Part shown: positions 1 through 59,382 of the stretch, piece after piece | Layout: the number at the start of each line of letters is the position of its first letter | Numbering within the stretch: the first letter of the stretch is position 1 | Assembly (NCBI GenBank): GCA_015499985.1 | Contig: JAAAUF010000137.1 | Coordinates: 1-59,382 of the forward strand | Length of the DNA: 59,382 nt | DNA from: Haplosporangium gracile | Taxonomy: Eukaryota > Mortierellomycota > Mortierellomycetes > Mortierellales > Mortierellaceae | Direction of reading: 5' to 3' | The notes under the pieces: model-generated | What the model was told of the DNA's origin: nothing | Database searches by the model: none | The model's input: only the letters and a program-made list of their open reading frames with translations | Position numbers and translations under genes: made by a program

Positions 1-1773
1 CAGTTCCACTTTTCAATTGATGTGTCGTCACAGACGACCCATCACTACCTTGGTAGAAAAAAAAAAGGTTTACTTCATAGCTGATTATGATCACTGCCCT
101 ATCAAACCTATCAAAGGGTAGTGATCAAAATTAATTAACGTTTCTATTTATTATCGTCCTTGTGTCTTCCACAGTCTACGTTCACGGAACATCAACGCCA
201 GCGGCAGTCTAGAAGCTATAGCGAGTTGGCCAGCTGAGGCCCATCCATTACAGGTTATCGACAGTCAACAGGTCGTCCGAGAATGTCATTCCACACTCCT
301 AAGGCACCGTCTTACAAGCCTTACTCCATTGCAAATCCAGTGTCGCTAACCCGGGTAGCGCCTTCAACTTCCTGTAAAACTCCGACACTTTAAGCACCAT
401 GCTGAAGTAACGGGCATAGTCTTGGTCTGCCCGTGCTCTCAGTTAGTTGGTGGTCGCCAGCAGTTCATATAAGAAACTTCCAGCTCCCGCAGTCTTGGGT
501 TCAAGGATATCAAGCTCAAAACTCGCTTCTGAAATATTCAGTCCCCCACCTTCCTCCCCTCCGCTTTTCTGACTATCGGATCTGTGTTGTGGCTATATCG
601 ACAGTTCATGCTGAACCGTATCAGGTTGGAGAACGGCACATCCAGAAGAACAATCGCAGAGTAGTCCAACTTGAGAGACCGGACTCGAAAGTCGTTCCTG
701 AGGATTATCTCCTTCTGCTGACTGGAGATGAAGGGTCCTGGCGGAGGGCGGTCATTGGAGTAGTGTCGTGAGTACATCAAGCCATAGGAGCTCACTCTAT
801 AGTGAAACTTGTCGTTGTTGAGTTTTTCCCATCGTATGTGGGATAAAAACCAGTAAGTATCGAAATATAGGCAATAGAAGTGGTGAGAGACGGAGATGGA
901 TCGCCATTGGTGTGGTCGCGCGAGGGTGTTTCAGGTTTTACAGACTGCTTGATAGGCATCGATGTCCTTTGAGGAGAGGTACTGGAGGATGATGTCGACG
1001 ATCAAAGAGTTGCCAAATGCAGATATCGAGCTTGATGACTTGGTGGTTTAGGTATCGGGTGAAAAGGGGAGGTGTTGAGGAGGGGAGAGAAGGGCAGCGG
1101 TTTCTTGAGGGGAGAGGTATGGGTTCTTTTTTCTGAGCATTGAGTGGAAGGTGTGTAGCAAAATTGAAAACTAAAGTAAGATAGAATGAAGGGTTGGGTG
1201 GAGGAGAGAAGATGATGTTTTTGTGAAATGCATCTGGTGGCGCAGCGAGTGGGACAGCTGAATCTTTTGTGATCAATTGGAGGCTGAAGTGAAGCAAGAT
1301 TTGTCGACTCAACAATGAGCAGCTCACCGTCTGATCCAGATTGGAAGCTGAACCTTCTCTGGCAGCACCAATTGAACCCCCAAGACTGTGCAAACTGAGC
1401 CTCCAATGCAAAAAGGTACATATTTGCGTGGAGGGAGAAAAAGGGGGTCCATTATGGATATACGAATGGTCATTTTACAAAATGGAATGGTAGAAAGAGA
1501 GGGACAGGGAGGTATGAAAAAATAGCATCATGTTATTTCTGAGTACAACTCATGCTCCCTCTCCTCCTCCTTGTGTGCATAGACTTTCTGTTCCCTGGCA
1601 GCTCTCTCATGGCCGTGAGCCTCCAATGTTGCCGCTCTCTTGGCAACCGCCGTTGCCCTCTTCTAAGAGCTATCAAGTGTCCTCACTTTTCTATATATCC
1701 AACCCTCTTTCTTTGCGTAACACACCAACAATTAAATTTTCGTATCTCTCCGGTTTATTGTTGTTGTCTTTGG
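1..1773. other. Left-edge region without a supported gene
   Basis: No gene is supported here. A frame on the plus strand is open from about 177 to 352, just after a good splice-acceptor-like sequence (ttccacag), and another lies at 433-771. The two are in different frames, and neither matches a family I recognise. They could be a decayed coding remnant or the end of a gene entering from the left. The stretch 930-1500 is purine-rich on the plus strand and reads as low-complexity on either strand. It also serves as the downstream flank of the MYND-SET gene, which ends at 1774. Confidence 0.3.
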
Positions 1774-3447
1774 TCATGAACCAAGCTCGGTCTCCACAGT
1801 TCTCATAAACTCCTCCACCTCCTTGACCAGGCTGCTATTTTGTCCTGTATGTCCATGAGAGACCGTCAAGATATTCCGGGCCAGCTTCAGGGTCTCGTGC
1901 GACAACCGGACAGATGTCATGCCGCCCTCTACATCGTTCCACAGACACTTGGCCAGCGTGAAACAATGCAGCCCTACAAGTGGATGGTGCCTTGGGTAGA
2001 TCATAAGATACAGCGCCAGAATAAACGTCCCGATCTTGGAGGCCAATGCCCAAGACTGATGCTCGAGAGATGTGTTGAAGAACGAGGTGGCGTTGGTCAT
2101 GACGGTGGTCGTGAATGGCTTGGGCGTGCAATGAGGTGTCGTCCGAAGAGCACTGTAGATCTCAAAGAGCCGTTCTGTGTACCCTTGCTCTGTGGCACCA
2201 GTTTGGATCAGTGGCACCAGCGAGTGGATCAGATAGCTGGTAAAGGAGCTTCTGTTAATCATGATTGGCGGTTGGAGAGAAGGTCCTGCAATTTGTAACG
2301 ACCGAGCACCCGGGAGGATAATTGTCTCGAACTGCTTGGTCAACCACTCGCCGTCTACCTTCTTGCCATCTTCGCCATCCTGATCGCCCTCGATCAAGTC
2401 ATCCAGTATCCTGAACCCTGTCTTCTCTGCTGCTCTGCTCGATTCCTCGTCGCCGCACCGTGGACACAGACAGTCAAAGTAGTACTTTCCTCTCAAGAGT
2501 TGTCTCCGCTCCGCTCTCTGCACACCATTATCGACGTATGAAGTACACACTTCCTGTCCGATTGCAACATTCTCCAGAGTCCTTACCACCTGAGTTTGCC
2601 CCTCGTACATGACAATAGCGTTGGGTCGACACGAGTGGTTGAAAAGGGCACCAACGGGGAAGGTCCCCTCAGCCATCGTAAACAGCTGCGAGTCATGGAT
2701 TGAAAAATTGTTGCAATGAAATCGACAGAGGTACCGCATCAGCTCTGCGACCGAGGGCGGTTCTTCTCGGCTGGTCTCGCTCTTGAAGGGAAACCTGGCC
2801 ACAATGAGCTGTTCTCGAATCTTGGTCGCAATCTCCCTGTATTTTGTGATCTCTGCTGGATCCGAGATCGCCTCGTGCCCCATCAGTGTCGAAAAGACAT
2901 ACTCTGTCAACGCAAGTGATTCTTGCTCTCCTGTTCCGTGAGATGCTGCGGCTGCGGCTGTTGCCGTTGCCATCCCAGACTGTTTGGACTCCTTCAAGGC
3001 ACCGTTCCGGAGCCGCTCGATCGCGATGACGATCGTCTTGAGCATCTCGTAATCGAGGTCCTCCATGTCCTTGTCCTGACAGACCCACTTGTGCCAGCCT
3101 TTCCACGCGACAGTGAAACAATCACGGTTGCAGTAGTATCGTTTTTTGCACACCGAACATCTCTCGAGCTCTAGCCCTCCTGCTCCTGCTACTGCTCCTT
3201 CTGCAGGTGCGGCTGACGTGCCATTATCACTACTTCTACTGTCGCTACCCTTGGTGCGGAAACAGGTCTCGCAGTGCTGGGCGCGATGGGTAGGGAAGAT
3301 GATCGGGTTGCAAAGTGGACGGGAGGTGATGACGACGGAGCCTTTATTGAGAGGACGGAGGGCTACTACTTTGCGGAACTTGTGAGTGTCGGTGACGAGG
3401 TCGAGTCCATGGCTATGGAGATGTCGGGTCAGGATCGTCGCGGACAT
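1774..3447 (-). CDS. SMYD-type protein: MYND zinc finger inserted in a SET domain
   Basis: A single-exon protein of 557 residues. The N-terminal S-region is followed at about residues 58-122 by a MYND zinc finger, with CETC, then CSVC, then YYCNRDC and HKWVC; a roughly 35-residue Ala/Gly/Ser-rich insertion separates the first Cys pair from the second. The split SET domain resumes near residue 245 (NNFSIHD) and carries NHSCRPNA and the later CTSYVD segment, followed by a post-SET cysteine cluster (FDCLCPRC). The C-terminal 180 residues look helical, as in the TPR-like tail of SMYD proteins. SMYD proteins transfer methyl groups from S-adenosylmethionine to protein lysines. The substrate cannot be told from sequence. 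The first ATG is used and the family N-terminus begins there. Confident for the family, not for the target. Confidence 0.9.
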   Translation of the reverse strand: MSATILTRHLHSHGLDLVTDTHKFRKVVALRPLNKGSVVITSRPLCNPIIFPTHRAQHCETCFRTKGSDSRSSDNGTSAAPAEGAVAGAGGLELERCSVCKKRYYCNRDCFTVAWKGWHKWVCQDKDMEDLDYEMLKTIVIAIERLRNGALKESKQSGMATATAAAAASHGTGEQESLALTEYVFSTLMGHEAISDPAEITKYREIATKIREQLIVARFPFKSETSREEPPSVAELMRYLCRFHCNNFSIHDSQLFTMAEGTFPVGALFNHSCRPNAIVMYEGQTQVVRTLENVAIGQEVCTSYVDNGVQRAERRQLLRGKYYFDCLCPRCGDEESSRAAEKTGFRILDDLIEGDQDGEDGKKVDGEWLTKQFETIILPGARSLQIAGPSLQPPIMINRSSFTSYLIHSLVPLIQTGATEQGYTERLFEIYSALRTTPHCTPKPFTTTVMTNATSFFNTSLEHQSWALASKIGTFILALYLMIYPRHHPLVGLHCFTLAKCLWNDVEGGMTSVRLSHETLKLARNILTVSHGHTGQNSSLVKEVEEFMRTVETELGS

Positions 3448-4046
3448 CGTTTTTGGCGTCTTGTCTGCCGGTCTGGTCAGTGGAAGAGTGAACTAATGAG
3501 CGAGCAAAGGCGCTTCTCCTTTTGCAAACACAACACAACATCGCTCTCAAAACGGTCACAGTGGCATGCAATTGGCGAATGGACTTGTTGAGCGCACAGT
3601 GGGTCTGTACTGGATTGGAGACACTGTCGATTAGAATCAACGAGGTCACGATTGCACCAGCACATGAGTTAGAAACACAATAAGGGCTTCTTGAGGCGGC
3701 ATTGGCAGAGCAGGAGAACGAGGAGATCAGCAAGCTCTCTGGGCTTTACAGAAGATTGAAGGCGTTACAATGTTTAGCAGTGTTGAACTTGCGTTGGAGC
3801 CCAGCTTGCCAAAAGACAGCCAGCATCTGCGAAAAGGTCGTCTTGGGCGAGTTATTGACTACTAATGATCTGAAGTGGATGGGTCTTAGACTTTCATGAT
3901 CCCCCTTCCCTTCTTTTTTGTAGGCATTGATAAAGAGACACATTTCAAGCCACGAAATAATATTAAAATATGGCGGGAAGGATCCTTTCGTTTATTCTTC
4001 TCCCCCTTTCCGTCTTCGTCTCTTCGACACCCCATCGGCACCACCA
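3448..4046. other. Upstream region of the MYND-SET gene, no gene seen
   Basis: Only short frames without family character occur here. The segment lies between the start of the minus-strand MYND-SET gene and the start of the plus-strand F-box remnant, so it probably holds the MYND-SET promoter and 5' UTR. I see no clear TATA box or repeat. Confidence 0.35.
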
Positions 4047-4694
4047 GAATGGAGTTCTCCCTTACTCGAGTCTTCGACATTCCGGAGCTGGACCTCCATG
4101 TCGAGCAGTTTTTTCTCCTCAGGACCTCGCATACCTCGTCATCACCAGTTGCGCCATGTACATGATCTCTGGTCCTCGCTTCAACTTCTTCGTTCCAGAG
4201 TTCAAATCGTTGCGTTTACTCAGAGGCAAGCCAGGTCGCCTCACAAACTAACCGACCTTGCAAGAAACCCCTGGTATACAAGATTCATCATGCTGGGCGA
4301 GCTCTGCTGTCACGTATACTACCGTGTTATTAAGGACGTTCGTGACGAATCGAGCAGGTTAACAACCACAACACCGCCAACAACAATAACAACAACGAAA
4401 TCGTCTTTGCAGGCAACACCTTCCGACCCACAGCAACCTCTGAATCCATCGTCGTCAAACCACACGCGCCCATCGTTCGAGGATTTATGACTGAAGGCGG
4501 TGTTTCCTGCACGTGTCAAGTGCTTTCTTCTGCTCCACCCTCATCTTACCGCTCTCTACCTTAAAAACATATCTATTCCGAGCGAGGTCTATGCCGTCCA
4601 TTGGGGACTAACGATCTCTGGAATCACAACGCTTGAGTCGCTGTGCCTGATTTCATCGCACATGATAGGAATAGCTCGGACGGCATCGTCTTGA
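4047..4694 (+). pseudogene. Decayed F-box/LRR protein gene
   Basis: The start at 4050 gives an N-terminus like those of Mortierella-type F-box proteins (VFDIPELDLHVEQF), but the frame is lost after about 15 residues. The continuation is scattered over three frames. SPQDLAYLVITSCAMY follows in a second frame. HDLWSSL and then ARNPWYTRFIMLGELCCH appear in a third. LTALYLKNISIPSEVYA, which looks like a leucine-rich repeat, lies near 4540-4600, and ISGITTLESLCLISSHM follows it. That order (F-box, linker, 'ARN.WYTR..LGEL' segment, LRRs) fits the group's F-box/LRR proteins, in which the F-box recruits Skp1 and the LRRs bind the substrate. Several frameshifts are needed to read it and the C-terminal LRRs are missing. 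Recognition rests on family pattern only. Confidence 0.5.
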
Positions 4695-4788
4695 CCGACA
4701 CTTTTCTCCATCCAAGCATTTCATGTTGGTTCTTATCGTGACTAGAGTAATAAAAAAAAGGGGCTGAAGATTGATCAAGCGAAGTGCT

Positions 4789-5888
4789 TTACTGGGTGGT
4801 AACGGGAAAAGGGGGATTATGGGGACATGATACAAGGGTATGGTGTGCACGCAATGCTTTCTTAGCGATGCATATAAGATCATGGCTGTGGAACAGATGC
4901 AGGAGTAGGAGCAGGAGCAGCTTGACCCGAGACTGCTGTCGGTGCTGGTGGCGGTGGGGCCTGCAAGTTATCCATCGCAATAGCCGTGGAATACGGTGGT
5001 AAATTCGCATCATCATTATTGCTATTATTGTCGAAAATGATATGATTGTAGTCCGGAGCATCGTCTCCTGCTGTGACAATAGGGGCGATGGTGGCGGTAG
5101 TGGCGGTCTTGGGAGACTTTCGAACCGAAAGTAGACAAAGATCTTGTCGAGAATCATTATCTGTTAGCGTGTGCGTGTAAGGTGTTGAAAGCTGATAGGG
5201 AGAAAGAGAGATATTGGAGCTGACATGAGAAGGAGGAGAGAGGGTTGGTGAAAGGAGAAGGGAAAGAAGAAGGGAGAGAAGAAAGGGAAGAGATTGTGGA
5301 AACAAAAGAAGAAAACATGAGGGTTGCGTGAGGGTTGACGATTACGATTCTTGCCTTGTTAAGTCGACGAGGCACTTGGAGAGAAACGCACCAAGTAATT
5401 TTCCCAGGATTCCATTTTGTCGGCCTGGGAAAAGAGTTAAAAAGGCTTGTCCAGGTACAAGATTGTTGGCAGGACATTTTTTTTTTCTTTTTTTTTGTGG
5501 ATAATCTGGTCTTTGCATGCTCATGCGTGCGATCTCAACTCAAAGGCTAAACTCACCTCAAAAACGTAAGTCGCATTCTATTGAAAAGCATTGTATGAAC
5601 AAGCAAGCAGAACGAGGCATCATCATAACTGCAAGAACAGCGGTACAGAATAAAGACAGGAACCCTTTTCTCAATCCATTTTCGATTTTCCGTTGTGTCC
5701 GAAAGTAAAAAAGAAAAAAAAAAATCAAACCCTCAGGAGCGGACTCACACATAAACCTATGCCCATGCACACTCCCTTGATTGTCTCTCGACTGTTCAAG
5801 GGGAAAAAAGGAGTGATGAAATTCGTGGTACATGTAAGGTTGTTAAAGGAAGAAAATTGTCGTACCTGTTGAAAGAAGTATTGAGCAT
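4789..5888 (-). CDS. Tentative small multi-exon gene of unknown function
   Basis: Minus-strand exons can be chained with phase continuity: 5888-5866 (starting ATG, seven codons), 5791-5749, a 21-nt microexon 5577-5557, and 5424-5392. All have GT donors and AG acceptors. They join to give MLNTSFN..RETIKGVCMGIGLC, then NATYVFE, then ADKMESWENYL. A further acceptor (ctaacag) opens an exon at 5160. Its frame is uncertain: one reading ends at 4789; another, ending at 4880, gives a Pro/Asn/Asp-rich tail (DDAPDYNHIIFDN, NLPPYSTAIAMDNLQ) but needs an alternative donor. No family is recognised. The chain of five small exons could be fortuitous, so treat it as a hypothesis for RNA data. Confidence 0.3.
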
Positions 5889-6104
5889 GATCCTTTCGCC
5901 TTTCCACCTTCGGAATGTTTGTGGTATTATTACAGTTTATTTTACATCTCGATCTGTAGGCCAGGAGAAAGAGAGAGAAGGGAAGAAAGAAGCAAAAAGA
6001 AGGGGAGGAAAGAGAAGAAAGAGACGAAGAAGAAAAGTGAAAGAAGGAAAAAAAGGTCATAACAAAAAGAGGGTGTTCATAAAGTTGTTAATAATAAATC
6101 ACCG

Positions 6105-9100
6105 CTACCCAGACACCTCCCTATCGCTCCCTTCGCCAACACCAGCACAGTCAAGTCCAAGTCCATAACCAAGGACGCGTCGCTCGAAAGTTCGCTTCGC
6201 TGCTTCAAACCTCTGCAGGACGGCATGCGATCGTCGCGACTCCTTATTGAACTGCAGCAGGAGCCCATTTGCCTTTGAAAGCGATTGGAGATGGTAACCG
6301 ATAAACACCGATGCATCGATCTCGTTGTAGTCGTCCACATCGGGGACCATTATCGCCATTCGTGTTGCATTGTCTGATGCTGTTGCGCTTTTGGGCGTCG
6401 CAGCTGTTTCGGTTGAGTCTAGAGCTGGAGCGGGGGTTATTGCCGCTAAGGTTGATGTGGCTAGCCGAGGCTTGATGCCTTTGACATCCTTGGCGCAAAT
6501 GTTGATTGTGGGGTCAGTCGCGGAGGTGGTAGAGTCACGAGAAGATTCAGACTCACAGGGCTGAAGGAGAAAGAGAGGCTGGTTCTCCTGATCTGCTTGG
6601 TCGAGTTCAAGAATAGGCGCGAGGATCGAGATCGGACAGCGCACAGAGTCACAGGACCTGGCAACTCCTGCCCCAGAAGCAGTAAAGCCTGGAGGTAGAG
6701 GATAAGAAGGTCGAGTTCGGGAATAGGCGATCATGGCCGAAGCAGGAGGAGAAGGGACCGAGGGGAAGAACGAAGTGCTCACAATCCTAACAGCGGATGT
6801 TCTCCTGGTCGAAGAAGAGATATTGATTGGGAAGGTTGGTGGTTTGGGTCTCTTGGGGGCTGGGATGGCTGGGGGTGGAGCAATGGGGGCCGAGGAGGTT
6901 ACCAGCTCTCTAATCGCCTGGGAGAGTATCGGTCCAGTCACAAGCCTGCTCGCCCTCTTTGGTCCTCTCCTCCTCATCGTGGCGACAATGCCTCTGGGGA
7001 GACTGTTGGTAGTGGTGAAGCTTGGGGTGATGGTGATGTTGTAGCCCCTGCGGTTGTTATTGGAAGTACCATTGTTGTCAGGGAGCTTGGGCAAAGGCTT
7101 GAACAAGAGTTCGGGCGAATTGACCTTAATGGTTGGAACCTTTTGCCCTGAAGGTTGCATTGGCAATGGTCCAGTGTCGCTCATTCCAAGGGTTGTCGAT
7201 TCTAGGGTGATCTCGTTCAAGACTGCGGCTCGGAACGTTGGAGGATGCGATTGACACTCGTTACTACCAGTGCCACTAACCTTGAGAGGGAGATCGGTCG
7301 TCGAGTGAGATAGCAGTCGAGATTGGAGAATTCCCATCCGCTCCAGCTCTGGGTTTGAAACACCAGATCCGGGGCGATCTGTCCCTGAGGTTTCAGCGCC
7401 AATACCGCGGCCACGATTGCCTATCTTTTGAGTCATACTCAGGGCCACAGGATACTCGAAGGAAGAGGGAGAAGAGGCAAGGGCAGTGGTGGTAGAGTTG
7501 CTGTTGCGGTTGTCCTCGGCCATTGCTGCCAGCATGTAGTCCAGTCTTCGATCGATGTGGCGTGTGGTGCGGATGTATCGACTGAGCCAGTGACAAAGGC
7601 TCTCATCCGTTTGCCAAAGATCCAAGATAGTTCGCTGGTATGCTCGGATCGCAGAGTCGTGCTTCTGGATCTGATGACGACGACGATTCTGGCAGTTGCA
7701 TTCACAGCCTGCTTCCGCCGCCGTCTCCGCCTCTTTCTGGTCCTTGCTGCTGCTCGTCGTCAATACTGCCGCCTGTGAAGCCGACACCGAAGCAGGTGTG
7801 TTTTTCCGTGAGGCTGCGGTTACTGTCGCCTTCTTGACCGAATGTGCGGGATCCTTGAAAGCAGGTTGCTGTTCTCTGCGTTGCTGATCCAGAGCCAAGA
7901 GGTCGCCCAAGAGTCCGACAAGGACCTGCTGATGTTCTCGAAGGGCCACTAACCGAGTCCTGGCATACTTTTCGTTCCTCTTGGCGTTGCAACCAAAGCT
8001 GTCGTCAGGGACGTACTTGGGCAAGTCACGGATAACAACTACCTCCGGCAGGATTGGCCAATGCATCATCGACAATGGCGATGGGGCTAGTTCGCTCTCC
8101 GTGATAGTGACAGGGGCAGGTGCAGGTGCAGGCGCGGAGGTGATGGTGGCAGCGGTAATGGCGTTGGTAGTCTGGTTTTTGGATAGGCGCTTCTTCTTCA
8201 TAACGGCTGTCGTGCGAGTAGGGGAGGTGATGTTAAAGATCCTGGAGGCGGTCATTTTGGTAGTCGTTGCCGGTGTGGTGGCGGCGACGGATGATTTTGT
8301 TTCTGTTGCTGGTAAGGAGGGCACATCAGAGATTAGGGATGGTGAAGTGAAAGAAATCCGTTTCGAGGAAAGTTTGTTAAACGTCAATGACCGCACAGAC
8401 TCCTTCTTGTTCCGTCCTATAATAAAAAACAGCTGTGAGCGTGGCGATTTTAAGCTCGGAGGCTGCTGTAGGGACTGAGATTGAGAATGTTGTTGCTCCT
8501 GTTGCTTCCTCTTCTGCTGCTGCTGATGTTGATGCTGAGATTGCTGCTGCTGGTGTGTGAATCCAAGAGGAAGCTTCGACTGCGAGCGGTGGCTACTGTT
8601 GCTGCCGGTATTATTGCTATCATGTTGTCTCTTGAAGGCGGACGCCAGGTTACTGAGGATCGATCCTGCACCACCACCGCCACCACCGTCGCTACTTGCT
8701 CCTCCACTGGTCGCAGTTGTAGCGGCACTACTTCGACGGAAGGTGAAATGGTCAAACTTCTTCTTCCTCGTCGTTGGCGACACGGCTTCTAGATCCAGAA
8801 TAATATCCTCGGCCGAGTCATCCTCGTTGTTGAAAAGGAATGAGTTTAATCCACTGTTGATGTTGTTGCTGGTGGTGGTGATAGCGGGAGCAGTGGAGAC
8901 GGTGAGAGCCGGGGTCGGGATGGTGGGGGTCGAGATGAATTTTGTAAAAGTGACGGCGACATGGCCCTGAGTGCAGCTACTATCGCCTCTGGGAGATAGA
9001 GGAGAGGGACTCTTCAGTCCAGTATATGCGGAAGTAAGAGCAGCACTAGCACCGGCACCAGAAATGCCAGGAGTAGGAGGAGTAGTAGCACCACCAGCAG

Positions 9101-9581
9101 AAGAACTACTGGTATTGGTACCAATAGAAGATCGTCGTGGTGGTAGGATCAGCATCTGGGGCGGACTCTCACTGAGTAGCGTGCCAGTCCCAGTCCCTCG
9201 ACTACTAGTGTTGCTAGTCCGAGTGCTATGGTAGTTGCAGTCAAAGTCGCCGGCATGAATAGAAACTGGAGGGAGGAGGACCGAGAATGTAGAAGCGCTG
9301 CTAGATTCAAGCGTGGAAGGGTACTTTTCCAAGAATGTCGAGGAGATTGGGAGGGGTGTTGCAGCAACCTTTTCGTTTCTGATGCTGTTGTTGTTGGCGA
9401 TGATGGAGTCATTAATGCTGTTGTTGGTGGTAGAGGAGGTGGAAGTGGAGGTGGAGTTGGGTGAGAGTGCCTGAGACTGTTGTTGTTGAGCTCGAAGGCC
9501 GTTGTTCTTCTTGTGGAAGATGTTTCCGAGAAACTGTCGTGTCGATCCAGGAAGCGTTGATACAAATGTGGGGAGAGACAT
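6105..9581 (-). CDS. Large Ser/Thr-rich protein of unknown function
   Basis: One exon of about 1158 residues, taking the ATG at 9581 (the longer frame opens only with a TTG). Most of the protein is low-complexity: runs of Ser, Thr, Ala and Asn, a Gln-rich tract near residues 345-375 and several poly-Gly stretches. Three less biased segments probably fold. The first is PKYVPDDSFGCNAKRNEKYA followed by a helical region rich in Leu and Gln (about residues 550-590). The second, around residues 660-715, includes YQRTILDLWQTDESLCHWL and is followed by RRLDYMLAAM. The third is the C-terminus, with VDDYNEIDASVFIGYHLQSL and a basic helix. There is no signal peptide or membrane segment. The charged helices plus disordered linkers suggest a scaffold or regulatory protein, but that is only a guess. 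I do not recognise the family. Confidence 0.7.
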   Translation of the reverse strand: MSLPTFVSTLPGSTRQFLGNIFHKKNNGLRAQQQQSQALSPNSTSTSTSSTTNNSINDSIIANNNSIRNEKVAATPLPISSTFLEKYPSTLESSSASTFSVLLPPVSIHAGDFDCNYHSTRTSNTSSRGTGTGTLLSESPPQMLILPPRRSSIGTNTSSSSAGGATTPPTPGISGAGASAALTSAYTGLKSPSPLSPRGDSSCTQGHVAVTFTKFISTPTIPTPALTVSTAPAITTTSNNINSGLNSFLFNNEDDSAEDIILDLEAVSPTTRKKKFDHFTFRRSSAATTATSGGASSDGGGGGGAGSILSNLASAFKRQHDSNNTGSNSSHRSQSKLPLGFTHQQQQSQHQHQQQQKRKQQEQQHSQSQSLQQPPSLKSPRSQLFFIIGRNKKESVRSLTFNKLSSKRISFTSPSLISDVPSLPATETKSSVAATTPATTTKMTASRIFNITSPTRTTAVMKKKRLSKNQTTNAITAATITSAPAPAPAPVTITESELAPSPLSMMHWPILPEVVVIRDLPKYVPDDSFGCNAKRNEKYARTRLVALREHQQVLVGLLGDLLALDQQRREQQPAFKDPAHSVKKATVTAASRKNTPASVSASQAAVLTTSSSKDQKEAETAAEAGCECNCQNRRRHQIQKHDSAIRAYQRTILDLWQTDESLCHWLSRYIRTTRHIDRRLDYMLAAMAEDNRNSNSTTTALASSPSSFEYPVALSMTQKIGNRGRGIGAETSGTDRPGSGVSNPELERMGILQSRLLSHSTTDLPLKVSGTGSNECQSHPPTFRAAVLNEITLESTTLGMSDTGPLPMQPSGQKVPTIKVNSPELLFKPLPKLPDNNGTSNNNRRGYNITITPSFTTTNSLPRGIVATMRRRGPKRASRLVTGPILSQAIRELVTSSAPIAPPPAIPAPKRPKPPTFPINISSSTRRTSAVRIVSTSFFPSVPSPPASAMIAYSRTRPSYPLPPGFTASGAGVARSCDSVRCPISILAPILELDQADQENQPLFLLQPCESESSRDSTTSATDPTINICAKDVKGIKPRLATSTLAAITPAPALDSTETAATPKSATASDNATRMAIMVPDVDDYNEIDASVFIGYHLQSLSKANGLLLQFNKESRRSHAVLQRFEAAKRTFERRVLGYGLGLDCAGVGEGSDREVSG

Positions 9582-10896
9582 TGTACTGTGTTTCTGCGCT
9601 GTGGAAGGAAGAAACAAGGAAGGAAGGAGAGAAGGCGAGGGGAGGATGGAGAGCTGCTACGGAAGGAGAGAGACCATCAAAGAAGAAGGAAAAAGAAAAA
9701 AGAAGAAGTTTTTGGCGGGGGCGTGGAAGAATATATATTCGGCAACAAAACACTGTAGAGACTGAAGGGTTTAAGTGTGGAATACATTCCTCCATTGGGA
9801 AGAAGGATATTGGGTTTATTTTTGGGTACCTAAAAAAGCAAGCAAAGTCCATGGCCACGTTTGTTTGCTGGTGGAGGATCTATTGTTGTCGCTTGCTTGT
9901 CACTGTCAGTGGTGAGTGGTAAAAATACCTTTCTATTGTTGCAGCGATGGAAGGATGGGTAGGTAGGCATTTGTTATATCTGGGAGTAGTTTTATCATTT
10001 GTGCTGAGGTTAGAGAGGCGGCAAAAGAGGTGGATGAGGGATGCATATCTGAATATGCGCACAGACAGGGGCGGCAATTTGACCTGTCAGGAATCAGGAA
10101 CGAAGGATTGTTGTTTTGTGTTTACAACACAAACAATTGAAAGACGGACAAGGTTCAGAGTCAACTGAGGGGCGAAAAACGTGATGTGAAGAGAGAAATA
10201 GGACGGAGTACTTTTTCGTTCAATTGTGCTCGAGAGTGCGCCTGAGTGTATGAGTGTATGAGTGTATGAGCGAGATAGAGAAATAGGAGAGAGGAGGACC
10301 CAACAAACATACAGCAGACCAGCAATTGAGCCATTTGAATCTCCCCACTGGAAACAATTGCCTGCCGCCATTTTTACACTCCATCCTCGACCTGACCGTC
10401 CGAGTATCTCATGCCTTTTCGATTCAAGGTTGCTTATCTGGTTATGAAAGGAAAAGAGGGGCTAAAATCCTCCTCTCTCTTCCTCGCTTTTTTTTCTCGG
10501 TAAAAATGTTGTTCATGCAATTAATGTCAATGGCCCATCCTGCTTTGTTGCATTTCTCGCTATTATTGGCAGGTGCGTTGTTTGTTGTTCGTTGCTTTGC
10601 CAGAAGGAACTTAATTGTTGCGCCCTTTCAAGTCCTCTAAACCATAACCAGTCCAGAGTAGTTGGCACCAAGGACGAGATGAGACGAGGCGGGTGAAGTA
10701 AACAATGGTGCTGTCCAGTCGGAAAGTCCTAAAGAGGAGATTGACTGCGAAAAATAGACTGGCACCCACACCCCCTCCATCTTCCTCCCTGTTGATTTAT
10801 AATATCTCTTTTGCCAAAAAAACGCTAAAGTAGATGGTGAAAATTGCGGTAAATGAATAAATAAAAAGTATGTCGCTCGGGGTATTCAGTCACATT
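9582..10896. other. Intergenic, promoter side of the Ser/Thr-rich gene
   Basis: No supported gene. The segment holds the upstream region of the minus-strand 6105-9581 gene, including a pyrimidine-rich tract (minus strand) just before its start. A short tandem repeat of the 8-bp unit gagtgtat (three copies) lies at about 10247-10270. The right end borders the transposase relic. Confidence 0.4.
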
Positions 10897-11763
10897 TTAT
10901 CTTTGCATGGAGTTACGGATAACATATCGGGCAACTGCTCGGGCCTTTCGGTCGTTGCTTTCAAGCCACTCCTCCACCGTGGTCGCCAAGCTCTCTGGTT
11001 CAAGCCTGGCCTTGAACAAACTATGTTCATCGGAATCGACTGAGGAACTTCGTTCTCGCGGCGTGAACACAGTTTCTCTCATGGCCAACTTTTCGCTTAC
11101 CGCCTTCCTTATCTCCTCTGCCAGATCCTGTGCATCCTTCTAGTTCTTTTCAAAGGTAAAGTTGAACTCTTCTCCGTCCAAAGCTGATGCGATGAAACGA
11201 AGAAAATGTCGCTTTGTTTGTTCTTCGGCTGCCTCTGACTCTTGTGGATATATGGGTCGTCGCTCCTGCACATCTGCCGATCTCTCCTCGAGGCTGTCTG
11301 CCATCGTTTTGGGAAGAACCTTGGTGGTGCGAAAACACTGTCGTGGCGTCGAAGCCTTCACTTGGGACCATGCATATGGGATCAAACTCCACGCCTGGCC
11401 GTTGGTGACTTTCTTTCCATGAGCACACTTGTTGGCAATCGCCTGGTGGGTAAGCATCTCGACGCAGTATCGCTTGAATACACTGATAACGCCAGCATCC
11501 AACGGTTGGGTGACAGATATCGAGTTTGCTGGAAGACGCACAAGGCGAAGGTGCGTCCACTGCTGCCCTGGCAACGGGTCGATATTGTCAAAGCCGTTAT
11601 GTGTTCCGCAGGAGTCGAAGAGAAGAACACTTGGCGTAGAGAGACTGGTGTCGAGAGAGTGGAGCCACGACTCAATGAGAGGCTGGGTCATGTATCCCTT
11701 CCTGAAGAGGGGGGTGCGCCACCTCTGGACAAAACCGTCATGACATTGCTTCCGCCAATCCAA
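10897..11763 (-). pseudogene. pogo/Tigger-type DDE transposase, C-terminal fragment with internal stop
   Basis: The 11763-11140 frame encodes the second half of a DDE_1-family transposase. LLFDSCGTHN carries the second catalytic acidic residue, and LPANSISVTQPLDAGVISVF carries the third, in the usual 'T..LQP.D.G....K' setting. An in-frame TAG at 11140-11142 interrupts it. Reading through, the same frame stays open for 17 codons and then continues to 10897 as an acidic helical tail (KDAQDLAEEIRKAV, then SVDSDEHSLF and VEEWLESNDRKARAVARYV). The N-terminal DNA-binding part and first catalytic Asp are absent: the sequence upstream of about 11760 belongs to a Ty3/gypsy element on the opposite strand. 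It is therefore truncated and carries a nonsense mutation. These enzymes cut and paste Tc1/mariner-superfamily elements; this copy cannot be functional. Confidence 0.8.
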
Positions 11764-13275
11764 TTTTTAAATAATCTTCAAGACCTGCCCCTGCTATCCG
11801 AGAAACAAACAATTCAAAATCGAATCTGCGCCCTGCTCCCAGATGACCCCATCTTTGGCCCCATCCTAACTAAGCCCTTGAACGATCAAGACTCTGACAA
11901 CCCCTACTTAGTACAAGGTGGCCTTCTACTTCATGAGGGTCTTGTCTGTGTGCCCGACGACCCCGACCTCAAAAGGATGATCCTTGAAGAATGTCATGAC
12001 TCCCCTATGGCCGGTCACTTTGGAATTACCAAGACTTTCGACCTTGTCTCGCGTATCTTCACCTGGTCCAGCATGCGCAAGTACATCAAGGACTACGTTG
12101 GGGGATGCGACATTGGCCAACTTAGCAAGTCAAGCAATCACAAGCCCTACGATCTTCTACAGCCATTACCCATTGCGGAACGACCCTGGGCCTCTATCTC
12201 TGTCGATTTTACTACTCGGCTCCCTGATTCCAGTGGCTACACCAACATATGCGTCTTTGTCGATCGATTCACCAAGATGGCCCACTTTGCACCCACCACA
12301 GATGACATTGATGCTGAAGACGCCGTTCAGTTGTTTTTAGAAAGAGTCTTCTCGACACATGGTCTCCCAGATAATGTTGTGTCTGACCGAGGAATCACCT
12401 TTACTTCCAAGTTCACCCGGTCCATCTCCAAGGCCCTCCATATTGAACAAAGCCTCTCTACGTCTTTTCACCCTCGCACCGACGGACAGACAGAACGAGT
12501 CAACTCAGTCCTGGAACAATACCTTCGCTGCTATATCGATTATCAACAATCCAACTGGAGCACTCTCTTGCCTATTGCGGAGTTTGCCTACAACAATACC
12601 ATTCACGCTTCAACAAAAACAACGCCCTTCTTTGCTAACTTTGGATATCATCCCAAATTTACCGTTACGATCCCACGGGTAACAAAGGATAATGTCCCCG
12701 TTTCTGATCGCATTAAGGCGTTCAATGACCTTTATTCGGAAATGCGATTTAATATTCAGTCCGCTGTTGAATCCCACACCCGTCATTTCGATACCAAGGC
12801 CATGGCCCAGCCCGAGTTCATGATTGATGACAAGGTCTGGCTTGACTCTCGTAACCTCCGTACCACTCGCCCTGCTCGAAAATTAGACTACAAGCGACAA
12901 GGCCCCTTCACCATCCTTGAAAAGGTCGGCAGTCGATCCTACCGTCTGGACCTTCCCAAAACCATGAAAATCCATTCTGTGTTCCATGTCAGTCTACTTG
13001 AACGCCTCCGTTCTGATTCCATCCCCGGTCGTGCTCCAAAGCCCCTGCCACCACTGATTGTCGCTGGCGAAGAAAAGTATGAGGTAGAGTCAGTCCTCGA
13101 CTCTAGAGTACAACGCGGTAGTCTACAGTACCACATCCACTGGAAGGGATATCCTATCTCGGAGCGATCATGGGTCCCAGCCGCCTCGGTTGCCAACTCC
13201 CCCAAGTTGGTATTTCAGTTCCACAAACGACATCCCAACAAACCTAGTCCTTTGCTTCGCGAAGCTCAACCCTAG
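11242..13275 (+). pseudogene. Ty3/gypsy integrase with C-terminal chromodomain, 5'-truncated
   Basis: The open frame is 677 codons, but only the part from about 11750 is element-derived; the first roughly 170 codons are simply antisense to the transposase fragment. From there it reads pol linker, H2C2 zinc-binding segment (HDSPMAGHFG ... GGCDIGQLSK), integrase catalytic core and chromodomain. The core carries SVDFTTRLP, VSDRGITFTSKF and DGQTERVNSVLEQYL, supplying D, D and E. It ends in a chromodomain with YEVESVLDSR and HWKGYPISERSWVP. This marks the chromovirus branch, whose chromodomain steers integration to modified chromatin. Gag, protease, reverse transcriptase and RNase H are missing. 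The second Cys of the zinc module is Gly (CDIG instead of CxxC), so this copy is defective even in its remaining part. Confidence 0.85.
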
Positions 13276-13284
13276 AAGGGGAGA
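13274..13284 (+). repeat. Polypurine tract of the Ty3/gypsy element
   Basis: AGAAGGGGAGA overlaps the integrase stop codon and ends one base before the LTR. That is where the plus-strand primer of a gypsy-type retrotransposon is expected. The assignment rests on composition and position. Confidence 0.7.
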
Positions 13285-13285
13285 T

Positions 13286-13667
13286 TATCGCGTCCTACAC
13301 TAGGACCAGATCTGATCGGTCGACTCTTGGCACGATCGATCGAATCTTGGTATGATCAGTTGACTCGTGGCATGACCGATCGTGCTAGGGCCGATCGGCC
13401 AGCACCGACTTCGCCCAAGAAAATTAATTAATTCTAATTTTAGACTAAGCCACTTCATACACATATATATATAGTCCATAATATCCTAAATAGCTTGATC
13501 CTTACTTTGTAACTCGAATAACACTTTGTCGACACCTTGAACCCCACCTTTGCCCTGCATTCTCGTCCTTGAACCCCCCCAGTCATCAACCTCACATCTG
13601 CCCTTGTCCTGCCCTGAACCGTGAAAAGAGCCGCCTCGCCTGCCTCAGCCCGTCTAGATTCGCGACA
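13286..13667 (+). repeat. 3' long terminal repeat of the Ty3/gypsy element
   Basis: The LTR is bounded by TATCGCG at 13286-13292 and CGCGACA at 13661-13667. These are inverted copies apart from one base (TGTCGCG expected), matching the usual TG...CA ends. It starts right after the polypurine tract and is 382 bp long. At 13314-13373 there are three imperfect copies of a 20-bp unit (GATCGGTCGACTCTTGGCAC and variants) and a partial fourth, as in enhancer-like U3 repeats. A TATATATATA box lies at 13463-13472. The 5' LTR is not in the window, so target-site duplication cannot be checked and the right boundary is inferred. Confidence 0.65.
13463..13472 (+). promoter_or_regulatory. TATA box inside the LTR
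   Basis: TATATATATA, in the middle of the LTR and on the strand of both the integrase and the downstream zinc-finger gene. It lies about 220 bp before the ATG at 13690. In the element it would drive genomic RNA; here it may drive the 3CxxC gene. That is an inference from position. Confidence 0.5.
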
Positions 13668-13689
13668 CCAACATCATATACACCATTCA

Positions 13690-14436
13690 ATGGATCAAGA
13701 AACAATTCCAAGTCGGAGCGTCATCGGCTCTTTTTACAGCAATCTATTAAAACTTGACACCGAAAACCTAAATACCATCGACATCAAGGAGCATTCGAAG
13801 TGGGAAAGAAGACTTATTGATGCCGAGCGGAAAAGGCGCAAGGGCAGTGGTAACACAGTACCAACGAAAGCCGAGAAGAGCAGGATCTTATCTATCAGCG
13901 AACGGAAAGCGGAAAACTCGTCAATTACGACCAGGAATCGGAAGCCAGTGCCAACAAGCTGGTCTTTATATCCGGAGCTATTCGAGAGTGTTGACGCTCA
14001 TCTCAAGAAGCCGTTTACGTTCTACAATGTGGACGACGCCGGCTTGGACGCCCTCAAAGAGTACGACACTTTTGTTATCGGAGATTTCCTTTGCAGCAAG
14101 CGTTGCTCGAAGCGCGGATGGACCAGTGGCAAGATTGCTATTTCGATTCGACTGTATGATCACGACCAGTACAATGCACGTATTCACCATCAGCGCTGCC
14201 GTGGCTGTGAGGCCCTGAGCCGACCTACACTTAATGCCGACACATATGGCGAGCGAGTTTCCTATCGACTCAACAAATGGAGCGGGTTTAAAATGGTCTT
14301 TCCCTTATATGGGAATAAGAAGACGCCTCCCCACGACTGTAAGAACTGCGAAGCGTGTAGCATTGGACGATGTCCTCACGATAAAGATGATGACGAATAC
14401 AGTGAATGCCGAAAACACTGCCGCTCAGACTATTAA
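13690..14436 (+). CDS. 3CxxC-type zinc-finger domain protein
   Basis: A single exon of 248 residues from the ATG at 13690; an upstream extension would need a non-ATG start and would run into the LTR. Residues 1-85 are polar and basic. From about residue 95 (YPELFESVDAHLKKPF) to the end lies a 3CxxC zinc-binding domain. Its signature is FLCSKRCSKRGWTSGKIAIS, then HHQRCRGCEALSRP, then YGERVSYRL, and finally CKNCEACSIGRCP. The spacing of four CxxC-type pairs matches the family (zf-3CxxC), which is found in fungal proteins and in vertebrate receptor-transporting proteins. Its molecular role in fungi is not established. The reading frame is intact, while the adjoining transposon sequences are broken. 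The ATG is 23 bp downstream of the LTR end, so the LTR may supply the promoter or 5' UTR. Confidence 0.85.
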   Translation: MDQETIPSRSVIGSFYSNLLKLDTENLNTIDIKEHSKWERRLIDAERKRRKGSGNTVPTKAEKSRILSISERKAENSSITTRNRKPVPTSWSLYPELFESVDAHLKKPFTFYNVDDAGLDALKEYDTFVIGDFLCSKRCSKRGWTSGKIAISIRLYDHDQYNARIHHQRCRGCEALSRPTLNADTYGERVSYRLNKWSGFKMVFPLYGNKKTPPHDCKNCEACSIGRCPHDKDDDEYSECRKHCRSDY

Positions 14437-15395
14437 ACATCTTTACCCAAGTCCTGTTAGTTAGTTAATCCTACCACTAAACTTCCACTCCGGTGCAAAA
14501 TGCAAAAAAAAAAAAATGCGACAGTTCGTACCAACCAATTTCCAATGTCACTCTCCTTACTACTGTACTTAACATCAGCAAACTCGCTCTTTGATCCTTC
14601 GATACCGGCTCTTTCAATCCTTGTTTCAACAAGAATTCTAGGTCGCGTTTTTGATGCTTTATCCATTTGCACTAATTGGATCAGTTAAGGGGTAAGTATT
14701 ATATTCAGCGATGCATGTACCATGAAAGCCGAAGCATAGAACGATTAAGGGATGAGAAAACTAAGGTATTATCATATTATGATCCACAGCCGCCCTAAAG
14801 TGCCCCACTATCCGTGTTTGTTATTGTTGCTTTGCTGAGTAAGTCTTGTTAGGCTCTAAACAATGCATTGGTGACATTCCCAATGACGCATCTGGGACTC
14901 TCCCTCCCTTACCTCCCCTCCCTCCATTTTCCTCCCCTCCCGCCATCCGCACCCAGAACTATCTGCCGACATTAACGCTCGGGCTCGAGCTCAGCTGCCC
15001 AGTCCGCGAACAATAAAGCTGAATGAACGAGGGAACAGCAGGGCTTTGTTTGGCCTGCTGGTAAGGCCACTATTTTTGTTGAGCGCTGGTCCTGCGCGCC
15101 ATCTTCGGGAGCAGCAATTGTTTTTTTTTTGTAATCGGCTGCTAGTCAAACTGATCTTATCTCGTCTACAGTCTTGCTCGATTTCTATTAGTTTCTCATA
15201 CGACATAACGCATAAAGACAGAACAAACCTGAAAGCTGAAGAGTCTATAACTAAGTGGTACCTGCAGAGGTAGAATGTTTTTGTTTTTATTAACTGCAAG
15301 TGTATGCATGCTTCGACCAGCAAAAGACGCACACTTTTTATTCTCATTTTGTTGCTCGCAGGAGATTTTTGCACCAGGCAGGTCTCCAACACAAG
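14437..15395. other. Convergent intergenic region
   Basis: No gene is supported. The segment separates the ends of the zinc-finger gene (plus) and the SH3 gene (minus), so it should contain both 3' UTRs and terminators. It includes a pyrimidine-rich tract at about 14900-14945 and a poly-T run near 15121. Confidence 0.4.
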
Positions 15396-16676
15396 CTAGA
15401 GCATTTGTACATAGTTTTCAGGGACAAGGCCAGACTTGCCCTCCTTCTCGCCCAGGAACCAGCCTGGGAACTGTCGATAGTGGATCCACACAAAGTCGCC
15501 CTCCTTGAAGCCGAGCTCGCTCTCGTTCTCAGCGTCAAAGTCGTACAATCCACGGGCCTGCCCTTGGGTACGATCCTCCTCGTCGTCATCATCCTCATTC
15601 TCGCCTCGGGTGTCAAAGTCCTCGTCATAATCCTCCTCAATGTCCGACTCTTCGTAGACCGGCTCGGGAGGGTATTCGCCGCGATGGAAAGGATGTGATG
15701 TTGCATAAGCAAAGTCGCGGACGGTGACAACTAGTACCACATGAAAAAAGACAGTATATATAATTAAATTTTCATTCTTTAAAAGAAAGATCCTTTCATG
15801 TGTACGACAAACAAAATGTCTCTATGCATTTTTTTGATCATTTTTGTATGCGAGATCATACCTAGATCACAACCCGCTGGCTCGCTGTCGCTCTATGAAA
15901 GATAGGAAAAACACAAGGGCCAAGTGTGGTCAAAGGGTCAGTGGGAGAAGGCCATGCATGCATCAACATTGGGTCCTGTAAGAAATTCAGGGGTAAGAAA
16001 AGCATTCGTTTAACAACCGGGAGAGCCAGGTATGAAAAAAACAAGCACAGGCCAAGAAAGACAGAAAAGTAGCGGAAGGGTTTTGCGTACCGGTCCAGCC
16101 GAGGGAAAGAATCCAGAGTCTATAGTCTTGTCATCCCAGGTGGACATCGTTGATGACCTGTCCTTGGGATTCCTGTCATTGCTGCCCTTGCTGCTGCTGT
16201 CCATTGTCGATGTTGATTGCCCTTGACTTTTAAGAAACAACGACAGCGTCTTAAACAGTTCCTTGTCCATCTCCTCGTCCTTTGCGCCGGTATTGCTTGA
16301 AATTGAAGCCAGGTTGGATGCTTCTTTCTTCTCTTGAGACTCTGGGACAACAGTCTCCGTCGGGGTAAATGCCCACGATTCTGAGAAGGAGCGGCAACGA
16401 TGGCCAAAGTGCAGCGACAACCTCTTTGCTGCCGTCGAATCTGTTAGATTGTGAAAAAAAAGATGTCAATGTGGACGAGGTGCGAGCGAGAGGGGATAAA
16501 TTGCGCATGCAGTTAGTTTGCTTTTGCATGGCATTAAGGCAGACTGGGATATAGGGGAGAGGTCGATATTTACCATCAGGATAATGAATCGAGGTTCTTT
16601 TCTTGTTCAGGAGGCCCTCGGTGTTGACAGCATCCCCGGTTGCGGAGCGGCATGGTGGCATTGAGACAAGGGCCAT
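15396..16676 (-). CDS. Nbp2/Skb5-like SH3 adaptor, four exons with a 31-nt microexon
   Basis: Exons on the minus strand are 16676-16574, 16440-16091, 15892-15862 and 15730-15396. They splice in phases 1, 0 and 1 to 272 residues. Introns use gtaaat/ctaacag, gtacgc/tcatag and gtatga/tactag. The 31-nt third exon supplies SDSEPAGCDL and restores the frame into the conserved VVTVRDFAYATSHPFHRGEY box. Next come an acidic linker (YEESDIEEDYDEDF, then ENEDDDDEED) and a C-terminal SH3 domain. The domain carries the ALYDF-like RGLYDFDAENESELGF, the GDFVWI and GWFLGEK segments, and GLVPENYVQML at the very end. Yeast Nbp2 and fission yeast Skb5 are SH3 adaptors in MAP-kinase and PAK signalling; length and layout agree. 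Without the microexon the frame does not close, which is good evidence for it. Confidence 0.88.
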
Positions 16677-19600
16677 GGCTGTGGTATCTTTTTTGTTGTA
16701 GTGAGTGGTGATAAGAGTTCTCGGTATGGTCGTTAAGTCGTTAGGGTGTGAGGATGAGGGTGTTGAGCTGCGGACGAATACTAGAAGCAAGTACGAGCAA
16801 CAAACAAAGTAAGTAAGATAGGATGAAGAGAGCGAGGGAGTGAGAGTGGGAGTAAAAGAGATAATTGGGAAGAGAAGAGAAGGGGAAGAAAGAAGAAAAA
16901 AAAAGGAGTCAGCGCCAAGGCCAGTTGTTGTGGGGAGTGTGTGAGAGAGTGAGAGAAAGGAGGGAAGGCAGAGGAGAGAGGAGGCAAACGCTGAGTCGGG
17001 TGGTTCAAAAACGAAGGACAGCACAAAAGTCAAAACCGGACAGCACCACTTGAGCATTCGCCCAGCGTATACTGTTCTCGATATGACGTTTTTCTTCTTT
17101 TTTTTTCAATGGGAGCACATCCGATACGCATACAGATAAATAGAGCAAAGGAACGTACCTTTGGTAGAGTAATATAGACACAATTAAGACGAAGAAGGGG
17201 TGTGTGGTTTGAACAATGTATTTTATGTCGCGAAACCTGAGGACATGGAAAAGGAGACCTGACAACTAAAGGGACGAACAGACAGGCAGACAGTCGGGTA
17301 GAAACCCGAGGGAGGGGTTGTAGCAAAGAAGGGTAACGGAAGTGGAAAGTGAAAAGAGTGAGATTGGAATAGACGCGAGTCGGGTCGAATAAGAAAAGAG
17401 AGAGGGGGGGAAGGTGAAAGAAGTGAGAAAGGGGGTGTGAGGAAGAGAGAAGGGGGGCGGGTACAAGGGCGGAGAAGGACGGAGAAGGGCGGAGAAGGGT
17501 CCAGAAGGGTGTCGGGAAGTCGTAAGATGAAGGAGTGAGACAGGAAGGCTAAAGTGAGGAAGTCGTTGAGGATGTAAGAACAACAAAAAAAGAAACAAAG
17601 AGAGGAGAAATGGAAGGACAAGAAGTGAGGAGAGAGGGACAAGGGGTGATTCAAGAAGGAACAAAGAACAAGAAAGAGGTAATCATCATCCCGCAATTGC
17701 CATCAGCAAAGTCTTCAAAGTAAAACGAAAACAGTCCTCTTCCCTTCCCCTAATGTATGATCATGTGAGCATGGTCCCTCTAATTGACCGACGAACGATT
17801 GGATTTGACCCGAAAGCCCAATAAGCGGGCTGGTGCAGGTACATGAAAAGAGAGGGGCGGTGCTCTTTTTTATGCTCCGGGTCAACAGTAAACAGAGAGG
17901 CAACATTTTGATAAATTGCAATTTAAAAGGAGCAATTGACCTCCTTCTGCGTACCTGCCTGTCTCTCAGTCATCATCCAGAGACATATAAACAACGGCTT
18001 GTAAAACGACACAGAGAAGAGGGACCCACATCTCGAGGCCCTAAAGATATTTTGAGAGCACTTTGTGTCCTGCACACACTCGCTGGTCTCTCTACCTCAA
18101 GCGAGAAGTATTTCCGTCTAATTCTTTCTTCCTTCTCTCTACAAAAAAAACATGGTGAACAATCGAATGTTCAGGCCCCTGACAATTTGCGGAACAATTC
18201 GATCGGTTTGTCGGTCTTGGTCGTTCGTACCATGAAGGAAGGAGGCCCCTGCTTATTACTCGATTTGCCATGTGAGGCTCACTTCATGTTAATGCTGTTC
18301 GCCTGTCTGTCTAACTTCAATTGAAACCACATACTTTAGACCCCTCATCCCTCTAACGTGCTGTTAAGGGATAATCAAAGAAAAGGACCCTGTCCTAACG
18401 GTCCGATATGTTACACCATCCCATCGCCCATCATCACACCCACCCTACCCTACCGAACTAATCAAAACATATATGAAAGCACCACCAATCTCGGATATTT
18501 GATCACGACGCGTCTTTGCCCTGCACGCTAGAAACTTGTTCATAGCTGATACCAGATATGACTGATCACTAGTGAATAGCTGAATGCGGACCTTTCTTTT
18601 TTCGTATATCTGATATTGATGCTTCCAAAACTTTCTTTAATCCTTCTTTCTTCTGCACCAACGAGTTTCCTAGGACCATATGTTCTTTTCTTATGGAGCC
18701 GTAACACCTTACTCCCTTTTTTATAATTTCAAGCTCCTTCCTCTCATAATCCGATAAGAAACGAAGAAACAAAAAATAAAGAGAATGTTTTGGCCCTCCG
18801 CAGGTCAATGCCCTGACCGACCGACAGCAGACGTAGAAAACGTATCAGATCGCAGGAGCGGCTACTTTTTTTCTTCTTTTTTTTTTCTTTTTCTGGTTCA
18901 CATTGCGGACATGAATCAACTGACGAAATCGAAGCAACCAAATCAAATCATTGCCTACAGTTCAGTTCAGTCATTGAAGACGGTAACAAAAAAATAGAAA
19001 GGCGAGAGATTTCGGCCATATCGCCTCTCATTCTTTCTTTTTGACAGCTGCATACAACTTGCAAGGTGGGAGAAGGAGTAGCGGGATAGTAAGGATGAAA
19101 ATCAGGTTGAGATCTCAGTTATGCAATCATATTTGGTGAGTGGTTTAAAGAAGAAAAGAACAGACAAAAAATGAACAAAGTGCTAAACATGTGTGTTTGT
19201 GCGACAAGAATGATCCCCTTCGCTTCTTTCTAGCACCTTGTTAGTCATAGCTTTGTAGAATACAACGATGCACTTTACGGGGACAGGGAGATGATTAGGT
19301 TCTTTCAAAAAACGGCCGTTCTTTGTTGTTCAAAAAAAAAAAGCCGACGATTGGCTTGATCTGGTTAGTGCTGCACAGTGGATGTCTAACAAAGACAGAG
19401 ATCGCACCATTTTTCGAAATCATGTCGTGCAATTGGCGTTATGTTGTTATTTCTCGTCTACCCGCTGTGCTGGCGAACCTTATTTGCCTTAGGATGGCCG
19501 ACCTTCTCCTCATCTTCTCTACTCCTACACCAGAGTAAAGCAGTTTAACCAATCAACCAAACAAACAAACAAAAACAAAAACAAAAAACAAAGACCTATC

Positions 19601-20208
19601 ACCCTGTGGTGTCATCATCGCATCGGAGGAAGAAAAAAAAGATGTTTGCTAAGGTCGGATATCGTCGGATGGAGACACTTGACGCCCAATGCTATCACTT
19701 TTCTGTAGGATCGCGTCTTTTTTCATCATCCATCCGTACCACCTTTTCTAAGATACTTCTAGCCATATGTAATCTAAGTGACAAGCAGCAATGCAAGATG
19801 CAAGATGCAAGATACCCCCACTTTCGCGGTCCCCTTTGTACCTTTCTCGTCGTCAAAAAACGACAGAAACATGGACCACTCGCTGCTTTTTCTTCGGACG
19901 AGCGGGCGAATGAATTTTCAGTTAGTGTCTTACGGTGCTGAACATTGTTAAATTTTCTAGTTTTTTTCTTTTTCGTGAACATAAAAGGAGCACCGACTCT
20001 TCCTTCTTCTTTTTACTTGATCTGCGCTCTTTTTTTCTTTTTCATTCTGTTCACTCGCAAGACTTCCTTTTATACCTTCTTGCTCCAAGAACCTCCCTTC
20101 TTCCCTCCCCTCTCCCTCCTTTATCCTCTCCCTTTCTTTCTTACTTCCCTCTTTACCTTGTCCTTTGCTCTCTCCTGAACATCCTTTCCTCAACACATAC
20201 CGGAGAAG
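16677..20208. other. Long divergent intergenic region
   Basis: About 3.5 kb between the divergent SH3 gene (minus) and MFS gene (plus). I found no convincing exon. The 16800-17700 segment is strongly purine-rich on the plus strand and gives only low-complexity frames. It contains an imperfect tandem of about 10-11 bp (GGCGGAGAAGG) at roughly 17465-17510. A 7-bp tandem (ATGCAAG, three copies) is at about 19792-19812. The 300 bp before the MFS start are pyrimidine-rich, as is usual for fungal leaders. Confidence 0.4.
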
Positions 20209-22218
20209 ATGTCAAATTTGAAATCAAACGACAACAAGGTCGACCTCGAAAACCACGATCGCCCAGTTAGTTTCGATAACTCAACCCTCGATGACGGCGA
20301 TTTTAACCGTGACGAATGGCTCCGGACTCAGGGCGAGAAGAACCCGTTCTATGTTCACGACCTGACCTGGACTCCTGCCGAGGAGAAGGAGATTGTTCGG
20401 ACGTTTGATTTCCGAGTCCTTACCTGGATCGCCCTCATGTGTAAGTTAAACAATTTGCCTTTACATCAGACTTAAATAAAAACAAGCACTCAAATCTCGT
20501 AAACAAAACAAAATGAAGACCCTTTTTTTTATGTTGTTGCTTTTGAGACGGCGAGCTAATCCATGCATCTCTCCTCTTTCTTCCCATTCTCTTGGCGGGG
20601 GGTTTTTTTCGCAAAAGTCCTATTTATGCAGTTGGACCGGGGAAATATGGGCAATGCCCTGACAGACAACTTTATGGAGGACCTCAACATTTCGCTCAAC
20701 ACTGTCAACCTCGGTTCAACAATCTTCACTCTCACTTTCTGTCTTTTCGAGATCCCTTCCAACATCATCATCGTCCGCGCCGGTCCCCAGCGCTGGGTAA
20801 GTTCGCTCTCACTAGGCCTATGTTTGTGCGAAGCATCACACATACGGTGTTAGCAAGTACGTGCAGGCTAACACATGCTTGTATTTCTCTTTTTATTTCT
20901 TTTTTTATTTTTTTTTATTTTCAACAGATTCCTTTTCTTATGGTGTTGTGGGGAGCGGCGACGGCTTCTCAGTTCTTCCTCAAGGACAGAGTCACCTTTT
21001 TGATCTGTCGTGCATTGGTCGGAATGTTCGAGGCAGGTTACATCCCTGGAATCGCTCTCTACTTAACATCCTACTACAAGCGGTCTGAGATGGCAGTCAG
21101 ACTGTCCATCTTCTGGTCTACCCTCGCGGTCGCCAATTCTATCGCCGGTGTGCTGGCCTACGGTATCTTACACATGCGTGGTGTCGCCGGAAAGGCCGGG
21201 TGGAGATGGTTGTTCCTGTTTGAAGGTATCGCCACAGTCCTCATCGGTCTCTTGTCCTTCCTTATGCTCCCTGACGGGCCAACGGCGACAAAGGGATTCT
21301 TCCGCCATAACGGGTACTTGACCCCGCGTCAGGAGCAGATCGCCATGACCCGCTTGATCCGCGATGACCCCACAAAGGCCGACACCCGCAAGAAATCTGT
21401 CTCCAAAAAACACTTCTTTAAGGCTCTCCTCTCCCCCAAGATCTGGCCCAACATCTTGATCGGCTTCTTCGGTCTCCTCCCCTTCTCCCCTCTCACCATT
21501 CTTTCTCCATTGATTATCAAGAACTTGAACATTGGTGTTCCTGCCTTGGTGTCGAACCTGTTGGTTATTCCTGGGTATGTAATTTCCCTTTTGGTCATGA
21601 CGTTTGTCAGTTGGAGTTCGGACCGTCATAACGAGCGTGCCTTTCATGGTGCTTTGGCCTCAACTTATTATGCGATCTGTATCCTCGCCCTTGCGGCCCT
21701 CCCTGCCGACGCCAACAAGTTTATGCTCTACTTTGCTCTCATCTTTGCCATGGGCGGTCAAACCTGCTGGCACCCCGTCAACGTAAGTCTCTTCTTCCTG
21801 TACTTTAGGCGATCTCGACTGTATCACTCCCTCTACTTTTGATGTCAAACCTAACATTCCGCACCCCTTAACAACACAAAATTTCTAGGCGGCATGGATC
21901 GCAGGAAACACAGCACCCGTTGGAAAACGGTCAATTGCCCTAGCAATGTACATCATCTCCGTCAACGCTTGCGATATGGTCTCCGTTAACCTCTTCCGCG
22001 ATGAGGACGCCCCACGCTTTTATACTGGCTTCTATATATTGTTTGGTGCACTGCTCTTCACGATCGTGCTGTTCATCTTCCAACGATACCATCTGATGTA
22101 TATTAACCGGAAACGCGACGAGAAGACCAGGAACTGGACTGAGCAGGAGTGGCAGCATTACAATGAGACCACCAAGGATGAAGGCGATGATCGCCTCTCT
22201 TTCCGTTACAGCTATTGA
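20209..22218 (+). CDS. MFS transporter of the Dal5/allantoate-permease (ACS) type
   Basis: Four exons, 20209-20440, 20618-20796, 20928-21782 and 21889-22218, in phases 1, 0 and 0, encode 531 residues. Introns begin GTAAGT and end AG. The cytosolic N-terminus ends in WTPAEEKEIVRTFDFRVLTW, typical of this family just before TM1. TM1 then runs into the conserved LDRGNMGNA loop. Later family marks are ICRALVGMFEAGYIPG and YLTSYYKRSEM, followed by a cytosolic loop with two basic clusters (about residues 270-300) and a second half of about six membrane spans. The C-terminus is short and polar (NWTEQEWQHYNETTKDEG). Members are proton symporters for organic anions such as allantoate, nicotinate or vitamins; the substrate cannot be predicted. 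The gene converges on the alpha-arrestin gene, with 211 bp between the stop codons. Confidence 0.9.
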
Positions 22219-22429
22219 ACACATTTATTTATACATGTACGTATGTGTGTGTGCAAGGTGTTCAACTATACCACCATTTATTTCAATAATTAAAAGTACA
22301 ATTTTTTTACATTTTCGTAATGTCGTTACTGTTTTTGCTATGTACACAAAGGCCAGGCCAAAGATTTGTCCTGATCTTTCTACTGCTATGGTTTGTTGGT
22401 TGTTGGTCGTTGGGAAAGGTGTTAAGCTT

Positions 22430-24466
22430 TTACCGGCTGCTGCTGCTACTATTACTGCTGCTGCTATTACTGCTGCTAACACTCTGCGTCCGGACATGAG
22501 AGATGGTCGTCGACGTCGATGGAGTACGTTCAGGGCTAGCGGTACGACTACCGTTCCGGCTATTATCCCTGCTATGGGTATCTTCCTCCGACTCTGCATA
22601 CGTCGGTAAATGGACCCGAGCCACTAGCGCCCGCAAAACATCGTCATCTTCCTCCATCGGCGGCACTGTCCCACCATCCCGCTCCGCATCAAATGATACG
22701 CGTGGGGTCGAGAACGACGTTAAGTACGAAGGCAGTTCACTCAGCGATTCTCCATTCTCGTCAAACGCCTCCATCTCCAACCCAGCCGAGAAAGCAGGCG
22801 ACTCGTCCTCGAACGCCAACACCTTGACTTCCAACTCATTCTCCAACCGGAACCGCTTGGCGCCATCAAATCCCAGGATTGTAAATCGCAAATGATGCGT
22901 AACCTTCATGAGGCCATTGTCGCACGAGGAGTTGCATTGACTGGTGCTCTCGGGTCCCAGTTGAGGCATCTCGAATAGCAGGACTTTGTTCCAGGTGACG
23001 GGTTCTGTGGTCGGGAGGCCTTCGGCGTTGACATGTGGCCAGCCTCCAGACTTTTGGATCTTGACCAAACGCATGTCAACTCGTTTTCGCTCATCTGCGC
23101 GGTAGACAACCCGTTCCCAGAGGCCGACCTGAAGAACCTGCACTGTAATCTCGTTGCTGGGGGAGGTAATGGCGACCTGGAGAGGGATCTTCATCGAGTG
23201 TGGGAACCGGACTTGAGGGAGTGCAATTCTATACTTGACCTTGTCGTCAACTTCATTCACCAACCGACCTCCACGTTGGTACGCCCGCGACAAGGGCCCC
23301 TCGGCAACACGGCGACGCAAAATGCAAACAGATGCAGAAGCAGTAGTAGTGCTGAAGGAGATTCCTGGTTTGGTGAGGTTGGCGGTGAGGTGGTAGGCGA
23401 CTTTCCCGTGGGTGGTCGTCATGGTTTCAGGGAGGTTGTCGGGCAGCTCCAGGGAGAAAGGGAATGCGTGTTGACCTGCCTGCAGGACTGTTGCGGGTTG
23501 TTTGTGTTGATGTGCGATTAATGCCCATGTATGTTCTATGTGTGGTGCGCTCACAAATCGTGTTGCCGGCGAGTATGCATTATCTAATTAGCGTCGTACC
23601 AAAATCAAAAAATGAAAAGTTCTGTTAACAAACTGTTGAGAAAGGCAAGGGTTCGTCAAAAGAGTGTACAACGCCCAACAACAACGTTATTTACCATCGA
23701 TCCAGGTGACGGAGGAATGACCAGAGAACTCGAGGTTCAACGTCTTGATCTTGGTAGTCTTTTGCAAGGTGAGATAAAGAGTTCCTTCCAGAAGAGTAGT
23801 CTTGCCTGTCGTAAGAACAACATCCTTGTTTGCCAATTCGATCCTGAGGGTCTTGATGTGCTGTGGAGCAGGGTGATCGCCATGAGAGTGAGGGGTATGT
23901 GCAAAGAACGAAAAGGGCGAGGGCATGGTATGGTGATCATGGCGGTTATGGTGTACAGCTGGTGGGGGTGCTGTAAAGAAACTGGTCACCGTCGAATTAG
24001 CAGCAGCAAGCGACCGGGTATCGCGTGAAGGAGATGAAGATTCCTCTACAGGTGAAGGGAGCATGATCTCTGTCTCTGCAGCTGTGAAGGAGTTGGAGAG
24101 GGGTGAAGTCCTGTGGACAACCGACAAGGTGGTCGCTGTTGTCCTTGGAGGAGCAGGCGAGGATGCTCGTGTGGGTGTAGCTGATGAGGGGTGGTGACAG
24201 AGGTTGTGGAAGGACTCTTCGTCGACGACGACGATTTCAGAGTGGTGTGAGACCATGTCTGAGTGGTCGTCTGAGGGGGCGGGCGTGGTGCCCACGGAGC
24301 TGAAGGCTGGGGGCAGGTCATCCGAGTGGATTTCGGTTGCATCGTCGACGGCAGAGGCGGAGGAGGAGTAGAAGGGAGGCGAGTCTGGAGGGGAGCCAGG
24401 GGGGCTGATTTGGTCGTCGCACAGGAGGTGGCTTGTGTACGATGCTTGCTGTGCGATTGCTGTCAT
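22430..24466 (-). CDS. Alpha-arrestin (ART-like) ubiquitin-ligase adaptor
   Basis: Two exons, 24466-23695 and 23583-22430, join in phase 1 to 641 residues. The first 190 residues are disordered and include PPFY (in SPPDSPPFYSS), a PPxY motif of the type bound by WW domains of Rsp5/Nedd4 ligases. The arrestin N-domain starts near residue 200 (IKTLRIELANKDVVLTTG). It crosses the splice junction at SVTWIDDNAYSP and continues with HTWALIAHQ and FPFSLELPDNLPETM. The C-domain runs to about residue 500. The tail is serine-rich and holds LPTY, a possible second PY-like site. These proteins recruit the ligase to plasma-membrane permeases and trigger endocytosis. The neighbouring gene is a permease, but that may be coincidence. 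Confidence 0.9.
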
Positions 24467-27214
24467 TTTGTTATAAGAATATTATCGAAGTGGTTTTTGT
24501 TGTACAGAAAATTAAAAAAGAGAATGGAAAGTGTAAGGGAATGGAAGGAAAGAGAATGTGAGAGTGCGAGTGAAAGAAAGAAGAAAGAGTTGTGAAGAGC
24601 AAGAAAAAAAAAGACGAGGAGACGATGATATATGAAAAAGCGGATTTGAAAGAAAAAGAAGTGAAAATAGAGCGGAAGGGAAGAAAAGGGGCGAGGGGAT
24701 AAAGGTGGATGAAAATATTTTTACAGTTTTGGAGCGTTGAAGTGAGAGGGAAAAGGGTAAAAAAATAGAGAGACGAAAAAATGTGGGTGAAGCAGTTCTA
24801 TTTATTCATTTCCCTCAAGGAAGGGCACTCTCCGGTCAAGTCAATGCTCAACTTATCTCATCCTCATCCTTCATTCACTAATTCACATGAACCCGATTGC
24901 AACCATAGCCCAGACCATTCTTTCGGTACCCTCCACTCTACACCAATTCTCATCCCTCCTGCACGCTCACATCCCACCTTCCCTGTTTTCCTTTCTTTGC
25001 TCCCCTTCGGCATCTCCTTTCTTCTCCTCTCTCTTACTCTCAGCGCGAGACAAGTCCAGGAGCAACGGTCTCATCACCAACTGACATTTTGCTGGATCGA
25101 ACAAAAATCGACTGTGAAACATTGCACCATGACTGTCCCCCATCTCCATCCATTCCCCATTCGTCAACGTGCTACGTTCAATGGAAACCCTGGAATCAAT
25201 AGGCCAATTCAAATCCAAAAAGGCTGTTGACGAGCTTCTCAGATCCGGCGGATATAGAAGTACCGTTCCTGTTTGGTGAAGAGGGGATGGGATCCTCATC
25301 ATCATCATGCGAGACAGGAGGGGGTAGTGGTAGTCAATTGGGTGTACCTTCATCTTGGTTGTCCGTTGTGTATCCTGGAGGTCAAGCAAGCAAGCAAAAG
25401 CAAACACACGCTGCACGTCCCTTCTCCCTTCTTACTTATTCCCTTGACATCTTTTTTCTCGGATGTCCTCAAATGCTTAGCCTGTGCCACATACATTCAA
25501 AATTTCCCTCACAACAATCATGCAGGCTTGCCAGCCCATGACGAAGCAAGAAACAAACAACATCTTCGAGTGTACAATGTCTTGGATGCACGAGGGAGGG
25601 AGTAAGAGCAAGCTCGTCATTTCATATGTTGTGTATTCTTTTTTTCGTCTCCCTCTTATTTCTTGCTTTACTTATTGTTGCACGTCTCTCTACTCCTCAG
25701 CGTCAACAGTGAAAGAGGCGTGAAGAAGAAAGAAGGAGAATCTCGGAAGAGTAGGATGAGAAGAATGGAAAACGTTCATCGGAGAAAGAACATGTCGCCC
25801 AATGACGATGCTTGTTAATTTTTTTTTGTAAGAGCGCAAATATGCGAAATGCAAAGAAGATTATACTACTCCTTTTTCCGGTTGTCAAAGCGGTTCAGGG
25901 GGTGGGAAGACAATGGATAAAAATTCTGTCGGTTCAATCGCTCGCTGTGAAGTATGTGATGAGCTTGAGAGCAGATATCGCGCCATGTTGGAACTAACAA
26001 AGAACAAGGGGCGGAGAGGAAAATAGTTAGGGGAAAAGAAAAACGTGGCGCTTGTCAAGGAAGAACTCTCGAGACTAGGACTCGTCCAACGAGGCGTCAA
26101 CAACATCACTAACAGTTACAAGCAAGGAAGGACAAAGGACGCATGAATGAGTCACGAAATAGGAATGGTACATCGAACGGGAAAAGTCAGGTCCTTGCGT
26201 TGTTGCCATGGGTAGCACTAATAAACAGATGGACGAGAGGACTCCCACGCATCCAGTAAAAGAAATAACACCGAGGAGTAACGGAAAAACAAACAAACAA
26301 AATCTTTTAATTTGTTCACCCCTCTCAGGAAAACACAATTGTTAACCATAAGCTGCAAAATGGGCGTAGACAGATCACACACATCCACACACGCGAGCAA
26401 TGGGCACGAAAGAGTTGTAGATAAAGAGAGAGGGGACAGCAAGCACCAGGTAAATGTTTTCTAACTTCTTCATAATCTCAATTGTGCCATCGCTAGCTCA
26501 AACGACGATCTATAACGAATCGCTGTTCGCAAGCTTCCTCTTTCCGATCTTTGTATCTTTTATCATCCTTCCTTTATCAACGCAATCAACAACAATATAA
26601 ATAAAAGGAGTAGAAAGGCTGAAGAGAACTCAAAAATAAAATCCTCATCATCATAAAAAAAAATAAAAAGCATTCAGCGTCCGCTCCGATGAAACCCACT
26701 TCTCCACATTTTTCAAAATAATGGGGCTTCCATTAAAAAAAAGTGGAGTTGCTTTTTTTATCCTGGGGTTGCTAAGTCCTCTTCCTTCATCCCCTCTTAT
26801 TCCATGTGGTCCTTTCAGACCCAGAGACTGGACTGACCCACGTTTTTCTCGATCCTCTATTGCCATCCATATGCTACATGTCCCGATGACCCCGGTCTTG
26901 TCCATCACTCCGATGTTGCTTCGCCTAAACTGTTCCTGAAGGCACGCCACTAATTTTTTACAGTGGCTCGATCAGTTCGATCTGTTCGGTCACTGGCGCA
27001 CGTGATGGTTCCCATGGTTAGTAACAACAGACGACGACAAACATGCAAAGGTAGAACAAATGATGAAAATGATGAAATAGTCAAAGAAAAGATGAAAATA
27101 CAGTTGCTGTTGTTACTATGAAAAATGTACAAACTACTCTCTCCTCACTACAGTAAAAAGAAATGCGAAAATGCAAAAATGCGAAAGAGGAAAAGCCAAC
27201 CCACAAAGCGTATT
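24467..27214. other. Intergenic, no supported gene
   Basis: 2.7 kb upstream of the arrestin gene and downstream of the ferric reductase gene. On the minus strand near 25210-25400 there are short peptide-like stretches (YTTDNQDEG; then PIPSSPNRNGTSISAG and EKLVNSLFGFELAY before a stop). They could be terminal exons of an unrecognised gene, but I cannot connect them to upstream exons in a consistent phase. The rest is AT-rich with homopolymer runs. Confidence 0.35.
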
Positions 27215-30179
27215 TTATGGGGACCAAGTCTCGCGATGGAAATCAACCGACCATTTGGCCTTCCTGTTAGCCTTCTCAACAGTGTCCAAGAACCCATCGG
27301 GTCCACCCACAAACACCGTCGTCGTCTTGCCAACCATCTCTTTCTTGCCCGAATCTGACTTCACAGTCTTGGTCGTACCCATTCCGACGTCCTCGGCCAT
27401 CAGCTCAACGATATACTTCTCAACATCCAAACGCGAGGGCTTGAACGAAATAGTGCCATCGTACTCCATGATCTGGGCGCGAAGGACAGACTCGAGGTAG
27501 GCGCGGGTGTTGCCAGAGGTGGCACCGTCATCGGCAGCGGCCTTGGCGGCATCGGCCTCACGACGAGTGGCGCGACGACCTAGGTACATTAGGGCGTATC
27601 CGATGATCGAGGCGACACCAATCTGGACAACTCCGGGAGTCATGGTATAGTTCCACATGCATTTGTTGGTCATGTTCTGGTCATAGATGCGGGTGGTTTG
27701 GCACCAGAACCACTTGTCCTCTCCGTAACCCTCGATGGGTGTATAACGGATTCCAATATAAGCGGCAAAGGGGATCAACAGGATAGCGGCCGTGATAAGC
27801 AAGTCGCGGGTGGCATGGATGGTCGAAACGCGTGCAGAGTCGGCAGCCAAGAAAGTAGGCAAGACACGGCCCTGATACCGCTGCTGCTGATCGTCAACAA
27901 GGACTTTACCAGAAACAATGGCACCAGACTTCTTGGCATTCCCAAGGAGCTGAGGCTGTTCGTCCTGAGCAACAGTCGCGACGGACTCGACGGGGGAAGT
28001 AGGAGCGATGTTATCGCCGCTGTGGCGCTGGCCAACCTGGGTTTTGGTATCGATGATGCTGCTGTTGTTGGAGCTGGTGATGACGCGGGGGACCTTCTCG
28101 GCACGAGAGACATGGATTGAGGTTCTCAACCAGGAGGTGAAGCGGACATCGTGGGTGATCTGGTGCAAGAAGTCGCCATAGGAGTAGAGCTCGCTCTCGT
28201 AACGGAAAGTGCAGATCAAGTACATGCGCAGGGTCTTTTGAGGGACACCCGAGGCAGCCTCAGCATCAATGCGTGCGGCGATCGACTTGATCAGTGGCAT
28301 GAAAGTTGTGATAGCGGCACCAGCTACATAGAGAAAGTAGAAAAGAAAGCAAGTTGGTAAATCATTTGATCGTTTTTTTTTTCAGTTCAATCTCGATCAA
28401 GTGCAAAGAAAAAAAGTACTTACCAGCGAAGATGACAATCTCATCGGAGCAGAGATAGTCATGCATACGGTCTCCGAAGACACCCTCAATGTTCATAGGA
28501 AGGACAACAGCCTTGCCACTTTGTCCACAGAGGCCAGCCAGCTGACCAGTCCAACCATTCTTATTCTCACCAAATGTTCTAATGTACAGCGTCATCGTAT
28601 AAGGATCCTCGGGCCAGTAAGAAGCAATGGTAAAAGGGTGATAAATCTCTCCCAAGGATCTCAACTGCAGAGAGATATAGTCGCCAGGGTAGTAAGGCTT
28701 CAGGGGCTCCAAGCGGTTCCTGGAGGTGATGACAATGGTGACAATATCCGAGTGCTCATCAAACGAGCAGATGACATCACGGCCGAGAGAGAAGGCTTGA
28801 ACAACCTTGGGGATGAAGCGATCGGCAAGAAAGAGGCACATCGAGGGGACGACGTAGTACCAGGTCATGAAGTAGGGGTAATGCATGAGGGTTCCGGCAA
28901 GGGAGATGATGGTCAACCAGCGGTGAGAGACGATAAACAGCCAGTAGCCGCGGCGACGGACCGCGGGAAGCGACAACAGTCCCAATGCAAACATTGCAGC
29001 CTAATGAGACGAGAGTTATATAGTAAGATGATATGTGAGTACTTACTGTGGTTCGTAAAAGCCAGCGAGGCATGGAAAAATGTGTAATATGCACTCATGC
29101 AGTGTGATTGCTACATACCAAGGCCACAAAGCCGACGATGTTCTGGGGTCCTCTGGTTTCTCCGTCAAAGTTAATCTCATCAGCCAAAGCATTGTCAAGA
29201 CCGATATGGATCATGTATCCGACTATGCACGTTTTTTTTTGTTGATTGGGTAATGGACAGAAGGGAAGAAAGTGGATGTTAGTTCAACATTTATGAATAC
29301 AGATGAGCATGTCCTTATTGGCACCAGGAGCGTGATGGAAAAACAAGGTGAAGTTGATCAACAAAGGACTTACTGGTGTGGACAGTAGACCAGAAGATGA
29401 TGGCAAAACCCATTCCACGGTGGAGAGGCAAGAGATCGGCGTAGGTGAATCCGAGGGCATGGAGCATCGAGCGGCGAAGGACAAGGAGCAAGATCATGCC
29501 GCAGGCTCCCATGGCAGCGTAACCACTTCCGAATCCGATATAAGCTAGTATTGCATATGAAGGAGGGATGAAGAACAAAAAAAAAAGGGGGGGGGGGGTT
29601 AAGGAACAGGGTGTTAAGAAATCCCGATTTGTCGATCAGTGATCGCTGATCCACAAACGAAATACACGGTTTCAGTCCAAGATCAATGGCCAATAGTTGA
29701 GAGTATGTACCTGACCAGATGGCAAGAGGGCTGTCCTCGCCCGGTTTATCAAGAGCCTCGCCAATGTTGTGCGAGATAGGCTGGATGAACCAAACCATGT
29801 TGACCGCAAAGGCAATGAACGACAGGAACCAGTACTTGACCGTGTACCCGAAATAGCCATCCTTCTTCTCCCAGAATGAGATTTGGTTCAGTCTCCTTGC
29901 AACACGCTCGCTCAACGTCAGGGCAGAAGGCCACGAGACCTGGCTAATGCTTCGCTGGAAGATCGAATCGGCGCGGTAGTAGTGGCCCCAAATGGTGACA
30001 AAGTGAGAGATGATGGCCGGCGAGATGCAGTAACCCCAGAAGTAGTAGTCGCGGAGTCCGACAAAGTAGACCTCCAGGACCTTGTTCTTGGTGATCCAGA
30101 GCCAGCTGTAGTCTCCAATCCAAAAGATGGTGAGCACTAGTGCTCCCAAGACTGCGACAACCTTGTATATTTCCACCAT
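27215..30179 (-). CDS. Ferric reductase-like transmembrane oxidoreductase with extra membrane segments in the NAD domain
   Basis: Five exons, 30179-29711, 29544-29374, 29222-29119, 29000-28424 and 28323-27215, join in phases 1, 1, 0 and 1 to 809 residues. The N-terminal half spans the membrane about six times. Candidate haem-ligating histidines lie in LPLHRGMGFAI, STVHTIGYMIHIG, SHRWLTI and LMHYPYF. The FAD-binding domain has HPFTIASYWPEDPY, and the NAD-binding fold starts with EIVIFAGAGAAITTF. The NAD half is then interrupted by about 200 residues containing two predicted membrane spans (LLITAAILLIPFAAYIGI and VVQIGVASIIGYALMYL). It resumes near the end with VFVGGPDGFLDTV. FRE-family enzymes pass electrons from NADPH across the membrane to ferric iron or oxygen. 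No EF-hands are seen, so a ferric reductase is more likely than a calcium-controlled NADPH oxidase. Confidence 0.88.
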
Positions 30180-30745
30180 TGCGTGTGTTGATGTTATGTG
30201 GTAGAAGTGGTAGAGGTGGTCAAAGGTTGTGAGAAATTAAGGTATGATGGGATGAGCTAAAGCAAAAAAGAAAAAAAGATAGATGGACAGCAGCGCTGGA
30301 GATCTGGAGGGCACTTTTTTTAGACTGAAGGGAAAGGAGGTAGTGGCGGTGGTGCAGTGGTGAAGCTGAGCAACGAACAAATGCGATCAGTGGGAAAGGC
30401 TGTCTTTTATAGACAAGTTTCATCCTTCGATTATCGAACTTTTTTTTGTAGTGGTTTCCCGGGCATCCGCGTCCCGAGGATATGATCGCACAAAAGGTAC
30501 ATTAGTAATAGTGGTATAAAAAAGAGAACGAACAATAAAAAAGGTACCACCTGTGTTGATGATGAATGGTTGAGGGATTGTTCTTTGTCGGAGAGGTCTA
30601 GGCCGAGCGGCCGGGAAGGAAAGAAAGGAAGAAGAAAAGGAGGAAGGAAAGAGGAGGGAAAGTGAGGGAGTCATTCAGTCGTGGCGTTGTTTTTTTGGAG
30701 TGAGTGTAAGCGAATGAATGACTGCATGAATGAATGAATGAGCGG

Positions 30746-30776
<31 letters not shown>

Positions 30777-33700
30777 GGATGCGCGGGCGACCGTATGGTA
30801 TTGTTTACAAAGTCCTGTAGAGGGTAGAGTATAGTTGGACACCTACCTATTATCGGTTTAGTGGTACCGGTAAGCGGTTAGTGGTTAATGGCAGAATTGA
30901 CGGACCTGAAAAGAATCAACAAAAAAGAGGGTCAGCGAGTACACACCTGAGATCGAAAAAGGACAGAGAATGAGATCGAAAAAGAGAGATGGGCGTAACA
31001 AGAGAAGGAAAAAGTAAAGAAAGGAAATGGAGAGGAAAGAACACCATTTTTTCTGTCAAAAAAGGCCGTGTTATTCAGCCAACCCTGCTCTCCTTCTTTC
31101 CTTTTCTTCCTCCTGCCGGGTCCCACCAGTCCCTCTTGTTACCTGATCCTCGTTCCTCCTTCCTTACAGTCTGGTACGGTAGGCTAGTGCAGTACCCCTA
31201 GCACATTTTCTTTTATTCTTTCTTTTCTCATGGTTATACTCTTTTCAGTCATTGCTTCATTATCAGATGGTTCCCCATTTGGTCATGTATTCTCCCGTGC
31301 CATAAACTCAAAAAAGGAGAGAAAATGATTTGCCTTTATCTGATCCCCTTTATGTTTTTTTTCTTTTTTTTTTATTTTTTTATCTGATCCTTCATTTTGT
31401 ACTGACTTGTGCCTGTGAGTAAGAAAAAAACATGTCTCTGCCCTGCCTTGTGTTTTGATTTTTTTAAGCCCAGACCCCTGTTACCTGTTTTTTTGTCTCT
31501 CTATCTCTCTGTCTCTCTCTCCCTCATGGCTGAAAACGGAATGGAATAGGACAGATAGTCTAAAAACACAAAACTCAAAAACCATTAACAAAGGGCAATA
31601 GCACAACAGTAACACACAACAACAACAAAAAAGGCCCAGGGTCCCCGCATGCTACTTTGGGAAAGTACCACCACACGCTCCCCGTCAAAAACAACTCAGT
31701 ATGGAAGCACTCAAAAACCAAAATGAGAAGCACATTTCCTACCCGATTTGAAAGTCCACACCACAACACACTACACATTTGGCGCACTTGTTTGTTTGCT
31801 TTCAAACAGCGTTTCATCATTTGCCTCATCGAGCTTGGTTGGGTGTGTATTTTTTTTCCACCCCTTGGTCACTCTATTTTTCTTTCTTCTTCTTCTCCTT
31901 TTGCCACAATTACTCAGGCCTTGTTTGTTGCGGTCCATGTGTAGGGCAGAGTAGGTACCATATCTCTCTATCACTCTCTCCAACATGCAGTGTCATCCGA
32001 GGATGGCGCAAAAACAATGGTCACTACACTCCTCCTCCTCTCTTACGACTTCTTCCCTTGTCCTCTCTGCATGACTGTAGCCAACAGCATGTGAAATGAC
32101 GAACAAAAAAAAACACAACAAGAACATGAATCAATGTCCGCCCCCATCATCTCGAAAAAGCCGAACCATTGAGAAGCGAAATCCAACAAATACAAACCAT
32201 GAGAAAGAAATTTCTGCATTTTGCAGGATAGCAGAAAAGATGGACAATGGACTTCCGACCTTGTACTCCCCCCTCTTTTTTTCTCTTTCTTCGATCTCTC
32301 TTGAGGTTCCGAGTTCTGTCTCGGCCTTTACCGAGGATGCGGGGGTGGAATGAAAGCCAGGGGGAGGAGTAGGAGTTGAGAAACGTTGGACTAAATCGAA
32401 AATGAAGGAGAGAGAGATAGAGAGAGTGGGAGGAGTGATATTTAATGTATGTACCAGAGCTCATGTACGGTAGATCTAGAAGGGTGGCGTAGACCCTTCT
32501 TGGATGAAAAGGAGGATATGCAGATTAAAAGATCTTGAGGGTGGAAAAACAAAGGGCGATCAAGCGACCCCCTCTCATCAACTATGTGCAACAAAACGAT
32601 GAGGACTTGGATAAAAAAATGCAGAAGTAGCTGAGGAAAGTGAGAAGAGAAGGAGGATGAGGGTGTTCATCTCTGAAAAAAAAATTCATGCAAAAAACGA
32701 TGCAGACGGTACTAATGATGCGCCGAACAAGATTGAGAGTATTACCATTTATTTGATATCGCGTTACTGTGCGGTCCATTCAAGAGATCGTAGACGAGCT
32801 GCAGAAGTGTAGCTTGTTGGTGCTGTTGTTCTTTTGACGTCGCGGATTTGTAGTTTAAAGATGGGCGTGCGGATATGACTCAAGGAAAGTAGGTAAACAA
32901 AACAACCAAACACAATTGTATGAGGCCAACAACCGCCAAGTGCGGATAAAAAAAGGACTAGTGTAAAAAACAGTAGCAAGATTTGTTCAGTTCTCTCCGC
33001 GGGAGTCTCGTTATTATGAGGTGTACTGTACCCCCAAGCGACGAAGAAGAAATATCCTCTCAATTCAGCATCGATTGGTCAATTCCGTGGCAGATCGATA
33101 TTCTAGTTCCGCTCTCATATTTTTTTGAGCTGCGCGGGATTAAATAATGTGGCCACTAAAAAATAAAGATCAGGTGGCTAAGCTGCTCATAAGTAAGAGC
33201 GGAGCTGGGGAGATGAGAGTCAACAAAACATGTCTTTCAATCCTCTTTATGTCTGCATGGCACTGGGGGCGTCCTGGAGACTGAAACCGGCGCCTGGAAG
33301 TGGCGGATCAAATTCGTTCATTGAATGAATTGTGCTCTACCTCATCGTCCAGCCAGACCCAGATAGATTGGTGGCGTAAGAGGTGCCGAACCAAATCAAT
33401 GTTCAAGATAAGTTTGTTTGTAGCGGAACTGGGTGCAACCACAGTGGCAGTGGGAAGTATGTGTGACAGAGAATGAAAACAGAATAGGAAGGGATCCTTG
33501 TCAGTCTGGCTGTGAGAACCATTGTATTCCGAGATTCGACAAAGGAACACCATAATAGAAAAAAAAACAACAATAAACTCAATGTCTAATAGTCGCGTCT
33601 TGTATATCAGACTAGTACGAGTCGCGGTTGTACCTATCTCTTAATCTAGCAGAGAAAGTTTATGAGCTGTTGACACCAACTAGGAGAATCAACCCAAAGA

Positions 33701-34203
33701 AAGCAAACAGTGGTCGAGAAGGAAAGTTTACAAGGAGTAAAGAAGAAGGGGAATCGAAATAACAAAGAGAACGATAGTTAAGGGAGCAAGGGTGAACAGA
33801 AGCCTTTTGAAGAAAGTGGGTAAATTCTAATCACCCTTCACTTGGTGCTCGAAAACAAGTATTCATGCGAATCCAAAGAGGAAACGGGGCCAGATTAATC
33901 GAAAGGAGGAGTGAGAGAGAGAATGGCGAAATCGTAAAAAAGGGGTCACCGGTACTCCAATTGAAGGAACAAAGTAAGAAACAATATCAGCTCTTACCCC
34001 CAAAGCATCATAATACAACGACGTCGTGGTTGTTGATACGTTGAAAGAGGGTCGTAAAAGTATAACAAAAGAAAGGAGTGTTCCTGAATTGATTTTGGCG
34101 ACTGCATCAGTCTCATTGATCTCCGTTGAGAACAAACGCGTTAATGCTGGTCAGATTTGAGATAAAACTGAACGCGAAAAAGAGCACCTAACAATCACCA
34201 GAC
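30180..34203. other. Long intergenic region with microsatellites
   Basis: No gene is supported in these 4 kb. The first few hundred bases should hold the ferric reductase promoter; a 13-bp palindrome, TTCGATTATCGAA, is at 30426-30438. A (GAAT)n-like stretch and a (GT)14 microsatellite lie at about 30711-30773. Two minus-strand frames (33308-33553 and 33863-34135) have somewhat protein-like composition but no recognisable motif and no shared splice logic. They may be old transposon sequence next to the Harbinger element. Confidence 0.35.
30746..30773. repeat. (GT)14 microsatellite
   Basis: An uninterrupted dinucleotide run of 28 bases. It is preceded by an imperfect GAAT tetranucleotide run. 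The region lies 570-590 bp upstream of the ferric reductase start. Confidence 0.9.
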
Positions 34204-34359
34204 TTGCCCATTTGCTCGAGAACCGTAATTTCTTGCTGTATAGCCCTTGCACCTTTCACATGTAAGTTGTTTCGCAACCCAAAATTTTACATCCGAAAAA
34301 AAACGCATAGGAAATTTAGTTTTTGCAGGAAGAAGGGTAGCTCGCATTTGCTTTGTGCC

Positions 34360-35464
34360 ATGGCTTTCTTGAATGATCATTGTTCTTCATTCAAGATCCT
34401 TCTCGTGCCGGCGATCGCGGCACAACATGCTATGCTCTACGGTCTTGATGACTACGAGCTCGATCAGGACGACGAAGATGAGAATCCAATTTTTCACCGT
34501 CTGTTTCTGCTAGATGCCTCAATTAACGTATACCAATATTCCGACGAGTACTGTGTACAAGAATTGCGGTTCACCTGTGTCCAGTTGGAGGGAATCCTTG
34601 AGGTTCAAAAGCCGTGATAGGGACAACGTCGATTCGCTTACGGTACTTTGCATGACCATATACCGTTTGTCTTACCCAGCCCAGTTTAACAGGATGGAGA
34701 CAATATTCCGCAGGAGTGCCAGCGCCATTTCCCGACTCATCAACCATCTTATCAAGTGGATCATGGTACGTTGGAACCAGCTGTTGATTTGGGACCACCA
34801 TCGATTGACACCAGATAAGCTTGAAGAGTATGCCGAGCTGTGCTATGAGAGGAGCAACCATGAGTGTAATACGGTATTCGGGTTCATTGATGGCACCGTA
34901 CGTAGGATCAATCGACCAACAGTCAATCAAGCCTCCATGCACAACGGACACAAGCTTGTACATGCTCTCAAGTATCAGAATATCGTTGGTCCAGATGGCA
35001 TCATTCTACATCCCAGCAAGACATACACCGGCACCATTCACGACGCCACTATATATCAGGAATCTGGCATCATGGATATCTTGGCGCTGCACGCTTTCGA
35101 TACAACTGGCCGGCCCCTTGCTCTTCATGGAGATTCCGCCTACATGAAGGACCCACACATGATCATTAGATACATAGGCACAAACCTCGCTCTGGAGGAA
35201 GAGACGTTCAATCAGACGATATCGGGCTTGCACGTTGTTGTTGAATGGACATTTGCGGAGGTTACTAGATGTTTCTCAGGCATTGACTTTCCCAAGAGTC
35301 ATCGCTAATTGTCCACTTGTATTGACTCCCATTATCGCTTTGCTATTTTGTTAACAAATATTCACATTTGTTACTATGGTGTTAAGATAAATGAGCGGTT
35401 TGGTAATAATCCTCCTACACTGCGAGAGTACATCCATCTAGCTATTATGGAACAAGTGTTATAA
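34360..35464 (+). pseudogene. PIF/Harbinger-type DDE transposase with frameshift and premature stop
   Basis: The N-terminal frame begins at an ATG near 34360 (MAFLNDHCSS) and includes FHRLFLLDASINVY. It ends in a stop at 34615-34617. The main domain continues in the next frame (DRDNVDSLTVLCMTIYRLSY), so a frameshift or tiny unseen intron lies near 34600. The catalytic triad is visible as FGFIDGTVRRINRP, LHGDSAYM and VVVEWTFAEV, in Harbinger (DDE_Tnp_4) order. A TAA at 35306-35308 cuts the frame at FPKSHR, but the same frame remains open and family-like afterwards (ILLTNIHICYYG, PPTLREYIHLA) to 35464. Harbinger transposases work with a Myb/SANT-like partner; one lies convergently just to the right. 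The element is recent enough to read easily but is broken. Confidence 0.8.
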
Positions 35465-35537
35465 TAAATCAATCGTTTTTATTGAGTCCTACCATAATGG
35501 CGAGAATAAGGCGCTCTGTGCTTGCCGCCTGTTGTGC

Positions 35538-36407
35538 CTATTGTTTAGCGACCTTCTTCGTGGTTTCTGTTTGTTGGGTGGTGATTCGCTCCATGCTCTC
35601 CGTTTGCAACGCCATCAAGACCATGGGCGCCTTCTGCAGTCTCCCCTGCATTGCCGCCTGTTCCCGTCTGGTGTCCTCCTCCGTCTTCCTTCGCTCCTCT
35701 TCCATCTTCCTTCGCTCCTCCCGATCCTCGACCATCATGTCCAGTTGCCTACGTTGGTTTTCGGCCTGACTCTTCAAAAATGCACTCGCTTCTTGAAGCT
35801 GCCCTGTCAACATTGTCGCCATGGTTCGTTTTCTCATCCCGGGAGTCCTTGAAGTATGACTGGAGACAATGGAGACACCGGACTCGGACTCCGTTCCTGA
35901 CAGAAAGACTTGTGTGGGTTGAGGCAGGTCTGGTGCTACTCAAGCGGGGCCTGTTCAAGACCTTTCCAATAAAAGTAGGCCTTCCACTCGGTTACTCTCC
36001 ATCCGCGCCTTCTTGCAATGTCTTCTGTCCCTGTTATCGGCGGCTGTCTTCCTGCAGGCTTGCTCAAACTCGTACACGGGCTGTATGTACTTCAGTCAAT
36101 CGGTTATCTGAGGATTGACTCTAGTAGCTCTCAGCATAGCGGCCTCGTGCTCAGCATACTCGCGCGACAAGTTTTTCCATCTGGCATGACATACACGGGG
36201 ATTGACGTCGTCGAACACTGCTGAGCGACCTTTGGCTCGTTCTTTGTCATCATGATCCTTCAGATACTGAACAGCTCTCGACCAAGCAGCTCCTGTTTGT
36301 CCGTGTTGGATACCGAACGGCCTGACCGCATCCAAAGTCTTGAGTTCCGTTTTTTGTAATAGCCTCCATATTTTGAATTGAAACAAAAATGTTTCACAAA
36401 TGGTCAA
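35538..36407 (-). pseudogene. Myb/SANT-like accessory protein of the Harbinger element, frameshifted
   Basis: Minus-strand 36407-36096 encodes a trihelix/Myb-SANT-like DNA-binding module: AWSRAVQYLKDHDDKE, then VFDDVNPRVCHARWKNLSRE. The frame is then lost. A second frame (about 36118-35970) supplies LKYIQPVYEFEQACRKTAA. A third, 35837-35538, supplies a charged coiled-coil region: GQLQEASAFLKSQAENQRRQ, then the EERRKMEEERRKTEED helix and QTESMERITTQQTETTKKV. In Harbinger elements this second protein is needed with the transposase for binding and mobilisation. The tail-to-tail layout with the transposase supports one composite element of about 34.2-36.4 kb. At least two frameshifts make it non-functional. 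Terminal inverted repeats were not identified. Confidence 0.65.
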
Positions 36408-36733
36408 AGGGATACTCGAGAACAGTGGATTGCCCTTCCTCGAGCCATTTTTTTTTTTAAAATTCTGTCAAAGAATGAAAAAAGCGGCGGCAAATATTCT
36501 CACCGACAAGCCAAACATTGTCCACAAGCACACAAATAATATGGGCAACAAACACCCAAGAGAACATGGGTCCTTGCTATAAAGCAAGATATTTTTGAGT
36601 TCAAGTATGCTGCCAAAGTTATGAATCTCCAAAGCTGTCAAAGCTGTCAAGGCTGTCAAAGTACGACAGCGACAAAAAAAACTCCCAAAAAAAAAATGAC
36701 ACAAGCACCAGATAAGGAATGAAAACACAAATG
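36408..36733. repeat. Short spacer with a 9-bp tandem repeat
   Basis: The spacer lies between the Harbinger remnant and the end of the AT-hook gene. At about 36631-36660 the unit AAGCTGTCA/AGGCTGTCA is repeated three to four times. No coding potential is seen. Confidence 0.6.
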
Positions 36734-39700
36734 CTACTCTTGACGCTCCTGTTCGCGTCTTTTTTCCCACTCGCTCATCGTATGCTCGGCCTCGAACTCT
36801 TCATACTTGTCATCCCTCATACTCAACACATGGGCAGAAGAACCTCCACGGTCTCGACGATCCCGCGAATCATCCAATCGTCGACGACTGTGTCCCCGTC
36901 CGTGATCATAGCCCAATTGGCTCGCGCTTGACGATGATGGACGCCCCGAGCTCCGGGCTCGCAAAGACTTGTCCCTGGTTCGTCGGTTGTTGTCGTCAGA
37001 GCGGCGGGACGTGTTTACCTCGTACTCCTCAAAATCATATCCACGATGACGTTCGTGGCCTCCACTCCTGGGATGCGACTGTCTGTGATAGCCATTCGAG
37101 CTTTGTTTGTCATGGTCGCCTCGGTGGTAGCTATAGTTGTCGTGATGTTCATGATGTGAGCGGCGGTCAGATCCAGGGTTGAGATCGCGGTGTCCTCGGT
37201 CGCGGTCTCCAGGATCGCCGTTCGAGCCCAGATGCTCCTCTGTATGGCGGCGTCTGCTATTGCTGTGCTGACTCCTGCTGCGTTCGCTGAGTGATGATGG
37301 GTGGGTGAGTCTATTTCTGCCTCCCGTGTCGTTGCCTCGAGACTGTCGAATGCTGCGACCACTCGAAGGCCGGCTATGTCCTTTTGGTCTTGTTGTTCGA
37401 GAGTCATCATGCTGTATAACGTCGTTCTGGGGCTGATCGCGAGAGTCTAAATTCGGATGTGAAGTGACGACGGTCGAGAAAAGCGGAGGCTGATTTGAAG
37501 GTCGGGACGGTGAAGAGAGCGGTGGTGGCAAGCGAGAAGTATGAATGGATTCCATGTTGATAGGTCGAGGACTGTAGAGCTCTTTTGGAGAGGGCTGACG
37601 TGGTTGTTCATGGACATCGGCCGACTTGCTGCTGTTAGATGAGGAGTTGACGTTGCCGTCGCTACTGGAGAAGAACGATGCTGGTGCAGTTGGCAGCTTT
37701 CTCATATCACTGGAACCATCATGGACTATGAAATAAAGACAAAAATGTGTCAGCAAGCCTTGCGGCACTATAAAAAAGGCAAGTAACTCATGCTATTCGA
37801 GACGAGAGCACGAATGAATGCACTTGGGTTGATACCTTGTGGGACACATTGGAGATGATGCGTACCCCAGTAGGTTCCAGGATCAGCGGTTCCGAAGGAG
37901 CGCCGACAGTCACCGAGTGGGTAGTGACCTCCCGACTGAGCATGCTGGGGCTGGTGAGGAGTAGATGTCACATGTGGAAGTGTCTTGTGAGGTGGAAAGG
38001 ATGTTGATGCAAACAGTGCTGGATCTATAGGCTCTGGGGAGTACGGTGAGCGGCTACCATCGCGTGAGAATTGACGCTGCGTATGCAGTTGAGGCGGCGG
38101 AATTTCATCCGCATAGATGTTGATGCTTTGAAGGTCGACTTTCCTGTGAGGAGGGCTCTTGGAATCGATGGTGCCTGCGTGGATGGTCTGCGGACGAAGT
38201 TTGAGTGGACGTGGTCTGAGTGACCTTCCTCGAGACTTAGGCGCAGACTGGTCCCGTTTATGTGATGATCCTCGAGAATCCGATCGACGCCGTGTGCCTG
38301 GAGACCTGCCTCGAGACCTGCTCCTGTTTTCTTCATCCTCTGAACGACCTCTGTCTGTCCTGTACCCGTCTCTGCCTCTGTGCTCCTTGCGCCGTTGTTC
38401 ATCATCGTACTCTCGATGATGCTCGGCTTCTTCCTTCCTGCGATCCATGTCCCGCTGTCGACTGGCGATTTTCTCCAGCTCAATTGCCTGTTGATCAGCA
38501 TAATCAGCAATGCCACCCGCGTAAGCCGTGAATGATCCGCGACTATCGTACCTCGACCCTGGGTTTTGGCCAAAGTAGGAAGGCGAGTGATTGTGTGGAT
38601 AGTGGTGCAGATTTGATTCACCAAAATGTGCTTGTACGGGCATGGTCGGTGTTGTTACTTTGAGAGGTAGAGAATGTTGCATGGTCCGGTCAATAGGTGC
38701 CATCGTTATTGCTGTTGGCGGCTGATATTGTTGCGGGGCCGTTCCTGGTGTTGATGGTTGGGCTATCTCCAGATTGGTGGTGGTAGACTCGGACGGTTGC
38801 TCCTGCACTGGCTGTTTTTCACGTCGTTTCGCAACGAGCGCGCCATACTCCTTAAAAAAAGGCGGCGGGCTCCCCAGAGTGGGACCCTCGGCTCCTTCGA
38901 CCTTCCTAACATCAACGGCGTTCTTCAAAGAAGAGGGGAGATCCTGAGCCGTAGACCCGCTGTTGTCCTCATCTTTCGCATCTTCATCCCCATCGTCGTC
39001 TTGATCGCCGTCATCATCGTCGCTCGTATGGATAATTTTCCGCTTCTTAGAGGCGGACTTTGCTCGAGAGGGGGCGACGTTCGATCCTTTTGAGCTCCGA
39101 GTCCTAGGTGAGGCTGTTGACCGTGCACGATTCCGCTCTCGTCGCTTTTGTGCCTCCGCGCTCTGATGTAACTTCAAAAACTTTTTCATACTCTCCGCCC
39201 CTGCCACGGGATTCCCTACAAGACCTGGTGTTGGTACATTAGACGAGGATGCCGCCTTCTCCGTCAAACGAATACTGCCGGTATCGCTGTTACCGATTTC
39301 CTGTATCGCTAAAGAATTTTCGTCGGAAGGGACGACGTTGGGTGTTGTGTCCAGCGAAGTTGTATTTGTCGTTGACCCTGCTGATGGCACTCTCTGTGAG
39401 CTCGGTGCTGGGAGCAAGATGACCGGTGTCAAATATCGCTGTTTGCCGTTTCTCTGCGGAGGATCTGTCGATTGTGACTGACTGAATGTAGACACTGATG
39501 CTGGCAACAGTTGTTGCGACTCTGTCTGTGTTGTTGGTGCCGGAGCAGCGGTCGACGTTGACTGTAGCTTGGGCTTTTTATTGAAACTTCCCAGAGGTCG
39601 GCCCCGTTTCCTGACAGGTTTATCGTTGGATCCTTGCACAGGTGCCTTGAGCAGACTGGAGGTTTTTAAAGATCCTCCTGATGCCCGAACGTAGGTCCGT

Positions 39701-40332
39701 GGGCGAGTGCCGAGCGTATCAAACTCCTCAGTATCGTCCGCATGCTCGTCATAATACTCATCCTCACCAGAACTTTCCGTGTCTCTATATCGCCTCTGCG
39801 TCGCCTTCCTCCGTCCGATTTCTGCACCACTCGTTGATTGCTTGAGAGTGTCTTGATTCAGTGTCTTCATTAGGTCGGAAGGCGGTGCTGTGATGGACGA
39901 CCTTTTCTGTTGCTGATGTTGTTGTTGAGGTGACGCTTGTTGGCGTCTTTTCTGTTGCGGTACTGTTGACGGAGAGCTAGAGGCCGGTTCCTGTTCATGC
40001 TCCTGAGACTCATGGGCAAACCCCTGATAGTCCCAGCCGATGTCGTCCGAAAACCTGTCCAAGAGGTAATACTGTTCCAGTAACGGCAACATAATCCCAG
40101 CAGTAGACCCTCCTGCGGCACTTTGGGCGAATGCACGCTTAATTCCATCGCGATTGGAGCGACAGTAGAACCAGTAACGAACGATTTCGAAATCGAGGTC
40201 TATGATGGCTGCAATGAATTTGAGAGTTGACACGTCGGGGATCGCTTGGTGGACGAGCCAGGCCTCGACGAGGAATGCAGCCTTTTGGGGAGTGACGTTG
40301 CTCAAGGCTGTGTTAATGTCGTCTGTGGACAT
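36734..40332 (-). CDS. Homeodomain-like, AT-hook nuclear protein
   Basis: Two exons, 40332-37836 and 37725-36734, join in phase 1 (CAA G|TC CAT) to 1162 residues. I start at MSTDDINTALSNVTPQ, because the upstream extension is low-complexity. Residues 14-65 resemble a degenerate homeodomain: KAAFLVEAWLVHQAIPD, then a helix, then LDFEIVRYWFYCRSNRDG, which lines up with the WFxNRR recognition helix. An AT-hook-like KRGRPLGSFNKKPK follows near residue 250, and nuclear-localisation-like basic runs include SKKRKI. Between them are acidic patches (SSGEDEYYDEHADDTEE) and poly-Gln. The last 450 residues are rich in Arg/Ser/Asp/Glu with RS and RD dipeptides, resembling splicing or chromatin factors. 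I infer a DNA-binding regulator. The gene is divergent from the Isa1-like gene. Confidence 0.72.
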
Positions 40333-41061
40333 TGTTTGGATCAAGAGCGGGCGACGATGAGGGTGTGCGTGGGTGCTGTGGTGTTGTTGGTGGTTATGGT
40401 GTTGTTGGTGTTGACAGTTTCGTGGCTCTGTGAGTGCTCGTACTCGTGCTCTCCTGGGGTCAGCTTTTGTTCCGTTGTGTGAGCTAGTGCGGTGGGTAAG
40501 AGAAAGGTGGAGCAAGACTCTAGACAAAAAAAAGTAACATGTTCGCCCATAAGCAGTCACCGCATGCATTCGAATAATGCCGTTGGACTCAGAGCTGAAT
40601 CACAGTTCTAGTTCAAGGTGCGACCAAGCGAGCAATAAGTCATCAGTATATCCAAGTTCTACGATTTCAGAACCGCGAAGTTGTGACGATCAGTAAAACC
40701 ACCGCACTCTCCATCCAACGTGTCTCTTTCTCTCCTTTAAAAGCATCGTTAAACGATATGAAGATTGCGCTCTTCAAACAAGCGCTGGACCAGAATTTGG
40801 CACAACTCTGCTTTGAAACCTGTCTCTTCCTTTGGATCATCAGGACCTCTTTCTCTGTTTTATCACCCAAACCCAAAGTCCGTGATACCATCATCCCGCC
40901 TAAGGTCTAATGCCTTTTTTTGACGCTAAATCATCCACGCCACCAAATTTCACACGTTCCACGTGATACCTTACTGACCCAAAAAGCAAGGATGCCCGTC
41001 TTTGACAATGCATTCACTGCTTTCCTCTTCCTCCCATGAACAACAACTCACACCCTTCACA
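40333..41061. promoter_or_regulatory. Divergent promoter region between the homeodomain-like and Isa1-like genes
   Basis: 729 bp separate the two start codons. A CACGTG E-box is at 40960-40965, about 100 bp before the Isa1-like ATG. Such boxes bind bHLH factors in fungi, including ones linked to iron or phosphate control in some species. No TATA box is obvious. The role is inferred from position only. Confidence 0.4.
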
Positions 41062-41756
41062 ATGTCCCTAGCAGCAAAAGTCGTCAAAGGCGCCGCACTC
41101 AGGAACCCACGTCCTCGAAAAGCCGTCCTCACCCTCGTAACGTCCTATCGATCCTTTATGTCTCGCCTTGCTCATAACTGACTGCGCATGAATTATTTTG
41201 GTCCAACATTATGCCCTTTATCGCTTTGCCCAACTCGCAGAACACACACTAAGTCAGATCCATTTTTCGCTCCCCCCTCTTTTTCTTCTTCTTTTTTTCA
41301 TCTCCCCCTCTTCCTGCTATGATCCATCTGTTTGGTTGTGATTAGACACCGTCGGCAGTACAACGTCTACGCACGCTGACAGAGGGTCCAGAACCCAAGA
41401 TGGTCCGTGTCGGGATCCGGACCAAGGGCTGTTCAGGCCAACAATACCAACTCGATTACACTACCAAGAAGGAGAAATTTGACGAAGAGGTCAAACAAGA
41501 CGGTAAAAAACATACATTCCAATAGCTGTCTAAACAAGCGAGTTTACGTTGCAAATCAATGGCATGTCTCTTATGTGCCATTTTTCATGACTCTCATTAT
41601 ATAATAGGTGTGACGGTGCTGGTGGATAATAAGGCGCTACTGTCGGTTCTTGGATCAGAGATGGATTATGTCGAAGACAAGTTATCGGCCCAGTTCGTGT
41701 TCAATAATCCAAATGTCAAGGAGTCCTGTGGATGCGGTCAAAGTTTCATGACTTGA
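41062..41756 (+). CDS. ISA1: Iron-sulfur cluster assembly A-type protein (Isa1/ISCA1-like)
   Basis: Three exons, 41062-41136, 41346-41502 and 41608-41756, in phases 0 and 1, encode 126 residues. The first 25 residues are basic and without acidic residues (VVKGAALRNPRPRKAVL), suggesting a mitochondrial presequence. The body is a HesB/IscA fold: LTPSAVQRLRTL, then VRVGIRTKGCSGQQYQLDY with the first conserved Cys, and the terminal ESCGCGQSF with the CGC pair. These three cysteines bind the cluster or iron. Isa1 works with Isa2 and Iba57 in maturing mitochondrial [4Fe-4S] proteins. Length and the C-terminal position of the CGC motif match ISCA1. It is a short housekeeping gene, with no sign of decay. 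Confidence 0.93.
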
Positions 41757-42126
41757 TGAAAAAAAAAGTAACGTCGCCATAGACTCTATGAGCACCCAAA
41801 TAATAGCACTAGTTCTTTCAGCGCGTAATGTTTTCTTGTGTCCTTTTGCCTTTGACTTTCAAATTTAATCAAGTATGCTTTACCCCGTACTTCTGATACT
41901 ACCCCATATATAGCGGAATATAAATAAAAACAGAAAACTTCCACCCATCAGACAAAGGGAAGTTGAGCACATCTCTATTATTTGACACAATACTAGTGTA
42001 GTATACTCGCTCATCGATCCAGAAAACGCCGGCGGATCCACCGTCATTGTATACTTTTAGTGCGGCTTCACATGTACTTTGGGAAGCTTCTCTTGCAATG
42101 GCTCGACGCAGAATGATGACTTGTAC

Positions 42127-43603
42127 TCACGATATAAGATGCTGAAAACAGTGCGCTCCTGCGCCTATGTATAATTCTCGATCTCTTGCAGTCACCTCTA
42201 ACGACACAATCTCCGTGCAGTCATTCTGCGCAAGAAACGGCCATAACCCCTGCCGGCCCCAACGGTGCGGTTGTGTGACTTGCCAGACCTTCGGTTTGCG
42301 ATAGGGCTCCTGCCGTCGAATGAAGGGTCTATCGATTGTTCTCCCCAGTGCCGCCATCTCTACCTCGGTTCCCCGGGCGGGATAACTTTTTGTGTCATAC
42401 CGCTGGACTTGGAGGGCCAAAATCTTGAGCGAAGGTGGATAGGCAAAGTACATATCCGTAATGATATTCTCCGTAGACCTCAAGTCGGCAATGAATGTCA
42501 AAAACAGAGCCTCGAGTGTCGCACTATCAGAGATCGTCCTTGCCTAGTACTTGGAGTAGATCATTCCGTGGGAGCCCTTGCGAATATTGAATGCGTTGAG
42601 TTGTCCGGTCGAGTTTCGGAAGAGATTGAAGATTTTGCCTCGGAACGGATTCGCGTCCAGGAATCGTCCTTGTTCGACTAGCTTGACAGCGTTGCATTGG
42701 TACTCTCGCATCTGATCTGCTTGAGTGGTGGTGGGGAGACCTAAATAAAAGGCATGGTCAGCATGGATTTGGATCTGGGTGACTGGGTTTGTCATCGAGT
42801 TGCCCATCGAGATCCCCTTGATCGGGATCGCCGTCTGCTTAAGTGCCTTGGGGAAGCTGACTTCCGCCTCTGTTGTTACTATTGAGTCGTCGGACTTTGC
42901 TTCTGTAACTCCACCCTCAGGCGCGCTCAAAGGCGCCTTGGAGTTGAGTTTTTTGTTGCGCTACATAATGGCGTGCGCGATCGACGGGACAAACTTTCCT
43001 GCATAGCTCTGTCCTGCAATATACAGAACCGCCTTTTGCTGTTCAGAATATCGTACATAGAACTGGTCCAAGAAGACCATCATATCCTTCATAACCGCCC
43101 GGTGGTCCTTGACAAATCCCGATTTCGTATACATTGCATCCGGATCTTCGTCAGCGTTGTCGCCTGCCTTGGTTCTCTTGTGCCGCTTGCTCGCCGCTGC
43201 GACCTTGAAATCAAACGACTGAGACGATGGGAGGGTCGCAAAGAAGGCTGCCTCCTCTTCCTGGTCCTTCTCCAATTCTGCCTCCAACTCCTCAAACCTA
43301 TCATCGTCATCCTCTTCGTCGTCGCCATTGAATTCTGGAGCATCATCACCATCGTCATCGTCATCCTCACCATCATTCCCACCACCACCACGCGACGATG
43401 GCCCCTTCTTGCGCTTATGTCCTTTCCTGGCACCCTGGCCATGATTGACAAAAGAGTACCCAGTCCTGACAGGTTGCTCTACAAACGGCATCGAATACTC
43501 ATTCGCCCAGGTATTGTTGTTCCTTATCAACTTTAAATCCTCCGTCACATGGATAAGCTCCGTCTCATAGAACAATACTCGCACCCGGACCTCCCTGCAG
43601 CCA
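42127..43603 (-). pseudogene. Kex1-type serine carboxypeptidase, truncated, with frameshift and two in-frame TAG codons
   Basis: The recognisable part starts at 43603 with WLQGGPGAS, the family's WLNGGPGCSS box. It shifts frame at once into LFYETELIHVTEDLKLIRNN, then FVEQPVRTGYSFVNHG. A long acidic/basic insertion follows (poly-Asp runs). The catalytic-serine motif GQSYAGKFVPSIAHAIM comes next (normally GESYAGKY). TAG stops at 42961-42963 and 42544-42546 interrupt the frame. Reading continues in the same frame between and after them, with LPTTTQADQMREYQCNAVK, then FNIRKGSHG, and weaker similarity onward. The 5' part with the signal peptide is missing: only about 200 bp separate it from the glyoxal oxidase stop. 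Active homologues trim C-terminal basic residues in the Golgi. This copy is dead. Confidence 0.75.
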
Positions 43604-43801
43604 GCTAATTGAATTTTGTGACTAGGTGGTACTTACATGATGGGTCGAGTGACACAAGTTAGCGCGTGTTTTGATGTGAGCTGACCATTTAATTTTTGTT
43701 TTTTTTATTTCATGATATGATGGATGATTTACAAGATGGGAAGAGGAGATCAGAAAGTAGGGGGGAGAGAACGCTTCTCTTTCCCCTTATAGGCTGAATC
43801 T

Positions 43802-46142
43802 CTAGTTGAGAAGGAAATGAACAGCAACAGAGGGGACGCCGTTGTTCAACATGTGCATGTAATGAGGACCAGGAGGCATAATGTTGGTGTTGGGAGGCAT
43901 CACAACCTCATAGGTAATCTTGGTGCCGTCAGTATGAGTAGCCTTGGCCACAAGCTTAGTCATCCTTTGCGACATGTGTGTGCTGTGGGTCACGAACCCG
44001 CGATGACCCAACATAAATACGACCTCGGGTTCGTACTTGCTCGTATCCTTGACATCGACCGTCACCGACACCTTCTGGGCATAGGTCACCTTCTCGGGCA
44101 CCTTGCTCACAATCTCGGGGCGAGCCAAGTCAGTCGACAAATAAGGAGGCGTAAAGTTCTCGACACGGTATTCGGTAGGGTAAGGGACATCCTTCAGACG
44201 GACCTCAGAGTTCTCGTTCGAACCAGCGACAAAGACAGAGCCATCGGGCAGGAGCATGGCTACAGAGTGGTACATTCTTGCAATGTTACTGGGCTCCCAT
44301 TCTGTAAATCTTTGTCCAAGAGGAGCGGCAGGGTCATAGATGGCAGGCGTAAAGACGGGATCGTTACCGTGGCGGAAACCAGCATATCCGGTCATGCATC
44401 CGTTCAAAAGCATGATCTTGCCGTCAGCTAGTGCAATCGCGTCACCCATCAGACGGGGGGTAGGCATCTCGTCCATCTCCCATTGAGGATCGGCGTCGGC
44501 AAGGTTGATACGACCACAGCTCTGAAGGGCCTTGGCCTTCTGGCTCTGAGCCTCAGATCCTCCACAGACTAAGATCTCGTGCGCATAGTTCTTGGCGGGG
44601 TCCAGAGGTAACAGGATATGTGATCCAGTCAGGGGGTACGAACGGGGTCCACCGGGCAGGTCAGGCATGCGCTTGATGACCTCGTTCTTGGCAACGTTAA
44701 AGATCATCGACTTTTGGTTGGCAAAGATAAAGATGTTGCCGTCGGGGAGGGAATAGACGTTTGGATAGAGATTGTTGGGCAGGGCATCGACCATGAACTG
44801 CATAAAGGTGGGCTTGTAATCGGCGGGCTTGACGTTGGCGGGTTTTGGGTAGATCTCCCATGTGGGGTTGTTGGTCGCCATGCGGTTGATTGCCAGAGAC
44901 TCGTTACTGCCTCCTAGAACAAAGAGCTCGCCAGAGGGGAGGGTCGTAATCGAGACATACCAGCGGTTTCCGGTCATCGTCCAGGCAGGGTCTGCAGGGC
45001 TCTCCATCCACTCGCAGGTTCCGTCATCGCAAGGGTTCCACATACGCAGCGACTGGAATCCACCCTGTGCTCCGAATGCGCGCGATTTCTATTATTCGTT
45101 GAGAAAGACCATAGAAACAATGGTTAGAATAAACGAACGGTGTGAAAAAGACAAAAGAAGTGAGAGCAAAAGGTCAAACTTACACGTGTCTCAGCGCCTC
45201 CAGCGCTGATCATGGTACCATTGGGCAAGAACCCACCACCTGAGCAGAAGGTGTTAGTCGTGACATCAAGAAGACGAATGTTATTCGTCACCAAATCGTA
45301 CTCGGCATTGTAGGCAGAAAGACCGCTAGGCAGCTTGACAGGGTTGGCCTCGGCCTTGTCGATGATCAGCATCTTTGTAGGCGTCACCAAGGCAATATGT
45401 TGTGCGGCCACACCAGTGTTGCCCACCACCTTGAAGGCGCCCTTGGGCAGCGAGGGAATAGGGCGCGGCTTTCCGTTGGCACCGGGGGCGTTTGTCATCG
45501 GTTGAGCTGTGCCGAGGTTGCGTACACAGCGACCGTTGAAACTTGCGGCGGCATCGCATCCGGTCGCACAGGCAAGGCGTGAGTTACCACAGTGTCCGTG
45601 CTACATAGATGTAAATTGAATTGTTAAACAAGAGCTAGTTGGGGTAGAACGGAATCATCGAGTGTTTTTCAAGGCTTTATGTGTTTGTTGTTTTTTGTTG
45701 AAGTGCGACAGTTCTGAAAAAAAGAAAAAGTCAGGTCAAGCTGAGAGGCTTTTGGGGATGTGTGAGGGATAAGCTGTGTGTTCGAAAAAAAAAGACAGTA
45801 AGCTGGATAGCTGCAAATTTCGTCAGAGTGGAATATCATGGAGCCGTTTCTTATGTCGTCGTTATGCAGCTGCCTCCTTCTTGCATTGCTGTTATCATGT
45901 CTCTTGTTTGTTGCCCATAAAAAAAGAGGAGGGTAAATAAAGTCAACAGCGAAAAGGGGGAGAATTGGTTGGCAAGGAGAAATGAATAGATATCTTACAC
46001 GACTACAGCAGGGCGACTCTTGTGGACAGGCCAGTCCATTATTATATTTACAGGCTGCGGCGTCTGCTGTCGTGGCAATCAGGCCTAGTGACACGACTGT
46101 GAGGGCAGCAAGCAGGAAACCCAGCTTTCGGACAATCGCCAT
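43802..46142 (-). CDS. Secreted glyoxal-oxidase-type copper radical oxidase with N-terminal hevein-like module
   Basis: Exons 46142-45999, 45600-45184 and 45088-43802 join in phase 0 to 615 residues. A signal peptide (MAIVRKLGFLLAALTVVSLG ... ADA) is followed by a cysteine-rich module split by intron 1. It reads LACPQESPCCSRHGHCGNSR, then LACATGCDAAASFNGRCV, resembling a chitin-binding hevein fold. The beta-propeller then carries candidate active-site residues: NTFCSGGGFLPNG and YPNVYSLPDGN (Cys-Tyr cofactor), RMYHSVAMLLPDGS (Tyr-His copper ligands) and FVTHSTHMSQRM (His ligand). The C-terminal Ig-like DUF1929 domain ends at VAVHFLLN. Such enzymes oxidise aldehydes and make hydrogen peroxide outside the cell, feeding peroxidases or acting in wall remodelling. 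The substrate is not predictable. Confidence 0.92.
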
Positions 46143-48007
46143 TGGAGCTGTCTGTCGTTGGGGTGGCGTTGGTGCAGAGGTTGGTCGAACGGGTGATCGA
46201 TATCGTTCAGAGGATTGTTGATTCCTTGAACTTCAGTTGTAGTGTTTTTAGCTGAAGAGGAGATGGACTCGGTATGGTCGTGGAGGAGGTCGAGTTTGTG
46301 AAGGGCAAGGGATTGGGGGGACTTTTGTTGAAGTAAGAAAAAGGGGAGGAGACGAGGGAGATAAAAGTGAGGGACTTGGTCGGCGAGGGTGACGGTGGAG
46401 GGGAGGAGGAAGCGAGGGTAGGCTGGGCGGGAGATTGGTTTGGGGAGGGGGACGGGGTTGGACTGCAGGAGCGAGACGGAGGTGAGGCCTGCGGAACGAG
46501 TAGCGAAGGACTGAAGGGACGGAATGGTGGGAAGCAGAGAAAGAAGAGGAGTGGAGGAGGTGGAGGATTGGCGGATTGGAGGATCGGAGAGTAGAAGATG
46601 GGTATGCAGAGGATTGATAAAGAAAGAAGGAAGAAAGTGGGCGTAGTAGTGAGAACGATTTCTTTAATTGACTATGAGGTTGAGAGTCGGAGAGAGTGGG
46701 AGTGGAGGTAGTGTTGGTTTTGCTGTTTGGTTGTGGGTTGTGGGTTTTGGTAATTGACAATAATATTCCCCTTCCCTTTTTATATGATTTCGAGAGAAAA
46801 AAAGTGGGCGTAAAAACCCCGCTCCGAAGTGGCCATTACAGCGCTAAGATGTTCACTCTCGCCCATTACTTGAATCAGTGCTATCTTTGTCATGACCCTC
46901 CCTCCTTGGGCATCGCCATTCCCTTTCCAGGTACACCGGTGTTTCATTACCTTCTCTGATTTCACTCACCCCATTATCCTATATCCAATACCATCATTCC
47001 CACACAAGCACATTTTTCATATGTATTCATTTTATCCTCGTACGACTTTACTCCAAAACCTTACAACTAACTAACAGCAAGCATCTATCCCCCACGTACA
47101 AAACAAAAACAAGAACAACACATGCATTCATTGTCCCTCCACTCTCCCAAGAATAGATCGTTCACACCTCGCCCTGCTTTGCCTCCGAGAGTTTCTCCAA
47201 AAAAAACATGGCTCGAAAAAAAGAGAAACTATCAGTCAAACCGCGCGAGTTTTTGATGCAAAGAACGCAAAGAACAATTGAGTTGAGGTCATGTTTCTTT
47301 ATCTTGGCTATGCTGGTTCCTCTTGACTATCCTTACAGAGAAGCATCTATTCGGATCAAATGGATTCTCTAGAGACACAGAAACACTGTTAGTCAAGACG
47401 AAATGAAAAAAGGTAAACATGCCAAAATAACACTCATTTCCGTCCAAACAAACGCGAACAGACGAATCAGGACATAATTGACCTTTCTGGCCTTGCCTCC
47501 TTCATTTCACTCGTTATCTTTCCTCCCTTTCCCCCCATTCTTTTCTGTGTGTGTGAGTTTGTACCTCAAAAATCGTTGTCAAAAAATAGCTAGTCCTTGT
47601 TCCTCGTTCCCCATTCTAGAACAGGCCTTTGGCTTTAACTTAAGGTAACTGTTTGACGCCCCCCGAGTTTTGCGCCAAAATAATCAACAAGGCCTTAGCA
47701 ATCCTTGTCCAGAAAAAAAAATTGGAGATTTAAAAACATTGGCCCGGCCCTTCTTCGTAAAAGAAAGAAAAGGACTAAAGTCTTTTGCCCAAAAGAAGTT
47801 CGCCCGAAGATCCAAAAACTGAAATGATAATAAAGAAAAAAAATGAAAGAAATAACCGCTGTTGTTGAGAGCAATGACCGAGATAAAAGAGAATGAGCTT
47901 TTGGAGGGAGAACAGTAGACAAAGAAGACACACGGGTGCCGATGTGAACAGAGCCCACATTGGAACAAGAATAACTCTTTGTAATTGAACAAAAAAAAAA
48001 AAAAAAA

Positions 48008-48016
48008 NNNNNNNNN
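48008..48016. other. Run of nine Ns (assembly gap)
   Basis: Nine undetermined bases directly follow a poly-A run of 17 bases and precede further A-rich sequence, so this is probably an unresolved homopolymer. Any frame crossing it is unreliable. Confidence 0.99.
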
Positions 48017-48023
48017 AAAGGCG

Positions 48024-48080
48024 CTTCCTCCTTCCCTCACACTGCTTCCCTCCTTCCCTCACACTGCTTCCCTCCTTCCA
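48024..48080. repeat. 22-bp tandem repeat beside the gap
   Basis: The unit cctccttccctcacactgct recurs twice, followed by a partial third copy, immediately right of the N run. It is pyrimidine-rich and may have contributed to the assembly break. Confidence 0.8.
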
Positions 48081-48618
48081 ACCCACTTCGGAGCAGCAAA
48101 AAACAAAGGGTTTCACATCGCAATCGGGAAACGCCGACTGACCATTTGAATAAACAGAGGGCTCACGACAAAAATAACTTTCACGGCATTTCCATAATTG
48201 ACAACGGATCAATCAAATCTCACAAATACAGTCCTATCAGGTGGGCTGAAATAAGCGTGGTAGATGGTTTTTATTCTTTTCAAAGACACGGAAACAACAA
48301 GAGAACGGCGTAGCAAAAGCGAGGGTCACAAGCGCAAGAGCTATACGCACGCATCCAAATGAGAAAGGGGAACATATAAAAAAGAAAGAAAGAGAAAGAA
48401 AGAGAAAATAGATGGTCGTATTGCGCTTTTCAGATAAGAATGTACAATGAACAAATAAAATCGACGTTAGTTTGGGAATAAAATAGAACGGCTTGTTTGC
48501 TGCACCATAAGGATATATCAGTTGGAACTCACCAATAGCTCGTTACAGACGAGGTTCTTCAGGACATCGTGAACTGATGCCTTCAGATTAGCTGTTGGAT
48601 CCAGTAGAGTCACTGGTG

Positions 48619-50380
48619 CTAGGTGTTGGTTTCGCGATCTTTGGTCGATGTCTAGACTCGAAGGGGGGGAAGTGTCCTCCGTTCGCCAGACTTCAGCGTT
48701 TCGCGAGAGGTCAAGCGAGAGTAACCTGCGATAGCGATGGCGACCGCGGCGTTGTCGTCACGCCCTCTGATAGTGTGGCCGCTCTAAACAACCTCGCAGT
48801 CTCGACTCACGCACTCCACAGCACCATGGATCCATACCGTCCTGATGCTTCCTTTGATCATCTTTCTTGCACGAGCAAGCCTCAGCTGGTTGTAGCAGAA
48901 AATGCAGATCTGACTGGTCCGCATTTCGTCCGTCATGAGGACAGGCATGATTGCCTGTGCTGCTCTGTGATCCGACCATCGCCCAGGTTGAACATCTTCG
49001 AGAGTCCGAACATGTTGCAAAGTGTTGTTGAACAACTCTTTGTAGATGGTACGAACGTCTTGGTTCTGGCTCTTCCTGAGTCGTTTCTCTCTTTTCTTAG
49101 TGGTAGATCGACCAAAAGTTACCTCATGGACCTGCTTTGAGGATATAGTATACGCCTTGGGCTTCTTGATTTTATGCAGATCATGCGAAGCTGGTGAAGG
49201 TATTTTGGCGTCTCGTCCGAAGTAATATCAGCCTGGGAGCTCTCGTTACCGTCGTTAGTTTCGTCGTCATAATCGAGAATAGTTTTCTAGTCGTCTACAG
49301 TAAGGCAAAAAAAGTGAGCGGAGTAAATCGTTAGAAGGAAAGAGTAATTAACACAAGCTGACTATGTCAATTAATCTGCATTCCTGCAAAGGCATCTCTA
49401 CAAAAGAACTTTATCCTACTTACCGAACAAAGCAGAATACCGATTGATATGCGCATAGAGGTCTTGTCTACTCTGGGGTACCGTAAGGTGCATCATGTTG
49501 AGACCCCTATCCGTTCCTGCATATCCCTCCAGATGTCTTGAGTCTGTCGCAGAGCTGAGAAGATCCTTGATGCAAGTTGCCTCTACATAGTCCTGGGTCG
49601 CGGGACGCTGGAGAATGGGTCTGCTGGTTATCATCTCTTCTGGAGGAGGAGAGGGGGTCTTGGTTGGGGGCGTTTCGGTTAGTTTGTTCCAGTAGTACAG
49701 GGATCGTCGGGCCAATCTCAGGTCTCTCTCTTTGGGGTCGAGAGCTTGGCGGGAGTCATCAACCTTTTATCGAAGGCCTTTGACAACTGCATACGTACTT
49801 CTGGTGTCCTTGTTGTTGCGCTTTCGAGGGCTTACGAGTGCTGCCGAGCGTTGTATCTCCAGCTCACTCACGGTGTTCTTGAATCATTGTCATCATTGAA
49901 CTGGTACTTCAAAATACCAGATACATACCAGGTATGTATGAAAACTATATACCCTTGTTCAGGCTTGAATGTGTCCTTGGTAGCTTTAACTGGTTTCCTC
50001 TTGTTCGCTCGATACTTTGCGATATGGTAGACCGGCTCCGGTGTCGAGTGTGTAAGGCAGTCTGGCTGAGATGTTTCCTGGGGAATGGGTCCGACCTGGC
50101 TTGATGATGAAGGCCAGTCCAGCTCAGAAAATGGAGCAGCGGCTTGACAAGGGGAGGAAGGGCGAGCCTCACCAGAGGATGACGATTCGTTTCGTTGAGA
50201 TGATAGGGCTACGGCCTGATCAGAGGATGGAGGTACAGCCTTGAGCGCGACAAACTGCCCTAGGCCCTCCAAAGAACTCTTTACATGCAAAAAGACGATC
50301 GTTGTGGTGTAAGGGTTGGCCTCGTCCGGGTTGTCATAGATCTTTATTCTCTTCCTTGTGGAGAAAACTAACAATCAAAT
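48619..50380 (-). pseudogene. Fanzor (eukaryotic TnpB-like RNA-guided nuclease) relic
   Basis: On the minus strand, pieces in family order but several frames can be read. A probable N-terminal piece sits at about 50370-50280 (RKRIKIYDNPDEANPYTTT). A RuvC-I-like segment at 49715-49416 reads HLEGYAGTDRGLNMM, the candidate catalytic Asp being near 49510. A basic helical segment follows at about 49240-49000 (KAYTISSKQVHEVTFGRSTT, KKREKRLRKS). A zinc ribbon comes next (TDEMRTSQICIFCYN ... GAVECVSRDC, CxxC plus Cx4C). After a TAG at 48784-48786 the same frame gives GHTIRGRDDNAAVAIAIAGY, the RuvC-III box, ending at 48619. Only about 25 residues lie where the RuvC-II Glu region should be. Frameshifts, stops and this deletion make it inactive. 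Living relatives are transposon-encoded RNA-guided DNA nucleases. Confidence 0.68.
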
Positions 50381-50688
50381 GTTTAGCTGCTCCGAAATGC
50401 GAAATGCGACGAAGAACAAAGTGGCTCTTGCGGGGAACATCGATTTTTTGAGAGAGCGTAGTGATCGTGGCTGTGTCGCTCGTTGTGATAAAAGATGGGA
50501 GGAGGGGCGTGGGTTCGATCACTGCGGGGTGCCTCGTGGAAATTACGGCGGACTTGCTGTAAGGTTGAACTAAAGTTTGCTTGCTGATTTCTCGTAGAGG
50601 GGGGGGGGAGGGGGCGTGCTGGAGTATTTGGTGGGGTCTGCTGCAGTAGTTGGAGTCGTCGTAGGTGCAGTGAGAAGATGGTCTTGGA

Positions 50689-51048
50689 TCAAGTCGGGTA
50701 TGTTGATGCAAAAATTGTAATGGGATCCTTCTGTGCGCCAGTGAGATAGCTAATGATATACCCAGCCAACTGTGAGGTCGACGAGTCTCCTTTGTTGACT
50801 ACGAGGTTGATTCCACGGAGGAAGCGAAGTGCCGCGTCATAGTCCTCGTTGGCTATAGGTTTATCCTGTCCGCACCGCCCCTCTGCATCCACGAGGCAGC
50901 AATAGAGGTCATCCTGATCCTGATCCTCGCCTCTGCGCGGTAATCTCGGGATCTTGACAGTGAAGGATTGGTTTTGGTCAAGAGTCAGTAAACCGCCAAC
51001 CAAAAACGAAATCGAAAACGAAGCAATGGTTTCTTCTCGTCTTGACAT
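50689..51048 (-). CDS. Small ORF of unknown function upstream of the Fanzor relic
   Basis: From the ATG at 51048 this gives 119 residues (MSRREETIASFSISFLVGG ... ITIFASTYPT). Composition is ordinary and partly acidic: GEDQDQDDLYCCLVDAEGRC, DKPIANEDYDAALRFLRGIN and SQLAGYIISYLTGAQKDP. No family is recognised. It lies on the same strand as the Fanzor relic and ends about 310 bp before the relic's probable N-terminal piece. It may be a separate gene, an N-terminal exon, or part of the mobile element. Another frame stays open past its stop (IPDLIQDHLLTAPTTTPTTA), so a frameshift near 50720 is possible. The longer upstream extension is low-complexity and was not used. Confidence 0.4.
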   Translation of the reverse strand: MSRREETIASFSISFLVGGLLTLDQNQSFTVKIPRLPRRGEDQDQDDLYCCLVDAEGRCGQDKPIANEDYDAALRFLRGINLVVNKGDSSTSQLAGYIISYLTGAQKDPITIFASTYPT

Positions 51049-51910
51049 ACAGCAAAAAAACTGTACCCCTAGGCAGCTGGCGGTCATGTAGCACAATGTT
51101 CGGCAGAGTGTGTGAGGAGTTTTTGTGTGGTATGTATTGGTTGTTGAAGGAAGATAGGCGTGACTAGGACAGTACGAAACAATGAGAAAATGGCTATGGG
51201 AGGGGAGAAAAGGAAAAAAAAGGAAGAAGGGAAACAATAGGGGAGGATAACCATCATTCTAATGGCGTGTCTTTCTTAATAGCAGGAACACCACTCAGAA
51301 GAAATTATCCGAATTATATGCTTGCACGCGTAATTTTATTTGAAATCTGTAATAAAAATAGAAAAAAAAAACAACAAAAAAAAAAAATGGGACACAAGGA
51401 GAAACTGCATCACACTCGAAAAGGGTGTGTGCATCAATACAACTGTGCTGTTGTGGTGAAGCGACTTTTTTTTTTTTTTTGATATTTTCGTATTTTTCTC
51501 ATTTTTTTGAAGGGTAAGGATAGGAAGGGCATCAGAACACATATAGGTGTTAGCGTCTCTAGTTGGTGTTTTTTTGTAGCATAAAAAAAAGTATGGAAAT
51601 CCTGTTCCGAGGAGGTAGAGGGGAGTGTCGGTTGGTTGGTCAGTCAGTCAGGGTTGTCGCTTTGCCACTTGCTTAGCGCCGTCTCTCCAGTCGATTGTAG
51701 ATCCATATTGCTTCCCATTCTAAACATGACTCGGAACTCCACTGTGCTGGTTTGTTGTTTGTTGTTTTTGGTGGTGGATGGTGGAATGGTTGAAGGGTCT
51801 CACGGGGGGTGTAGCGTCTGTCATTCGTCACCTGAAATAATAACAGGCGCGAGTAGTTGTTGTCGGATAAAATTTGCTCACACTTGCAGCCGAGCAATGC
51901 TCCTCCTCTT
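51049..51910. other. Intergenic, no gene seen
   Basis: This AT-rich segment has poly-A and poly-T runs (for example near 51360 and 51465). It should include the 3' UTR of the EST1/SMG7-like gene and the promoter of the small ORF. Confidence 0.4.
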
Positions 51911-54900
51911 TCATCGCCAATCGCCGTCCCTCATGGCCTGTGGAGTGCCATTCCTGCCCTGCTGCGAGTAGTGATGTTGTGGTTGCTGGGGCACCTGAGG
52001 CTGGTACTGGTACTTGGGTCGGACTTGAGGAACATGGCGAGGCTGCTTCTGAGATTGCTGGAAAACAGGATCGTCGCAGAATCCAGAGGGGCTCACAGCC
52101 ATAGGGCTGGTCGGAAGAGAGGTTCCTGGAGGTCCTTGAGTTGGAACAGATGTGAATCCTACAAGCGAGTTCGCATCCCGAGGCTCATACGACGTAGGCG
52201 AAATCATGCCATTTCCCAAGGCGTTCGAAGAAAGGCCGCCCCAAGTAGTACTGCCGCTGATGCCATCCGTAGTGCGCGAGGTGCGGAGTGAATTGATCGA
52301 GTGGCGCCAATCGTCTGCAACGCCAAACTGAAATCCGCCGAAAAGACTGTCGACGGTGGGCGAGGGGTTCATGCGCATTCCTCCCGGTGATCCAAATTTA
52401 GACGAAGATCCGCTCATGTCCAAGCCAGGGGATGATTGGTTTGATCCTGTAGGAGACAAGGATGCACGCCTTCCTGCTCCAATGACACCAGTGCTGGTCT
52501 TCAGGTGGGCTGGCTTGGGAGTAGGTTTGCCACCGATAGTGCTGCTGCGTCCCTTGAACAAAACAATTTCCTCCACATCATCATCTTCGTCCTCATCGTC
52601 ATCATCGTCCTGGCCAACAATAAGCGAGAGGTCATTGTCATCGTCCAAGAGCAACGCAGCGACAACCTGACGCTGATCGATACCCTGATCAAAATGAGTG
52701 TCTTTGCCTGTTTTGACGAGCCCCTGGCAGGAGGCATCTTGTACCTTTGAAACCGATGTCTTGCGGATGTGATGCGGATTCATATCCTCATCCTCCTCGT
52801 CGCGCTCATAATCAGTCTCCTCTCCGTCATCATCCTCATCATCATAATCCTCCTCGGCAGAACCTTTGATGTTTGTCTGAATGGCGTTGACAGTCGATTC
52901 GTCATCCTCGTCGCGCTCCACTGAGAATCGAACGGTCTGCATGTCGTCCTCGTCCTCGATGGTTTTTCCGTAAAACGCGAGCCAGTCAATCTTGGCGAGA
53001 CTAAGGGCGTCGTGGAACATGTCGCCCACACGCATCTGCATCTCTGCCTTAGGGCTGATCCTGCTGGGTGGTATGATCGACAGGGGGCGCTCGTCGATGG
53101 CCCTCTTAAGCGCAGCAAAGCCCTGCAACTCGGCGTCCTCCTTGAGCACATCACGACAAAAGATCGCATCTTCGGCAAAGGGATAAACTTGGGCGAGCAA
53201 GTTCAAAAAGGTCGAGAGGTCCTCCCAAATCTGTTCTAAATGGAATCGGTCCTCTTTGTCGTCAGCAGAAAGGCCCTCCGAAAGTCGCTTGACATGATGA
53301 ATGTTGACCTGTATCCACTTCAATGAAAGTCTCAAAGTCGGCATCGAGCGATGAACATTCGAAGGCAAAAAGTCCATGGGACGTCCATTGTTCTTGTGAT
53401 CTCCGTTCCTGTGGTTCTCCAGGTCCGTGGTCGAGTATCGCAAAACAGTGGCAAAGCAGGACAAAATCAACTGCAGCGCTCTTCTCTCCGACTCGATCTG
53501 CTGCTGGGGAGATACAGTTGGGTTGTCGTCCTGAAGTGGTATGTAGCTCATGGTGTAGAGACTCGACATATTGATGATTTGGATCTTGAGCAACACATCC
53601 GGCTCCAGTAGACGTGCAATAAACAAGCGCTTCAGAGTATCGCCCATAACATCGTCGTCAACTTCTTCGGCTGAACGCATGAAGAGCGCGCCGTGCAACA
53701 AGATGAACTCTGCCAAAAAGTCGTCCAGCTGTGCCGAATCCTTGGAGTTGGGTGCCTGACGATCCGTGTAGCGCTCATCCTTGACAAACTTTTTGCCCTT
53801 CTCTGGGTCAGACGCTATCTTTTGAATCAGGACCTTGATGTTGTTGCGCGCCGTCATGAAGGGCAGTCGAACAGCCAAACTGCGGTAGTAAAAGTAAAGC
53901 GCCAAAAAGTTGTTTGGAGTGAATGTCGCAATCACTGCCAGCTGGTTGTAGGGATTTCCGCTCGAGGGGAGCAAGTTCCTGGCCTCGTTGTAGTAATCAC
54001 GTGCAGCAGACCAATTCTTCTTGGGTGAATCGTTGAATGTCTGACGATAGCGAGCTATTATTACGATAAATAAAATCGATGGTTAGTCATCGATACATAC
54101 TGCATTATTGCCTTGTTGAGATCATAAAGCCAACATTTGGTCTGGTGAATATCAATATGGCTTGCAGTCTTCTATCCTTACCAAGGTCTCCCAGAAAGAT
54201 GTAGCATTTGTGGCAGCTACTAAGGGCGGACTGTCGAGCAGCATCCGTAATATCCGACAATGGACGCCTGTCTAGTAATCAGAGTAGTAAATAAAGGAGG
54301 AAGAATACGACACTTAGTCTCCACATTTCTTTTGCATTTTCTTCTATCAGGCACAATTTAGTGGCGCTGACTGACAAAAAAATCTTATTGCTCCATACCT
54401 CCAATGGGGACCGCATGCATGCTGTCACCAGACTCGTTCAGGTCATAGCAGGACGCCAAGTTCTGGATGAGTCGATGATAGAATCCGGTCGCCTCCTGAA
54501 TGAAAGCCCTAAATTTGGTCGACACCTTTCGAAACTCGACCGAAGGCACCGGGAGTTTGTTGCCACGGGTACCGTGAGGGCGAGACCTCCCGCCGTCACG
54601 GTTGCCTCCACGACTGCCTTCGTCTCCTCGTCCACCTCCGCCTCCTCGTCGTCCTTGAGGATGTTGCTGCTGGTTTGAATGGTCGTTGCTGTTGTCGGGA
54701 CGACTAAGCATGGTCAGTTTGCGACGGTAGCCATCGATGACGATGTAAAAGACATTCTTCCAGAGTGCCGACTCGATCTCCTTGGACTGCGCGAGCACAA
54801 TATCCGTCAAAATCAATCGTTCATACTCCTCCCGCAGTCTAGTTGAAAAAAAAACCAAATCAATTAGTCAAAACAAAAAACGGAACCAGCTTCATAATGG

Positions 54901-55403
54901 TGCTCCATTGGTGCGAATCGGAAGTAGATAGGCGCAGTCCTGTCTTTCTTTGTCTCTCTATCTATCAGTTCATGCTAAGTATCTGTGCAACAAAAGAAAG
55001 AAAGTAATGGGAAAAGGAACGTAACAAGAGTAAGATTTTTTTTGGTTATTGTGTTATTACCTGTCTCTTGCGTTGGTGACTCCTGTCGCTCCTTTCTGAT
55101 GCAAAAGGGTCTTCAGGTTCCTCTCCTGTGCCTGGGTTGACCTATTGAGAAAATAATGTTAAGAAAGGGTGTGTCAATTCCAGGTGCGAGTTCTAATTCA
55201 TAAAGCGAAGAAGAGCTGCTGAATGGTTGAAATTGAAACTTTTCTTCAACAGCTATGCCTCCTCCTCCTTGTCATACATAGTTGTTGTTGTTTTTGTATT
55301 GGTTCTCCTTGCATGGGAAAAAAAAGGAGTGATTATTGCAAGGGAGAGTGTTGTGAACATACTTGTATCGCTCCAACCAAAGAGCCTGAGGATCTTCGGT
55401 CAT
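51911..55403 (-). CDS. EST1/SMG7-like protein (14-3-3-like and helical-hairpin domains)
   Basis: Five exons, 55403-55363 (41 nt), 55141-55061, 54838-54399, 54271-54182 and 54054-51911, join in phases 2, 2, 1 and 1 to 931 residues. The N-terminal EST1-type part reads DPQALWLERYKSTQAQERNL, then LREEYERLILTDIVLAQSKE and LWKNVFYIVIDGYRRKL. After an Arg/Gly-rich loop comes ALSSCHKCYIFLGDLARYR, then DYYNEARNLLPSSGNPYNQL and ALYFYYRSLAVRLPF. That is the classic 14-3-3-like/TPR core of Est1, SMG5, SMG6 and SMG7. The C-terminus is disordered, with long acidic runs and a Gln-rich end. No PIN nuclease domain is present, so it is closest to SMG7/Ebs1. SMG7 binds phosphorylated Upf1 in nonsense-mediated decay; Est1 acts at telomeres. 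Which applies here is open. Confidence 0.9.
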
Positions 55404-56039
55404 CTGAGGTTCTCTCCCGTTCAGCTTTTTCTCTGGTAGTCGGTTCCTGGGGTTTCGGTTTATTTTTTTTTTAGTTTTGTTTTTTTGTTTGTTTGTTGGG
55501 GAGTGAGGGGGCTTTCTTCGCTCAGTGGCGGGTGAATGACGATAAGTGAATAGGTCAGACAGCAAACCAGGGACAGAGAAGATGGACGAAAAAGAAAAAT
55601 AAAGAAAGTTCCTTTCTTATTGAAGGGCAAGTACAACGAGAAGGGCAGGGACAAGGGAAGGAAGGAAGGAGAGGAAGAGGGGACCAGAGGGAGAGGAAGG
55701 AGGGATGTGAGAAGGCAAAGAAGAAGAAAAACAACAACAGCAACAACACAACAACAAAAAGCAAAGGAGATGATCCCGCTTTTTGCCTTCTCCTTCAATC
55801 ATCAATACCCAAATTGTCAAGGAAGGCAAAAAATCACACCCCTCACGTGTGGAGCAGCCTGCCAATCGCATATACTGCGGCGCAATAGAGGGCAAAGCAC
55901 ACAATTGAAACGATGATGCGATGCGAATTCAATTTACTTTAAAAACCGTTCACCGTCGTTTTTCTTGTTTCCACATCTTTCTTCTCTACACACCTCCCTC
56001 CCTCGCTCGCTCCCACAACTACAACAACTTCACTTCAAC
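55404..56039. promoter_or_regulatory. Divergent promoter region before the small basic ORF
   Basis: The region lies between the EST1/SMG7-like start (minus) and the small ORF (plus). A CACGTG is near 55846-55851. The last 70 bp before the ATG at 56040 are almost free of G and rich in C, T and A, ending cttcaacATG, as in well-expressed fungal leaders. Confidence 0.4.
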
Positions 56040-56264
56040 ATGTTCCAAAAGCCAAGACTCACCTACTACCGCACCTTCTTCCCCAGAAACACCCGCAACA
56101 ACTACAACATTCCCACCGCTGCCCACAGACACAGAGTTCCTCTCGTCCGTCCCTCCGCCCAAGAGAACGCCATGGCCAAAATCATGTCCATCATCGGCAA
56201 GACGAACCCCCTCAACTCGACCGTCAAGCCCTCCGTCCCCTCTGTGCAAGTTCGCGTCCTCTAA
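56040..56264 (+). CDS. Small basic protein of unknown function
   Basis: 74 residues, starting MFQKPRLTYYRTFFPRN. It is strongly basic (many Arg/Lys/His), with Tyr, Asn and Pro, and ends VKPSVPSVQVRVL. There is no clear signal peptide or membrane span; the Arg-rich, acid-poor N-terminus could be a mitochondrial targeting sequence. The good leader sequence and clean start favour a real gene. The small size and lack of a family leave room for doubt. It could also be a first exon, but no convincing donor is seen before the stop. Confidence 0.45.
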   Translation: MFQKPRLTYYRTFFPRNTRNNYNIPTAAHRHRVPLVRPSAQENAMAKIMSIIGKTNPLNSTVKPSVPSVQVRVL

Positions 56265-57487
56265 AACGACCGCAGTATGATATGAGTCGAGAAGACAGCT
56301 GGCAACAGCAAGCAGGATTGACGAAGGAGGTGGAGCTCCGAACGACGACGACAAACCATCGCTGACTGTCTTCCCTTTTGTTTTGCCTGGCATACAACTC
56401 GACTGTTGACGGGCGCTTTTATCACACGACCGCAACAGCTTTTGCAACAAACAAAAACGCAAACATACCAACATCAACAACAACAAACAGTGCCCCACAC
56501 AAACAGACAAAAAAACAAGCAACACTTTTTTTTCGTCGGTTGTAAAACAACTCTCCACTCTTCTCTGTAACTCCCCCTTTTTTTTTTTATCTTTCGGCTT
56601 ACCAACGAGCTTTGTATTTTCCTGTAAACTACCTTCTTTATTCTAAATAAATCGCGGGAATAATGCTTCCCTGTCTCTTTATTATCAATTGAGTCTCTTT
56701 GTCAACGCTGTTTGTTTTTCGTCTTCTTCCAAGTTCAAAAAGTAAGACTGTGTGGGAGTGTGTATGAGAGAGTGTGTGTGCTTTTCCTTGCCTCTCAGAT
56801 AAATCAAGATAATAGCACTTTGTGAGCACAGAAAAGCGGACCCCATGGAGAGTAAGTGACAGAGGTAGGTCACGCAGTAGTCATGGTCATGAGCAATCTT
56901 CGTAATAAAATTAGCGACAAAAAATGGCCCTTCCAAAGGAAGGTTTACTAAGCCAAGACGCAGAAGACATACAAAAAATGTTGTCATACTGTCGAACTTT
57001 CGACAACCTCCCAGCTAAATTGTCATAAAAAATAAACGTTTCCAGCAGATTATTTTGTAGACAAATGACGTGGATGACGCACCCACCCGCTGGTTCTTAC
57101 AACATCACGGCTCTGACCTTGTATGCGCTGCAGTTTCGTAACATTCCCCTCCCTCCGGGTTGTATTTATATCCATTACATAATATGAACCGAAGTAGGCG
57201 TGAACCCCAGGATGTTCGTTTGGTCATGCGGTCAGCTCATCAAAATTTGCTATGTCCGGCCCGAGCGTGGAAAGGGAGAAGAGTTCCACCTTGACTGTCT
57301 CTTATTGGCCCAATTTTTTGTTTATTTCTGCGAGTCGATCCTAATCATCCATTCCAGGGACGAGCGCGTCCATTCGTCTGTTTGTCGCTTGTCGCCTGAC
57401 TTTTTTCTTTTTCTTTTTCTTTGTGGCATGCAACACTGTCTAAGTCATGACCAAATCTTTTATTCAATTTGCATGACTGCATCACCA
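56265..57487. other. Convergent intergenic region
   Basis: No gene is supported. The segment contains the 3' side of the small ORF and of the F-box gene. Two frames are open (57200-57751 plus; 56019-56558 minus), but they show no motif and are probably shadows. Confidence 0.4.
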
Positions 57488-59182
57488 CTAAGATATGGGA
57501 CGCATCCTCCAGAACTCCATCTCGTCCAAAATCAAGACCTCAAGCCCCTTCAGCTCTTGCAATTGAACAAACTCGAGCACCTGTCTCAACTTGCCCATAT
57601 CAAACGGCTCAAGCTCATATTCATCATCATTACCATTCACATCACCCTCCTCAACTCTCACCTCCTCCCACCCACCCACCTCAGAAAGCAACTCCATCGT
57701 CTCCTGTTTCTCAGTTCGAGTCTGCTTCCGGTACCTGTGAAAGAACCCTAAATCAAGTCTCAATTCTCGCAAGGTATCCCGACACCCCCAGCGCTCCTGC
57801 TTCGACGTCTTCATAAAGTCAGCATCAAACGGAGCCGCCCTCGAAAAAAATGCGAAACGTGTCAACTTGGAGCATGCGACAAGTAGCCGCAAGTACAGAG
57901 GCCCATCCATATCATCCTGTGTCCTGTAGATCTCAAAGTCCTCCAGTGTCGAAGCATGCGGGAGGATCGCCGAGATCAAACCGAGTTCGTTGGGTCCATT
58001 GACTGCAATCCGGAGCCTGCGGAGTTGAGGTCGGCTAGGTGAACAGTGACGGATCAAGGCCTCGACTTCATGTGTCTCGATAACCGGATCGACCTCGAGT
58101 GATTCAATGTTCGGGCAGTAACCTCCCAGCCTAGCGGCAAGGCGATCAAAATCCCATCCGCCGTGATCTACATAGAAGGTCACGGCCTTGAGTTTGGGAC
58201 ATCGCTTGATCAGCTCCGAAAGATACTCGTCGTCCAATTCGCCACCGGACCAAACAAGCTTCTCAAGCCGAGGGAGCATCCATTCGTATGTTGTATTACT
58301 GCGTCTAGTGTCCACGCCATTGAGGCTTTTCTCCCGTAACGACTTCAATGATGTTGTTGATGTAGTTGGTAGTGGTGATAATGCTGCTGATGCTAATAAT
58401 AATGGCGATGGTGGTGCCGAGGAGAGTCCTGATTCAACGCCACCGATCCAGCCAACACAAAGGACCTTCAATGATCCTGCAACGACCTTCAACACCATAT
58501 CCAGCCGTCCATCAGAACAATCCCACCGGTCTAATCTTAGCGTCTCCAGTCCTGTAAATCCAATAAGATCTTCAACATCCAATGCAGTCGTAGATCGAAC
58601 GGGTCCTGTCCAAGAGAGACACTTGAGTCGTGGGTTTGTCCGAAGCAGCCTTTTTGCGTCCGGTAGAGGCGCAACTATTCGATTTTCATCCTCTTTTCCT
58701 ATTCCTGTTCCTCCTCGTCCTCTTGTACTTGCTTCAGAAAATGTTCCAGTACTTGCATGTTCCTCCTCCTCGTCCGTGTCCGCGTCCTGTTCTACCGATC
58801 CACCACCGCCTTCATTCAGATAAATATCCAGCTCGACAAGCTTGGTGCACTCAAAATACGAAAAATCAAAACACCGATGCGACCACTGCGACCACTGAGA
58901 TATAATCAAGATCCTGAAGTGGTGACTATACCGACCGATAACAGCATCTGGCACCCCATCCATCGAGTCCGACCTATAGCTGTACCACAGGACTGGTAAT
59001 AGTGTCTTGTGCCAGAGTTTAGAAACCTGGAGGCAGGAGAGGAGTACATTAGGTCTAAATAGGAGGGACCTCGTGTCTGTCGGGCGCTTCGGGTTGGGGT
59101 TGGGGGTGGGATCTACCCAGAGGGGGAGGAATGAACCGATGACGGCAAGGATTTCTGGTAGGTCGAGTGGATGTGGTTGCAT
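57488..59182 (-). CDS. F-box/LRR protein
   Basis: A single exon of 564 residues. The F-box is at the N-terminus (LDLPEILAVIGSFLPLW, then LLSCLQVSKLWHKTLLPVLW) and is split by a short Pro-rich loop. A receptor-like body of irregular leucine-rich repeats follows: FDFSYFECTKLVELDIYL, GFTGLETLRLDRWDCSDGRL, MLPRLEKLVWSGGELDDEYL, ELIKRCPKLKAVTFYVDHGG and GLEVLILDEMEFWRMRPIS. Two low-complexity inserts, one acidic and one Ser/Pro-rich, interrupt the repeats. Such proteins join SCF ubiquitin ligases through Skp1 and choose substrates with the LRRs. The gene is intact, unlike the F-box remnant at 4 kb. The substrate is unknown. Confidence 0.88.
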   Translation of the reverse strand: MQPHPLDLPEILAVIGSFLPLWVDPTPNPNPKRPTDTRSLLFRPNVLLSCLQVSKLWHKTLLPVLWYSYRSDSMDGVPDAVIGRYSHHFRILIISQWSQWSHRCFDFSYFECTKLVELDIYLNEGGGGSVEQDADTDEEEEHASTGTFSEASTRGRGGTGIGKEDENRIVAPLPDAKRLLRTNPRLKCLSWTGPVRSTTALDVEDLIGFTGLETLRLDRWDCSDGRLDMVLKVVAGSLKVLCVGWIGGVESGLSSAPPSPLLLASAALSPLPTTSTTSLKSLREKSLNGVDTRRSNTTYEWMLPRLEKLVWSGGELDDEYLSELIKRCPKLKAVTFYVDHGGWDFDRLAARLGGYCPNIESLEVDPVIETHEVEALIRHCSPSRPQLRRLRIAVNGPNELGLISAILPHASTLEDFEIYRTQDDMDGPLYLRLLVACSKLTRFAFFSRAAPFDADFMKTSKQERWGCRDTLRELRLDLGFFHRYRKQTRTEKQETMELLSEVGGWEEVRVEEGDVNGNDDEYELEPFDMGKLRQVLEFVQLQELKGLEVLILDEMEFWRMRPIS

Positions 59183-59382
59183 CGTGATGGAAAAAAAACA
59201 AAAAAGTAGAAGAGAGTGATTTTATTTTTAAGCGAAGTGAGTGTCCTTACGAACACACACTCAAAAAGGCAACAGTTTTGGTTAGGTTAGACAAGAATTT
59301 TTTTGTCGCAAACATAGTAAGCCACACGTAAGCGCCAAAAAAAAGCTACAACAAGACTTACAAGATTTTTTGAGGGAGTGTC
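59183..59382. promoter_or_regulatory. Upstream region of the F-box/LRR gene, window edge
   Basis: The last 200 bp lie upstream of the minus-strand F-box gene and probably hold its 5' UTR and core promoter. They are AT-rich, and no clear motif is seen. Confidence 0.35.

What the first reader, a model, noticed from the sequence alone, without database searches (positions are those of the whole stretch)
48619..50380. Broken Fanzor (eukaryotic TnpB) copy
The minus strand carries in family order a RuvC-I-like GTDRGL segment, a basic helical segment (KKREKRLRKS), a CxxC/Cx4C zinc ribbon and a RuvC-III-like RDDNAAVAIAIAG box. These are hallmarks of Fanzor/TnpB RNA-guided nucleases. The RuvC-II region is missing and there are frameshifts and a TAG at 48784-48786, so the copy is dead. 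A relic implies active relatives in this genome.
Basis: partly seen in the sequence, partly recalled or inferred. Interest (0 to 1): 0.85.

Follow-up and report, generated by a model that had tools for sequence, protein, structure and literature searches.

The report
Dead Fanzor1 copy in Mortierellaceae fungus
This is the decayed remains of a Fanzor gene, the eukaryotic kind of RNA-guided DNA-cutting enzyme carried by mobile DNA, from a little-noticed branch of that family in Mortierella-type soil fungi; it looks like a new but ordinary member of a known kind.

Summary
The minus strand carries, in family order, a RuvC-I segment (TDRGL, 49500-49514), a basic segment, a C4 zinc ribbon and RuvC-III (RDDNAA), broken by frameshifts and a TAG. 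A profile of ten C-terminal pieces of the family matches only two PDB sequences, both Fanzor1 (SpuFz1 E=3.5e-4; PpFz1 E=0.062). An annotated 1148-aa Linnemannia elongata relative has DPG plus the alternative glutamate and aligns with both window segments. Corrections: the alternative RuvC-II glutamate is present (48925-48927); lost is the strand before it, about 545 bp missing at 48991/48992 relative to two sister copies; the remnant spans about 51309-48411. Family pieces lie on 22 contigs; of the 13 I read, none is uninterrupted and full length, so active relatives of this family are not shown, though a separate PF07282 family has 35 matches, 22 without stops inside the match. A 3' noncoding motif recurs at two protein-less loci, but no test supports an omega RNA and it may be an intron. 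None of the 9 pieces and 8 proteins scanned reaches Pfam's PF07282 cut-off.

The parts
48411..51309 (-). whole recognisable remnant of the Fanzor element (outer limits of DNA homology to the copies on C858 and C688; true ends not proven)
   Evidence: blastn
50728..51021 (-). N-terminal coding segment shared with C858 (79% identical protein)
   Evidence: DNA 51309-50735 is 77% identical to C858
49419..49766 (-). RuvC-I segment (P0002); helix-rich stretch followed by the GTDRGL box
49500..49514 (-). RuvC-I box TDRGL, catalytic-type Asp at 49509-49511
   Evidence: sequence; aligned with DDPGL of P0011
48992..49227 (-). basic segment between RuvC-I and RuvC-II (KKREKRLRKS at 49069-49098)
48991..48992 (.). 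deletion junction: about 545 bp present in C688 (547) and C858 (544), including the strand before the RuvC-II glutamate, is missing here
   Evidence: blastn coordinates; sequences
48925..48927 (-). alternative RuvC-II glutamate (DEMRTSQIC), six residues before the first Cys
   Evidence: Glu column conserved in 9 of 10 rows of alignment A4
48796..48906 (-). C4 zinc ribbon CIFC ... CVSRDC (Cys codons 48904-48906, 48895-48897, 48811-48813, 48796-48798)
48784..48786 (-). in-frame TAG between ribbon and RuvC-III
48724..48762 (-). RuvC-III box RDDNAAVAIAIAG
   Evidence: aligned with GRDANAANN of P0011 by tblastn (48945-48658, E=8e-12)
48533..48574 (-). open reading stretch VHDVLKNLVCNELL in another frame, conserved in C688 and C858, ending at a GTGAGT
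   Evidence: ORF 48518-48757; DNA alignment; frame read by eye
48421..48532 (-). conserved 3' noncoding block; first 33 bp (48500-48532) recur at five places in the genome, two without Fanzor protein

Best explanation
It is a pseudogene of a Fanzor1-type RNA-guided endonuclease, belonging to a divergent sub-family seen so far only in Mortierellaceae proteins. Shown here: the RuvC-I, alternative RuvC-II glutamate, zinc ribbon and RuvC-III pieces are homologous to an annotated 1148-aa relative and to solved Fanzor1 proteins, and the copy is broken by a deletion of about 545 bp, frameshifts and a stop. Inferred: when alive, the protein used a guide RNA transcribed from the element (in known Fanzors from the 3' end) to bind and cut matching DNA with its RuvC site, which would help the element that carries it to persist or spread; dispersal as a mobile element is inferred from copies with unrelated flanks. 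Today the locus makes no working enzyme.
For: P0001 and P0002 match other copies in the genome and DNA of C688/C858 at 77-85%. Profile of ten C-terminal pieces against the PDB: two sequences at E<=10, SpuFz1 3.5e-4 and PpFz1 0.062; an earlier nine-piece profile gave SpuFz1 alone, 0.006. Profile comparison with the PF07282 family of the same genome: probability 87%, E=4e-6, 0 of 50 column shuffles as good, reversed profile score 12.3 against 37.5. tblastn of P0011 hits window 49733-49422 (E=0.002) and 48945-48658 (E=8e-12); P0005 and P0011 also find the window in the whole-genome search (E=2.2e-6, 9.2e-11). Four of four Linnemannia proteins that span RuvC-I read DDPG (P0011-P0014) and P0011 has NENRTSRIC...C4...GRDANAANN. 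Motif pattern: 1 in window, 0 of 200 random windows.
Against: RuvC-I reads TDRG, not the DPG that PMC10711439 calls near exclusive in Fanzors, in 4 of 4 rows of A2. The window alone is not recognised: PF07282 12.1 bits against a cut-off of 26.3, and no Fanzor in the PDB for the single piece or for P0005 or P0011 alone. The first hhalign was weak (probability 11.8%) because four of ten rows were cut in wrong frames. AlphaFold2 of P0011 failed (mean pLDDT 41.7), so the fold is untested. In P0011 the spacing RuvC-I Asp to TS is 316 residues, beyond the 125-275 given in PMC3627910.
Confidence: 0.93

Rival explanations
1. An unrelated zinc-ribbon protein relic whose motifs resemble Fanzor by chance.
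For: Single sequences reach neither PF07282's cut-off nor Fanzor chains in the PDB; top single-sequence hits are weak and scattered.
Against: The two profiles match only Fanzor1 chains; conserved columns of A4 are the Glu, Ser and four Cys of the Fanzor layout; RuvC-I aligns with a DPG box.
Confidence: 0.03
2. A domesticated, nuclease-dead Fanzor-derived gene still expressed in pieces (by analogy with nuclease-dead TnpB-derived repressors; recalled, not looked up).
For: Several open stretches of 112-189 codons remain; second codon positions differ slightly less than first and third between copies (61, 42, 67 differences by position over four comparisons).
Against: The deletion, in-frame TAG and small indels between copies; the codon signal is weak and absent in the basic segment (11, 11, 6).
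Confidence: 0.03
3. A classical Fanzor1 (PF07282-type family, as in the 35 matches elsewhere in this genome) rather than a separate branch.
For: Both have the alternative Glu, TS, C4 ribbon and RD box.
Against: None of the 35 PF07282 places coincides with a place of this family; the two families are related only at profile level.
Confidence: 0.04

Closest known systems
Fanzor1 SpuFz1 (Spizellomyces punctatus; PDB 8gkh, 9ceu and others)
   Same: alternative Glu followed by TS, C4 ribbon with a CxNPxC second half, RD box; best PDB match of the family profile
   Different: very low sequence identity; the window copy is dead; no inverted repeats or omega RNA shown here; RuvC-I TDRG in this copy
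Fanzor1 PpFz1 (Parasitella parasitica; PDB 9cf0)
   Same: second match of the profile (E=0.062), same motif order
   Different: match is weak; whether the long stretch between RuvC-I and RuvC-II here is like the PpFz1 RuvC-insertion domain was not tested
Hypothetical proteins P0011-P0014 and P0005-P0008 (Linnemannia, Mortierella hygrophila) and P0010 (Haplosporangium gracile)
   Same: same family; P0011 aligns with both window segments; P0010 is a gene model of the C954 copy
   Different: annotated as hypothetical; P0011 reads DDPG where the window reads TDRG; several models (P0005, P0006, P0010) lack part of the RuvC set

Membership tests
Fanzor (Fanzor1) | RuvC-I catalytic aspartate | tested here: met
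   Asp of TDRGL aligns with the Asp of DDPGL in P0011; 4 of 4 rows of A2 keep it
Fanzor (Fanzor1) | DPG motif in RuvC-I (near exclusive in Fanzors, PMC10711439 section read) | tested here: inconclusive
   window and three sister copies read DRG; P0011-P0014 read DPG; C846 and C833 read DADGSGL and NDPSL
Fanzor (Fanzor1) | alternative RuvC-II glutamate six residues before the ribbon | tested here: met
   DEMRTSQIC at 48927; Glu in 9 of 10 rows of A4
Fanzor (Fanzor1) | C4 zinc ribbon between RuvC-II and RuvC-III, then RD box | tested here: met
   CIFC / CVSRDC / RDDNAA
Fanzor (Fanzor1) | motif D-X(125,275)-[TS][TS]-X-X-C4-X(5,50)-RD (PMC3627910, passage) | tested here: inconclusive
   TS-XX-C4 and 11 residues to RD met in the window; the first spacing cannot be measured here (deletion) and is 316 in P0011 (positions), outside the range
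Fanzor (Fanzor1) | sequence homology to characterised Fanzors | tested here: met
   profile hits SpuFz1 and PpFz1 only; single sequences do not
Fanzor (Fanzor1) | RuvC fold with D-E-D triad | tested here: inconclusive
   AlphaFold2 of P0011 with nine rows: mean pLDDT 41.7, unusable
Fanzor (Fanzor1) | omega RNA from the element's end and RNA-guided cleavage | not testable with these tools
   conserved 3' block found, but no structural support and no Rfam match
Pfam PF07282 (Cas12f1-like TNB) | score above the curated cut-off of 26.3 bits | tested here: not met
   window 12.1 bits; P0011 11.7 bits; none of 9 pieces in A1 and 8 proteins reaches it
Prokaryotic-type TnpB | canonical RuvC-II glutamate about 50 residues before the ribbon | tested here: not met
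   no conserved Glu in that part of A4; that part is deleted in the window

The most novel reading that the evidence does not exclude
These copies are a separate, Mortierellaceae-specific Fanzor1 branch missed by current profiles, with a long RuvC-I to RuvC-II insertion, and the 3' block that persists at two protein-less loci is the scaffold of its guide RNA (ghost loci as described for S. punctatus), possibly processed by splicing because it starts with a GTGAGT after an open frame and holds ACTAAC.
Probability: 0.15. Interest if true: 0.5.

Novelty: new member of a known kind. Interest (0 to 1): 0.3.

Why it matters
It shows that Fanzor-type genes can be present in many copies in a fungal genome and yet stay below the usual Pfam detection level, so counts of eukaryotic RNA-guided nucleases from PF07282 alone will be too low in this group. 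The full-length Linnemannia relatives are the useful objects; the window copy itself is a dead witness.

Tried and rejected
RuvC-II entirely missing: rejected, the alternative glutamate is present.

Direct family searches with single pieces (Pfam, NCBIfam, PDB): no significant match; only profiles worked.

First profile-profile run: discarded because I had cut 4 of 10 rows (C489, C616, C858, C954) in wrong frames; repeated with correct pieces. Both are reported.

Motif scan of 18 loci of the PF07282 set with my own regular expressions: the patterns were too strict and found nothing useful; replaced by printing the translations.

AlphaFold2 of P0011: mean pLDDT 41.7, so no fold search was made.

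Omega RNA in the 3' block: consensus fold of five sequences has 8 pairs and no compensatory change; z-scores +1.84, +0.23, -0.20 in three copies; no Rfam match up to E=1 in 48000-51600. Against a family-wide scaffold: the C567, C833 and C466 copies end in a different, much shorter stretch after their stop codons. For a wider signal: C954/C392 3' ends resemble that of C688 (score 25.5, 0 of 500 Markov shuffles as high, maximum 20.5).

Terminal repeats and target-site duplications: looked for by eye at the ends, none convincing. The segment 49868-50374 (P0003) has no second copy in the genome, so I do not claim it as Fanzor.

PDB search with a 451-aa stretch of the other family: one weak unrelated match (GrpE, E=0.0063), no Fanzor.

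Full report
What is there. The minus strand of 48619-50380 holds open pieces in several frames: 49416-49766 with GTDRGL, 48784-49227 with a basic stretch and a C4 zinc ribbon ended by TAG, and RGRDDNAAVAIAIAG in the same frame after it. A pattern of Glu, [TS]S, C4 ribbon and RD box, written after seeing the sequence, occurs once in the window and in 0 of 200 order-1 Markov windows.

Where it lies. The window is contig C227 of a 37.5-Mb assembly of 1157 contigs. A copy of this family on contig C954 is 99% identical, over 95% of the scored stretch, to a Haplosporangium gracile protein on a contig of 131,479 bases; C954 has 131,176. The source is therefore probably that species or a close one (Mortierellaceae); I did not test this with other genes.

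What single-sequence searches say. They do not recognise it: the best Fanzor-type match of the window piece is PF07282 at 12.1 bits, E=0.24, against a cut-off of 26.3; NCBIfam and PDB gave nothing relevant. None of nine pieces of the family nor of eight full or partial proteins, P0005, P0006, P0007, P0010 and P0011-P0014, reaches the cut-off; P0008 was not scanned.

Family in the genome. P0001 matches 14 places on 11 contigs including itself, P0002 five places on four contigs. With P0005 (39 matches) and P0011 (47 matches; 40 of 50 candidates scored) the union is 22 contigs at E<=0.001; two of them (C52, C709) match only the N-terminal half, weakly. I read 13 of the 22 (C227, C688, C858, C392, C954, C812, C489, C629, C466, C567, C616, C846, C833). 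Each of these is truncated, frameshifted or carries stops; none is uninterrupted and full length. C567 has two open segments (173 and 185 codons) but lacks the part before them. C109 matches most of P0011 but with stops; I did not read it.

Relatives. Two protein searches with open stretches found P0005-P0008 (Linnemannia gamsii, Mortierella hygrophila, Linnemannia elongata) and P0010 (H. gracile); a third with P0005 found P0011-P0014 (Linnemannia, where only the 7994 candidates sharing most words were scored). Those source names are Mortierellaceae genera; that the family is limited to them is only what these three word-based searches returned. P0011, 1148 aa, cluster of 15 sequences, carries GFDGDDPGL, NENRTSRIC, a C4 ribbon and GRDANAANN. 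It aligns with the window at 49733-49422 (E=0.002) and 48945-48658 (E=8e-12), and GFDGDDPGL lines up with GYAGTDRGL.

Link to Fanzor. A profile of nine genome pieces matched one PDB sequence at E<=10, SpuFz1 at 0.006. With P0011 and P0005 added and the rows trimmed (ten rows), it matched two, SpuFz1 at 3.5e-4 and PpFz1 at 0.062. Its most conserved columns are the Glu, the Ser, the four Cys, one Leu and one Gly. Against the zinc-ribbon exons of 18 of the 35 PF07282 places in the same genome, the profile comparison gave 87%, E=4e-6; 0 of 50 column shuffles reached the score of 37.5 (maximum 19.1) and the reversed profile scored 12.3. An earlier run with four rows in wrong frames gave 11.8%, E=0.0025. 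PMC10711439 (passages, one section read) names DPG plus an alternative glutamate six residues before the zinc finger as the fingerprint of Fanzors; the glutamate is met by the window, DPG by P0011-P0014 but not by the window. PMC3627910 (passages) gives the motif order; PMC11423790 (passages) describes SpuFz1, GtFz1 and PpFz1.

How it broke. Relative to C688 and C858, 547 and 544 bp are missing at 48991/48992, including the strand before the glutamate (compare C858). Differences by codon position between the window and its sister copies are 15, 12, 20 (RuvC-I, C688), 11, 11, 6 (basic segment, C858), 17, 6, 16 and 18, 13, 25 (ribbon and RuvC-III, C858 and C688); the basic segment against C688 gave 7, 2, 3 over 94 bp. 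This is at most a weak sign that part of the divergence happened under constraint. The remnant reaches up to 51309 by homology to C858, which itself lacks 50734-49365.

The 3' end. Downstream of RuvC-III a block is shared by C227, C688 and C858 and, in part, by C825 and C434, where I saw no family protein match (searches list neither contig). A flexible pattern of its first 33-35 bp has exactly five places in the genome and none when read backwards; the pattern was built from these five sequences. PMC10432273 (passages) describes ghost loci with the omega-RNA region but no protein in S. punctatus, which this resembles. But no structure is supported, no Rfam family matches, the block follows directly on a conserved open stretch (VHDVLKNLVCNELL in the window) with GTGAGT, and it contains ACTAAC, the form of a fungal branch point (recalled), so a terminal intron is as good a reading. 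The copies C567, C833 and C466 end differently.

Mechanism. Known Fanzors are RNA-guided endonucleases (PMC10432273, abstract passage). By homology the ancestor of this copy would have worked in the same way; nothing here tests guide RNA, target or cutting. The dispersed copies with unrelated flanks suggest mobility, but I found no terminal repeats, target-site duplications or transposase that I can assign to the element.

Literature. Full-text searches for Fanzor with Mortierella, Linnemannia and Mucoromycota, and TnpB with Mortierella, each returned 0 papers in the held open-access library; subscription papers and supplementary tables were not searched, so earlier listing of these proteins cannot be excluded.

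Verdict. New member of a known kind.

Noticed in passing
35 places elsewhere in the genome, e.g. C129:7665-7823, C718:38024-38182: A second, better-preserved Fanzor1-type family: 35 PF07282 matches, 32 over the cut-off, 22 without stops inside the match. In several of the 18 read, the stretch I take for RuvC-I reads LDGGQ or IDLGQ rather than DPG (by eye, not tested).
   Followed up: partly
L035 (C567) and L034 (C466): Two copies from different sub-lineages begin abruptly within about 27 bp of each other at the end of the RuvC-I exon, with introns kept and no shared terminal sequence; C812 also lacks everything upstream. Unexplained.
   Followed up: partly
C825:54984-55065 and C434:14667-14711 (L045, L046): Orphan copies of the 3' block without any family protein match.
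   Followed up: partly
window 49868-50374, minus strand: Open frame of 168 codons inside the remnant with no second copy in the genome; origin unknown.
   Followed up: partly
window 11239-13275 (+), 11140-11766 (-), 34514-35308 (+): Open frames that look like a Ty3-type integrase and two DDE-type transposases (labels recalled from reading, no search made).
   Followed up: no
P0010 (H. gracile BGZ47_010618), L028: Public gene model of the C954 copy, called hypothetical protein; it stops before the zinc-ribbon segment that lies downstream on the contig.
   Followed up: partly
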